Shown: one piece after another, positions 1 through 53,884 of the stretch
Layout: each line of letters begins with the position of its first letter
Numbering within the stretch: the stretch's first letter is position 1
NCBI GenBank assembly: GCA_023954175.1
Contig: JAMLIM010000017.1
Coordinates: 1-53,884 of the forward strand
From: Rhizobacter sp.
GTDB taxonomy: Bacteria; Pseudomonadota; Gammaproteobacteria; Burkholderiales; Burkholderiaceae_C
Length of the DNA stretch: 53,884 nucleotides
Reading direction: 5' to 3'
Translations under genes and position numbers: made by a program
The notes under the pieces: generated by a model
The model's input: only the letters and a program-made list of their open reading frames with translations
Told to the model about the DNA's origin: nothing
Databases searched by the model: none

Positions 1-1011
1 GGGCTCGGCATCAAGGAGCTCTGGGAGATCGATCCCGCGAAGCACGAGGCGGGCCGGATCCTGCACACCATCGGCTGGCCGCTCGACCAGCGCACCTATG
101 GCGGCTCCTGGCTCTACCATTTCGAGAAGAACCAGATCTCCATCGGCTTCGTCGTCGGCCTCGACTACACCAACCCGCATCTTTCCCCGTTCGACGAGAT
201 GCAGCGGCTGAAGACGCACCCGTCGATCCGGCCGTTGCTCGAGGGCGGCCGGCGGATCGGCTATGGCGCCCGGGCCCTCTCCGAGGGCGGGCTGCAGTCC
301 CTGCCGGGGCTCGTCTTCCCGGGCGGTGCCCTCGTCGGCGATGCGGCCGGCTTCCTCAACGTGCCGAAGATCAAGGGCAGCCATACGGCGATGAAATCCG
401 GCATGCTCGCGGCCGAGGCCGCCTTCGAGGCGCTGGCGACGGACGAGCAGCGGCCGCTGCTCGCCGCCTATCCCGAGAAGTTCCGTGCGAGCTGGCTCCA
501 TGAGGAACTGCACGGAGTGCGCAATGTGCGGCCGGCGTTCAGGTGGGGCCTCTGGCCTGCTTTGGCGCTCAATGCCATCGACACCTTCGTCTTGCGCGGC
601 AAGGCGCCCTGGACGCTGGCGCATCACGGTGCCGACCACGACACCCTGGTGAAAGCCGCGGACGCGCCGAAGATCGCCTACCCGAAGCCGGACGGGAAGA
701 TCACCTTCGACAAGCTGAGCTCGGTCTTCCTCTCCGGCACCAACCACGAGGAGGACCAGCCCTGCCATCTCACCCTGGCCGATCCGACAGTGCCGATCCG
801 GGTCAACCTCGCCGAGTACGACGCACCGGAGCAGCGCTACTGCCCGGCGGGCGTCTACGAGATCGTCAAGACCGACGACGGCGCGGATCGGCTGCAGATC
901 AACGCCCAGAACTGCGTGCACTGCAAGACCTGCGACATCAAGGACCCGACGCAGAACATCGTCTGGATCGCGCCCGAAGGCGGCGGCGGGCCGAACTACG
1001 CCGGCATGTGA
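1..1011 (+). CDS. Electron transfer flavoprotein-ubiquinone oxidoreductase, C-terminal part (5' end outside window)
   Basis: The reading frame is open from base 1 and gives 336 residues of the C-terminal half of ETF-QO. This inner-membrane enzyme passes electrons from ETF, reduced by acyl-CoA and other dehydrogenases, to ubiquinone. Visible family features are the FAD-domain stretch PGGALVGDAAGFLNVPKIKG followed by SHTAMKSGMLAAEAAFEAL, and the 4Fe-4S domain with a cysteine in YCPAGVYEI and the cluster NCVHCKTCDIKDPTQNIVW. It ends in the family-typical GGGGPNYAGM. Arginine codons are odd: 10 of 16 are CGG, whereas neighbours mainly use CGC. Several residues (for example AGFLNVPKIKG) recall alphaproteobacterial versions, which suggests transfer or a second paralogue (inference). 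The family call is very secure. Confidence 0.95.
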   Translation, partial: GLGIKELWEIDPAKHEAGRILHTIGWPLDQRTYGGSWLYHFEKNQISIGFVVGLDYTNPHLSPFDEMQRLKTHPSIRPLLEGGRRIGYGARALSEGGLQSLPGLVFPGGALVGDAAGFLNVPKIKGSHTAMKSGMLAAEAAFEALATDEQRPLLAAYPEKFRASWLHEELHGVRNVRPAFRWGLWPALALNAIDTFVLRGKAPWTLAHHGADHDTLVKAADAPKIAYPKPDGKITFDKLSSVFLSGTNHEEDQPCHLTLADPTVPIRVNLAEYDAPEQRYCPAGVYEIVKTDDGADRLQINAQNCVHCKTCDIKDPTQNIVWIAPEGGGGPNYAGM

Positions 1012-1036
1012 GAAGCATCCGCCTGCGGGTTCGGGC

Positions 1037-2428
1037 ATGAACGAGAGCGAGGCCCGCCGGACCTTGCTGGTGCGGGCATTCGAGGCGCCGCTCACCGCGC
1101 CCTGGACCGAGGCCGACCGCGATTGGGCGAACCGCGAGGCACGCCAGCGCGAGGGCTCGCAGGCCGTGCCGGAGCGGCTGATCGCGACCCGTGCCGCGCT
1201 CGCAGCGCAACGCCTGTCGGAACGCGACCCCGCGGCCGCGGCCGCGCTGGCCGCGACCGCGCCGCACGCGGGTTTCGGCGCGCTGCTCCTGCTGGCCGCG
1301 TTTGCCACCGGCGTCGCGCTCGACAGCCTGGGCGCACTCGGCCGCATCGAAATCCTGTCGCCGCCGCTGCTCGCGCTGCTCGCGTGGAATCTGGGCGTCT
1401 ACCTCTGGCTGCTCGTCGCTCACTTCGCCGCGGCCGCAAGGCCCGATCGTCGATCGCACTTCAAGGCGCCGGCGTGGCTGGCGCGGTTCTGGCGCGGCGA
1501 GGCCCGCGGTCGCTCGCCGGCGCTGGCGCGCTTCGCCGCGGACTGGGCGAGCCGAAGCGGGCCGATGCAACAGGCGCGCGTCATCGCGCTGCTGCATGCG
1601 GGCGCGGCGCTGCTTGCGCTCGGCGCGCTGGCGTCGCTCTACCTGCGCGGCACGGTGTTCGAGTTTCGCGCCGGCTGGGACAGCACCTTCTTCGACGCCA
1701 ACGCCGTACACGCGATCGCGGCCGCGCTCTACGGCCCGGCCTCGTTCGCGAGCGGCATCGCGATCCCGAACGCCGAGGACATCGCGCTGCTGCGCTTCGC
1801 ACACGGCAACGGCGGCAACGCGGCGCAATGGATCCACCTGCAGGCAATAACGGTGGCGGGCGCGATCGTGCTGCCGCGCGTCGTCCTCGGCGCCCTCGCA
1901 CGCGCGCGCGCCCAGCGGCTGGCGCGTGCCTTCCCGTTGCCCCTCACCGACAGCTACTACCGGCGCCTGCTGCCGCGCCCGACCGAGGGCGTGCCCGTCT
2001 GCGTGCTGCCCTACAGCTACCATTTCCCGGAGGCGCGGCTTCCCGCGCTGCGGGCGTTGATCGAGCAACAACTTGCGGCGCGCGCGGCGCTCGAAGTGGC
2101 CGACAGCCTGCCACCCGGCGCGGAGGACGATCTCGATGCACTGCTGCCCCCTGAAGCTGCCGATGCGCAATCCCTCATCGCGCTCTTCGCGCTCACCGCC
2201 ACGCCCGAGCATGAAACACACGGCGCCTTCGTGCGCGAGCTGGCGGCGCGTGCGGGCGACGGCGCGCGGCTGCAGGTGATGGTCGACGAGACCGACTTCC
2301 GTGCCCGCTTCGGTGCCGACGGTGGCGGCCGGCTTGCGCAGCGGCGCGACGCCTGGCGCCGCCTGCTGGACGATGCGGGCGTCGAGGCGCAGTTCGTCGA
2401 TCTCGGCCGAGTTCCGGAGCCCACATGA
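1037..2428 (+). CDS. DUF2868 domain membrane protein
   Basis: A 463-residue protein of unknown function that I assign to the DUF2868 family. It has a charged N-terminus, a hydrophobic pair of segments at about residues 75-135 (GFGALLLLAAFATGVAL and a second one), another at about 180-205, and another near 270-290 (ITVAGAIVLPRVVLGAL). The C-terminal half is soluble and alanine-rich. The stop codon overlaps the start of the next gene by four bases (ATGA), so the two are translationally coupled. In many beta- and gammaproteobacteria DUF2868 genes sit directly before a DUF3482 GTPase gene, as here, which suggests a membrane partner for that GTPase (inference). The start is the first ATG after the upstream stop, 25 bases away. 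Confidence 0.85.
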   Translation: MNESEARRTLLVRAFEAPLTAPWTEADRDWANREARQREGSQAVPERLIATRAALAAQRLSERDPAAAAALAATAPHAGFGALLLLAAFATGVALDSLGALGRIEILSPPLLALLAWNLGVYLWLLVAHFAAAARPDRRSHFKAPAWLARFWRGEARGRSPALARFAADWASRSGPMQQARVIALLHAGAALLALGALASLYLRGTVFEFRAGWDSTFFDANAVHAIAAALYGPASFASGIAIPNAEDIALLRFAHGNGGNAAQWIHLQAITVAGAIVLPRVVLGALARARAQRLARAFPLPLTDSYYRRLLPRPTEGVPVCVLPYSYHFPEARLPALRALIEQQLAARAALEVADSLPPGAEDDLDALLPPEAADAQSLIALFALTATPEHETHGAFVRELAARAGDGARLQVMVDETDFRARFGADGGGRLAQRRDAWRRLLDDAGVEAQFVDLGRVPEPT

Positions 2429-3912
2429 ACGCACCGGCCGATCGCCCCATCGCGCTCAGCCTCGTGTCGCACACCAACGTCGGCAAGACGACGCTTGCGC
2501 GCACGCTGCTCCAGCGCGACATCGGCGAGGTGCGCGACGAGGCGCACGTGACGATGGACGCCGAGCGCCACACCTTGATCGAGACACCACAGGGCGATCG
2601 CCTCGAGCTGTGGGACACGCCGGGCTTCGGCAACAGCGAGCGCCTCGCGGCCCGTCTTGCGCGCAACGCGAATCCGATCGGCTGGTTCCTGAACGAGGTC
2701 TGGGACCGCTGGCGCGACCGCGCACTGTGGTCGAGCCAGGCCGCGGTGCGTAATGTGCTGGAAGAGGCCGACGCCGTGCTCTACCTCGTCAACGCCTCCG
2801 AGGCGCCGCAGGATGCGGGCTACGTCGCCCCCGAGCTCAAGGTGCTGGACCTGCTCGACAAGCCGACGATCGTGCTGCTCAACCAGATCGGCAAGCCGCG
2901 CACGCCGGCGGAGGAAGCGGCCGAGGTCGAACGCTGGTGGGCGCACTGCGCCGATCATTCGAGCGTGCGCGCGGTGCTCGCGCTCGATGCCTTCGCACGC
3001 TGCTGGGTGCAGGAAGGGACGCTGCTCGATGCGCTCGCCGACGTGCTGCCGTCGACGCGGCGGGAGGCCTTCGGCCGCCTCGCGACGGCCTGGCGCGCGC
3101 AGCACCGCACGGTCTGGCGGGCGTCGATGGACGTGCTCGGGACGCGACTGGCGCGCGCCGCCTTCGACCGCGAGGCCGTGCGCGACGAAGGCTGGTCCGG
3201 CAAGTTGAAGCAGGTCGGTGCATCGATCGGGCTGCGCCGCGAGGGCGCGCTCACGCCGCGCGATCTGGCGATGCAGGCGCTGGCCGAGCGGCTCGACGCC
3301 GACATCCGCGCGTCGACCGATCAGCTCATCAAGCTGCACGGCCTCGACGGCGAGGCGACGCAGACGGTGCTGCTGCGCCTGGCCGAGAACTTTGCGGTGC
3401 GCGAGCCGCTCAGCGAAGGCAAGGCTGCGGTGCTCGGCGGCCTCGTCACCGGTGCGCTCGCGGGGCTCAAGGCCGACATCGCGACCGGCGGGCTCACGCT
3501 CGGCGGCGGCCTGCTCGCCGGCGGCGTGATCGGCGCCCTGAGCGCGGCCGGCCTGGCGCGGGGCTTCAACCTGGTGCGCGGCGTCGACAAGCCGACACTC
3601 GCCTGGTCCAGCGAGGTGCTCGACGGCCTCGTGCATTCCGCCCTGCTCGGCTATCTGGCCGTCGCCCACTTCGGCCGCGGGCGCGGCAACTGGACGGCTT
3701 CCGAGCACCCCGAGTTCTGGCCCGAGCAGGTCAGCGCCGCGCTGGCGCCGCGCCGCAAGGCCTTGCAGGCCCTCTGGGGGCGCCGCGCAGACGCCGACGA
3801 GCTGGCCGAAGTGCAGGCCGAACTGCAGGCGCTGCTGCGCGCGGCGAGCATCGACCTCTTCGTGCGCCTGTACCCCGATTCGAAGGACATGCTGCGCGCA
3901 ACCGACGGTTGA
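2425..3912 (+). CDS. GTPase with DUF3482 C-terminal domain
   Basis: A 495-residue P-loop GTPase of the Era-like/TrmE-like group. G1 is NVGKTTLARTLL near residue 18. G3 is WDTPGFG at about residue 68. The G4 position reads NQIGKP at about 153 where NKxD is normal, so guanine specificity may be altered or only partly conserved. The C-terminal half is helical, with a glycine-rich hydrophobic hairpin at about 335-385 (LGGLVTGALAGLKAD, GGGLLAGGVIGALSAAGL) that could contact membrane. The gene overlaps the DUF2868 gene by four bases, so the two products probably act together. Function is unknown; roles at the membrane or in stress are guesses. Confidence 0.85.
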   Translation: MNAPADRPIALSLVSHTNVGKTTLARTLLQRDIGEVRDEAHVTMDAERHTLIETPQGDRLELWDTPGFGNSERLAARLARNANPIGWFLNEVWDRWRDRALWSSQAAVRNVLEEADAVLYLVNASEAPQDAGYVAPELKVLDLLDKPTIVLLNQIGKPRTPAEEAAEVERWWAHCADHSSVRAVLALDAFARCWVQEGTLLDALADVLPSTRREAFGRLATAWRAQHRTVWRASMDVLGTRLARAAFDREAVRDEGWSGKLKQVGASIGLRREGALTPRDLAMQALAERLDADIRASTDQLIKLHGLDGEATQTVLLRLAENFAVREPLSEGKAAVLGGLVTGALAGLKADIATGGLTLGGGLLAGGVIGALSAAGLARGFNLVRGVDKPTLAWSSEVLDGLVHSALLGYLAVAHFGRGRGNWTASEHPEFWPEQVSAALAPRRKALQALWGRRADADELAEVQAELQALLRAASIDLFVRLYPDSKDMLRATDG

Positions 3913-3917
3913 TGCGC

Positions 3918-3945
3918 TTGCGCGATCGGTGCACGGGGCTAAACT
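3918..3945 (+). promoter_or_regulatory. Candidate sigma-70 promoter for the YcbK-like gene
   Basis: TTGCGC (3918-3923), 16 bases, then TAAACT (3940-3945) in the context GGGGCTAAACTCG, which resembles the common betaproteobacterial -10 context. It lies 45 bases before the chosen ATG. Pattern match only. Confidence 0.4.
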
Positions 3946-3989
3946 CGACGCCGTTTTTGTCCGAAATGGGTCCGAATCCACGATCGCCG

Positions 3990-4526
3990 ATGCACCCCCT
4001 GTCCCGCCGAAGATTCGCCGCCGCGCTTGCGGGCGCGGTGCCGCTGAGCACGCTGCCGCGCTGGGCGCTGGCCGCCAACCCCACGCCCCGCGCATTGCGC
4101 TTCGAGCATCTGCACACCGGCGAGCGCCTGAGCGTCGAGTACTTCAGCGGCGGTGCCTACCTGCCTGACGCGCTCGCGGCGGTGAACCATCTGCTGCGTG
4201 ACTTCCGCACCGAAGACGTCGGCGAGATCGACCCGCAGTTGCTCGACCTGCTGTACCGGCTGACGGCGCTCACCGAGACGCACAGGCCGTTCGAGATCAT
4301 CTCCGGCTACCGCTCACCGGCGACGAACGCGATGCTGCGCCAGCGCAGTTCGGGCGTGGCCAGCGGCAGCCTGCACCTGAAGGGCCAGGCGATCGACATC
4401 CGCCTCGGCGATATACAGCTTGCGGCGCTGCGCAAGGCCGCGCTTGCGCTGGAGGCCGGCGGCGTCGGCTACTACCCCGCCTCGAACTTCGTGCACGTCG
4501 ACACCGGGCGCGTACGCACCTGGTAG
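3990..4526 (+). CDS. Tat-exported YcbK/DUF882-type M15 peptidase-like protein
   Basis: A 178-residue protein beginning MHPLSRRRFAAALAGAVPL, a twin-arginine signal (SRRRF) with a hydrophobic run and an ALA-A cleavage area near residue 29. The mature part is the DUF882/peptidase M15A fold. The zinc-site pattern is visible as SLHLKGQAIDIRL (His and Asp) and NFVHVDTGRVRTW (His), with the core motif SGYRSPATNAMLR before it. Members are periplasmic and probably act on peptidoglycan peptides. The facing gene 6 bases downstream on the other strand is an L,D-transpeptidase, so both may remodel the cell wall. The frame is open far upstream, but the ATG at 3990 best fits the signal peptide; ATG 3966 is an alternative. 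Confidence 0.85.
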   Translation: MHPLSRRRFAAALAGAVPLSTLPRWALAANPTPRALRFEHLHTGERLSVEYFSGGAYLPDALAAVNHLLRDFRTEDVGEIDPQLLDLLYRLTALTETHRPFEIISGYRSPATNAMLRQRSSGVASGSLHLKGQAIDIRLGDIQLAALRKAALALEAGGVGYYPASNFVHVDTGRVRTW

Positions 4527-4532
4527 GGACGA

Positions 4533-6212
4533 TCAGCGCAGGCGCTGCGCCGCCAGCGCGCGCGCAAGCTTCTTGTCGTGGCCGTAGATGTCGTCCGAGA
4601 AGTGCAGCCGGCCGTCCTCGGGCGAGACGATCGCGGTGACGTAGTACAGCAGCACCGGTAGCGGCTGCGACAGGTTCACGCGCAGGTTGGGCGTTTCCTG
4701 CATCGCGGCGACGATGCGCTCGCGCGTCCATTGCGGCTGGTCCTGGAGCACCCATTCGGCGAGGGCGACCGGGTCCTCGACACGCACGCAGCCGTGGCTG
4801 AAATCGCGGCGGCTGCGCTCGAACAGCGATTGCGCCGGCGTGCTGTGCAGATAGATGTTCGCATCGTTCGGGAAGATGAACTTCACGAGCCCGAGCGAGT
4901 TGTTCGGCCCCGGGCGCTGGCGCACGCGCGCCGTGCCGTCGCGCAGCAGCGCGACGCTTTCGGGCGTCGGCGCCAGCACCTGCGCGTTGTCGCTCGCGCC
5001 GCGCACGATTTCCATGTCGTGCTTGGCGAGGTAGCCGGGGTCGCGCGCGATCGCCGGCAGCACCTCGTTGCGCGTGATCGAGCGCGGCACGTTCCAGTAC
5101 GGGCGAAAGACGAGGTAGCGCATCTTGTCGGAGAACACCGGCGTCTGCGTCTTGAGGGCGCGGCCGACGATGACGTCGATCGCGAGCGCCGGCTTCACGC
5201 TTCGCGGGTCGTCGCCCCAGGCCCACAGGCGAAACATCGGGATGTTGATTGCCAGGATGCGCTGCCCGTCCGGCTGCGGCAGCCAGCGCATGCGCTCGAG
5301 CCCGAACTCGATCTGGCGCACGCGCTGCGCGATCGGCACGTTCAGCGCGGTGAGCGTCGCCTTGCCGAGCACGCCGTCGGCGGCAAGGCCGTGGCGCGCC
5401 TGGAATCGCGTGACGCCTTCGGCGAGCGCGGCGTCGTAGATCGGCCCCGCGCCTTGCGGCGTCCCGGCCGGCAGGTCGCCTAGCTGCGCCAGACGCAGGC
5501 GCAGCGCGTCGGCGTCGGCGTAGGGGTCGCCTGGCCGAACCGACGTCTTCTGCGGCGCCAGCACGGTCGCGGGCATGTTGTGCGCGAGCTGGCGATAGCG
5601 CGCGAGCGCGTCGCGAAGTTCGGCGTATTGCGGAATCTGCGGCACCAGCTCCGCCGCCAGCTGCGTGACCCGGCGCTGCGCGATGGCCCCGGCGAGCCGT
5701 GCCGCCAGATCCTGCTCGTCGGCGCGGCGCGGTGAAACGCGAAAGCCGAGCGCCTTCGGGTCGACCCGCCCGAAGTGCAGATCCCGCAGGTAGCGCAGCA
5801 CCGCCAGACTGAAGGCCGCATCCCATTCGGCGCGTGTCGCGGGCGAGGCATCGGGCAACGCGGGAGCACGCGCCGAGAGCGTGGCGATGCCGTAGTCGGC
5901 CGGGTCCAGGCCTTCGTTTTCGGCGGCCGCGAGCAGCTTGATCGCGTCGCGCGCGGCGTCGCTCGTCCGCCCCGACGCGTCGAGCCACAGCAGGTTGGCA
6001 TTCGGGTAGAGACGCTGCAGTTCGGCGCGCTCGGTGGCGTTGGCCGCCGTCGCCGGCAACGCAGCGCCGGTCACCGGTGCCGAAATCGCCTCTGCGGCGC
6101 GAACCTGGGCACGAACCTCGGCGCCAAACGCGGCGCCTGCTGCCGCGCCCGCGGCGCCGACCGTCGCCAGCACGAACGCCGCTGCCCGCGCGAGCCGGCG
6201 CAGCGGCGTCAT
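4533..6212 (-). CDS. Periplasmic L,D-transpeptidase (YcbB/LdtD-like)
   Basis: A 559-residue exported enzyme. It starts MTPLRRLARAAAFVLATVGA, a signal peptide, then has a variable N-terminal scaffold, a peptidoglycan-binding domain 1 at about 255-300 (GVTRFQARHGLAADGVLGKA), and the YkuD catalytic domain with SHGCVRVEDP, the catalytic cysteine being residue 475. The family forms 3-3 crosslinks between meso-diaminopimelate residues in peptidoglycan, or attaches proteins to it. The ATG shares one base with the stop of the upstream enoyl-CoA hydratase (TGATG), so it is probably translated by coupling. The open frame continues upstream to 6812, but that part lies antiparallel in codon logic to the hydratase and has no signal sequence. 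Confidence 0.9.
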   Translation of the reverse strand: MTPLRRLARAAAFVLATVGAAGAAAGAAFGAEVRAQVRAAEAISAPVTGAALPATAANATERAELQRLYPNANLLWLDASGRTSDAARDAIKLLAAAENEGLDPADYGIATLSARAPALPDASPATRAEWDAAFSLAVLRYLRDLHFGRVDPKALGFRVSPRRADEQDLAARLAGAIAQRRVTQLAAELVPQIPQYAELRDALARYRQLAHNMPATVLAPQKTSVRPGDPYADADALRLRLAQLGDLPAGTPQGAGPIYDAALAEGVTRFQARHGLAADGVLGKATLTALNVPIAQRVRQIEFGLERMRWLPQPDGQRILAINIPMFRLWAWGDDPRSVKPALAIDVIVGRALKTQTPVFSDKMRYLVFRPYWNVPRSITRNEVLPAIARDPGYLAKHDMEIVRGASDNAQVLAPTPESVALLRDGTARVRQRPGPNNSLGLVKFIFPNDANIYLHSTPAQSLFERSRRDFSHGCVRVEDPVALAEWVLQDQPQWTRERIVAAMQETPNLRVNLSQPLPVLLYYVTAIVSPEDGRLHFSDDIYGHDKKLARALAAQRLR

Positions 6213-7006
6213 CAACGCGGCGCGGCCCAGTTCGGCGGGCGCTTGTCGATGAAGGCCTGCACGCCTTCGAGTGCGCTCTCGTCCATCATGTTGCACGCCA
6301 TCGTCTGCCCGGCGTCGGTGTAGGCCGCCTCGATGCCGTGCTCGAGCTGGCGATAAAAGAGGCTCTTGCCCAGCGCGACGGCGACGCGCGGCTTGGCGAC
6401 GATGCTGGCGACGAGCGACTCGACCGCGGCGTCGAGTTCCTCCGGCGCGGCAACCCGGTTCACGAGCCCCCTGGCCTGCGCCTGCGCGGCGTCGATGAAC
6501 TCGCCGGTGACGAGCATCTCGAAGGCCGCCTTGCGGCCGAGGTTGCGCGACAGCGCGACACCCGGCGTCGAACAGAAGAGCCCGAGGTTGACGCCGCTCA
6601 CCGCGAACTTCGCCGTGCTCGACGCGACCGCCAGATCGCACATCGCAACGAGCTGGCAGCCGGCCGCGGTCGCGATGCCCTGCACGCGCGCGATCACCGG
6701 CACCGGCAGGCGCTGCACCGCGAGCATCATCTGCGCGCACTGGTCGAACAGCTTGCGGTAGTAGGCTAGCGAAGGCGCTGCGCGCATCTGCTTCAGGTCG
6801 TGCCCGGCGCAAAACGCCTTGCCGGCGGCGGCGAGCACGACGACGCGCACCGACGCGTCCTTCGCCAATGCGTCGAGCTCTGCCTGGAGCGCGGCGAGCA
6901 TCTCCTCGGACAGCGCATTGAACGCGAGCGGACGATTCAGCGTGAGCGTGACGGCGCCGCGCGCATCGGTGTCGCGCAGGACGAGGGGTTGGTCGGGGCC
7001 TGACAT
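6212..7006 (-). CDS. Enoyl-CoA hydratase/isomerase family protein
   Basis: A 264-residue crotonase-fold enzyme. The N-terminal LTLNRPLAFNALSEEM, the oxyanion-hole segment KAFCAGHDLKQM at about 65-76, and PVIARVQGIATAAGCQLVAM are classical. The position near residue 135 (FCSTPGVALSR) differs from the catalytic Glu context of true hydratases, so the reaction could be hydration, isomerisation or another acyl-CoA step. I start at ATG 7006 because AAGGAGG lies directly before it and overlaps the upstream ligase stop (TGAAGGAGGCGACCATG). A GTG 15 bases earlier would place that ribosome site inside the gene. It is probably cotranscribed with the acyl-CoA ligase for fatty- or organic-acid breakdown. 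Confidence 0.9.
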   Translation of the reverse strand: MSGPDQPLVLRDTDARGAVTLTLNRPLAFNALSEEMLAALQAELDALAKDASVRVVVLAAAGKAFCAGHDLKQMRAAPSLAYYRKLFDQCAQMMLAVQRLPVPVIARVQGIATAAGCQLVAMCDLAVASSTAKFAVSGVNLGLFCSTPGVALSRNLGRKAAFEMLVTGEFIDAAQAQARGLVNRVAAPEELDAAVESLVASIVAKPRVAVALGKSLFYRQLEHGIEAAYTDAGQTMACNMMDESALEGVQAFIDKRPPNWAAPR

Positions 7007-7017
7007 GGTCGCCTCCT

Positions 7018-8664
7018 TCACTCGATGGCCTGCGCCGAGCGGGCGCGCTCGCGCAGCTGGAACTTCTGGATCTTGCCGGTCGCGGTCTTCGGGATCTCCT
7101 CGAAGCGGACTTCCTTCGGCGCCTTGTAGCTTGCGAGCAGTCCCTTGCAGTGCGCGATCAGGTCAGCCTGCGTCACGTTCGCACCGGGCTTCAGTTCGAC
7201 GAAGGCGAGCGGCGTTTCGCCCCACTTCGGGTCCGGCCTGGCGACGACCGCGCAGGCCAGCACGGCCGGATGCCGGTAGAGCGCGTCCTCGACCTCGATC
7301 GAGCTGATGTTCTCGCCGCCGCTGATGATGATGTCCTTGCTGCGGTCCTTGATCTTGACGTAGCGATCGGGCTCGATCACGGCAAGGTCCCCGGTGTGGA
7401 ACCAGCCGCCGGCAAATGCCTCGGCGGTGGACTTCGGGTTCTTCAGGTAGCCCTTCATCACGATGTTGCCGCGAAACATGATCTCGCCCATCGCCTCGCC
7501 ATCGGCAGGCAGCTCGCGCATCGTCTCGGCGTCCATCACCGTCATGCCCTCCTGCAGCGGATAGCGCACGCCCTGTCGGCCGTTCAGCCGCGCCTGTTCG
7601 GACAGGTCCTCGTCCGCCCAACCGGCGCGCTTGACGGCGACCGCCGCCGGGCCGTAGACCTCGGTCAGGCCGTAGACGTGGGTGATGTCGAAGCCGATCG
7701 CCGCCATGCCCTCGATCATCGACGCCGGCGGCGCCGCGCCGGCGACCATGCCGCGCACCTTCTGCGTGATGCCGGCGCGCTGCTCCGCCGGCGCGGCGAG
7801 CAGCAGGTTGTGCACGATCGGCGCCGCGCAGTAGTGATCGACCGCGTGCTCGCGCATCGCGTCGAGGATGTGCTTCGCGACGACGCCGCGCAGGCAGACG
7901 TGCGTGCCGCCGAGCATCGCCACCGTCCACGGAAAGCACCAGCCGTTGCAGTGGAACATCGGCAGCGTCCACAGGTAGCGCGGGAAGTGCGGCATGGTCC
8001 AGGTCGCCGCATTGCACACCGCGTTCAGGTAGGCGCCGCGATGATGCGTGACGACGCCCTTCGGGTCGCCGGTCGTGCCGGAGGTGTAGCTCACCGCGAT
8101 CGCGTCCCACTCGTCCTGCGGCCCGTCGAGCTTGCGCAGCGGCGCGTGCGCGACGAGCAGCGCCTCGTACTCGTGCGCGCCGAGACGGTCGCCGGCGCCG
8201 GCATACTCGGTGTCGCAGACATCGATCACGACCGGCGCGCGGCCGTGCTCGTACTTCAGGATGCGCAGCGCCTCACCGATCACCGGCGCGAACTCGCGAT
8301 CGGTAACGAGCACCTGCGCCTCGCAATGGTTCATCTGCCAGGCGAGCAGCGGCGCGTCGAGCCGCGTGTTGAGCGTGTTGAGCACCGCGTTCAGTGCCGG
8401 CACCGCGTAGTGCGCCTCGACCATCTCGGGCGTGTTGTGCAGCATCACGCTGACCGTGACGTTGCGCCGGACCCCGAGCGCGCGCAGTGCCGCCGCGAGC
8501 CGCGCCGAGCGATCGCGCGTCTGCGCCCAGCTATAGCGCCGCGCGCCGTGAATCACCGCCGGCAGATCGCCGAACACCTCGGCGCTGCGCTCGACGAAGC
8601 TGACTGGCGAGAGCGGCACGAAGTTCGCGTCATTGCGCTCCAGCCCCTGGTCGTAGATGCCCAT
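7018..8664 (-). CDS. AMP-forming acyl-CoA synthetase
   Basis: A 548-residue member of the adenylate-forming ligase family that activates a carboxylic acid with ATP and CoA. The P-loop-like A3 motif YTSGTTGDPKGV is at about 185. HVYGLTEVYGP (A5), FHTGDLAVI (A7), KDRSKDIIISGGENISSIE and the terminal lysine motif PKTATGKIQK are all present and intact. The pattern is close to medium-chain and methylmercaptopropionate-CoA ligase-like members; the substrate cannot be read from sequence. ATG 8664 follows GAGGAGGGCGCA, a good ribosome site, so the 9 codons upstream are excluded. It is the first gene of a three-gene minus-strand unit with the enoyl-CoA hydratase and the transpeptidase. Confidence 0.92.
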   Translation of the reverse strand: MGIYDQGLERNDANFVPLSPVSFVERSAEVFGDLPAVIHGARRYSWAQTRDRSARLAAALRALGVRRNVTVSVMLHNTPEMVEAHYAVPALNAVLNTLNTRLDAPLLAWQMNHCEAQVLVTDREFAPVIGEALRILKYEHGRAPVVIDVCDTEYAGAGDRLGAHEYEALLVAHAPLRKLDGPQDEWDAIAVSYTSGTTGDPKGVVTHHRGAYLNAVCNAATWTMPHFPRYLWTLPMFHCNGWCFPWTVAMLGGTHVCLRGVVAKHILDAMREHAVDHYCAAPIVHNLLLAAPAEQRAGITQKVRGMVAGAAPPASMIEGMAAIGFDITHVYGLTEVYGPAAVAVKRAGWADEDLSEQARLNGRQGVRYPLQEGMTVMDAETMRELPADGEAMGEIMFRGNIVMKGYLKNPKSTAEAFAGGWFHTGDLAVIEPDRYVKIKDRSKDIIISGGENISSIEVEDALYRHPAVLACAVVARPDPKWGETPLAFVELKPGANVTQADLIAHCKGLLASYKAPKEVRFEEIPKTATGKIQKFQLRERARSAQAIE

Positions 8665-8709
8665 TGCGCCCTCCTCGGACTCGTCGTGCAAGGCTGCACG
8701 CGTCAGCCG

Positions 8710-8715
8710 ATCTTA
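8710..8715 (-). promoter_or_regulatory. Candidate -10 element for the acyl-CoA ligase unit
   Basis: Read on the minus strand this is TAAGAT in the context GCGCTAAGATCGGC, about 45 bases before the ligase ATG. No convincing -35 element is seen. Confidence 0.3.
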
Positions 8716-8728
8716 GCGCCCGTGCTGC

Positions 8729-8734
8729 TAGGAT
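8729..8734 (+). promoter_or_regulatory. Candidate extended -10 element for the small exported protein
   Basis: TAGGAT preceded by TGC gives an extended -10 pattern, 32 bases before the ATG at 8767. It is divergent from the minus-strand candidate in the same 100-base gap. Confidence 0.3.
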
Positions 8735-8766
8735 GGCCCGAAGTCAACCGTCGCCACTGGTCGCGT

Positions 8767-9165
8767 ATGAAACCTGCCAAGGCCTTCCTCGCCCTCGTGT
8801 TCGGTTTGAACGGCTCGCTCGCCTGCGCCAACGAGAGCACCGCCAGCGAGGTGTCGCACCTGATTTCGGGCGCGCTCATCGCGTCGGCCGCCACCGCGCT
8901 CGCCGATCACTACGACTACCGCGTCGAGGATCGCGGCTGGGTCGGCTTCTGGACGAGTGTCGGGATCAGCTTCGTTTCCGAAAGCGTGCAGGTGCTCACG
9001 AGCGGCTCTTCGCAGGTGCACGGCTCGGCGCTGGACTTCGGCTACAACCTGGTCGGCGCCGCGATCGGCGCCTACGTCACGGACCGCTACATCCTGCAGC
9101 CCGTCGTGACGCGCGACGCGGCCGGCAACCGCACCGTCGGCGTCGCAATGCAGATGCAGTTCTAG
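8767..9165 (+). CDS. Small exported protein of unknown function
   Basis: A 132-residue protein I do not recognise. The N-terminus MKPAKAFLALVFGLNGSLAC is a signal peptide with likely cleavage after ACA near residue 22. Two hydrophobic or amphipathic segments follow (LISGALIASAATALA and WVGFWTSVGISFVSESVQVL), then NLVGAAIGAYVTDRYILQPV and a polar end. The glycine and small-residue pattern would fit a membrane-embedded or periplasmic helical-hairpin protein. It stands alone, divergent from the acyl-CoA ligase and convergent with MetY 16 bases downstream. Reading frame, signal peptide and promoter-like sequence support a real gene; the function is unknown. Confidence 0.7.
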   Translation: MKPAKAFLALVFGLNGSLACANESTASEVSHLISGALIASAATALADHYDYRVEDRGWVGFWTSVGISFVSESVQVLTSGSSQVHGSALDFGYNLVGAAIGAYVTDRYILQPVVTRDAAGNRTVGVAMQMQF

Positions 9166-9181
9166 ACCGGCGCAGGGCGCC

Positions 9182-10504
9182 TCAGCCGTCGCTGCGCTCG
9201 AGCGCCTGGTCGATGTCCCACAGGATGTCGTCGATGTGCTCGAGGCCGACCGACATGCGCACCATGTCGGGCGGCACACCCGCGGCGAGCTGCTGCGCGG
9301 CGTCGAGCTGGCGGTGCGTCGTCGATGCCGGATGGATGATGAGCGTGCGCGTGTCGCCGATGTTGGCGACGTGGCTCATGAACTGCGCCGCCTCGATGAA
9401 CTTGACGCCCGCCTCGACGCTACCTGCCGCGCCCGCCGAGCGTGACTTCACGCCGAACGCGAGCAGCCCCGACGCGCCGGGCGCACCGTCGACCAGGCGC
9501 ATCTGCCTTGCCACGAGCGCATGCTGCGGATGCTCGACGAGGCCCGGATAGTTGACCCAGCTCACGCGCGGATGCGCGCTCAGGAACGCTGCCACCTTGC
9601 GCGCGTTGATGCAGTGGCGCTCCATGCGCAGCGGCAGCGTCTCGATGCCCTGCAGCACCTGCCACGCGCTCGCCGCCGGCAGCGCCGCGCCGTAGACGCG
9701 CAGCGTCTCCATGCGCGCGCGCATGCAAAAGCCGAAGTCGCCGAAGGTTTCGTAGAAGCGAACACCGTGGTAGCCGGCCGAGGGCTCCGTCATGCCCGGG
9801 AACTTGCCGTTGTCCCATGGGAACCTGCCACTCTCGACGATGACGCCGGCGAGCGTCGTGCCATGGCCGCCGAGGTACTTCGTCGCCGAGTGGACGACGA
9901 TGTCGGCGCCGAACGCGATCGGGTTGCACAGGAACGGTGACGGCACCGTGTTGTCGACGACGAGCGGCACGCCGTGCGCGTGCGCGACGTCGGCGACGGC
10001 TGCGATGTCGAGCACCGCGAGGCTCGGGTTGCCGAGACTCTCGGCGAACACGGCGCGCGTGTTGGGCCGCATCGCTTCGGCAAACGACTCGGGGCGCGTC
10101 GCGTCGACGAAGCTCGTCTCGATGCCGAACTTGCGCAGGTTCACCGCGAGCATCGTCACCGTGCCGCCGTACAGTGCGCCGGCCGCGACGACGTGGTCGC
10201 CCTGCTGCAGGATCGTCATCAGCGCCATCGCCTCGGCCGCCATGCCGCTGGCCGATGCCACCGCCGCACGCCCGCCTTCGAGCGCGGCCACACGCTCCTC
10301 GAGCGCAGCGACGGTCGGGTTCGACAGGCGCGAATAGACGTTGCCGAAGGTCGCGAGGTTGAACAACGCCGCCGCATGTTCGGCACTGTCGAACACGAAG
10401 CTCGTCGTCTGGTAGATCGGCAAGGCGCGCGCGCCGGTCGCGGCGTCCGGGATCTGGCCGGCGTGGATCGCCAGCGTTTCGGGGTGGAAGACGCGGTCTG
10501 CCAT
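9182..10504 (-). CDS. metY: O-acetylhomoserine sulfhydrylase (PLP Cys/Met metabolism enzyme)
   Basis: A 440-residue type I PLP enzyme. The cofactor lysine is K209 in VVHSATKYLGGHGTTLAG. The N-terminal YQTTSFVFDS, YSRLSNPT and GGRAAVASASGMAAE are typical of the O-acetylhomoserine aminocarboxypropyltransferase group. The length (about 430-440) also fits MetY better than the shorter MetB/MetC. It makes homocysteine from O-acetylhomoserine and sulfide, in the cytoplasm. The gene follows the CoA-binding protein by 10 bases, so the two are probably one transcript. O-succinylhomoserine use cannot be excluded. Confidence 0.9.
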   Translation of the reverse strand: MADRVFHPETLAIHAGQIPDAATGARALPIYQTTSFVFDSAEHAAALFNLATFGNVYSRLSNPTVAALEERVAALEGGRAAVASASGMAAEAMALMTILQQGDHVVAAGALYGGTVTMLAVNLRKFGIETSFVDATRPESFAEAMRPNTRAVFAESLGNPSLAVLDIAAVADVAHAHGVPLVVDNTVPSPFLCNPIAFGADIVVHSATKYLGGHGTTLAGVIVESGRFPWDNGKFPGMTEPSAGYHGVRFYETFGDFGFCMRARMETLRVYGAALPAASAWQVLQGIETLPLRMERHCINARKVAAFLSAHPRVSWVNYPGLVEHPQHALVARQMRLVDGAPGASGLLAFGVKSRSAGAAGSVEAGVKFIEAAQFMSHVANIGDTRTLIIHPASTTHRQLDAAQQLAAGVPPDMVRMSVGLEHIDDILWDIDQALERSDG

Positions 10505-10514
10505 GCAGGTTTCC

Positions 10515-10982
10515 CTAGAGCGGCCGCCGCGCCGAAATCACGCGCGTGTTGACGCCGGCCCAGTGCAGGCCACCGAAGAGGCGCGCATGCTCGATCTTCA
10601 CGCAGTGGTTCATCACCGAGTCGAGCCCGGCTTCGCGCACGAGCCGGTCCGCCTCGAGGTTCATCACGCCGATCTGCTGCCACAGGCACCTGGCACCGAT
10701 CGCGATCGCCTGGCGCGCGATCGGCAGCACGTCCTCGGTGCGCCTGAAGACGTCGACCATGTCGATCGGGTGCGGCACATCGTCCAGGCTTGCATGGCAC
10801 TGCTCGCCCAGCACCTCGCGGCCGGCATAGCGCGGATTCACCGGCACGACGCGGTAGCCGTGCTGCTGCAGGTAGTTCGCCGCGAAGTTGCTCGGCCGGT
10901 GCCATTCGGCCGACAGCCCGACGACGGCGATCGTCTTGCAGGTGCGCAGGATGCGGCGCAGCGTCGTGATGTCGTCGGTCAT
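10515..10982 (-). CDS. CoA-binding domain protein (YccU-like)
   Basis: A 155-residue single-domain protein of the CoA-binding (succinyl-CoA ligase alpha N-terminal-like) family. It shows the Rossmann start CKTIAVVGLSAEWHRPSNF, then YRVVPVNPRYAG, VDVFRRTEDVLPIA and CLWQQIGVMN, all typical of YccU/YneT-type proteins. The invariant HCVKIEH segment is near the C-terminus. The exact role is unknown; such proteins bind CoA or a derivative. I prefer the ATG at 10982 (MTDDITTLRRIL) over an upstream ATG at 11018 that would add a basic tail. It lies 10 bases before metY on the same strand and could be functionally linked to sulfur-amino-acid synthesis (inference). Confidence 0.85.
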   Translation of the reverse strand: MTDDITTLRRILRTCKTIAVVGLSAEWHRPSNFAANYLQQHGYRVVPVNPRYAGREVLGEQCHASLDDVPHPIDMVDVFRRTEDVLPIARQAIAIGARCLWQQIGVMNLEADRLVREAGLDSVMNHCVKIEHARLFGGLHWAGVNTRVISARRPL

Positions 10983-11082
10983 GGCGGGCGGGCTTGGGCG
11001 GGGCCAACGATAGCGCATGCGGACGCGCTTTCGTACCCGGTCGCACGCCCCGGCGCGACGGAATCGACCTGCAAATCGAGCG

Positions 11083-11099
11083 CCCCAGCGCGGCTGGGG
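11083..11099 (-). terminator. Possible terminator hairpin after catalase
   Basis: CCCCAGC-GCG-GCTGGGG is a perfect 7-bp stem 21 bases past the catalase stop. No clear U-run follows on the minus strand, so intrinsic termination is uncertain. Confidence 0.4.
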
Positions 11100-11120
11100 T
11101 GCTCGGCCGCGATCAGGGAC

Positions 11121-12569
11121 TCAGCCCGCCTCGGCAGCCGGGATGCCGAGCGCCTTGGCCACGCCGGCGCCGTAGGCCGGGTCGGCCTTGCTGCAGTTGC
11201 GGATATGGCGCAACTGGATCTCGCGCGGCGCATCGCCGATCGAGCGCGCCGTGTTGTCGAACAGCACCTGCTGCTGCGCCGCCGTCATCAGGCGGAACAG
11301 CGCCCCGGGCTGCGAGAAGTAGTCCTTGTCTTCACGCTGGTTCCAGTGGTCGGCAGCACCCGACAACGCGAGCGGCGGCTCGCGGAAGTCGGGCTGCTCG
11401 GCCCATTCGCCCTCGTCGTTCGGCTCGTAGCCCAGCGTGCCGCCGTGGTTGCCGTCGGTGCGCATCGCGCCGTCGCGGTGGTAGCTGTGCACCGGGCAGC
11501 GCGGCGCGTTGACCGGAATCAGGTGATGGTTCACGCCGAGCCGGTAGCGCTGCGCGTCGCCGTAGCTGAAGAGGCGCCCCTGCAGCATCTTGTCGGGCGA
11601 GAAGCCGATGCCCGGCACGATGTTCGCCGGGTTGAATGCAGACTGCTCGACTTCGGCGAAGAAGTTCGCGGGGTTGCGGTTGAGCTCCATCACGCCGACG
11701 TCGATCAGCGGATAGTCCTTGTGCGGCCAGACCTTGGTCAGGTCGAACGGGTGATACGCCACCTTGGCGGCGTCGGCCTCGGGCATGACCTGCACCTGCA
11801 GCGTCCACTTCGGGCAGTCGCCGCGCTCGATCGCATCGAAGAGGTCACGCTGGTGGCTTTCGCGGTCCTTGCCGATCAGCGTCTCGGCCTCGGCATCGCT
11901 CAGGTTCTTGATGCCCTGCTCGCACCTGAAGTGGAACTTGACCCAGAAGCGCTCGTTCTTCGCGCTGATGAAGCTGAAGGTGTGGCTGCCGAAGCCGTGC
12001 ATGTTGCGGTAGCTCGCCGGGATGCCCCGGTCGCTCATCACGATCGTGACCTGGTGCAGCGCCTCGGGCAGCGAGGTCCAGAAGTCCCAGTTGTTCTTCG
12101 CGCTGCGCAGGTTGGTGCGCGGGTCGCGCTTGACGGCGTGGTTGAGGTCGGGGAACTTGAGCGGGTCGCGCAGGAAGAACACCGGCGTGTTGTTGCCCAC
12201 CAGATCCCAGTTGCCCTCCTCGGTGTAGAACTTGATGGCGAAGCCGCGGATGTCGCGTTCGGCATCGGCCGCGCCGCGCTCGCCGGCCACCGTCGTGAAG
12301 CGCGCGAAGAGTTCGGTCTTCTTGCCGACCTTCGAGAAGATCTTCGCCCGCGTGTACTTCGTGATGTCGTTCGTGACGGTGAACGTGCCGTAGGCGCCGC
12401 TGCCCTTGGCGTGCATGCGCCGCTCGGGGATCACCTCGCGGTCGAAGTGCGCGAGCTTTTCGAGGAACCACACGTCCTGCAGCAACTGCGGCCCGCGCGG
12501 GCCGGCGGTCATGACATTCTGGTTGTCGGCAACGGGGCAGCCGGCGTTGGTGGTGAGTTTCTTGCTCAT
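11121..12569 (-). CDS. katA: Monofunctional heme catalase
   Basis: A 482-residue catalase of the small-subunit type (clade 3 length). The distal histidine is H53 in [12 protein letters not shown]. The asparagine region [18 protein letters not shown] is present. The proximal heme ligand is Y336 in [12 protein letters not shown]. It breaks down hydrogen peroxide in the cytoplasm or periplasm; no signal peptide is seen. It is divergent from the glycine-cleavage operon with a 509-base gap between the two starts. No OxyR-type site could be identified by eye. The family is certain; the gene symbol is by similarity to KatA-type enzymes. Confidence 0.93.
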
Positions 12570-12801
12570 CGATCTTCTCCATGCTTGGGTTCGAAGCCTG
12601 TGACTCGACAGGGCGACGCGTTCGATCCTGGTTCCATCGAAAGCGTTCCAAAGAGCTTACCGCGACCGCTCGGACAACCGATGCGGTTTCTCAACGGCAG
12701 CCATTGCACCCTCCTTCGATGGCCCGCGGCTTCTGGCGGACACGGCCACAGGCCGCTTCGTGCACAGCCCGGGCCGCACCGCTCGGGCCGTACCGCGCTG
12801 C

Positions 12802-12807
12802 TACACT
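12802..12807 (+). promoter_or_regulatory. Candidate extended -10 of the gcv riboswitch transcript
   Basis: TGC-TACACT is placed so that transcription would begin about base 12814, right where the riboswitch fold starts. The -35 region is weak. Confidence 0.45.
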
Positions 12808-12814
12808 TTGCGCG

Positions 12815-13025
12815 CCAGGAGAGAGCCGCGAAGCCACCGCTTCGCAGCCGCCGAAGGCGCAGGGGCAAGCCCCGAACGCTCAGGCAAAAGGACTGGCAAG
12901 CGCCCCGAGGCGACGACGGGCGTTCCACGCTGGAGAGAGGCCGGCCCCGAGCCGGCCCACCGAAGGGGCAAGTGGATCGCGTTGCAGTGCGAACCACCAA
13001 TCTCTCAGGTAGAGAGGACAGCGAG
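12815..13025 (+). promoter_or_regulatory. Tandem glycine riboswitch upstream of gcvT
   Basis: Two consecutive glycine aptamers. Aptamer 1 starts with GGAGAGAG at 12818 and includes GCCGAAGG at about 12849 and GGGGCAAGCCCCGAACGCTC to about 12880, ending CAGGCAAAAGGACTG near 12895. Aptamer 2 starts TGGAGAGAGG at 12931, has CACCGAAGGGGCAAGTGG at about 12958 and ends AATCTCTCAGGTAGAGAGGACA near 13020. These conserved strings are the known hallmarks of the class. Binding of glycine is expected to switch on the glycine cleavage genes gcvT, gcvH and gcvP downstream. The stretch from 12570 to 12814 holds only the divergent catalase promoter region and the gcv promoter candidate. Confidence 0.95.
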
Positions 13026-13030
13026 GGCAT

Positions 13031-13051
13031 CCCCACGGGACTACAGTGGGG
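13031..13051 (+). promoter_or_regulatory. Hairpin between the glycine riboswitch and gcvT (possible expression platform)
   Basis: CCCCAC, a 9-base loop, then GTGGGG: a 6-bp stem just after aptamer 2 and 28 bases before the gcvT ATG. No U-run follows, so a translational rather than terminator-type platform is more likely (inference). Confidence 0.4.
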
Positions 13052-13078
13052 GCACTGAACGCCCTCGAAAGGTTCGCC

Positions 13079-14212
13079 ATGAACGATGCCTCCAGCCCCT
13101 CCAGCGATCTGCAACACACACCCCTGCACGCGCTGCATCTCGAACTCGGCGCACGCATGGTCGAGTTTGCGGGTTACGACATGCCGGTGTCGTATCCGGC
13201 CGGTGTGCTCGCCGAGCACCGCCACTGCCGCAGCGACGCCGCGCTGTTCGACGTCTCGCACATGGGCCAGTTGCGCCTGCTCGGGCCTGACGCGGACCGC
13301 GCGCTCGAGTCGCTGGTGCCGGTCGATGTCATCGGCCTCGGCATGGACCGGCAGCGCTACGGCTTCTTCACCGATGCCACCGGCGGCCTGCTCGACGACC
13401 TGATGATCACGCGCCGCAGCGGCGACCTGCTGCTGATCGTCAACGCCGGCCGCAAGGCGGCCGACATCGCGCACCTGACGACGAACATCGGCATGCGCTG
13501 CACGGTGCAGCCGCTGCCCGAGCAGGCCCTGCTCGCGCTGCAGGGCCCGAAGGCGGTCGCCGCGCTGGGGCACTTCGCGCCCGGCGTCGCGGCGCTGACC
13601 TTCATGAGCGGCGGCACCTTCACGATCGCCGACGCCGAGTGCTACGTGACGCGCTCCGGCTACACCGGCGAGGACGGCTTCGAGATCTCGGTGCCGGCCG
13701 CGCAGGCCGAGGCGCTGGCGCGCGCGCTGCTGACGCAGCGCGAAGTACGGCCCGCAGGCCTCGGCGCGCGCGACACGCTGCGCCTCGAAGCCGGCCTGTG
13801 CCTGTACGGCCACGACATCGACACCCGCGTGACGCCGGTCCACGCCGGCCTGACGTGGGCGATCCAGAAGGTGCGCCGCGCCGGCGGCGAGCGCGCCGGC
13901 GGCTATCCGGGCGCGAGCGTGATCGACGCGCAGATGGTGGGCGGCGTGCCGCACAAGCGCGTCGGCCTCGTCGGCCTCGAGCGCGTGCCGGTGCGCGAGG
14001 GCGCCCAGCTCGACGACACCCAGGGCCGCCGCATCGGCCTCGTCACCAGCGGCACGCTCGGGCCGACCGTCGGCAAGCCGATCGCAATGGCCTATCTCGC
14101 CGCCAACCATGCACAGCTGCACCACGAGGTGTATGCCGAAGTGCGCGGCCAGAAGCTGCCGATGCGCGTCACCGCGATGCCCTTCACCCCACACCGCTAC
14201 TTCCGCGGCTGA
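13079..14212 (+). CDS. gcvT: Glycine cleavage system T protein (aminomethyltransferase)
   Basis: A 377-residue folate-dependent aminomethyltransferase. It takes the aminomethyl group from the lipoyl arm of GcvH and makes 5,10-methylene-THF and ammonia. Family motifs are MVEFAGYDMPVSYPAG near the N-terminus, LFDVSHMGQLRL, GYTGEDGFEIS at about 195 and LGARDTLRLEAGLCLYGHD at about 225, with the C-terminal beta-barrel ending PFTPHRYFRG. I start at ATG 13079; a GTG at 13046 in frame would begin inside the leader hairpin. It is the first gene of gcvT-gcvH-gcvP under the glycine riboswitch. Confidence 0.95.
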   Translation: MNDASSPSSDLQHTPLHALHLELGARMVEFAGYDMPVSYPAGVLAEHRHCRSDAALFDVSHMGQLRLLGPDADRALESLVPVDVIGLGMDRQRYGFFTDATGGLLDDLMITRRSGDLLLIVNAGRKAADIAHLTTNIGMRCTVQPLPEQALLALQGPKAVAALGHFAPGVAALTFMSGGTFTIADAECYVTRSGYTGEDGFEISVPAAQAEALARALLTQREVRPAGLGARDTLRLEAGLCLYGHDIDTRVTPVHAGLTWAIQKVRRAGGERAGGYPGASVIDAQMVGGVPHKRVGLVGLERVPVREGAQLDDTQGRRIGLVTSGTLGPTVGKPIAMAYLAANHAQLHHEVYAEVRGQKLPMRVTAMPFTPHRYFRG

Positions 14213-14238
14213 CTCACCACCCACCGAGGAGACCACCG

Positions 14239-14613
14239 ATGACGACCCGCTTCACTGCCGACCACGAATGGATCAACATCGAAGACCACGAAGCCGCAAC
14301 CGTCGGCATCACGCTGCATGCGCAGGACGCGCTCGGCGACATCGTGTTCGTCGATCTGCCCGCCATCGGCGCGAGTTTCGGCAAGGGCGATGTGGCCGGC
14401 GTGGTCGAGTCCGTCAAGGCGGCGGCAGACCTGTGCATGCCGGTCGGCGGTGAAATCGTCGAGGTCAACGAAGCGCTGCGCGCCGATCCGTCGCTCGCCA
14501 ACACCGACCCGATGGGCAACGGCTGGTTCTTCAAGGTCCGCATTGCCGACATGACGGAGTACGACCAGCTGATGGACGTGCCCGAGTACGACGCGCTGCT
14601 CAAGACGCTCTGA
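14239..14613 (+). CDS. gcvH: Glycine cleavage system H protein (lipoyl carrier)
   Basis: A 124-residue lipoyl-domain protein. The attachment lysine is K60 in GVVESVKAAADLCMPVGGEI. The ends TADHEWINIEDHEAATVGIT and NGWFFKVRIADMTEYDQLMD are those of GcvH. It carries the aminomethyl and dihydrolipoyl intermediates between GcvP, GcvT and lipoamide dehydrogenase (not in this window). A strong GAGGAGA site precedes ATG 14239. It lies 26 bases after gcvT. Confidence 0.96.
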   Translation: MTTRFTADHEWINIEDHEAATVGITLHAQDALGDIVFVDLPAIGASFGKGDVAGVVESVKAAADLCMPVGGEIVEVNEALRADPSLANTDPMGNGWFFKVRIADMTEYDQLMDVPEYDALLKTL

Positions 14614-14679
14614 CGCCCCCGCCTCGCCCAGAGGCTTCTTGCGGCGGGCCCAACGTGGCATCGCCGCGCAGGACCTGCC

Positions 14680-17601
<2,922 letters not shown>

Positions 17602-17602
17602 A

Positions 17603-17650
17603 CCGAACGTCAGCCCGAACCTCATCCCGAACCTCATCCCGAACGTCAGC
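17603..17650. repeat. Four 12-bp tandem units, order A-B-B-A
   Basis: CCGAACGTCAGC (17603), CCGAACCTCATC (17615), CCGAACCTCATC (17627), CCGAACGTCAGC (17639) run without gaps. They start right after the gcvP stop and end 14 bases before the acetyltransferase start. A replication-slippage origin is likely. Confidence 0.9.
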
Positions 17651-17664
17651 ACGCACGACTGCGC

Positions 17665-18159
17665 ATGGTCCTCATCGAGCACCTCGACCACCGCGACCCA
17701 TCGGTGGCCGAGCTGATCCACGGCGTTCTCCTGCTCGCCTACGCGCAGGAGGCGGCCCTCTTGCAGGTCGTGCACTTCGCGCCGCTCGATCAGACAGCCG
17801 ATGACGTCCGGGCCAGCGAGGCCTGCTTCTTCGGCGCCTTCAAAGAGGGCACGCTCGTCGGCGCGGTGAGTTTCGTGCCGGATGACGAGCCCGACCAGTT
17901 CCTGGTGACCTCCCTCGTCGTGCATCCCGATCATCAGCGGGAAGGCACGGCGCGAGTCCTCATGGCAAGGGTACTCGCCCTTGCCGGCAACTTCCCGACC
18001 GCGGTCGCGACCGCCGCGCAGAATGCGCCTGCACTTGCCCTGTACCGCGATCTGGGCTTCGTCGCCTACCGATTCGGCACCATCGGCGTGGAATCGCTGC
18101 CACTCGTCAAGCTTCGGCGGGCGTGTTCCGACGCCACGGTTCAGGGAAGTCGCAACTGA
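17665..18159 (+). CDS. GNAT family N-acetyltransferase
   Basis: A 164-residue acetyl-CoA-dependent transferase. The acetyl-CoA pyrophosphate loop (motif A) is FLVTSLVVHPDHQREGTARV at about 76-95, with ALALYRDLGFVAYRFG as motif B near 120-135. The N-terminal part starts with YAQEAALLQV. The substrate is unknown. It follows gcvP by 63 bases across a small tandem repeat and may be read through from the gcv operon, but no functional link is evident. The C-terminal ~15 residues are polar and poorly conserved in look. Confidence 0.8.
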   Translation: MVLIEHLDHRDPSVAELIHGVLLLAYAQEAALLQVVHFAPLDQTADDVRASEACFFGAFKEGTLVGAVSFVPDDEPDQFLVTSLVVHPDHQREGTARVLMARVLALAGNFPTAVATAAQNAPALALYRDLGFVAYRFGTIGVESLPLVKLRRACSDATVQGSRN

Positions 18160-18346
18160 CGGGTTGGCGTCGCCGCGCGTGGCCGGCTCGGGGGCCAGCC
18201 CTCGTGGCAGCCGTAAAAGGTCTCGGGCTCTGCGGCCGGGTTGCGTCTCGCGTGTCCGTGTAAGTGCTCATACTGCTCAGGAGGGCGCGGTCATAGGATC
18301 GGCAGGATTCGTCCGGCCACGGCCGCCCGTTTTCAGGAGCCCGCAC

Positions 18347-19285
18347 ATGCATACGTCCACGACACGTTCTCTCGTCCTTGCCGCCGCGCTGCTCGCTGCG
18401 GCCACGGCCGCGCAATCCCAGCAGCTCAAACTGATGACCGGGCCGCAGGGCGGCTCGTGGTACCCGCTCGGCGGCGCGATCGCCAACATCGCCGACAAGT
18501 CGGGCATGAAGGTGCAGGTGCTGCCCGGCGCCGGCATCGCCAACGTCAAGGGCGTGCAGGCGGGCAAGGCGGACATGGGCTTCGCCAACTCGATCTCCAC
18601 CGTCGACGGCGTTGCCGGCCGCGCGCCGTTCGAGGCCAAGGCGACCAATGTCTGCAACGTCGCCACGCTTTATCCGCAGTACTTCCAGGTCGTCGCCAAC
18701 GCCGACGCCAAGATCAGTTCGCTCGGCGATTTCAAGGGCAAGTCGATCGCCTTGCAGCCCAAGGGCAACACGGCCGAATTCATCAGCCAGCAGGCGCTCG
18801 AGGTCTACGGCCTCAAGTACGACGACCTGGCGCGCACCAGCTTCGTCTCCTATACCGACGCCGTTTCGCTGATGAAGGACAACAACGCCCAGGCCTTCAC
18901 GCTCGGCACGGCGGTGCCGGCGTCGGCGATCATGGACCTGGCCTCGGCGCGCGACGTGACGATCATCGGCATCCCGGACGACAAGCTCGCGGCGATGAAG
19001 AAGCTCAACCCCGGCTACACCAAGCTCGTCATCCCCGCCAACAGCTATCCGAAGCAGACCAAGGACGTGCAGACGATCGGCTACGCGACCCACATCATCG
19101 CCCGCTGCGACCTCGACGAAGCGGTGGTCTACAAGATCCTCAAGGGCATGATCGACAACAAGGCCGACCTGTCGGTGATCGCCAAGGACATGGCCGTGAC
19201 GACGCCCAAGATGATGGCCGAGGACATCGGCGTGCCGATGCACAAGGGTGCGCTGAAGTACTACAAGGAAGCGGGCGTTCTCTGA
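18347..19285 (+). CDS. TAXI family TRAP transporter solute-binding protein
   Basis: A 312-residue periplasmic binding protein. The signal peptide is MHTSTTRSLVLAAALLAAAT, cut near AQSQ. The TAXI-family start LMTGPQGGSWYPLGGAIANI and the stretches NVKGVQAGKADMGFANS and KGKSIALQPKGNTAEF are typical. It captures an organic acid or amino acid for the fused TRAP permease encoded 120 bases downstream. ATG 18347 follows TTTCAGGAGC. The 187 bases between the acetyltransferase and this gene hold no other gene; a CATACT -10-like string is at about 18270, not convincing. Confidence 0.92.
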   Translation: MHTSTTRSLVLAAALLAAATAAQSQQLKLMTGPQGGSWYPLGGAIANIADKSGMKVQVLPGAGIANVKGVQAGKADMGFANSISTVDGVAGRAPFEAKATNVCNVATLYPQYFQVVANADAKISSLGDFKGKSIALQPKGNTAEFISQQALEVYGLKYDDLARTSFVSYTDAVSLMKDNNAQAFTLGTAVPASAIMDLASARDVTIIGIPDDKLAAMKKLNPGYTKLVIPANSYPKQTKDVQTIGYATHIIARCDLDEAVVYKILKGMIDNKADLSVIAKDMAVTTPKMMAEDIGVPMHKGALKYYKEAGVL

Positions 19286-19405
19286 TCCCCGGTATGCGCC
19301 GCGGCCCTCGCCCGGCCGCAGCACATTGCCACGCCGACCTGCGGCCGCGCGGCGGTTTCAGCGCCGCGATGATTTCGTGAAGCCGCCGCCCGCCGGAGCC
19401 CGCGC

Positions 19406-21259
19406 ATGCCCCATCTGCCTGCCGCCTTCACGCGCCGCCTGATCACCGTCGTCGCGGTGGCGATGTCGGCCTTCCACTTGTGGGTCGCCTTCGTCGGACC
19501 ACCCGACGCCTACGTGATGCGCGGCGCCCACCTTGCCTTCGCGCTCGCATTGGCCTACCTGATCCTGCCCGGGCTCGCCGGCAAGGCCGATCGGGTCGGC
19601 CCGGTCGATCTGCTGCTGGTGCTGCTCGCCGTGGCCGCGGCGCTGTACCCGGCGGCAAGCCTCGACTACATCCAGAACCGCATCTACTACGTCGATGATC
19701 CACGCGCCGCCGACTATGTCTTCGGCGGCCTGTTGATCGTGCTGATGCTCGAGGCCACGCGGCGCGCCGCCGGCTGGGCCCTGCCGGTGACCGCGGTCGT
19801 CTTTCTGGCCTACGGGCTCACGCTCGGCGGGCAATCGGCCGGCATCATGCTCGACCAGCTCTACCTGACGACCGAAGGCATCTTCGGCATCCCGCTCTAC
19901 GTCTCGGCGACCTACGTGATGCTGTTCATCCTGTTCGGCTCCTTCGTCGAGCGCAGCGGCGCGGGTCAGTTGTTCATGGACTTCGCGCTGGCGATTGCCG
20001 GCCACACCTCCGGCGGCCCGGCCAAGGTGGCGGTGATCACGAGCAGTCTCTTCGGCACCGTCTCCGGCAGCGCCGTTGCCAACGTCATGACGACCGGCAC
20101 CTTCACCATTCCGCTGATGAAGCGCACCGGCTACAGGCCGGCATTCGCCGGCGCGGTCGAGGCGGTCGCCTCCACCGGCGGCCAGCTGATGCCGCCGATC
20201 ATGGGCGCCGCGGCGTTCGTGATGGCCGAGTTCCTCGGTGTCTCTTACCTCACCGTCGCCGGCTTCGCATTGCTGCCGGCGGTGCTGTACTACGTCGCCG
20301 TCTTCATGGCGGTGCACTTCGAGGCCAAGCGCATCGGCCTCGTCGGCCTGCCGCGCGCGGACCTGCCGCGCATGCGCCAGGTGCTCGCCGAGCGCGGCCA
20401 CCTGTTCCTGCCGCTCGTCGTGATCGTTACCGTGCTGCTCAGCGGCCGCAGCGCGGCCTTCGCCGCGCTCATCGGCATCGGCTCGGTGATTCCGACCACC
20501 TGGCTGCGCGCGAGCACGCGACGCACCTTCACGTTGCGCGCGATCGTCGAGGCGCTCGAGAGCGGCGCGCGCAATACGCTCATCGTCGCGCTGGCCTGCG
20601 CCTGCGCCGGCATCGTGATCGGCGTCATCACCCTGACCGGGCTCGGGCTGTCGTTCACCGGCGTCGTGCTCGCGCTGTCGCAGAACTCGCTGCTGCTGGC
20701 GCTGCTGCTGACGATGCTCGCCGGCATCCTGCTCGGCATGGGGCTGCCGACGACGCCGGCCTACATCGTGCAGGTCGCATTGCTCGTGCCGGCGCTCGTG
20801 AAGCTCGGCGTTACCGTCGAGGCCGCGCACCTGTTCGTGCTGTATTTTGCGGTGCTGTCTGCGATCACGCCGCCGGTGGCGATGGCCGTCTACGCCGCCA
20901 ACGCGATCTCGAGCGCGACGCTGATGGATACGGGCTGGGCGGCCGTGAAGCTCGGGCTGACCGGCTACATCATCCCCTTCATGTTCGTCTTCGCGCCCTC
21001 TTTGCTGCTGATCGGCGACGCACCGACGGTCGCGCTCGCCGTGGCGACGGCGACGCTCGGCGTGGTCTGCCTCGCCGGCGGCCTGCACGAATACTTCTTC
21101 CTCGGCTCGGCGCGCTGGTGGGAGCGGGCACTGCTGATCGTCGCCGCGCTGGTGCTGATCAAGCCGGGCTGGATGAGCGACCTTGTCGGTTTCGTGCTGA
21201 TCGGCCTCACGCTCGCCAGCCAGCGCTGGCTGCGGCCGCACGCGGTCACTTCGACATGA
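19406..21259 (+). CDS. TRAP transporter permease, 4TM/12TM fusion
   Basis: A 617-residue inner-membrane protein that joins the small and large TRAP membrane subunits, the form that goes with TAXI receptors. Many hydrophobic segments are seen from residue 10 to the end. Signature parts are FGTVSGSAVANVMTTGTFTI, EAVASTGGQLMPPIMGAAAF and LGMGLPTTPAYIVQVALLVP. It drives sodium- or proton-coupled uptake with the binding protein upstream. The start ATG 19406 has a modest upstream GGAG. The downstream glutathione transferase begins 13 bases after its stop, so it is probably in the same unit. Confidence 0.93.
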   Translation: MPHLPAAFTRRLITVVAVAMSAFHLWVAFVGPPDAYVMRGAHLAFALALAYLILPGLAGKADRVGPVDLLLVLLAVAAALYPAASLDYIQNRIYYVDDPRAADYVFGGLLIVLMLEATRRAAGWALPVTAVVFLAYGLTLGGQSAGIMLDQLYLTTEGIFGIPLYVSATYVMLFILFGSFVERSGAGQLFMDFALAIAGHTSGGPAKVAVITSSLFGTVSGSAVANVMTTGTFTIPLMKRTGYRPAFAGAVEAVASTGGQLMPPIMGAAAFVMAEFLGVSYLTVAGFALLPAVLYYVAVFMAVHFEAKRIGLVGLPRADLPRMRQVLAERGHLFLPLVVIVTVLLSGRSAAFAALIGIGSVIPTTWLRASTRRTFTLRAIVEALESGARNTLIVALACACAGIVIGVITLTGLGLSFTGVVLALSQNSLLLALLLTMLAGILLGMGLPTTPAYIVQVALLVPALVKLGVTVEAAHLFVLYFAVLSAITPPVAMAVYAANAISSATLMDTGWAAVKLGLTGYIIPFMFVFAPSLLLIGDAPTVALAVATATLGVVCLAGGLHEYFFLGSARWWERALLIVAALVLIKPGWMSDLVGFVLIGLTLASQRWLRPHAVTST

Positions 21260-21272
21260 ACCTGGAGCACAG

Positions 21273-21905
21273 ATGAGCATTGAACTTCACACTTTCGACA
21301 CCCCCAACGGCCGCAAGATCAGCGTGGCACTCGAGGAGATGGGCCTGCCCTACAGCGTGCACGTGGTCGACATCACGCGCGGCGAACAGCACGACCCGGG
21401 CTTCGTGCGCCTGAGCCCGAACCACAAGATCCCGGCCATCGTCGACCCCGATGGCCCGGGCGGCAAGCCGATCAGCGTCTTCGAGTCGGGCGCGATCCTC
21501 TTCTACCTCGGCGAAAAGACCGGCAAGTTCTGGCCGAGCGACCTGCGCACGCGCACGACCGTCATGGAGTGGCTGATGTTCCAGATGGGCGGCTTCGGGC
21601 CGATGCCGGGCCAGGTGCACCACTTCATCGCGCTCGAGGACGAGACCTCGCGCACCTACGGCCTGAAGCGCTACATGGCCGAGACGCGCCGCCTCTACGG
21701 CGTCATGGATGCGCGCCTCGCCGAGAACGAATACTTCGCCGGTGAACTCTCGATTGCCGATTTCGCGATCCTCGCCTGGGCCTGGCGCCATCCGCGCCAC
21801 AAGGTCGAACTCGCCGACTTCCCGCACGTCGCGCGCTGGTACCAGGCGCTGATGGCGCGTCCGGGTGTGGCGCGCGGCTTTGCGGTGCCGCTGAAACGCG
21901 ATTGA
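21273..21905 (+). CDS. Glutathione S-transferase (YfcG/YghU-like)
   Basis: A 210-residue cytosolic GST. The thioredoxin-like N-domain shows [19 protein letters not shown] and [16 protein letters not shown], with the glutathione-binding [20 protein letters not shown]. The helical C-domain ends in [23 protein letters not shown] at the start is characteristic of the YfcG/YghU (nu-class) group, known for disulfide-bond reductase activity with glutathione. It sits between the TRAP permease (13 bases) and serine dehydratase (22 bases), which suggests cotranscription, but its link to the transported substrate is unknown. Confidence 0.92.
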
Positions 21906-21927
21906 CGCAGGCGGACGACAATCCTGC

Positions 21928-23319
<1,392 letters not shown>

Positions 23320-23490
23320 CGGGCTTCGACGGCGCGGCAGCGCACGCGCGGCAGCCATGGCGCTGCTATCCTTGCCCAGCCTCTGCGGCATCATCCACAC
23401 GCTCTCGGCGCCGAATGCGTCCTCGGCGTGCTTGGACGTCGACCTTTGGATGACGAGCGGTGGCCTGGTGTCAGCGCCTGAGGAAAGCCG

Positions 23491-24630
23491 ATGAGTGAAC
23501 CCCTCTCTCCAGCATCGAGCGCCGCCCTCGCCCACGAGCGCGCCTTCGACGCGGCGCCGCTGGTGCGTTTCGTCGGGGTGCAGAAGACCTACGACGGCGT
23601 GCAGCTTGTCGTGCGGCAGCTCGATCTCGACATCCAGCGCGGCGAGTTCCTGACCCTGCTCGGCCCCTCGGGCTCGGGCAAGACGACGATGCTGATGATG
23701 CTGGCGGGGTTCGAGTCGCCGACCGCCGGCGAGATCATGCTCGATGGCCGCTCGATCACGCGCACGCCACCGCACAAGCGCAACTTCGGCATGGTGTTCC
23801 AGAACTACGCGCTGTTCCCGCACCTGACGGTCGGCGACAACGTCGCCTACCCGCTCACGGTGCGCAGTGTCGCCGCGCCCGAGCGCGCTCGGCGCATGAA
23901 GGAGGCGCTGGAAATGGTGCGCATGGCGGGGCTCGAGAGCCGCTACCCGGGGCAGTTGTCCGGCGGCCAGCAGCAGCGCGTGGCACTCGCGCGCGCGCTC
24001 GTCTTCGAGCCTCAGCTCGTGCTGATGGACGAGCCGCTCGGGGCGCTGGACAAGCAGTTGCGCGAGCACATGCAAATCGAGCTCAAGGAATTGCACCGCC
24101 AGCTCGGCGTGACCTTCGTCTATGTGACGCACGACCAGGGCGAGGCGCTGACGATGAGCGACCGCGTCGCGATATTCGACAACGGTGCGATCCAGCAGAT
24201 CGCGCCGGTCGAAGACATCTACGAACGCCCGGCAAACCGCTTCGTCGCCGGTTTCATCGGTGACAACACGGCACTGCAAGGCGTCGTGCAAAGCCGCGAA
24301 GGCGAGCGCTGCGCCATCGCGCTGGACGGCGGCCGGACGATCACGGGTCTGAATGTCAACGGCGCGGCCGTCGGCGACCGTGTCGAGGCCTGCATCCGGC
24401 CGGAACGCATCATGCTGCACCGCGGGCCGCAGGCCGGGCGTGCCAACACCGTGCCGGCGCGCGTCTCCGACGTGATCTACTACGGCGATCACTTGCGCGC
24501 CACCTGCACCGCCGGCGAAGGCTTGCCCGCGGCCACCGTGAAGTTGCCGCTTGCCGGCGGCCCCCCGCCGCGAGCCGGCGATGAGGTCGACCTCGAATGG
24601 CCGGTTGACCTGACCCGCATCTACAGCTAG
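23491..24630 (+). CDS. potA: Polyamine-type ABC transporter ATP-binding protein
   Basis: A 379-residue ATPase. Walker A is LLGPSGSGKTTMLMML at about 53-68, Q-loop FGMVFQNYALFPHLTV, signature LSGGQQQRVALARAL, Walker B LVLMDEPLGALD and switch VYVTHDQGEAL. The C-terminal TOBE domain (about 285-375) is typical of PotA/MalK-type subunits. It energises uptake through the two permeases below. It is the first gene of a five-gene unit with a periplasmic protein, two permeases and a ureohydrolase. The 171 bases before it hold no gene; a TATCCT string at about 23367 might be a -10. Confidence 0.93.
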   Translation: MSEPLSPASSAALAHERAFDAAPLVRFVGVQKTYDGVQLVVRQLDLDIQRGEFLTLLGPSGSGKTTMLMMLAGFESPTAGEIMLDGRSITRTPPHKRNFGMVFQNYALFPHLTVGDNVAYPLTVRSVAAPERARRMKEALEMVRMAGLESRYPGQLSGGQQQRVALARALVFEPQLVLMDEPLGALDKQLREHMQIELKELHRQLGVTFVYVTHDQGEALTMSDRVAIFDNGAIQQIAPVEDIYERPANRFVAGFIGDNTALQGVVQSREGERCAIALDGGRTITGLNVNGAAVGDRVEACIRPERIMLHRGPQAGRANTVPARVSDVIYYGDHLRATCTAGEGLPAATVKLPLAGGPPPRAGDEVDLEWPVDLTRIYS

Positions 24631-24663
24631 AACCCGACTTCCCCCAACCAGGAGATCCAGACC

Positions 24664-25686
24664 ATGAAGAAGCTGCTGACTGTCATCGCACTGAGCGCCG
24701 CGCTGCCGGCACTTGCCGCGCAGCTCACCATCGTCAACTTCGGCGGTGCCAACGGCAACGCGCAGAAGAAGGCGTTCTACGAGCCGTTCGACAAGGCCAC
24801 CGGTATCAAGATCGTGCCCGTCGAATACAACGGCGAGCAGGCCAAGATCAAGGCCATGGTCGACACCAAGAACGTGAGCTGGGACGTGGTCGAGGTCGAA
24901 TCGCCCGACGTTGCGCGCGGCTGTGACGAAGGCCTGTTCGAGCGCATGGACTGGTCCAAGGTCGGACCGAAGAGCGACTTCGTTCCGGCCGCCGTGACCG
25001 ATTGCGGCGTCGGCATCTTCGTCTGGTCGACGGTCCTCGCCTATGACGGCACCAAGCTCAAGACGGCGCCGACAAGCTGGGCCGACTTCTGGGACGTGAA
25101 GAAGTTTCCCGGCAAGCGCGGCATGCGCAAGGGCGCGCGCTACAACCTCGAGTTCGCGCTGATGGCCGACGGCGTGAAGCCCGTGGACGTCTACAAGGTG
25201 CTGGCGACCAAGGAAGGCGCCGACCGCGCCTTCAAGAAGCTGACCGAGCTCAAGCCCAACATCCAGTGGTGGGAGGCGGGCGCGCAGCCGCCGCAGTTCC
25301 TGGTTGCCGGCGACGTGGCGATGAGCACGGTCTACAACGGCCGCATCGATGCCGCCAACCGTGAAGGCCGCAACCTGAAGATCAGCTGGACTGGCGGCAT
25401 CTACGATCTCGACTACTGGGTCATTCCGCAGGGCACGCCGAACAAGGCCGAGGCGATGAAGTTCATCGCTTTCGCCAGTTCGCCGCAGGCGCAGGCCGAC
25501 TACGCGAAGAACATCGCCTACGGCCCGACCAACAACAAGGCACTGGCCGCGCTCAGCCCGGCGGTGCTGGCCGACCTGCCAACGTCGCCGGCGAACGCCA
25601 AGACGGCGCTGCAGTTCAACGTCAAGTTCTGGACCGACCAGGGCGAGCAGCTCGAAAAGCGCTTCGCCTCCTGGGCCGCGCAGTAA
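24664..25686 (+). CDS. Polyamine/guanidino-type ABC transporter substrate-binding protein
   Basis: A 340-residue periplasmic protein. The signal peptide is MKKLLTVIALSAALPALA, cut before AQLTIVNFGG. The fold is the PotD/PotF class (bacterial extracellular solute-binding family 1/8-like): WDVVEVESPDVARGCDEGLF near 80, WSTVLAYDGTKL and YWVIPQGTPNKAEAMKFIAF in the hinge and C-lobe. AGGAGATC precedes ATG 24664. It binds an amine or related cationic compound; the ureohydrolase in the same operon suggests a guanidino compound (inference). Confidence 0.9.
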   Translation: MKKLLTVIALSAALPALAAQLTIVNFGGANGNAQKKAFYEPFDKATGIKIVPVEYNGEQAKIKAMVDTKNVSWDVVEVESPDVARGCDEGLFERMDWSKVGPKSDFVPAAVTDCGVGIFVWSTVLAYDGTKLKTAPTSWADFWDVKKFPGKRGMRKGARYNLEFALMADGVKPVDVYKVLATKEGADRAFKKLTELKPNIQWWEAGAQPPQFLVAGDVAMSTVYNGRIDAANREGRNLKISWTGGIYDLDYWVIPQGTPNKAEAMKFIAFASSPQAQADYAKNIAYGPTNNKALAALSPAVLADLPTSPANAKTALQFNVKFWTDQGEQLEKRFASWAAQ

Positions 25687-25707
25687 GACCGCCACGGCTC
25701 GGCGGCG

Positions 25708-26958
25708 ATGGACGCCCTCACGCTGCCCGCCGCCGTCGATTCGCAACGGCTCAAACGCCAGCTCGGGCGTGCCGAGCGGCAGCGCAAGATGTGGGCGTTC
25801 GCGCTGACTGTGCCGCTGCTCGTCTTCCTGCTGCTGACCTTCCTGGTCCCGATCACCGCGCTGCTCGGGCGCGCGGTCGAGAACCCGGAGATTGCGACCG
25901 CGTTGCCGCGCACGGTCGTCGTGCTCGCCGACTGGGACCGCAAGGGCCTGCCGCCGGCGACTGCCTTCGCCGCCCTGGTGGCCGACCTTGGCGCGCTGCC
26001 CCAGCAGGCCGAGGCCGGCGCCTTGGCGAGGCGCCTGAACAACGAGGCGCCGGGGGCGCGCTCGCTCGTGATGGGCACTTATCGCGCGCTGCCGCTGGAG
26101 GGCGCCGAGACGCCGGACGCGGCCAAGGCCAAATTGATCGCCACCGACGACCGCTGGTCGCAGCCGGTGTTCTGGCAGGCGATCGCGAAGAACGGGTCGC
26201 GCTGGACGCCCGACTACCTGCTCGCCGCCGTCGATCTGCGGCGCAACGCCGTCGGCGATATCGAGCGCATGCCGCCGAACCAGCGCGTGTTCGTCAACAT
26301 CCTGGCGCGCACCTTCGAGATCAGCGCCGTGGTCACGCTGGCCGCGCTCCTGCTCGGCTACCCGCTTGCCTACTGGTTGTCGACGCTGCCGGCACGCAAG
26401 GCGAACCTGCTGATGATCCTGGTGCTGGTGCCGTTCTGGACCTCGGTGCTGGTGCGCATCGCGGCCTGGATCGTGCTGCTGCAGTCGGAAGGCCTCGTCA
26501 ATCGCGCCCTGATCGGCGTCGGCATCATCGACCACCCACTGGCGCTGCTGTTCAACCGCCTCGGGGTCGAGATCGCGATGGTCCACATCTTGTTGCCGTT
26601 CATGATCCTGCCGCTGTACAGCGTGATGAAGGGCGTGCCGCCGACCTACCTGCGCGCCGCCGTCTCGCTCGGCAGCGCGCCACTGGCGGCGTTCTTTCGC
26701 GTCTATGTGCCGCAGACCTACCCCGGCATCGGCGCCGGCGGATTGCTCGTCTTCATCATCTCGATCGGCTACTACGTGACGCCGGCCCTGCTCGGCGGCG
26801 CCGACGACCAGATGCTGAGCTACTACGTCGCCCAGTACACGAACGTGACCATCAACTGGGGCCTGGCCTGTGCGCTCGGCGCCGTGCTGCTGACCGCGAC
26901 GCTGCTGCTCTATGCGGTCTATCGGCGTGTCGTCAAGACCGAGTTGAGCATAGGCTGA
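25708..26958 (+). CDS. potB: Polyamine-type ABC transporter permease 1 (long form)
   Basis: A 416-residue inner-membrane permease. TM1 is FALTVPLLVFLLLTFLVPIT at about 31-50. A soluble, probably periplasmic segment of about 150 residues follows (52-200) before the five permease helices, starting FEISAVVTLAALLLGYPLAY. The EAA loop is RAAVSLGSAPLAAFFRVYVP at about 315-335. Classical PotB is near 285 residues, so the extra periplasmic loop makes this a long-form member. The start ATG 25708 follows the upstream stop by 21 bases. It works with PotC-like permease and PotA-like ATPase. Confidence 0.9.
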   Translation: MDALTLPAAVDSQRLKRQLGRAERQRKMWAFALTVPLLVFLLLTFLVPITALLGRAVENPEIATALPRTVVVLADWDRKGLPPATAFAALVADLGALPQQAEAGALARRLNNEAPGARSLVMGTYRALPLEGAETPDAAKAKLIATDDRWSQPVFWQAIAKNGSRWTPDYLLAAVDLRRNAVGDIERMPPNQRVFVNILARTFEISAVVTLAALLLGYPLAYWLSTLPARKANLLMILVLVPFWTSVLVRIAAWIVLLQSEGLVNRALIGVGIIDHPLALLFNRLGVEIAMVHILLPFMILPLYSVMKGVPPTYLRAAVSLGSAPLAAFFRVYVPQTYPGIGAGGLLVFIISIGYYVTPALLGGADDQMLSYYVAQYTNVTINWGLACALGAVLLTATLLLYAVYRRVVKTELSIG

Positions 26959-26968
26959 AAGACACGCG

Positions 26969-27790
26969 ATGAAGCTGCGCCTGCCGAAGTTCCCGGCCTA
27001 CGCGACGCCGCTCGACAAGCTCGGCTGGTGGACGCTGCGCTTCGGTTGCGTGGCGGTGCTCGTGTTCCTGCTGCTGCCCATTCTCGTCATCATCCCGCTG
27101 TCGTTCAGCAGCAGCTCGTTCCTCGTCTATCCGATCACGGGCTGGTCGCTGCGCTGGTACCAGAACCTGTTCACGTCACCCGAATGGGGGCGCGCGGCGC
27201 GCAACAGCTTCATCATCGCGCCTGCGGCGACCGTCATCGCCACGACCTTGGGCACGCTGGCGGCGGTCGGGCTGGCGCGCGCAAACTTCGCCTTCAAGGG
27301 GATGTTGATGAGCCTGCTCATCGCGCCGATGGTGGTGCCGGTCGTCGTCGTCGGCGTCAGCACCTACATCTTCTTCGCCAACCTGGGGTTGAGCGACAGC
27401 TACATGGCGCTGATCATGGTCCACGCCGCGCTCGGCGCGCCCTTCGTCGTCACGACCGTGCTCGCGACCTTGCAGGGCTTCAACCAGAACCTCGTGCGCG
27501 CGAGCCTGAGCCTGGGCGCGGGGCCGTTCGAGACGTTCTTTCGCATCACGCTGCCGGTGATCGCGCCGGGCGTGATCTCGGGCGCGCTGTTCGCGTTCGC
27601 CACGTCGTTCGACGAGGTCGTCGTCGTGCTCTTCCTGGCCGGGCCCGACCAGGTCACGTTGCCGCGCCAGATGTTCACCGGCATCCGCGAAAACATCTCG
27701 CCGACGATCGCCGCCGTCGCGACGCTGCTCATCATCTTCACCACGGCGCTGCTCGGCACGCTCGAGTGGCTGCGCGGCCGGCGCCGTTGA
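26969..27790 (+). CDS. potC: Polyamine-type ABC transporter permease 2
   Basis: A 273-residue permease with about six membrane helices, the first being VAVLVFLLLPILVIIPLSFS. The TM/EAA part RASLSLGAGPFETFFRITLP at about 177-196 contacts the ATPase. The segments MVVPVVVVGVSTYIFF and ALFAFATSFDEVVVVLFLAG are typical of PotC. It lies 10 bases after potB and 12 bases before the ureohydrolase gene, in the same operon. Confidence 0.92.
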   Translation: MKLRLPKFPAYATPLDKLGWWTLRFGCVAVLVFLLLPILVIIPLSFSSSSFLVYPITGWSLRWYQNLFTSPEWGRAARNSFIIAPAATVIATTLGTLAAVGLARANFAFKGMLMSLLIAPMVVPVVVVGVSTYIFFANLGLSDSYMALIMVHAALGAPFVVTTVLATLQGFNQNLVRASLSLGAGPFETFFRITLPVIAPGVISGALFAFATSFDEVVVVLFLAGPDQVTLPRQMFTGIRENISPTIAAVATLLIIFTTALLGTLEWLRGRRR

Positions 27791-27802
27791 AAGAGGGAAG
27801 CG

Positions 27803-28750
27803 ATGAGCGCGAAGAACCAACCCCTGGGCGGCAACGAAATGCCGCGCTTCGGCGGGCCGGCGACGATGCTGCGCCTGCCCTCGGCCGACAGCGCCGCCGG
27901 TCTGGACGCCGGCTTCATCGGCGTGCCGCTCGACATCGGCACGTCCAACCGCGCTGGGGCGCGCTTCGGTCCGCGTCAGATCCGCGCCGAATCGGCGCTG
28001 ATCCGGCCCTACAACCTGGCCACCGGTGCGGCGCCGTTCGACGCGCTGCAGGTGGCCGATCTGGGCGACGTGCCGATCAACACCTACTCGCTCGAGAAGT
28101 CGGTCGCGATCATCGAGGCCTTCTACGACCGTGTGCTCGGCACCGGCTGCAAGCCGCTGACGATGGGCGGCGACCACACGATTGCGCTGCCCATCCTGCG
28201 CGCGCTGGCGCGTCGCCACGGGCCGCTGGCGCTGGTGCATGTCGATGCGCATGCCGACGTCAACGACGACATGTTCGGCGAGCGCATCGCGCACGGCACG
28301 CCGTTTCGACGCGCGGTCGAGGAAGGCTTGCTGCAGGGCCCGCGCGTGTTCCAGATCGGTCTGCGCGCGACCGGCTACGCGGCCGACGACTTCGACTGGC
28401 CGCGTGCGCAGGGCTTCAACCTGGTGCTCGCGCACGAGATCTGGTATCAGTCGCTCGCGCCGCTGATGGCGCGCGTGCGCGAGACCATTGGCGACGCGCC
28501 GTGCTACTTCAGCTTCGACATCGACGGCATCGACCCGGCCTTTGCCGGCGGCACCGGCACGCCCGAGATCGGTGGCCTGACGGTGCCGCAGGCGCTCGAG
28601 ATCGTGCGCGGCTGCCGCGGCCTGAACCTCGTCGGCGCCGACCTCGTCGAAGTTGCGCCGCCCTACGACACCAGCGGCAACACCGCCTTGCTCGGCGCCA
28701 ACCTGCTCTACGAAATGCTGTGCGTCCTGCCCGGCGTACCGTTGCGCTGA
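27803..28750 (+). CDS. Ureohydrolase: guanidino-acid hydrolase or agmatinase
   Basis: A 315-residue arginase-family enzyme with the binuclear manganese site intact: MGGDHT, VHVDAHADVNDD, and SFDIDGIDPAFAGGTGTPE. It cleaves a guanidino compound into urea and an amine. It keeps the MPRFGGPATMLRLP start and the NRAGARFGPRQIR stretch that I associate with guanidinobutyrase and guanidinopropionase (GbuA/GpuA) more than with SpeB, but the substrate cannot be fixed from sequence. As the last gene after a complete polyamine-type importer, it probably acts on what is imported. It starts 12 bases after potC, with GAGGGAAGC as ribosome site. Confidence 0.88.
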   Translation: MSAKNQPLGGNEMPRFGGPATMLRLPSADSAAGLDAGFIGVPLDIGTSNRAGARFGPRQIRAESALIRPYNLATGAAPFDALQVADLGDVPINTYSLEKSVAIIEAFYDRVLGTGCKPLTMGGDHTIALPILRALARRHGPLALVHVDAHADVNDDMFGERIAHGTPFRRAVEEGLLQGPRVFQIGLRATGYAADDFDWPRAQGFNLVLAHEIWYQSLAPLMARVRETIGDAPCYFSFDIDGIDPAFAGGTGTPEIGGLTVPQALEIVRGCRGLNLVGADLVEVAPPYDTSGNTALLGANLLYEMLCVLPGVPLR

Positions 28751-28886
28751 TGTGCGGGCGGGCCCGGCAGCGCCAACAGCGGGAGGCCACTGGCCATCCT
28801 GGCCAGCGAGCAGCCGTCGAGATTGCTCAAGGCACGCGCCCGAGGCTCTTCCAGAGTCACCCGAATGGATCGCAGGAGGCGCACGC

Positions 28887-29780
28887 ATGAGCCGCATGAA
28901 CAACATACTGGTCGCGACCGACCTGTCGGGCCCGGCGCGCCAGGCGGCCGACCGTGCCGCGCGGCTTGCACGCAGTTCGGGGGCGCAGTTGCGGCTGGTG
29001 CATGCGCTCAATGCAGGCGTGGTGGCGCAGCTGCAGCAGTTGCTGGGCCTGGGCAGTGCGCTCGAGCAGACGCTCGTCGAGCAGACGCGCAACGAGCTGC
29101 GCTCGCTGGCCGACGAACTTGCCGCCGAGCGCAATGTGGTCATCGAGTCGGCGCTGCTGCAGGGCGCGGTGGTGGACGAGATCATCCGTGACGCGCAGGC
29201 GAATCATGCCGACCTGGTCGTGCTCGGGGCGCGGGGCACGGGCTTCCTGCGCCGCCTGCTGCTGGGATCGACTGCCGAGCGGCTGCTGCGCAAGTCGACG
29301 CTGCCGATGCTGGTCGTCAAGCAGCGTGCCCATGAGGCATACCGGCGGGTGCTGGTGGCGGTGGATTTCTCGGCCTGGTCGGCCCCGCTGGTCGACCTGG
29401 CGCGGCGCGTCGCGCCGCGCGCGCATCTGGTGCTGCTGAGTGCGTACGCGGTGCCCTTCGAAGGCAAGTTGCGCTACGCAAGCGTCCCCGACGCCACGAT
29501 AAAGACCTATCGCGAGCAGGCTCGGCGGGCCGCAGAGCAGCAACTGCATGCGCTGGCCGCAGGCGCCGGCCTGACGCCGGGCCAATGGACCCCGTGCCTG
29601 CCGCATGCCGATGCATCGCTCGCCATCGTCCGGGCGGAGCTGGAACAGGCCTGCGACCTGATCGTCATCGGCAAGCATGGCCGCAACATGGTCGAAGAGA
29701 TGCTGCTCGGCAGCGTCACATCACACGTGCTGGCCGAATCCGCAGGCGACGTGCTGGTGTCGACCGAAACGCTCGCCTGA
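28887..29780 (+). CDS. Tandem universal stress protein
   Basis: A 297-residue protein with two UspA domains. Domain 1 (about 4-145) has NILVATDLSGPARQAADR and the nucleotide motif VVLGARGTGFLRRLLLGSTA. Domain 2 (about 150-295) has VLVAVDFSAWSAPLVD and VIGKHGRNMVEEMLLGSVTS, both G-2x-G-9x-G-S type, so both may bind ATP. ATG 28887 follows AGGAGGCG. It is alone on its strand, 136 bases after the ureohydrolase, and converges with the DUF1275 gene 5 bases away. A general stress role is known for the family; the signal here is unknown. Confidence 0.93.
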   Translation: MSRMNNILVATDLSGPARQAADRAARLARSSGAQLRLVHALNAGVVAQLQQLLGLGSALEQTLVEQTRNELRSLADELAAERNVVIESALLQGAVVDEIIRDAQANHADLVVLGARGTGFLRRLLLGSTAERLLRKSTLPMLVVKQRAHEAYRRVLVAVDFSAWSAPLVDLARRVAPRAHLVLLSAYAVPFEGKLRYASVPDATIKTYREQARRAAEQQLHALAAGAGLTPGQWTPCLPHADASLAIVRAELEQACDLIVIGKHGRNMVEEMLLGSVTSHVLAESAGDVLVSTETLA

Positions 29781-29785
29781 AATAC

Positions 29786-30442
29786 TCATGAACGACGCGC
29801 GCTGCGCGGCGTGCCGATGGCAACCGTCAACGCACACAGCGTGACGACGATGGCGGGCGCGAGCAGGACGAACAACTCGCCCAGCCAGCGCGTTGAATAG
29901 GCGCCGGCGAGCGCGCCGCCCGCCAGGCTGAGCCACAGGAGTGCCGGCTGCCGGACCGTCCCCCAGGACCCACGCCCCGTCAGCGCGTCGGTCACGCCGC
30001 TGGCGAAGGAGACCAAGGTGCCGGTGATATAGCCCCGGGGCGCGACGCCGTTCGTCGGCGTCAGCGCGACGTTGTTCCAGCCCATCGCGGCCGCCAGCAG
30101 GCCGAGGGTGAGCGTGTCGGGCGCCGTGCTAGCAGCCGCCAGCGCGGCAGCGAAGATCAGCGACGCCTCGAGCAACAGGCCGGCGGCCTCGCGACCGCGG
30201 GTGCCGTCGTTGACCCAGCGGCCGGCGGCGGCACCGAGCACGAACAGCACGATGGCCGCGCCAAACAGGCTCAGGCGCAGCAGATCGCCGTCCGCCGCCG
30301 ACACGAACAGCCGCGTCGTGTTGCCGCTCATGTAGGTCGGGAAGATGCGCAGCTCTTCGAAGAACAGCATGATGCCCACGGTATCGACCCAGCCGGCGGT
30401 CGCGGTCAACGCATAGGCGGCCAGGGTGCGCGTGGCGACCAC
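29786..30442 (-). CDS. DUF1275 (YoaK-like) membrane protein
   Basis: A 218-residue membrane protein with about six hydrophobic segments. The diagnostic part is TAGWVDTVGIMLF plus TYMSGNTTRLF, and later MGWNNVALTPTNGVAPRGYI, which I recognise as DUF1275/YoaK. Function is unknown. The start is GTG at 30442; no good ribosome site is visible and no better ATG in frame retains the first helix, so the start is only moderately sure. It is followed convergently by the stress protein with a 5-base gap. The 147 bases to aconitase upstream hold no other gene. Confidence 0.82.
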   Translation of the reverse strand: MVATRTLAAYALTATAGWVDTVGIMLFFEELRIFPTYMSGNTTRLFVSAADGDLLRLSLFGAAIVLFVLGAAAGRWVNDGTRGREAAGLLLEASLIFAAALAAASTAPDTLTLGLLAAAMGWNNVALTPTNGVAPRGYITGTLVSFASGVTDALTGRGSWGTVRQPALLWLSLAGGALAGAYSTRWLGELFVLLAPAIVVTLCALTVAIGTPRSARRS

Positions 30443-30589
30443 GAACTGCCGTTCAGGGCTGCAACAAGCGCGAATGCGCCGCGATGAACTGCCGTGCCCC
30501 GGCCCCGATGGACGATCGCCGCATGCTGTCCTGCGCGGCAGGCCTTGCTTCGCGTGCGAGCGATAGCGGCGCCATCGTCGGCCGCGGGG

Positions 30590-33304
<2,715 letters not shown>

Positions 33305-33307
33305 GTC

Positions 33308-33350
33308 GACACCTCCTTCGATGGCTTGCGGCAGGATAGATCGAAGGTGT
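33308..33350 (-). promoter_or_regulatory. Hairpin sequestering the acnA ribosome-binding site
   Basis: On the minus strand CCTTCGAT (33347-33340) can pair exactly with ATCGAAGG (33322-33315). The second arm contains the AAGGAGG ribosome site of acnA, 10 bases before the ATG. An outer ACAC/GTGT extension is possible. Seen as an inverted repeat; the regulatory role is inference. Confidence 0.5.
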
Positions 33351-33456
33351 TCACGAGGCATTCTCCTGACCCTGAGACGGGTCTTTCGTATCGAATCGAA
33401 GTGCAGCCGGACGCTGCACGATCGAGCGGGCATGGTGCCACAGTTGCCGCGGTCAA

Positions 33457-33471
33457 GGCCCGCGCCGGGCC
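33457..33471. other. Short GC hairpin between MFS gene and acnA
   Basis: GGCCCG-CGC-CGGGCC lies 12 bases past the MFS stop. No U-run on the minus strand, so its role as terminator is doubtful. Confidence 0.3.
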
Positions 33472-33482
33472 GCGCCGGATCG

Positions 33483-34808
33483 TCACCCGGGTGGCGCCGA
33501 CTGGACCTCGTCCAGCCGCGACGCCATCACGATCGCCAGTGCCGCCATCAGCGTGAAGATCCCCAGCACGACGCCGATGCCGAGCCACTGCGCGATGAGG
33601 CCGAACACGCCGCCGGCGAGCAGGATCACGCCGACCACCGAGTTGCTGAGCGCGGTGTAGGTCGCGCGGTTGTCCACATCGGCCATGTCGACGATGTGCA
33701 CCGAGCGGCCGAGCCGCACGCCCTGGTGCGCGATCATGAGCACGAACAGCATCGCCGGCAGGAACCAGCCCGCTGCCAGGCGGTCCGGCATGACGAGCGC
33801 CGTGAAGGCGGCGACTGCATTCGCCACGCTGGCCAGTGCCGCGGCGAACATCAGCACGCGCCGGCTCGACCGGTCGGCGAGCCGCCCCCAGATATAGGTG
33901 CTCGCCAGACTGGCCGCCGCGGACGCCACCATGAACGTGCCCAGCGTGCCAAGGCCGCTGGCCTGGTGGTCGCCGCTGAGCGCAATGTAGAACGGCGGCG
34001 CCAGCGCCGTCGAAAGCAGCAAGGCGCGCGTCACGATCAGGCGGCGCAGCGGCGCATCGCTGCGCAACAGGCCAAGTTGCGCGATGACCGCGGCCAGGCC
34101 GTCGATGCTGCCGTCGGTCGCGCCGGGTTCTTCCTCGATCGACCCGAAGACGAACGCGGCCAGCAGCCAGCAGATGCCGCCGAGCGCGACCATGCCGGCG
34201 ACGACCGGCACCGTGAGCGGAATCCAGCCGATCGAATAGCCGATCGCCAACAGCAGCGTCGCCGCGGCGGCGATGGTGCCCGCCGTACCGCTGATGGTGC
34301 CGCGCTGGCCCACGTCCACGGTCTTGCCGAGCACGTCCTTGAAGCTGATCGAGCACAGGCTGCGGCCGAGCGCAAACACCGCGATCAGTGCAACCGCGGC
34401 GATGCCGGCTGCGGTGCCGGAAAGCAGCTGCGCGAACCACGCCATCAGGCCGAAGCCGATGATCGCCGCGCCCTGGACGACACAGCCCGCGACGTAGACC
34501 GTCTTGCGAACGGCGAGCCGCCGGATGTGCGCCGAGATCGCCAGTTGCGGCAGCATCGCCAGCGATTCGCGCACCGGCACCAGCAGGCCGAGCGCCCAGG
34601 TCGGCGTGCCGATCGCGTCGAGCAGCCACGCGAGCACGAGCTTGGGATCGGCCAGACCTTCGCCGACCTTGGTCAGGCCGAGCGACACGACGTGCACGCC
34701 GTAGTTGCGCGGCTGCGCGCGGCAGGCGGACTCGGGCAGGTCGCGACACACCTGCACCAGCGTGTCGTCGTCGACGAGCAGCGCGTGCAGGCGGGCGTAG
34801 GCGCTCAT
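33483..34808 (-). CDS. Major facilitator superfamily transporter
   Basis: A 441-residue membrane protein with about 12 hydrophobic segments in two halves split by a polar loop near 210-240 (EEEPGATDGSIDGLAAV). A motif-A-like string WGRLADRSSRRVLMF is seen after TM8, at about 315-330, and GRSLCSISFKDVLGKTVD earlier. A long soluble N-terminus of about 55 residues precedes TM1 (WLLDAIGTPTWALGLLVPV), which is unusual. The substrate is unknown. It is followed by acnA 178 bases downstream, and the FMN reductase gene lies 104 bases upstream. Confidence 0.8.
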   Translation of the reverse strand: MSAYARLHALLVDDDTLVQVCRDLPESACRAQPRNYGVHVVSLGLTKVGEGLADPKLVLAWLLDAIGTPTWALGLLVPVRESLAMLPQLAISAHIRRLAVRKTVYVAGCVVQGAAIIGFGLMAWFAQLLSGTAAGIAAVALIAVFALGRSLCSISFKDVLGKTVDVGQRGTISGTAGTIAAAATLLLAIGYSIGWIPLTVPVVAGMVALGGICWLLAAFVFGSIEEEPGATDGSIDGLAAVIAQLGLLRSDAPLRRLIVTRALLLSTALAPPFYIALSGDHQASGLGTLGTFMVASAAASLASTYIWGRLADRSSRRVLMFAAALASVANAVAAFTALVMPDRLAAGWFLPAMLFVLMIAHQGVRLGRSVHIVDMADVDNRATYTALSNSVVGVILLAGGVFGLIAQWLGIGVVLGIFTLMAALAIVMASRLDEVQSAPPG

Positions 34809-34912
34809 CGGTGGCGGCGACAGATTGCGGCGGCAGCGCGTACCGGCGCGCGCTCGGCGCGGACGTCGAAGAATGCGCCGCTCTGCGTCATGTCGCCGTC
34901 ACCCGAAGCGCT

Positions 34913-35473
34913 TCATTTGCGCTGCGCCGCATGCAGCCTGACCCATGCGGCGTACTTGTCCATCCAGGTTTGCAGAAACTTCTTGCTCGCCTCGCCGATG
35001 CTTCCGTCCGCCGCGAACAGGCCTTCCTTGGCCTGAATGAACGCTTCCGGCTGGCCGAGCACCGGCATGTCGAGGTACGCCAGCACATTGCGCAAATGCT
35101 GCTGCGCCAGCGAGGTGCCGATCACGCCCGTCGAAGCCCCGATCACGCCGGCGGGCTTGCCCGCCCACGCGCTCGTGCCGTAGGGGCGTGATGCGTGATC
35201 GATCGCGTTCTTCAGCACACCGGGAATCGAACGGTTGTACTCCGCGGTCACGAACAGCACACCCTGCGCGGCGGCGACACCGGCCTTCAGCCGCTTGACC
35301 GCCGCCGCCTGATCGGCATCGTCGTCCTGGTTGTAGAGTGGCAGGTCGTCGATCTGCATCTGCTTGAACGTCAGGTCCGGCGGCGCCAACTTTGCCAGGC
35401 CGTTCGCCAGCTTTCGATTGAAGGATTCCTTGCGCAGGCTGCCGACGATGACGGCGATCTCGTATTGACTCAT
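34913..35473 (-). CDS. NADPH-dependent FMN reductase family protein
   Basis: A 186-residue flavodoxin-fold reductase. The FMN phosphate loop is VIVGSLRKESFNRKLANGL near the N-terminus and the isoalloxazine contact is AEYNRSIPGVLKNAIDHASR at about 80-100. It ends with WVRLHAAQRK. Relatives reduce quinones, azo dyes or chromate with NAD(P)H and free FMN. ATG 35473 follows GGGAGACCTT. It probably belongs to a unit with the MFS gene on the same strand. Confidence 0.88.
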   Translation of the reverse strand: MSQYEIAVIVGSLRKESFNRKLANGLAKLAPPDLTFKQMQIDDLPLYNQDDDADQAAAVKRLKAGVAAAQGVLFVTAEYNRSIPGVLKNAIDHASRPYGTSAWAGKPAGVIGASTGVIGTSLAQQHLRNVLAYLDMPVLGQPEAFIQAKEGLFAADGSIGEASKKFLQTWMDKYAAWVRLHAAQRK

Positions 35474-35824
35474 GAAGGTCTCCCGAAGGGGCGGCGTTCG
35501 GCAGGATGCACGATTCGCCGGCAGATCGAGGATACGGCCTTCGCCGGCGCTGACGGACCGGACTCCTGAGTGCCCTTGCAAAACGCCCGGATCACGATCT
35601 CGGGCGAAGAAGCGAGGCCGGGGCACGCTGCGAGCGAGCCCCTGTCGTTGCAGACGCGCAAACCGCAGAGACCACCTGCGCCGCCCCGGGCCGTTGCCCT
35701 GAGCGTGAGCCGGTTCAGCCCGAGGGCACGCGCCTCGGCCAGCGCGTCGTGCACGACGGCATGAAGTACGCCGAGGGCTCGATGCTCGACGCGCCGGCGC
35801 TGCCGGCGGCGATCGCCCTGTCCG
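35474..35824. other. 351-base stretch without a supported gene
   Basis: It lies between the FMN reductase start and the phosphotransacylase stop. No RNA gene or clear promoter is seen. The plus strand at about 35718-35830 can be read as GTRLGQRVVHDGMKYAEGSM and on into LDAPALPAAIALS. This has a protein-like composition, but there is no start site and no continuation, so it may be a remnant. Confidence 0.5.
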
Positions 35825-36766
35825 TCACACGACGACCTTTTTCAGGTCCTCGCGGCGCGCCTTGGCGACGAGCACCCCGACGGCGCAGGACGCGAGCCGC
35901 GTCTGCACCGAGTCGGCGCGGCTCGTGAGGACGATCGGCACCCGTGCGCCGAGTACGATGCCCGCGGCGTCGGCGTCCGCCATGAAGGACAGGCTCTTGG
36001 CGAGCATGTTGCCGGCCTCCAGGTCGGGCACGACGAGGATGTCGGCCTGCCCCGCCACCGGCGACGCGATGTTCTTGATGCGCGCGGCGCCGAGGTTGAT
36101 CGCGTTGTCGAGCGCGAGCGGCCCGTCCAGCACGCCGCCGGTGATCTGGCTGCGCTCGGCCATCTTGCACAGCGCCGCGGCGTCGATCGTCGAAGGCACC
36201 TGTGGGTTGACCGTCTCCATCGCCGACAGGATCGCGACCTTGGGGTTCTCGAGCCCCAGCGCATGAGCAAGGTCGATCGCGTTCTGCACGATGTCGACCT
36301 TGTCCGTCAGCGTCGGCAGGATGTTGATGGCGGCGTCGGTGATCATCACGACGCGGTCGATCGCCGGCACGTCCATGATGAAGCAATGGCTGATTCGCCG
36401 TTCGGTGCGCAGGCCGGTCTCGCGATGGACGATCGCGGCCATCAGTTCGTCCGTGTGCAGGCTGCCCTTCATCAGCATCTCGGCCTTGCCCTCGCGCGCC
36501 AGGCGCACGGCGATCTCGGCCGAGGCATGGCTGTGCGGGGTATCGACGAGTTCAAGCCCGGCGAGGTCGATTTCCGCCTGCGCGGCGATGGCCGCGATGC
36601 GCGCCTGCGGGCCGACGAGGATGGGCCGAATCAGCCCCATCCGCCCCGCTTCGATGGCGCCACGCAGCGAGCTCTCGTCGCAGGGGTGCGCGACCGCGCA
36701 GTGCGTCGGCGGCAGCTCCCTGCATTGCGCGATCAGTTGCCGGTACTTCGAGTGATTGCCGCTCAT
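35825..36766 (-). CDS. Phosphate acetyl/butyryltransferase family protein
   Basis: A 313-residue member of the Pta/Ptb fold. LIRPILVGPQARI, EGKAEMLMKGSLHTDELM and SHCFIMDVPAIDRVVMITDA are typical, as are KVAILSAMETVNPQVPST and VPDLEAGNMLAKSL near the C-terminus. It would exchange CoA for phosphate on an acyl group. In Burkholderiales such domains are often fused to a MaoC hydratase or lie beside acetate kinase; here neither is seen nearby. ATG 36766 follows GAGGAAGCGGAA; an upstream in-frame start at 36916 would add an unlikely basic tail. Confidence 0.88.
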   Translation of the reverse strand: MSGNHSKYRQLIAQCRELPPTHCAVAHPCDESSLRGAIEAGRMGLIRPILVGPQARIAAIAAQAEIDLAGLELVDTPHSHASAEIAVRLAREGKAEMLMKGSLHTDELMAAIVHRETGLRTERRISHCFIMDVPAIDRVVMITDAAINILPTLTDKVDIVQNAIDLAHALGLENPKVAILSAMETVNPQVPSTIDAAALCKMAERSQITGGVLDGPLALDNAINLGAARIKNIASPVAGQADILVVPDLEAGNMLAKSLSFMADADAAGIVLGARVPIVLTSRADSVQTRLASCAVGVLVAKARREDLKKVVV

Positions 36767-36928
36767 TTCCGCTTCCTCGCCATGGTGGATCTGGGGCGCG
36801 CCGCACGCTGGTGGCGGCGTCGCTGCTCGGTTCGGTGCCTCGCTGTGAGGCCAACGAACCCGGCGCCGCGTGTCAAAGGCAGCGCATCGGTTCAGCAATT
36901 CGACCGGTGACGACATCCGATGAACGCA

Positions 36929-36967
36929 GAAAAACTAAAGGGTCAGCCGGCGCTAACCTGCTGACCC
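36929..36967 (-). terminator. Intrinsic terminator after tRNA-Pro
   Basis: On the minus strand GGGTCAGC (36967-36960), a 12-base loop, GCTGACCC (36947-36940), then TTTAGTTTTT. A perfect 8-bp stem plus a U-rich tail starts 10 bases after the tRNA CCA end. Confidence 0.85.
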
Positions 36968-36977
36968 TCGTCGCTTC

Positions 36978-37055
<78 letters not shown>

Positions 37056-37130
37056 CAAGGCTCGGATTATAGGGCCCGCGCCACGCGTTCCGACTTTGCC
37101 TCGCGGCGCAAGGCGTGCGGCGATCGCAAT

Positions 37131-37190
37131 CACGCCTTCGCACCACGCCTTCGCATCACGCCTTCGCACCACGCCTTCGCATCACGCCTT
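37131..37190. repeat. 13-bp tandem repeat, alternating last base
   Basis: CACGCCTTCGCAC and CACGCCTTCGCAT alternate for four full units (37131, 37144, 37157, 37170), then a partial CACGCCTT to 37190. In effect it is a 26-bp unit present about twice. It overlaps the last codons and stop of the MerR gene. Confidence 0.9.
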
Positions 37191-37652
37191 GAGCAGATCG
37201 CGTATCGCCAACAGTTCGCGGCGCATGGCGTCGGGTGTTATCGATGCGCTCGCCGCTTCCGTGGCGTCCCGGGTCGGCGCCTGACGTGGGCGAGGCATGC
37301 CGTTCCCGGGCTCGCCGTCGGCCGCTTCGGCCTCCATCGCGTCCGCGCTTTCGGCCATGTTGGCGTCCGGCACGAAATCATCGTGCCGTCTTCCCGGCGT
37401 CACCTCCGACAGCCGATTGCGTGCGCCGCTGATCGTGAAGCCCTGCTCATAGAGCAGTTCACGGATGCGCCGGATCAGCAGCACCTCGTGGTGCTGGTAG
37501 TAGCGCCGGTTGCCGCGCCGCTTCATCGGCCGCAGCTGCGTGAACTCCTGCTCCCAGTAGCGCAGCACGTAGGGCTTGACGCCGCACAGCTCGCTCACCT
37601 CACCGATCGTGAAGTAGCGTTTCGCCGGAATCGCTGGGAGCGCTTTCTCCAT
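37182..37652 (-). CDS. MerR family transcriptional regulator
   Basis: A 156-residue protein. The winged helix is [20 protein letters not shown] (about 12-31) with the wing [20 protein letters not shown]. After residue 90 the chain is acidic, low in complexity and of no known effector domain, so no metal-binding cysteines are seen. The position right after ihfA and before tRNA-Pro is the usual one in betaproteobacteria, where its target is unknown to me. ATG 37652 has a weak ribosome site; TTG 37661 is an alternative. The stop is formed within a 13-bp tandem repeat. Confidence 0.9.
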
Positions 37653-37687
37653 ATGAATCAATAAGATCGGCAGAGAAAGCTAAGACT

Positions 37688-38047
37688 TTACTCGAACTCG
37701 TCTCCAACCGGTATTTCGCCCTGCACAACGCCCTTGAGCTTGTGGCTGGCGTGAAATGTGACCACATTTCGGGCCTTGATCGGGATCGCTTCACCGGTGC
37801 GCGGGTTGCGGCCGGGGCGCGGCGCCTTGCGCCGGATGTTGAAGTTGCCGAAGCCCGACATCTTCACGTCGCGGCCTTCGACGAGCGCGGCGTGAATGAT
37901 GTCGAAGAAGGCCTCGACCATGTCCTTCGACTCGCGCTTGTTGAGGCCCAGGCGCTCGAACAGCAGTTCGGACAGCTCGGCCTTGGTCAGCGTCGGCGTC
38001 TCGAGGGTCGGCAGCAGCACCCCGCGGGGACTCGTCTTGTCATTCAT
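37688..38047 (-). CDS. ihfA: Integration host factor subunit alpha
   Basis: A 119-residue DNA-bending protein of the HU/IHF fold. [20 protein letters not shown] opens the core near residue 20, and the DNA arm is [20 protein letters not shown] followed by RTGEAIPI. It pairs with IhfB to bend DNA at promoters and recombination sites. An N-terminal extension of about 19 residues is present compared with the 99-residue E. coli protein, as in other betaproteobacteria. It lies 14 bases after pheT, in the classical pheS-pheT-ihfA order. Confidence 0.95.
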
Positions 38048-38061
38048 CTGCCGGCTCTCGC

Positions 38062-40503
38062 TCAGGCGCGCAAGCGCGCACCGAGGCGCGTGCGCAGGGT
38101 TTCGACGACGCGTGCAACCTCGGCGTCGATACGCTCGTCGGTCAGCGTCGCCGCTTCGTCGAGGAGTTCGAGACGCACGGCGAGACTGCGCTCACCGGCG
38201 GCGATGTCGGTCGTCGTCGCTGTCGTGGTCTTCGCCGGCTTGTAGACGTCGAACAGCCGCGCGCTGCGAACCAGACCCTGCGGCCCGGCGCCGATGGCGT
38301 CCATCAGCGCATCGTGGCGGACGTCGTCACCGACGATCAGCGCGAGGTCGCGCCACGCCGATTGCTGGCGCGGCACCGGCGCATAGACGGGCAGCGGCTG
38401 TCGCTGCAGCGCGACGGCGTCGAGCTCGAACACCACGGGTGCGGACGGCAGCTCGTAGGCCTGGCGCCACCTGGGGTGCAGCTCGCCGACGAAGCCGATC
38501 GCCTCGCCGTCGAGCTCGACCGTCGCGCAGCGCCCCGGATGCAGCGCCGGATGTGATGCGGCAACGAAACGCGCCTGCCGCGGCGCCAGCAGCAGCTCGA
38601 CGTCGCCCTTGACATCGAAGAAGTCGACTGCGCGCTCCTTGCGCCCCCACTGCAGTGCGTCCGCCGGGCCCCAGGCCAGCCCGCCCAGGCGCAGTGTCTG
38701 CGCAACGCCGGCGACGCTGCGCTCGCCCGCCAGCGCCGCCGCATCACGCCGGTAGACGCTGCCGAGCTCGAACACGCGCACGCGCGAAGCCCTGCGCGCG
38801 AGGTTGAAGCGCAGCACCTGCACCAGGCTGCCGACAAGGCTGGAGCGCATCACCGACTGCTGGCTCACGATCGGGTTCAGCACCTTGATCGGATCCGCGT
38901 TGCCGGCGAGCTCGTGCTCCCAGCGCGGTTCGACGAAGCTGAAGTTGATCGTCTCCTGATAGTCGCGCGCCGCCATCGCATGGCGCAACGCGTGGCGACT
39001 GCGGCGCGACTCGGACCGCACGCGCGGCGTGACGGCCGCGATCGGCGACGCTTCGGGCAGCGTCGCGTAGCCGAGCACGCGGATCACTTCCTCGATCAGG
39101 TCCTCCTCGATGCGCAGGTCGAAGCGCCAGCTCGGCGGCGTGACCGTCAGCAGGTCGGGCCCCTCGACGAACGGCAGCGCGAGGCGCTGCATCACGCCAG
39201 CGCATTGCGCCTGCGTCAGCGGCATGCCGACCACACGCGCAGCGCGCGACGGCCGCAGGCGCACCGGCTCGCGCCCGGGCATGTTCACGATCTGGTCGTC
39301 GATCGGCCCCGCTTCGCCGCCGCAGATCTCGATCACGAGCTGCGAGATGCGATCGATGTGGGCCACCGTCAACGCCGGATCGACGCCGCGCTCGAAGCGG
39401 TGGCCGGCGTCGGTCGTGAAGTTGAACCGGCGCGAACGGCCGGCGACGGCCTCGGGCCACCAGAAGGCAGCCTCGACGTAGATGTTGCGCGTCGCGTCGG
39501 ACACGGCCGTCGCTTCACCACCCATGATGCCCGCAAGCGATTCGACCGCCTGATCGTCGGCGATGACGCCGACCGTCTCGTCAACCTCGACCGTGTCGCC
39601 GTTGAGCAGCTCGAGCGTCTCGCCCTTGCGCCCCCAACGCACCTGCAGGCCGCCGTGGATCTTGTCGAGATCGAAGATGTGCGAAGGCTGGCCGGACTCG
39701 AACATCACGTAGTTCGAGATGTCGACGAGCGCCGTGACCGAGCGCTGCCCGCAGCGTTGCAGGCGATCGACCATCCAGCCCGGCGTCGCGGCGCGCGTGT
39801 CGACGTTGCGGATGATGCGGCCCGAGAAGCGCCCGCACAGGTCACCCGCCTCGACCTTGACGGGCAGCCTGTCGTCGTGCTTCAGCGCGACCGGCCGCGC
39901 GGAGGCGACGGCAGCCGGCGTCCTGAGCGGCGCGCCGGTGAGTGCTGCGACTTCGCGCGCAATGCCGAAGACGCTCAGGCCGTGCGCCAGGTTCGGCGTG
40001 AGCTTGAGCGTGAAGAGCATGTCGTCGAGCTGCAACTGCTCTCGAACGTCGCGCCCGAGCGGCGCATCGGCGGGCAGCTCGAGCAGGCCGGAGTGGTCTT
40101 CCGAGAGCTTGAGTTCGCGCCCCGAGCACAGCATGCCCTGGCTCTCGACGCCGCGCAGCTTGCCGGTCTTGATCTCGAACGGCGCGCCGCCCTCCTCCGC
40201 CGCCGGCAGCAGCGCACCCACGAGCGCGCAAGGCACCTTCATGCCGGCACGCACGTTGGGCGCGCCGCAGACGATCGTCAGCGGCGTGCCGGTCCCGGCA
40301 TCGACCGCGCAGACGTTGAGCCGGTCGGCATTCGGATGGCGCTCGACCGCCATCACCTGCGCGACGACGACCTTGCTGAAGGGCGGCGCGACGGGTGTGA
40401 GCGACTCGACCTCCATGCCCGACATCGTCAGCAGCTCGGCCAGCTGCGCGGTGCTCAGCGGCGGGTCGCAGAATTCGCGCAACCAGGATTCAGGAAACTG
40501 CAT
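38062..40503 (-). CDS. pheT: Phenylalanyl-tRNA synthetase beta subunit
   Basis: An 813-residue subunit. Order of domains: N-terminal [20 protein letters not shown], the EMAP/tRNA-binding domain at about 40-150 ([20 protein letters not shown]), the B3/4 editing domain at about 210-390, B5 at about 405-475, the catalytic-like core, and the anticodon-binding FDX-ACB domain at the C-terminus ([20 protein letters not shown]). It charges tRNA-Phe with PheS as an alpha2-beta2 enzyme. It starts 30 bases after pheS and is in the same transcript. Confidence 0.96.
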
Positions 40504-40533
40504 GCAGCGGGCGCTCCGTGATGGACTCGAAGA

Positions 40534-41589
40534 TCACTTGAATTGGGCGAGAAAGCGCAGGTCGCTCTCGAAGAACACGCGCAGATCGTCGACGCCGTAG
40601 CGCAGCATCGCGAGACGGTCGATGCCCGAGCCGAACGCGAAGCCGATCTGGCGTTCGGGGTCGAGCCCCATGTTGCGGATGACCTGCGGATGGACCTGGC
40701 CGGAGCCCGAGATCTCGAGCCAGCGGCCCGCCAAGGGCCCGCTGCCGAACATCATGTCGATCTCGGCACTCGGCTCGGTGAAAGGGAAGTAGCTTGGCCG
40801 AAAGCGGATCTGCAGGTCGTCGGTCTCGAAGAACGCGCGGACGAAGGCGAGGTACACCGCCTTCAGATCCTTGAAGCTGATGTTCTCGCCGATCCACAGG
40901 CCTTCGACCTGGTGGAACATCGGCGAGTGCGTCGCATCGTTGTCGACGCGGTAGGTGCGGCCCGGCGCGATGACGCGAATGTCCGGAACCGGCAGGCCGG
41001 CGGCGATCGCTTCGGCGTGCCGTGCCGCGTGCGCCTTGGCGTACCTCACCTGCATCGGCGAGGTGTGCGGTCGCAGGTTCAGCCAGCGGCCTTCGTCGTC
41101 CTTGATGTCGACGTAGAAGGTGTCCTGCATCGAGCGCGCGGGATGGTTCTCGGGGTTGTTGAGCGCGGTGAAGCTGAACCAATCGGTCTCGATCTCGGGG
41201 CCGTCGGCGACGTCGAAGCCCATCGAGCCGAAGATCGCCTCGATGCGCTCCATCGCGCGCGTGATGGGGTGCAGGCCGCCGATGCCACGCTGGCGGCCGG
41301 GCAGGCTGACGTCGAGCGCCTCGGCCTGCAGCAGTTGTTCGAGCTCGGCGTCGGCGAGCGCCTTGCGGCGCGCATTGAGGGCGGCCTCGACGCGCTGCTT
41401 GGTCGCGTTGATCTCGGCACCGCGCGTTTTCTTCTCGGCCGCGTCGAGCGTTGCAAGGCTCTTGAGCAGGTCGGTCAGCCGGCCCGCCTTGCCGAGGTAG
41501 CGCGCCTTTGCGTTCTCGAGTTCGGCCGGCGTCGCTGCCTTGGCGAACTCGTCCTGCGCGGCGCGCACCAGTGTGTCCAGATCGTTCAT
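40534..41589 (-). CDS. pheS: Phenylalanyl-tRNA synthetase alpha subunit
   Basis: A 351-residue class II synthetase subunit. The N-terminal coiled coil (about 1-90) is followed by the catalytic core: [20 protein letters not shown], motif 2 [18 protein letters not shown] and motif 3 [18 protein letters not shown]. The chain is full length. It is preceded by an intrinsic terminator-like hairpin 31 bases upstream, so part of its transcription may stop after rplT. Confidence 0.96.
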
Positions 41590-41619
41590 TGCGTCGTCGT
41601 CGAGACCGTTGTCGGGCAG

Positions 41620-41647
41620 AAAAAAGGCCGCTACAGGTGGCGGCCTT
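41620..41647 (-). terminator. Terminator/attenuator hairpin between rplT and pheS
   Basis: On the minus strand AAGGCCGC (41647-41640), an 8-base loop, GCGGCCTT (41631-41624), then a run of six T. It is a strong intrinsic terminator pattern. No phenylalanine-rich leader peptide precedes it, so it is probably a partial terminator or is read through. Confidence 0.8.
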
Positions 41648-41735
41648 GGAATGCTCGCCCTTCATGCGGCGCTGGGCCGCCAGAAGGGTGCCGCGGTCAC
41701 GCCATGCCGATGCCGGCACGGCGCGTCCGCTGCGA

Positions 41736-42092
41736 TCAAGCGAGTTGGGCGCGCGCCTTCTCGACGATGCTGCCAAAGGCAGCCGGGTCGTTGACGGCCA
41801 TGTCGGCCAGCACCTTGCGGTCGATCTCGATCGACGCCTTCTTCAGGCCGGCCATGAACCTGCTGTAGGTCAGGCCGAGCCCGCGCGAGGCGGCGTTGAT
41901 GCGCGCGATCCACAGATTGCGGAACACGCGCTTCTTGGTCCGGCGATCCCGGTAGGCGTACTGGCCGGCACGCATCACCGCCTGTTTGGCGATGCGAAAG
42001 ACATTCTTGCGACGGCCGCGATAGCCCTTGGCGAGCGCCAGGACCTTCTTGTGACGGGCGCGTGCGGTGACACCACGTTTTACGCGAGGCAT
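41736..42092 (-). CDS. rplT: 50S ribosomal protein L20
   Basis: A 118-residue ribosomal protein: [20 protein letters not shown] at the start, then [20 protein letters not shown] and the C-terminal FAADMAV-type end. L20 binds 23S rRNA early in assembly and, in known cases, represses its own operon by binding the mRNA. It starts 30 bases after rpmI. Confidence 0.98.
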
Positions 42093-42122
42093 GAGTCGTT
42101 CTCCTTCAAGCGTTGATGACGG

Positions 42123-42326
42123 TCACAGGCCGGCGAATGGCAGCATCTGCGCCATGTGGCCCATGTTGGTCTCGTGCACCGCGACGGCGCCACGCAACTG
42201 GCGCTTGTTCTTGGTGGACTTCTTCGTCAGGATGTGGCGCTTGAACGCCTGGCCCCGCTTGACGGTGCCCCCCGGTCGAACGCGAAAGCGCTTCTTGGCG
42301 CCGCTCTTGGTCTTCATCTTAGGCAT
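42123..42326 (-). CDS. rpmI: 50S ribosomal protein L35
   Basis: A 67-residue protein starting [20 protein letters not shown] and ending [13 protein letters not shown] 42326 follows AGAAGGAGCAGTC; the frame extends 15 codons further upstream without family support. The 134-base leader before it folds into nested hairpins and is a likely site for autoregulation by L20. Confidence 0.97.
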
Positions 42327-42347
42327 GACTGCTCCTTCTAGGTTGCT

Positions 42348-42390
42348 CCTGCAGGCGCCCGTGATGCTCACGGTCTTGTAGGCCTGCAGG
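42348..42390 (-). promoter_or_regulatory. Nested-hairpin leader upstream of rpmI (candidate L20 control site)
   Basis: The outer arms CCTGCAGGC (42390-42382) and GCCTGCAGG (42356-42348) pair perfectly over 9 bases. Inside is CCGTGA-GCA-TCACGG (42373-42359). It ends about 20 bases before the rpmI ATG. A third, 7-bp stem lies at 42401-42428. Confidence 0.55.
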
Positions 42391-42460
42391 GGCTTCTTGC
42401 AACGCCGCGGCGACCAGTCCCCGGCGTTGAATCTTCAATCTATCCCGCGCTTCAGTTCTT

Positions 42461-43015
42461 TCAGTTCTTTCGCTTGGGACCCAGCACCATCACCATCTGG
42501 CGCCCCTCGAGCTTGGGCATGTGCTCGACGACCGAGATATCGGCCAGTTCGTCGCGGATGCGTTCGAGCAGGCGCATGCCGATGTCCTGGTGCGTGATCT
42601 CGCGGCCGCGGTAGCGCAGCGTGACCTTGCCCTTGTCGCCGTCCTCGCCGATGAAGCGGCGCAGGTTGCGCATCTTGATCGCGTAGTCGCCCTCGTCCGT
42701 GCCCGGACGGAACTTCACTTCCTTGATTTCAATGACCTTCTGCTTGGCCTTCGCCTCCGCGGCGCGCTTTTGCTCCTGGTACTTGAACTTGCCGTAGTCC
42801 ATCAGCCGGCAGACCGGGGGATCGGCGGTGGCCGCGATCTCGACCAGATCGACATCGAGTTCACCTGCCATTCGCAGCGCGTCCGCGGTGCTCACGATAC
42901 CCAGGGCCTCGTTATCGACCCCGTTCAACCGGACCTCCGGTGCCATGATCTCGCGGTTCAGGCGGTGCTTGCGCTCGACATTCGGCGTGCGACGGTCTGC
43001 ATAAGAAGTAGCGAT
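42461..43015 (-). CDS. infC: Translation initiation factor IF-3, with ATC start codon
   Basis: A 184-residue factor that keeps ribosomal subunits apart and checks the start codon. From an ATC at 43015 the frame reads (M)[20 protein letters not shown], matching the normal IF-3 N-terminus; the first ATG (42946) would lose 23 conserved residues. AUU/AUC/AUA starts are the known device by which IF-3 represses its own synthesis. Also seen are [31 protein letters not shown] and the C-domain [20 protein letters not shown]. It begins 78 bases after thrS. Confidence 0.95.
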
Positions 43016-43093
43016 GGTGTCAACCTTTCAATGGGCTCGAAGGCACCGAACCCCCACAGTGATCTGGCGCGGGCCCGACGCGCAACGGCAGGA

Positions 43094-45013
43094 TCACTTG
43101 CGTGATGCGATCTCGCTCGTGAGCTTCTGCGCGAAGTCATCGAGCGCCATCACACCCAGATCCTGGTTGCCTCGGGCGCGCACCGCAACCGCTCCGTTTG
43201 CCTTTTCCTTGTCGCCAACGACGAGGATGTACGGGAGCTTTTGCAACGAGTGCTCGCGGATTTTATAGCCGATCTTCTCGTTGCGCAAATCAGTTTCGAC
43301 TCTAACTCCTTGTTTTTGAAGCGTTTTCGCAACTTCCACGGCGTAGTCGGCCTGCGCGTCGGTGATCGCCAGCACGACCACCTGGAGCGGCGCAAGCCAG
43401 GCCGGCAGCGCGCCGGCGTGCTGCTCGATCAGGATGCCGATGAAGCGCTCGAGGCTGCCGACGATCGCCCGGTGCAGCATCAGCGGCGTGCGGCGCTCGC
43501 CCGATTCGGCCACGTATTCGGCGCCCAGGCGCTCCGGCATGTTGGGGTCGACCTGCATCGTGCCGCACTGCCACTCGCGGCCGATGGCGTCCTTCAGCGT
43601 GTATTCGATCTTCGGGCCGTAGAAGGCGCCCTCGCCGACCGAGACCTGGAAGTCGACGCCCGAGCGGCGCAGCGCCTCCATCAGGGCGCCCTCGGCACGG
43701 TCCCAGGACTCGTCGCTGCCGATCCGGGCGTCCGGCCGCGTCGCGACCTTGTAGATGATCTCGGTGAAGCCGAAGTCGGCATAGACCTTCTGCAGCAGCG
43801 CCGTGAAGGCGGCGCACTCGTCGAGGATCTGCTCCTCGGTGCAGAAGATGTGGCCGTCGTCCTGCGTGAAGCCGCGCACCCGCATGATGCCGTGCAGGCC
43901 GCCCGAGGGCTCGTTGCGGTGGCACTGGCCGAACTCGCCATAGCGCAGCGGCAGGTCGCGATAGCTCTTGATGCCCTGCTTGTAGATCAGCAGGTGGCCG
44001 GGGCAGTTCATCGGCTTCAACGCGTAGTCGCGCTTCTCCGACTCGGTCGTGAACATGTTCTCGCGGTACTTGCCCCAGTGGCCGGTCGTCTCCCACAGCG
44101 TCTGGTCGAGGATCTGCGGCGCCTTGACCTCGTGGTAGCCGTTGTCGCGGTACACCGCGCGCATGTACTGCTCGACCTGTTGCCAGATCGTCCAGCCCTT
44201 CGGGTGCCAGAACACCAGTCCCGGCGCGTGCTCGTCGAGGTGGAACAGGTCGAGCTCGCGGCCCAGCCTGCGGTGGTCGCGCTTCTCGGCTTCTTCGAGC
44301 CGGTGCAGGTACTGCTGCAACTCGTCCTTCGTCGCCCAGGCGGTGCCGTAGATGCGTTGCAGCATCTCGTTGCGATGGTCGCCGCGCCAGTACGCGCCGG
44401 CGAGCTTCATCAGCTTGAAGTGCTTGAGCTTGCCGGTGCTCGGCACGTGCGGGCCGCGGCACAGATCTTCGAACTTGCCTTCGCGGTAGAGCGACACGTC
44501 CTCGCCGGCCGGGATGCTCGCGATGATTTCGGCCTTGTAGTGCTCGCCCAGTCCCTTGAAGTACGCCACCGCCTCGTCGCGCGGCAGCACACGGCGAACG
44601 ACGGGCTCGTCCTTCGCCGCGAGCTCGGTCATCTTCTTCTCGATCGCGGCCAGATCCTCGGGCGTGAACGGGCGCTTGTAGGCGAAGTCGTAGAAGAAGC
44701 CGTTCTCGATCACCGGGCCGATCGTCACCTGCGCTTCGGGGAACAGCTCCTTCACCGCATAGGCAAGCAGGTGCGCCGTCGAGTGGCGGATGACCTCCAG
44801 GCCGTCCGCGTCCTTGGCGGTGACGATCGAGAGCGCCGTGTCGGCCTTGAGCCGGGTGTCGAGGTCGACGATGCGCGCAGCGGCGCCCTCGCCGATGCGC
44901 CCGGCGAGCGCGGCCTTCGCCAGCCCGCTGCCAATGGTCGCGGCGACGTCGGCAACCGTCGGCGGCGACGCGAACTCGCGCTTCGAGCCGTCAGGCAATT
45001 GAATCGAAATCAT
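43094..45013 (-). CDS. thrS: Threonyl-tRNA synthetase
   Basis: A 639-residue class II synthetase with the TGS domain (1-62), the N2 editing domain (about 65-225, [20 protein letters not shown]), the catalytic core and the anticodon-binding C-domain ([19 protein letters not shown]). Zinc ligands are visible in [12 protein letters not shown], the histidine region [20 protein letters not shown], and [13 protein letters not shown]. It charges tRNA-Thr. Its leader carries a threonine-rich peptide and an intrinsic terminator, suggesting attenuation. It is the first gene of the infC-rpmI-rplT-pheST-ihfA string. Confidence 0.97.
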
Positions 45014-45033
45014 TGGAGTTCCCCACCAAAACG

Positions 45034-45060
45034 AAAAAAGGCGCGGTGATCGACCGCGCC
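45034..45060 (-). terminator. Intrinsic terminator in the thrS leader
   Basis: On the minus strand GGCGCGGT (45060-45053), loop CGATC, ACCGCGCC (45047-45040), then six T. It ends 21 bases before the thrS ATG and lies downstream of its own promoter candidate and leader peptide, so it fits an attenuator rather than the end of the previous operon. Confidence 0.85.
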
Positions 45061-45107
45061 TCTTGCTTCACGAAACAACGAACAGTATGGACGTGACAAC
45101 GCTGCGG

Positions 45108-45149
45108 TCAGCAAACCTCGGCAAAGGTCGTGTGAGTTCGCGGTGTCAT
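45108..45149 (-). CDS. Threonine-rich leader peptide upstream of thrS
   Basis: A 13-codon frame, MTPRTHTTFAEVC, with AGGAAAGG 10 bases before the ATG (site 45160-45167). Four of 13 residues are threonine and they use ACA, ACT, ACG and ACC once each. The stop is 47 bases before the terminator hairpin. The bases around the leader stop (GACCGC, 45109-45104) can pair with GCGGTC of the terminator's first arm (45057-45052), a possible antiterminator. This fits ribosome-mediated attenuation by charged tRNA-Thr. It is too short for statistics, but position, composition and hairpin agree. Confidence 0.7.
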   Translation of the reverse strand: MTPRTHTTFAEVC

Positions 45150-45198
45150 AACCCGTCTGCCTTTCCTGCTCTTGCTCGTTGATCTGAAACGAAACGCG

Positions 45199-45204
45199 AT
45201 TGTA
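45199..45204 (-). promoter_or_regulatory. Candidate -10 element of the thrS operon
   Basis: Minus strand TACAAT in the context GAATTACAATCGCG. Transcription would start about 45192, giving a leader of about 180 bases that includes the leader peptide and terminator. The -35 is weak. Confidence 0.55.
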
Positions 45205-45253
45205 ATTCAGGCCCGCGGCAATGCACCGATGGCAGGTGACGCCGCCGACGCAC

Positions 45254-45916
45254 CTACCAGCGTGCGCCGAAGGCCGTGCGCAGGTCTTCGATCTGCGCGT
45301 CGTCCAGAGGCGCGGGGCGCGGTGAGCAAAGCAGCCACAGGCGCGCCGTTTCCTCCAGTTCCTCGAGCACCGCGCTCGCTTCGGCCGGGCCCGCCTGCCA
45401 CACGACCGGCCCGAGGCGATCGAGCATCACCGCGCGCAGCGGCAATCCGCGCGCGAGGCCGCCCTTCACCAGCGCCGCGACGTCCTGCGCGGCGCGCGAA
45501 TCCCCCGGGCGGCGATAGGCGACGAGGGGCACGTGCCCGACCTTCATCACGAAGTAGGGCGTGATCGGCGGCACGATGTCCGCCTCGCTCCACACGCCTT
45601 GCAGCGTGAGCGCGACGAGATGCGTGCAGTGGCTGTGCACGACGCAGCCGGCGGCAGCGTCCGCGTCGTAGACGTGCCGGTGCAGCGCCAGCGTCTTGCT
45701 CGCCTTGTCGCCGCTGACCTGCACGCCCGAGGCGTCGACCTTCGCCAGCCGCTCGGGGCTCAGATCGCCGAGGCAGGCGTCGGTCGGCGTGATCAGGAAG
45801 CAGCCGTCGGCGAGCCGCGCGCTGATGTTGCCTGCGGTCGCATGCACATAGCCGCGCTCGAAGAGCGACCGGCCGACGCGGCAGATCTCGTCCCGCAGCG
45901 CGCTCTCGTCCGTCAT
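45254..45916 (-). CDS. otnC: Class II aldolase-fold sugar-acid phosphate decarboxylase (OtnC-like)
   Basis: A 220-residue protein of the class II aldolase/adducin fold. Metal-binding histidines are in VVHSHCTHLVAL near 95; YVHATAGNISARL and TPTDACLGDLSPERL are typical of the YgbL/OtnC branch. OtnC decarboxylates 3-oxo-tetronate 4-phosphate to dihydroxyacetone phosphate and CO2. The start overlaps the stop of the kinase gene by four bases (ATGA), a strong sign that they work in sequence. It is the last gene of the operon, 240 bases before thrS. Confidence 0.88.
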   Translation of the reverse strand: MTDESALRDEICRVGRSLFERGYVHATAGNISARLADGCFLITPTDACLGDLSPERLAKVDASGVQVSGDKASKTLALHRHVYDADAAAGCVVHSHCTHLVALTLQGVWSEADIVPPITPYFVMKVGHVPLVAYRRPGDSRAAQDVAALVKGGLARGLPLRAVMLDRLGPVVWQAGPAEASAVLEELEETARLWLLCSPRPAPLDDAQIEDLRTAFGARW

Positions 45917-47208
45917 CGGCCGAGCATAGCGAATGCGCGATGGAAGAAGTCGGGCGCGCCGAAGTTGCCCGACTTCAGGGCCAGATGCAGACCCTGCGGG
46001 CCGCTGGCTGCGCTTGCCGCATGGCACCACGGCACGCCCGGATCGATCTGCGGCCCGATCCGCATGCGCTCGATGCCGAGCGCCTGCACGCAGGCACCCG
46101 AGGTCTCTCCGCCCGCCACCAGCAACTGGCGCACGCCGCCTTGAACTAGACCCACGGCCACGCGCGCCAACGCAGCCTCGACCAGCGCGCCGGCGCGCTC
46201 GGCGCCGAGCGCGGCTTGCACTGCGCGAACCGCGGCCGCTTCGGCCGTCGCATAGACGAGCACCGGCCCCTTGGGAAGCCTCGGCGCGGCCCAGGCCAGC
46301 GCCTGCGCGGCGAGATCTTCACCGCCCGCCAGGCGCAGCGGGTCGAGCGCAAACGCGTCGCCGCCGGCCGCGATGAACGCCGCGACCTGCGTGTTCGTCG
46401 CAGCCGAGCAGCTGCCGCTGACGATCGCGCACGCGCCCGTCGCGGGCGGCAACTGCGCGGCCTGGGCGTTGGGCGCCAGGCCATGCAGCGCCGGAATGCC
46501 GATCGCCAGCCCCGAACCCGCGACCACCAGGCGCAGCCCGGCGGCGGCGCGCGCGAGGATGCGCAGATCGTCGTCGGTGGTGGCGTCGGCAATCGCGAAG
46601 TTGCAGCCTTCGAGTCTCAGCACTTCGATGCGCTCCGTCACGCCGGCAACACCACGCGCCAGCGCGCGGTGATCGATCAATCCACACGTGCCGTGCGCAA
46701 GCTGCGCCTGAAGCACGCGAACGAGGTTGGAGTCGGTCATCGGCGTCAGCGGATGCTGGCGCATCGAGCTGTCCGACAACAGCTGGTCGCCGACGAACAG
46801 GTGCCCCTTGAAGACGGTGCGGCCGTTCTCCGGAAAGGCCGGCGTGACGATCGCGAAGTCCGCCCCCAGATCGGCGAGCAAGGCCTCGGCAGCCGGGCCG
46901 ATGTTGCCGCGCGGCGTCGAGTCGAAGGTCGAACAGACCTTGAAGTAGATCTGCCCCGCACCCTGTGCGCAGAGCCAACGCGACGCCGCGAGCGACTGCT
47001 GCACCGCTTCGGCCACAGGCGCAGTGCGCGACTTGAGCGCGACCACCACCGCATCGACATCCGTCATCGACGCATCGGGCGACGCGCCAGGTGACGCACC
47101 GGGCACACCGATCAGCTGCGTCACGCGCATGCCGGCGCGCACCAGGTTGTTGGCGAGATCGGTCGCGCCGGTGAAGTCGTCTGCGATGCAGCCCAGCAGA
47201 AGCGTCAT
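45913..47208 (-). CDS. otnK: Four-carbon acid sugar kinase (DUF1537, OtnK-like)
   Basis: A 431-residue kinase of the YgbK/DUF1537 family. The N-domain reads GCIADDFTGATDLANNLVRA, with YFKVCSTFDSTPRGNIGPAA and TPAFPENGRTVFKGHLFVGD. The C-domain nucleotide part is AIVSGSCSAATNTQVA and LLVAGGETSGACVQALGI. Characterised relatives phosphorylate 3-oxo-tetronate, D-threonate or 3-oxo-isoapionate, so the exact acid is open. It overlaps both neighbours by four bases. Confidence 0.9.
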   Translation of the reverse strand: MTLLLGCIADDFTGATDLANNLVRAGMRVTQLIGVPGASPGASPDASMTDVDAVVVALKSRTAPVAEAVQQSLAASRWLCAQGAGQIYFKVCSTFDSTPRGNIGPAAEALLADLGADFAIVTPAFPENGRTVFKGHLFVGDQLLSDSSMRQHPLTPMTDSNLVRVLQAQLAHGTCGLIDHRALARGVAGVTERIEVLRLEGCNFAIADATTDDDLRILARAAAGLRLVVAGSGLAIGIPALHGLAPNAQAAQLPPATGACAIVSGSCSAATNTQVAAFIAAGGDAFALDPLRLAGGEDLAAQALAWAAPRLPKGPVLVYATAEAAAVRAVQAALGAERAGALVEAALARVAVGLVQGGVRQLLVAGGETSGACVQALGIERMRIGPQIDPGVPWCHAASAASGPQGLHLALKSGNFGAPDFFHRAFAMLGR

Positions 47209-47495
47209 GGCGCGACGCGCTCGTAGCGCCAGACGGTCTTCTCCTCGACCCAGGGTGTCGTGGCCTCGTTCATCTGCAGGAAGTGCGGCGCTCGCAGGTG
47301 GGCCTGGACCGCTGCCTCATCGTCGTAGAGCTCATAGAGAAAGAACTTCGCCGCATCGGCCGGGTCGCGGCAGACATCGAATTGGCGGCAGCCGGGTTCG
47401 CCCTCGCGCGAGGCGCGGGCGTTATCGACGATCGCCTGCTGGAAGGCCTCGACGAACGCGGGCTTGATGATGAACTCGACGACGAGGACTTGCAT
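47205..47495 (-). CDS. Antibiotic biosynthesis monooxygenase (ABM) domain protein
   Basis: A 96-residue ferredoxin-like ABM/YgiN-type protein: VLVVEFIIKPAFVEAFQQAI, EPGCRQFDVCRDPADAAKFF and YELYDDEAAVQAHLRAPHF. Family members are quinol monooxygenases, heme degraders or isomerase-like helpers; many are uncharacterised. Here it sits inside a sugar-acid operon, overlapping the kinase start by four bases, so it likely has a step in this pathway. No cofactor residues can be named. Confidence 0.85.
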   Translation of the reverse strand: MQVLVVEFIIKPAFVEAFQQAIVDNARASREGEPGCRQFDVCRDPADAAKFFLYELYDDEAAVQAHLRAPHFLQMNEATTPWVEEKTVWRYERVAP

Positions 47496-47513
47496 GATCG
47501 GATCCGACGCTGG

Positions 47514-48797
47514 CTAACGCACCGCGTGCACCAGCGCCATGCTGATCGCGGGAATGTAGGTCACGACGAGCAGGATCGACACGCTGATCATCATCATCGG
47601 GATCATCGCGCGCACGACTGCCCCCATGCCGACGCCGGCCAGTCTGGCGCCGACCATCAGCGTGCCACCGACCGGCGGGGTGTAGAGGCCGATCGCGAGG
47701 TTGCAAGTCATGATCAGCCCGAGGTGCACCGGATCGATCTTGAACGCCGTCGCCAGCGGCACGAGCAGCGGCGCCGCCAGGATGATCGCCGGCACCGGCT
47801 CGATGAAGCAGCCGAGCGTGAGCATCGCCAGGTTGACGAGCAGCAGGAAGGTCCACGGCGACGTCGCGTAATGCGTGACGAGGTCGGCGATCTGCACCGG
47901 CACCTGCTCGACCGTGATCAGCCAGGCCAGGCACGATGTCGCGCCGATGACGACCATCACCACGGCGCTCGTCGTGAACGACTTGAGCAGCAGCGCAGGC
48001 AGGTCTCGGAATTTCAGGTCCCTGTAGATCACCATCGAGACGAAGAGGCCGTAGGCGGCCGCCACGGCGGCGGCCTCCGTCGGCGTGAAGTAGCCCGACC
48101 AGATGCCGCCGAGGATGATCACCGGCATCAGCAGCGCCGGCGCCGCGGCGAGGAAGGCGACCCAGACTTCGCGCCCCGTCGCGCGCGTCTCGCCGTTGTC
48201 GCAGCCGGTCCGCTTGCCGTAGCGCACGCAGTCGATCGACAGACCGATCGCGAACACGACCGCCGGCACGACGCCGGCCAGGAACAGGTCGCGCACCGAC
48301 GCGCCCGACACGAAGGCATAGACGAGCATCGGGATCGACGGCGGCATCACGATCGCGAGCGTGCCGGCGGTCGACATCAGCGCGCCGGCAAAGGCCGGGC
48401 TGTAGCCCTTGCGCACCATCGCCGGCGTCATGACCGAGCCGATCGCCGCAGTGTCGGCGATCGCCGAACCCGAGACGCCGCCGAAGATCAGGCATGAGGT
48501 GACGGTAGAGATGCCCAGTCCGCCCGGCAGAAAGCCGAGCAGCTTGGTGGCAAAGGTCACGATGCGCATGCCGACGCCGCCGCGCGACAGGATCTCGCCC
48601 GCGAGCATGAACAGCGGCACCGCGATCAGCACGAACGACTCGACGCCGCCGATGTAGCTCAGGAAGACCGAGGTCAGCGGGTGTCCGAGGTCGTGCCACC
48701 AGATCATGCCGGCGGTGGCGATCAGCAGGCCATAGACGAGCGGCACGCCCACCAGCGTGAAGACGATGAACAGGCCGAAGGTCTCGAACAGGATCAT
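47514..48797 (-). CDS. dctM: TRAP transporter large permease (DctM)
   Basis: A 427-residue membrane subunit with about 12 helices. FVLIAVPLFMLAGEILSRGG, LIFGGVSGSAIADTAAIGS and MPPSIPMLVYAFVSGASVRD are the signature segments, as is LYTPPVGGTLMVGARLAG near the end. It is the ion-coupled channel subunit. ATG 48797 overlaps the DctQ stop by four bases; the frame's upstream extension to 49286 is not real. Confidence 0.94.
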   Translation of the reverse strand: MILFETFGLFIVFTLVGVPLVYGLLIATAGMIWWHDLGHPLTSVFLSYIGGVESFVLIAVPLFMLAGEILSRGGVGMRIVTFATKLLGFLPGGLGISTVTSCLIFGGVSGSAIADTAAIGSVMTPAMVRKGYSPAFAGALMSTAGTLAIVMPPSIPMLVYAFVSGASVRDLFLAGVVPAVVFAIGLSIDCVRYGKRTGCDNGETRATGREVWVAFLAAAPALLMPVIILGGIWSGYFTPTEAAAVAAAYGLFVSMVIYRDLKFRDLPALLLKSFTTSAVVMVVIGATSCLAWLITVEQVPVQIADLVTHYATSPWTFLLLVNLAMLTLGCFIEPVPAIILAAPLLVPLATAFKIDPVHLGLIMTCNLAIGLYTPPVGGTLMVGARLAGVGMGAVVRAMIPMMMISVSILLVVTYIPAISMALVHAVR

Positions 48798-49372
48798 GGG
48801 TGGGCGACGCCGTGGCGCTGTTCGCTCGTCTTGCCGCGCAGGATCTCGATCAGGTCCCAGGCGACGAACACCATCGTGATCACCGAGGCCACTGGCAGCG
48901 CGACGTACTGCGTGCTCATCGGCCAGCCGAGAACAGTCAGCGTGCTGAAGTTGCCGGCCTCGGTGATGCCGACGCCGTACCACGCGAGCAGGCCGAGCGT
49001 GACGAACACCACGAGCTGGATCGCCGCTTCGGTATAGCGCCTTTTCATGCCCCGCAAATGGTTGACCAGCTCGTTGATGACCATGTGCGAACCGCGCCGC
49101 GTCGCCGCCGCGCCGCCGAGAAACGTGACCCAGACCATCAGCAGCTCGCAGAACTCGGTGGTCCAGGCGATGTCGCCGTTGAAGACGTTGTGCACGATGA
49201 CGTTGGCAAAGACCAGCGTGGCCATGACCGCACCGATCGCGAGCACGCTCCAGTCGACGGCGCGGCCGAGCAGTGCGATCGGCCACGGCGCCGGGGGGCC
49301 CGGCGGCAGCAGCGGTTGCCGCGCCGGCCTGGCGCTGTCCACCGCGGTCGCGGTCACAGAGGCTTGTTCCAC
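48794..49372 (-). CDS. dctQ: TRAP transporter small permease (DctQ)
   Basis: A 192-residue four-helix subunit. After a proline-rich tail of about 30 residues come VLAIGAVMATLVFANVIVHN, the motif WTTEFCELLMVWVTFLGGAA and RRGSHMVINELVNHL, which identify DctQ. It overlaps dctM by four bases and follows dctP by 6 bases. Confidence 0.92.
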   Translation of the reverse strand: MEQASVTATAVDSARPARQPLLPPGPPAPWPIALLGRAVDWSVLAIGAVMATLVFANVIVHNVFNGDIAWTTEFCELLMVWVTFLGGAAATRRGSHMVINELVNHLRGMKRRYTEAAIQLVVFVTLGLLAWYGVGITEAGNFSTLTVLGWPMSTQYVALPVASVITMVFVAWDLIEILRGKTSEQRHGVAHP

Positions 49373-49378
49373 GACGCC

Positions 49379-50374
49379 TTACTTCGCGGGCAGCGCCTTG
49401 CGCACCGCTTCGGCGTCGGCGATGAACTGATCGACGTCGGCGCCGTACTTCTCCTTCGCCTTGGCGTAGACCGGCTTGACCGCGTCGCGGAACGGCGCCA
49501 GGCTCGGCCGCGCGATCTTGGCGCCCTTGGCGGTCATCTCGGCGAGCTGGCGGTCGTCGTTCGACTTGATGTCGTTGCGGCTGAAGGCGGCCGATTCGGC
49601 GCCCGCCTTCATGATCGCCGCCTGGTCGGCCGGGGTCATCTTCTGCCAGCTCTTCTCGCTCATCGTCAGCGGGATCGGGCTGTAGACGTGGTGCGTCAGC
49701 GTGACGTTGGGCGCGACCTCGTAGAACTTGTTCGCGAAGATCGTGTCGATCGGGTTCTCCTGGCCCTGCACCGCACCCTGCTGGATCGCCAGGTAGACCT
49801 CGGGCAGCGGCAGGATGACGACGTTGAAGCCGATCGCCTCGAGCGTCCAGCGCATCATCTCGTTGGGGAAGCTGCGCAGCTTCATGCCGGCGGCGGCGGC
49901 CGGGCTCGGCAGCGGGTCCTTGGTCGTCATGTCACGGAAGCCGGCCTCCCAGGTCGCGATGAAGCGAAAACCCTTGGCCGGGGCCTTGGCGAACTGCTCC
50001 TTGAGCCACTTCGATTCGTCGTACAGCTTCCAGCCCTGCTCGTAGTTCTCGACCAGGTAGGGCAGCAGCGACAGGTTCAGCGTCGGCACGTGGGTGGCGT
50101 AGGTGCCGGTGCTCGACACCGTGAAGTCGACACCGCCGAGCTGCAGCTGCTCGACCGCCTTCGGGTCGTTGGCGAGTTGACCGGCCGGGTAGATCTGGAC
50201 CTTGTAGCGGCCCTGCGTGTACTCCTCGACCTTCTTCGCAAACACCTCGGCCGACTTCTGGCGCGAGCCGCCGGGCTGGTCGGTGTGGCTGAACTTCAGC
50301 ACGGTCTGGGCCGAGGCCGGCAGCGCGAGCGCGACGGCGGCGGCAAGGGCGGCGAGCGTGAACATCTTCTTCAT
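49379..50374 (-). CDS. dctP: TRAP transporter substrate-binding protein (DctP)
   Basis: A 331-residue periplasmic protein. The signal peptide is MKKMFTLAALAAAVALALPA, cut at ASA-Q. Characteristic are LKFSHTDQPGGSRQKSAEVF, VQIYPAGQLANDPKAVEQLQ and the carboxylate-binding area MKLRSFPNEMMRWTLEAIGF, with the conserved Arg. The substrate is probably a sugar acid or its lactone, judging from the operon. AAGGAGA precedes the start. Confidence 0.93.
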   Translation of the reverse strand: MKKMFTLAALAAAVALALPASAQTVLKFSHTDQPGGSRQKSAEVFAKKVEEYTQGRYKVQIYPAGQLANDPKAVEQLQLGGVDFTVSSTGTYATHVPTLNLSLLPYLVENYEQGWKLYDESKWLKEQFAKAPAKGFRFIATWEAGFRDMTTKDPLPSPAAAAGMKLRSFPNEMMRWTLEAIGFNVVILPLPEVYLAIQQGAVQGQENPIDTIFANKFYEVAPNVTLTHHVYSPIPLTMSEKSWQKMTPADQAAIMKAGAESAAFSRNDIKSNDDRQLAEMTAKGAKIARPSLAPFRDAVKPVYAKAKEKYGADVDQFIADAEAVRKALPAK

Positions 50375-50389
50375 GGCAGTCTCCTTGGG

Positions 50390-51433
50390 TCAGGGGTGGT
50401 GGGGATCGAAACCGGCCATCACCACCCGGCAGCCAGTGGCGTGCGAGCGATAGACGGCGGCCTGCACGTGCAGGTTGCTGAGGTAGGCGCGGGCGGCGTT
50501 CTCGAGCGGTGCGCCGTCACGCAGGTGGGCGAGCACATGCGCCTGCAGCGCGGTGCTGGCGCCGCCGAAGACGCCGCGGCCGGCGCCGTCGTCGTAGGCG
50601 TGCTGGGTCTCGGCACCCTGGTGCGGCTTCCACCACAGGCGCGCGTCGCCGTCCAGGCGCATCACGCCGCGTTCGCCCTCGAGCCACATCTCGCCCATCG
50701 TGCGGCGCAGGTTCTGCGCCACGTGTTCGTTGAGGCGGTTGCCGTCGAAGAGGCCAGTGCGCTTGTCATCGAACTCGAAGATCAGCAGGCCCGCGTCCTC
50801 GCCCGCGATCACCGGGTTCAACCTGCGCAGCCGCGCCGTCACCGCACGCACCTCGCCCAGCAGGAAGCGGAAGGTGTCGATGAAGTGCACCGCCGTCTCG
50901 CGCACCAGGAATTCGGGCATCTGCTGGAAGTACGGTTGGCGGTCGAGATAGGCCTCGGGCCCCTGGCCGTCGCCGGGGCGCAGCCGGAACGCGATGCCGT
51001 GCACGCGCCCGAAGAAGCCGTTGTCGATCAGCCGACGCATCTCGCGGAACCACGGCGCGAAGCGGAAGTTCTCGTGGATCACGAGCGGAACGGCGGCAGC
51101 CTCGGCCAATGCCGTCATTGCCTCGGCCTGCGCGAGGTCGATGCCGAAGGGCTTCTGGCAGATCGTCGGGATGCCGCGTTCGATCGCCGCGCGCACTGCC
51201 GGCTCCTGTGCGACCGGCGGCAGCACCACGTCGACCAGTGTCGGCCGCTCGGCGTCGAGCATCGTCGCGATGTCCGTGTAGCAATGCGGCACGCCATAGC
51301 GCGCGGCGAGCTGCTCCGCCGCTTCGAGGTGGCGATTGCAGATCGCCGCCAATGGCGCGCCGGCATCGCGCCAGCCCTCGATCTGGAACTGTGCCCAGTA
51401 GCCGGCGCCGACCATGACGACTTTCTCCTGCAT
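50390..51433 (-). CDS. Gfo/Idh/MocA family oxidoreductase
   Basis: A 347-residue NAD(P)-dependent sugar-type dehydrogenase. The Rossmann start is VVMVGAGYWAQFQIEGW. The catalytic EKP motif appears as CQKPFG, the lysine being K94, with Glu replaced by Gln. The C-terminal sheet domain contains VHENFRFAPWFREMRRLI and TAVHFIDTFRFLLGE. Members oxidise sugars, inositols or sugar acids; D-apiose dehydrogenase also belongs here. The substrate is unknown. It starts 4 bases after the preceding dehydrogenase gene. Confidence 0.9.
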   Translation of the reverse strand: MQEKVVMVGAGYWAQFQIEGWRDAGAPLAAICNRHLEAAEQLAARYGVPHCYTDIATMLDAERPTLVDVVLPPVAQEPAVRAAIERGIPTICQKPFGIDLAQAEAMTALAEAAAVPLVIHENFRFAPWFREMRRLIDNGFFGRVHGIAFRLRPGDGQGPEAYLDRQPYFQQMPEFLVRETAVHFIDTFRFLLGEVRAVTARLRRLNPVIAGEDAGLLIFEFDDKRTGLFDGNRLNEHVAQNLRRTMGEMWLEGERGVMRLDGDARLWWKPHQGAETQHAYDDGAGRGVFGGASTALQAHVLAHLRDGAPLENAARAYLSNLHVQAAVYRSHATGCRVVMAGFDPHHP

Positions 51434-51437
51434 CGCA

Positions 51438-52517
51438 CTACAGCCGCTCGATCACCGCGCGCACGATGTCGGCCGTGCCGCTCGCACCGCCGAATTCACG
51501 CGGGCGTACCACGCCGCTCTCGAAAGCGCCCTGCACCGCCGCTTCGATCGCACGCGCACCGTCGGCGAGCGCCGAATCGTCGTGCCGGACGGCAAGCCAG
51601 TCGAGCATCATCGCGGCCGACAGGATCATCGCGGTCGGATTCGCGATGCCCTGCCCGGCGATGTCGGGGGCGGTGCCGTGCGCCGGCTGGAACAGCGCAT
51701 GGTCGTCACCGATGTCGCCCGATGGCGCCATGCCCATGCCGCCGACGAGCGAGGCGATCAGATCCGACAGGATGTCGCCGAACATGTTCTCGGTGACGAG
51801 CACGTCGTAGACCCAGGGCTTCAACACGAGGTTGAGTGCCATCGCGTCGACGTAGGCGTGCTCGGTCGCAATGTCCGGGAAGGCCTTGGCGCGCTCGACG
51901 AACACGCTGCGCCAGAACGCCATCGATGCAAACACGTTCGCCTTGTCGACGTTCGTGAGCTTGCCGGGCCGGCCGTGCGCCTTGCGTTGACGCGCAAGCT
52001 CGAGCGCGAAATCGACAACGCGGGCGGTGCCGGCGCGCGTGATCTTCATCGTGTCGCACACGGCGTCGGCTTCGACCACGCCGCGCCCGCGCGCATGGAA
52101 CAGGCCCTCGGTGTTCTCGCGCACCAGCACGAGGTCGATCGCCGTCGCGCGCGGGTCGGCCAGCGGCACCGGCAGCCCGGGCCAGGTGCGCACCGGGCGC
52201 ACGCCGGCGTAGAGGTCGAGCGCGAAGCGGATGTCGAGCTGCGGCACGATCTCGGTGCCGTCGGCGCCGCGCACGTGCGGCAGGCCCATGGCGCCGAACA
52301 GGATGGCGTCGGCGGCGCGGCAGGCGGCGAGCGTCGTCGGCGGCAAGGCGACGCCGGTGTCGGCGTAGAGCTGCGCGCCGGCCGGGTGCGAAGCGGTGTC
52401 GAAGCTGCGCCCGATGCGCGTGCCGGCGGCACGCAGCACCTCGAGCGCGGCGGCCATCACCTCGGCGCCGATGCCGTCGCCGGGCAGCACTGCAATGGAA
52501 TATCGGTTCGAACTCAT
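51438..52517 (-). CDS. Isocitrate/isopropylmalate-type dehydrogenase (tartrate dehydrogenase-like)
   Basis: A 359-residue NAD-dependent beta-hydroxyacid oxidative enzyme. SIAVLPGDGIGAEVMAAALE opens the fold. The loop RENTEGLFHARGRGVVEAD replaces the LeuB-type loop and is nearer to tartrate/D-malate dehydrogenases. The metal site is VTENMFGDILSDLIASLVGG and the NAD loop is AHGTAPDIAGQGIANPTAM. True LeuB is unlikely, because no leucine genes are near. It may oxidise the sugar acid in this operon. Confidence 0.88.
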   Translation of the reverse strand: MSSNRYSIAVLPGDGIGAEVMAAALEVLRAAGTRIGRSFDTASHPAGAQLYADTGVALPPTTLAACRAADAILFGAMGLPHVRGADGTEIVPQLDIRFALDLYAGVRPVRTWPGLPVPLADPRATAIDLVLVRENTEGLFHARGRGVVEADAVCDTMKITRAGTARVVDFALELARQRKAHGRPGKLTNVDKANVFASMAFWRSVFVERAKAFPDIATEHAYVDAMALNLVLKPWVYDVLVTENMFGDILSDLIASLVGGMGMAPSGDIGDDHALFQPAHGTAPDIAGQGIANPTAMILSAAMMLDWLAVRHDDSALADGARAIEAAVQGAFESGVVRPREFGGASGTADIVRAVIERL

Positions 52518-52541
52518 CGGGGGTTCATCGCTCCGGAGATG

Positions 52542-53228
52542 TCACATTTCGACGAATCGATAGCGCTCGAAGATCGCGAGCAACTCGCGACTCGCGCGCT
52601 CGCGGTGGGCGCGGTTGATCTTGACGGCGCCCTCGGTGTCACCGGCGCGCAGCCGCTCGACGAGCTGGCGATGCTCCTTCGTCGAGTTGACCGGCTTGGG
52701 CCGCAGGCGCAACGAGAACATGCGTGCACGGTGCGCACGGTCCCAGTAGTTCAGCACCGTCTGCTTCAGCTGGCGGTTGCCGGCGAGTTCGATCAAGGCG
52801 CCGTGAAAACGCTCGTCGGCCGCGGCCCAGGCGTCGAGGTCGTCGGCCTTGAGCGCCGTGTCCATCGCCTGCGTCGCCTCGACCAGGGGCTTCAGTTCGG
52901 TCTCGCTTGGCGCGCGGCGCGCGACGAGTTCGCAGGCCATGCATTCGAGCGCGGTCAGGATCTCGTAGATCTCGCGCATGTCGGTCGGCGAGACCGGCAG
53001 CACCCGCATGCCGTGACGCGGCACGATGTCGACCAGCCCGTCGTTGCGCAACCGGATCATCGCCTCGCGCACCGGCGTGCGGCTCATGCCGAGCGCGAGC
53101 GCCACTTCCTGCTCGAGCGCCTGGTGTCCCGGCGTCCAGACGTTGTCGAGGATGCGGCGCCGGATTTCCCGGTACGCCTGGTCGACCAGCGAAGGCGTCG
53201 GCTCGGCGGCCAGGACGGACTTGTTCAT
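52542..53228 (-). CDS. GntR family regulator, FCD (FadR) subgroup
   Basis: A 228-residue repressor type. The winged helix is at about 15-75 (RRRILDNVWTPGHQALEQEV, ALGMSRTPVREAMIRLRNDG). The helical FCD ligand domain has the metal-binding Asp and His residues in AAADERFHGALIEL, EHRQLVERLRAGD and AHRERASREL. It probably senses an operon intermediate and controls the surrounding genes. It overlaps the upstream lactonase by four bases, so it is inside the operon, not divergent. Confidence 0.92.
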   Translation of the reverse strand: MNKSVLAAEPTPSLVDQAYREIRRRILDNVWTPGHQALEQEVALALGMSRTPVREAMIRLRNDGLVDIVPRHGMRVLPVSPTDMREIYEILTALECMACELVARRAPSETELKPLVEATQAMDTALKADDLDAWAAADERFHGALIELAGNRQLKQTVLNYWDRAHRARMFSLRLRPKPVNSTKEHRQLVERLRAGDTEGAVKINRAHRERASRELLAIFERYRFVEM

Positions 53229-53884
53229 GCCGCGAGCGGATAACGCCAGTGCGTCGGCTCGACGCCCGCCGCCGGCGCGTCGAATGCGAGGAGGCTGTCG
53301 CCGAGCAGGCAGCCGAGCAATGCCTCGCGCCGCTCGGCGCCCGCGAACGCGATGCTCGAGACGTTGCGCAGGCGCAGGCCTGACGACTCGGCGAGATGAC
53401 TGCGATCCATCGCGTCGGCCTCGTAGGCAGCTTCGACGCGCGCGAGTTGGCCGGCATCGGCGTCTTCAAACCAGATCGTCTGCGCGCCGTCGGGTGCGAT
53501 GCGGATGACGCGGTTGCTGACGATGCTGACGACCCAGGCGTGCCCTTGTTCATCGAACGCGAGGCCGTCTGGGAAGGTGCCGGGGCCGAATTCGGTCACG
53601 ACCTCCTTCGCGCCGAGCGATCCGTCGGCGTGCAGTGCGAAGCGCGACAGGCGGCGCGCAAAGGTCTCGTTCACGTAGAGCCATTGGCGATCGGGCGAAA
53701 CGGCAACCTCGTTCGTGTAGCCCAGACCATCGGCGGCGATGCGGGCGCCGCGCGCGTCGACGACGACGATGAAGCCGTCGTCGCAACCGCGCCGGTAGCC
53801 GCGCGCACGCGGCCGCTGCCGCGTGCTGACCGTGACCCAGAAGCGGCCGGCGAAGTCCTCGACGACGAAGTTGGTCGGTGGCAG
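53225..53884 (-). CDS. SMP-30/gluconolactonase family protein (5' end outside window)
   Basis: 220 residues of the C-terminal part are visible; the frame stays open to the window edge. The six-bladed propeller motifs YTNEVAVSPDRQWLYVNET and FPDGLAFDEQGHAWVVSI carry the expected metal-binding Asn and Asp residues. The family hydrolyses sugar lactones with a divalent metal. As first visible gene of the cluster it probably opens a lactone made by the dehydrogenase or taken up by the TRAP system. Codon use is like its neighbours. Confidence 0.88.
   Translation of the reverse strand: MPPTNFVVEDFAGRFWVTVSTRQRPRARGYRRGCDDGFIVVVDARGARIAADGLGYTNEVAVSPDRQWLYVNETFARRLSRFALHADGSLGAKEVVTEFGPGTFPDGLAFDEQGHAWVVSIVSNRVIRIAPDGAQTIWFEDADAGQLARVEAAYEADAMDRSHLAESSGLRLRNVSSIAFAGAERREALLGCLLGDSLLAFDAPAAGVEPTHWRYPLAA

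Follow-up and report, generated by a model that had tools for sequence, protein, structure and literature searches.

A putative threonine-codon attenuator upstream of the thrS operon in Rhizobacter and related Betaproteobacteria

What controls the expression of thrS in a betaproteobacterium in which a short reading frame rich in threonine codons and a terminator-like hairpin lie directly ahead of the gene? In Escherichia coli threonyl-tRNA synthetase (ThrRS) binds to an operator in its own mRNA and blocks translation, and neither a leader peptide nor a terminator is needed for this control. ThrRS is presented as a self-regulating RNA-binding protein in part of the literature (PMC2965389). The locus analyzed here comes from a window of 53,884 nucleotides of Rhizobacter sp. 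(contig JAMLIM010000017.1); in it the same gene would also be controlled from its leader, but the E. coli route works by ThrRS binding to mRNA, whereas the first-pass annotation had proposed attenuation by a stalled ribosome.

Organization of the thrS locus

The thrS gene (threonine--tRNA ligase, 43094..45013, minus strand) was recognized by NCBIfam TIGR00418 with 722.7 bits against a cut-off of 383.65. The gene order down the minus strand according to NCBIfam is thrS, infC, rpmI, rplT, pheS, pheT and ihfA; the earlier reading that thrS is followed by infC and ribosomal protein genes was borne out by the identification of infC, rpmI and rplT, all on the minus strand. infC (42461..43015) matches TIGR00168 on 42461-42946 and is listed as an open reading frame from the ATG at 42946, and it likely starts upstream of this at the rare codon ATC (43015-43013, minus strand). 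In E. coli infC starts at AUU, a codon that serves its self-regulation. TIGR00001 covers residues 17-78 of a frame listed from 42371, within which rpmI (42123..42326) has been given a putative start, and rplT (41736..42092) corresponds to TIGR01032.

The leader is preceded on the same strand by a gene that ends at 45254. The segment 45254-47208 (minus strand) contains genes resembling those for 3-oxo-tetronate 4-phosphate decarboxylase and 3-oxo-tetronate kinase, the decarboxylase match (242 bits) being just below the cut-off of 250. At 47 thrS loci from other families of the order (L145-L191) the neighbourhood upstream on the same strand contains tRNA-Val (gac) in 32 cases and tRNA-Asp in one, and no tRNA in 14; thrS may be co-transcribed with the tRNA there. 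Neither a T-box nor Thr_leader was found in the window at Rfam gathering scores, the only matches being to tRNAs and to a glycine riboswitch, a tandem one at 12806-13031 on the plus strand with two RF00504 matches.

The leader frame MTPRTHTTFAEVC has 13 codons from ATG to TGA (45149-45108, minus strand) and is preceded by a ribosome site resembling a Shine-Dalgarno sequence, GGAAAGG (45166-45160, minus strand). After the ATG come ACA CCG CGA ACT as codons 2-5, CAC ACG ACC as codons 6-8, TTT GCC GAG GTT TGC as codons 9-13, and TGA. Threonine thus occupies codons 2, 5, 7 and 8, with ACA, ACT, ACG and ACC used once each. On re-reading, the 13-residue frame with four threonines, each Thr codon once, and the fair ribosome site were found as the first-pass annotation had described them, and so was a TACAAT -10 box (45204-45199, minus strand). 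Among 29 aligned leaders the GAAAGG ahead of the frame is almost invariant.

The -10 box places a candidate transcript start near 45192. A promoter scan of the window gave no site at the threshold of 9 of 12 matching positions, only the -10 element being good and no -35 being seen. The -10-like box recurs in relatives: a hexamer with five of six matches to TATAAT is found ahead of the leader in 73 of the 90 loci with an MTPR leader and enough upstream sequence, against 8.4 expected from mononucleotide shuffles, and its distance to the leader ATG has a median of 50 nt across loci (55 nt in the window). Given this frequency, the stretch from the upstream gene to the hairpin probably contains a promoter.

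Between the leader and thrS the window has the hairpin AAGAGGCGCGGT-CGATC-ACCGCGCCTTTT and a total of six T (45064-45034, the hairpin proper 45064-45036, minus strand), which ends 20 bases upstream of the thrS start. It comprises 12 pairs, seven of them G-C, with -19.2 kcal/mol; of the 8-bp terminator with six T described earlier the T tract stood, but not the length, the 8 bp being the G-C rich core. The arms were delimited by a hairpin search and are conserved in relatives: the first arm (45053..45064, minus strand) is designated segment 3, and the second arm with the T tract (45034..45047, minus strand) segment 4. A near-match to STnc40 (RF02057) at 45102-45034 reached 28.2 bits against a gathering score of 45 and, on inspection base by base, aligned well mainly at the terminator; it was set aside, and a search of the window's own genome for STnc40 at E 0.001 found none. 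One terminator-like site was found in 1.3 kb, against 0.7 in shuffles, and the fold of the 177-nt leader has a z of -1.5, with 13 of 200 shuffles equally good. A single window therefore offers weak evidence, and it is the conservation in relatives that carries weight.

Conservation and spread of the leader

Relatives were represented by 80 named thrS loci, the nearest being those of Roseateles, Methylibium and Rubrivivax with 82-83% ThrS identity, and by a set of 120 genomes that includes the window's own; thrS was matched in 119 of these, 30 of which supplied loci and 80 more supplied upstream stretches. After removal of L042, which has no thrS start, and of the duplicates L082 and L106, 188 upstream regions were examined, the window among them; at least one duplication is left among them, L007 and L114 apparently being the same genome. 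Nine of the 119 thrS-bearing genomes are outside this set, and seven of these nine were retrieved later. A like leader was defined as a short frame that opens with ATG and has [PRA]RT close to its beginning, and chance was estimated from shuffles together with pattern and model searches.

Such a leader is present in 102 of the 188 regions, and 93 of the 102 start with MTPRT. By group, it was seen in 51 of the 61 other family genomes, in 48 of the 79 named loci, in 2 of the 47 loci from other families of the order, and in the window. Codons 2-5 of the 93 MTPRT leaders hardly vary (ACA in 92, CCG in 93, CGA in 89, ACT in 82). Codon 6 encodes threonine in 72 of them, with ACG, ACA, ACC and ACT all occurring; codons 7 and 8 do so in 53 and 20, and seven leaders have no threonine beyond the two in MTPRT. 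When short ATG frames with at least three threonines in six residues were counted, they were found in 43/61 family genomes, 41/79 named loci and 9/47 other-family loci, where shuffles predict 0.8, 1.1 and 0.7, and the best non-threonine residue in the same test gave 9, 6 and 7, respectively. In 96 of the 102 leader loci a hairpin with a T tract separates the leader stop from thrS, beginning at a median of 41 nt past the stop; inspection of the other six by eye showed in five a hairpin whose T tract is interrupted or short, L013 being degenerate. The frame, its Thr codons, the terminator and the pairing of the stop region with the first arm (below) all recur within the window's family, in positions relative to each other that are observed directly; outside the family conservation is much weaker, as the counts for the strict motif and the Thr-rich frame among the 47 loci indicate.

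Of 299 genomes of the family, 160 contain the exact pattern ATGACACCGCGAACNAC, at most once per row among the matches listed, and its reversed control was seen in one genome among the matches listed; the window's genome has no match because its codon 6 is CAC. No leader was recognized in 31 of 79 named, 10 of 61 family and 45 of 47 other-family regions. CGAAC[TG] lies in the expected zone of eight, one and nine of these, respectively, which indicates that the strict motif misses some reduced leaders; the remaining regions may truly be without one. Frames reduced to a CGA-ACT core are seen in other families, e.g. MFKRTTTTRISR in L151 and MFRTTLTGS in L237. Many regions with no recognized leader likewise have a hairpin with TTTT no more than 130 nt from thrS (20/31 named, 7/10 family and 26/45 other loci), so that the hairpin alone is not specific.

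At E 0.001 a covariance model built on 29 leaders found matches in 196 of the 399 genomes searched within the order, a figure that is not a count of leaders since weak matches often span only the terminator part. Full-length matches at E <=1e-9 were present, among the matches listed, in several other families of the order (e.g. f8, f10, f23, f32, f35, f39 and f47). thrS adjoins the match downstream in all 32 loci returned (two by pattern and thirty by model, the window included), and in 31 of these the motif locates the leader frame 113-286 nt upstream of thrS. Across both strands of the 80 fetched upstream stretches the model produced 97 matches at E 0.1; of these, 27 are full-length with E <=1e-6, a number that includes training rows. 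Four weak matches elsewhere were picked out (L232-L235) and have no thrS; three of the four cover part of the model only or are near E 1e-5, and all were taken as chance. A class-wide search of 274 genomes at E 1e-7 yielded three matches, all in the window's family and none elsewhere; this result concerns one sequence type in these genomes and is not evidence that other orders have no thrS leaders.

Pairing of the leader segments and a model of attenuation

The segments of a classical attenuator can all be drawn in this leader, and in the models the antiterminator and the terminator exclude each other. Codons 2-5, ACA CCG CGA ACT (45135..45146, minus strand), are taken as segment 1 on account of their conservation and of the downstream pairing of CGCGAAC, which lies in codons 3-5. 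This heptamer pairs with the sequence from codon 9 onwards with a mean probability of 0.63, against 0.35 when the downstream sequence is shuffled, and exceeds the shuffles in 72 of 87 loci (29 of 40 in the nonredundant set, P 5e-5). Segment 2 (45098..45110, minus strand), located by duplex calculation as the partner of segment 3, overlaps the leader TGA. In the window UGACCGC at the leader stop can form a duplex of -16.0 kcal/mol with GCGGUCG in the first arm and loop, and with its recurrence in relatives the earlier claim that bases at the leader stop can pair with the first terminator arm is confirmed.

The pairing was compared in 96 loci, the six of the 102 with no strict terminator having been dropped, and in a nonredundant set of 46 loci (similarity cut 0.72). 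In the 96 loci the median start of segment 2 coincides with the leader stop (0 nt) and lies 41 nt from the ATG. Its pairing with its own arm and loop is better than the average for swapped partners in 69 of these loci (P 2e-5) and better than the average for dinucleotide shuffles in 87, but ranks first of 31 in only 25. Among nonredundant loci the own arm with loop was better than swapped ones in 31 of 46 (P 0.004), and a control segment on the thrS side gave no signal in the swap test (22 of 46, P 0.62). When only the loop was swapped, 20 loci came out better and 25 worse (P 0.20), which gives no support for covariation confined to the loop.

The effect of a ribosome was modelled by masking the bases that it would cover, in folds that are equilibrium calculations on related sequences, real attenuation being kinetic. 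With the A site at codons 2-8, among which all four Thr codons of the window fall, the G and C positions of the first arm in the window are paired upstream with a probability of 0.76; the value drops to 0.25-0.51 at codons 9-13 and to 0.25 at the stop. Without a ribosome the whole first arm of the window still pairs upstream (0.69), so that the fold of this sequence gives no indication of a fail-safe role for segment 1. In the 45 nonredundant loci with enough upstream sequence, the probability of upstream pairing is 0.68 with the ribosome at codon 6, compared with 0.43 once it is at the stop; between these positions it falls by more than 0.1 in 26 loci and rises in one. The fall averages 0.26, shuffles giving 0.03 (34 of 45, P 1e-6), and pairing in the stalled state is no higher than in shuffles of these loci (0.68 vs 0.70, P 0.24), which points to the breaking of the antiterminator by a ribosome at the stop as the specific signal. 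Loci that do not show the fall include L043, in which pairing rises at the stop, and L060, in which the antiterminator is weak throughout.

We consider it probable, at about 0.8, that the leader is a ribosome-mediated transcription attenuator of the thrS operon which senses charged tRNA-Thr, the response to threonine being deduced from the sequence. According to this model RNA polymerase would start about 40 nt ahead of the leader frame. When the Thr codons are read at normal speed, the ribosome would reach the leader stop and cover segment 2, so that segments 3 and 4 would form the terminator and thrS would not be transcribed. When charged tRNA-Thr is scarce, the ribosome would wait on the Thr codons and cover segment 1, leaving segment 2 free; pairing of segments 2 and 3 would then block the terminator, and thrS and the genes behind it would be transcribed. 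If no ribosome were engaged, segment 1 could pair with segment 2, freeing segment 3 for termination. The threonine attenuation suggested by the first-pass annotation gains support from the family-wide frame, Thr codons, terminator and pairing, and remains a mechanism that we infer, as are its transcript start, leader translation, termination and threonine response.

Candidate signals and relation to known leaders

The signal read by the leader has to be judged against two further observations, one on the synthetase and one on the codons. At the thrS place some members of the window's family have a second, divergent ThrRS, 49-52.5% identical to that of the window over the first 200 residues (L224-L229, in genomes G020, G024, G026, G027, G059 and G069, and also L196, L201, L202 and L206). 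The leader is retained upstream of it in five of the six regions L224-L229, the motif being absent from L229, and likewise in the other four, L196 and L225 belonging to one genome. This retention favours the reading of codons over binding by one kind of ThrRS; that the divergent enzyme arose by replacement is a guess. As for the codons, ACA, ACT and CGA make up 1%, 3% and 3% of Thr or Arg codons in eight genes of the window, and codons 2-5 are, as nucleotides, more invariant than a plain threonine sensor needs. Their near-invariance, rare codons included, suggests a second role of the stretch, and rare frozen codons fit either a sensor of high sensitivity or a structural function of the RNA. 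A tentative extension, less likely true than false, is that in a widespread betaproteobacterial attenuator ATG ACA CCG CGA ACT is frozen as RNA by double use, as a rare-codon sensor of tRNA-Thr and as segment 1 (or as a start-codon hairpin or protein site), and hence would have outlived synthetase replacement.

The same invariance, extending to third positions, is what would be expected if ThrRS bound a conserved RNA around the leader start and so controlled termination or translation, with the Thr codons a mere by-product of the RNA sequence. We regard this as improbable: threonine goes on at codon 6 by means of four different codons, the leader is kept above divergent synthetases, and an unsystematic look at the conserved stretch found no loop resembling the tRNA-Thr anticodon loop. 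It is slightly less probable still that the hairpin merely terminates the upstream genes or belongs to a small RNA, the frame having no regulatory role. The upstream gene does run on the same strand and end at 45254, and hairpins are present upstream of thrS where no leader is recognized, but this explanation is at odds with the -10-like box before most leaders and leaves the threonine enrichment and the position-specific pairing unexplained. The nearly invariant codons 2, 4 and 5 are the rare ACA, CGA and ACT, and an attenuator might respond to slow reading of CGA and ACA or to general translation speed and not to tRNA-Thr charging; the runs of threonine at codons 6-8 of many leaders and the adjacency of thrS in every one of the 32 loci checked make this the least probable of the alternatives.

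The proposed attenuator has several counterparts among known systems. In E. coli the pheST operon is preceded by pheM, a leader peptide with cognate codons, and by a terminator. The leader proposed here is like it in having a cognate-codon peptide and a terminator ahead of an aminoacyl-tRNA synthetase operon, and differs in that threonine and thrS are concerned and the first codons are near-invariant; pheST itself lies further down the same string of genes. The enterobacterial thrL (Thr_leader in Rfam) likewise has a leader peptide with Thr codons before a terminator, but it controls the biosynthesis genes thrABC and not thrS. Attenuation of synthetase genes is known from pheST, and candidate classical attenuators of leuS and trpS in Streptomyces have been predicted by comparative genomics, as parts of one report state (PMC1262725); these too stand before synthetase genes, with other amino acids, in another phylum and in few genomes. 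In Bacillota tandem T-boxes precede thrS, and in Clostridium they also stand before a thrS-infC-rpmI-rplT operon, according to part of a further report (PMC12452182). These T-boxes convert the charging of tRNA-Thr into a decision on termination for the same operon, but there the tRNA is bound by RNA and no ribosome is involved. In open-licence literature we found no paper that describes a leader peptide of thrS for Betaproteobacteria, although Lopatovskaya et al. 2010 (Mol Biol 44:128) and Vitreschak et al. 2004 may list one; 'thrS' and 'threonyl' are absent from the main text of two papers on Burkholderia small RNAs (PMC3521395, PMC4035088). Attenuation before synthetase genes being already known, the unusual trait here is the freezing of codons at the nucleotide level.

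If the proposed attenuation is true, a thrS operon that includes infC and two ribosomal protein genes would be governed through translation of a leader in many Betaproteobacteria, by a motif that is absent from Rfam 15 as far as gathering thresholds tell. It would be a third route for thrS, beside the E. coli operator and the T-box of Firmicutes. With their frozen rare codons, and with one leader standing over divergent synthetases, these loci would lend themselves readily to testing how attenuators remain sensitive.
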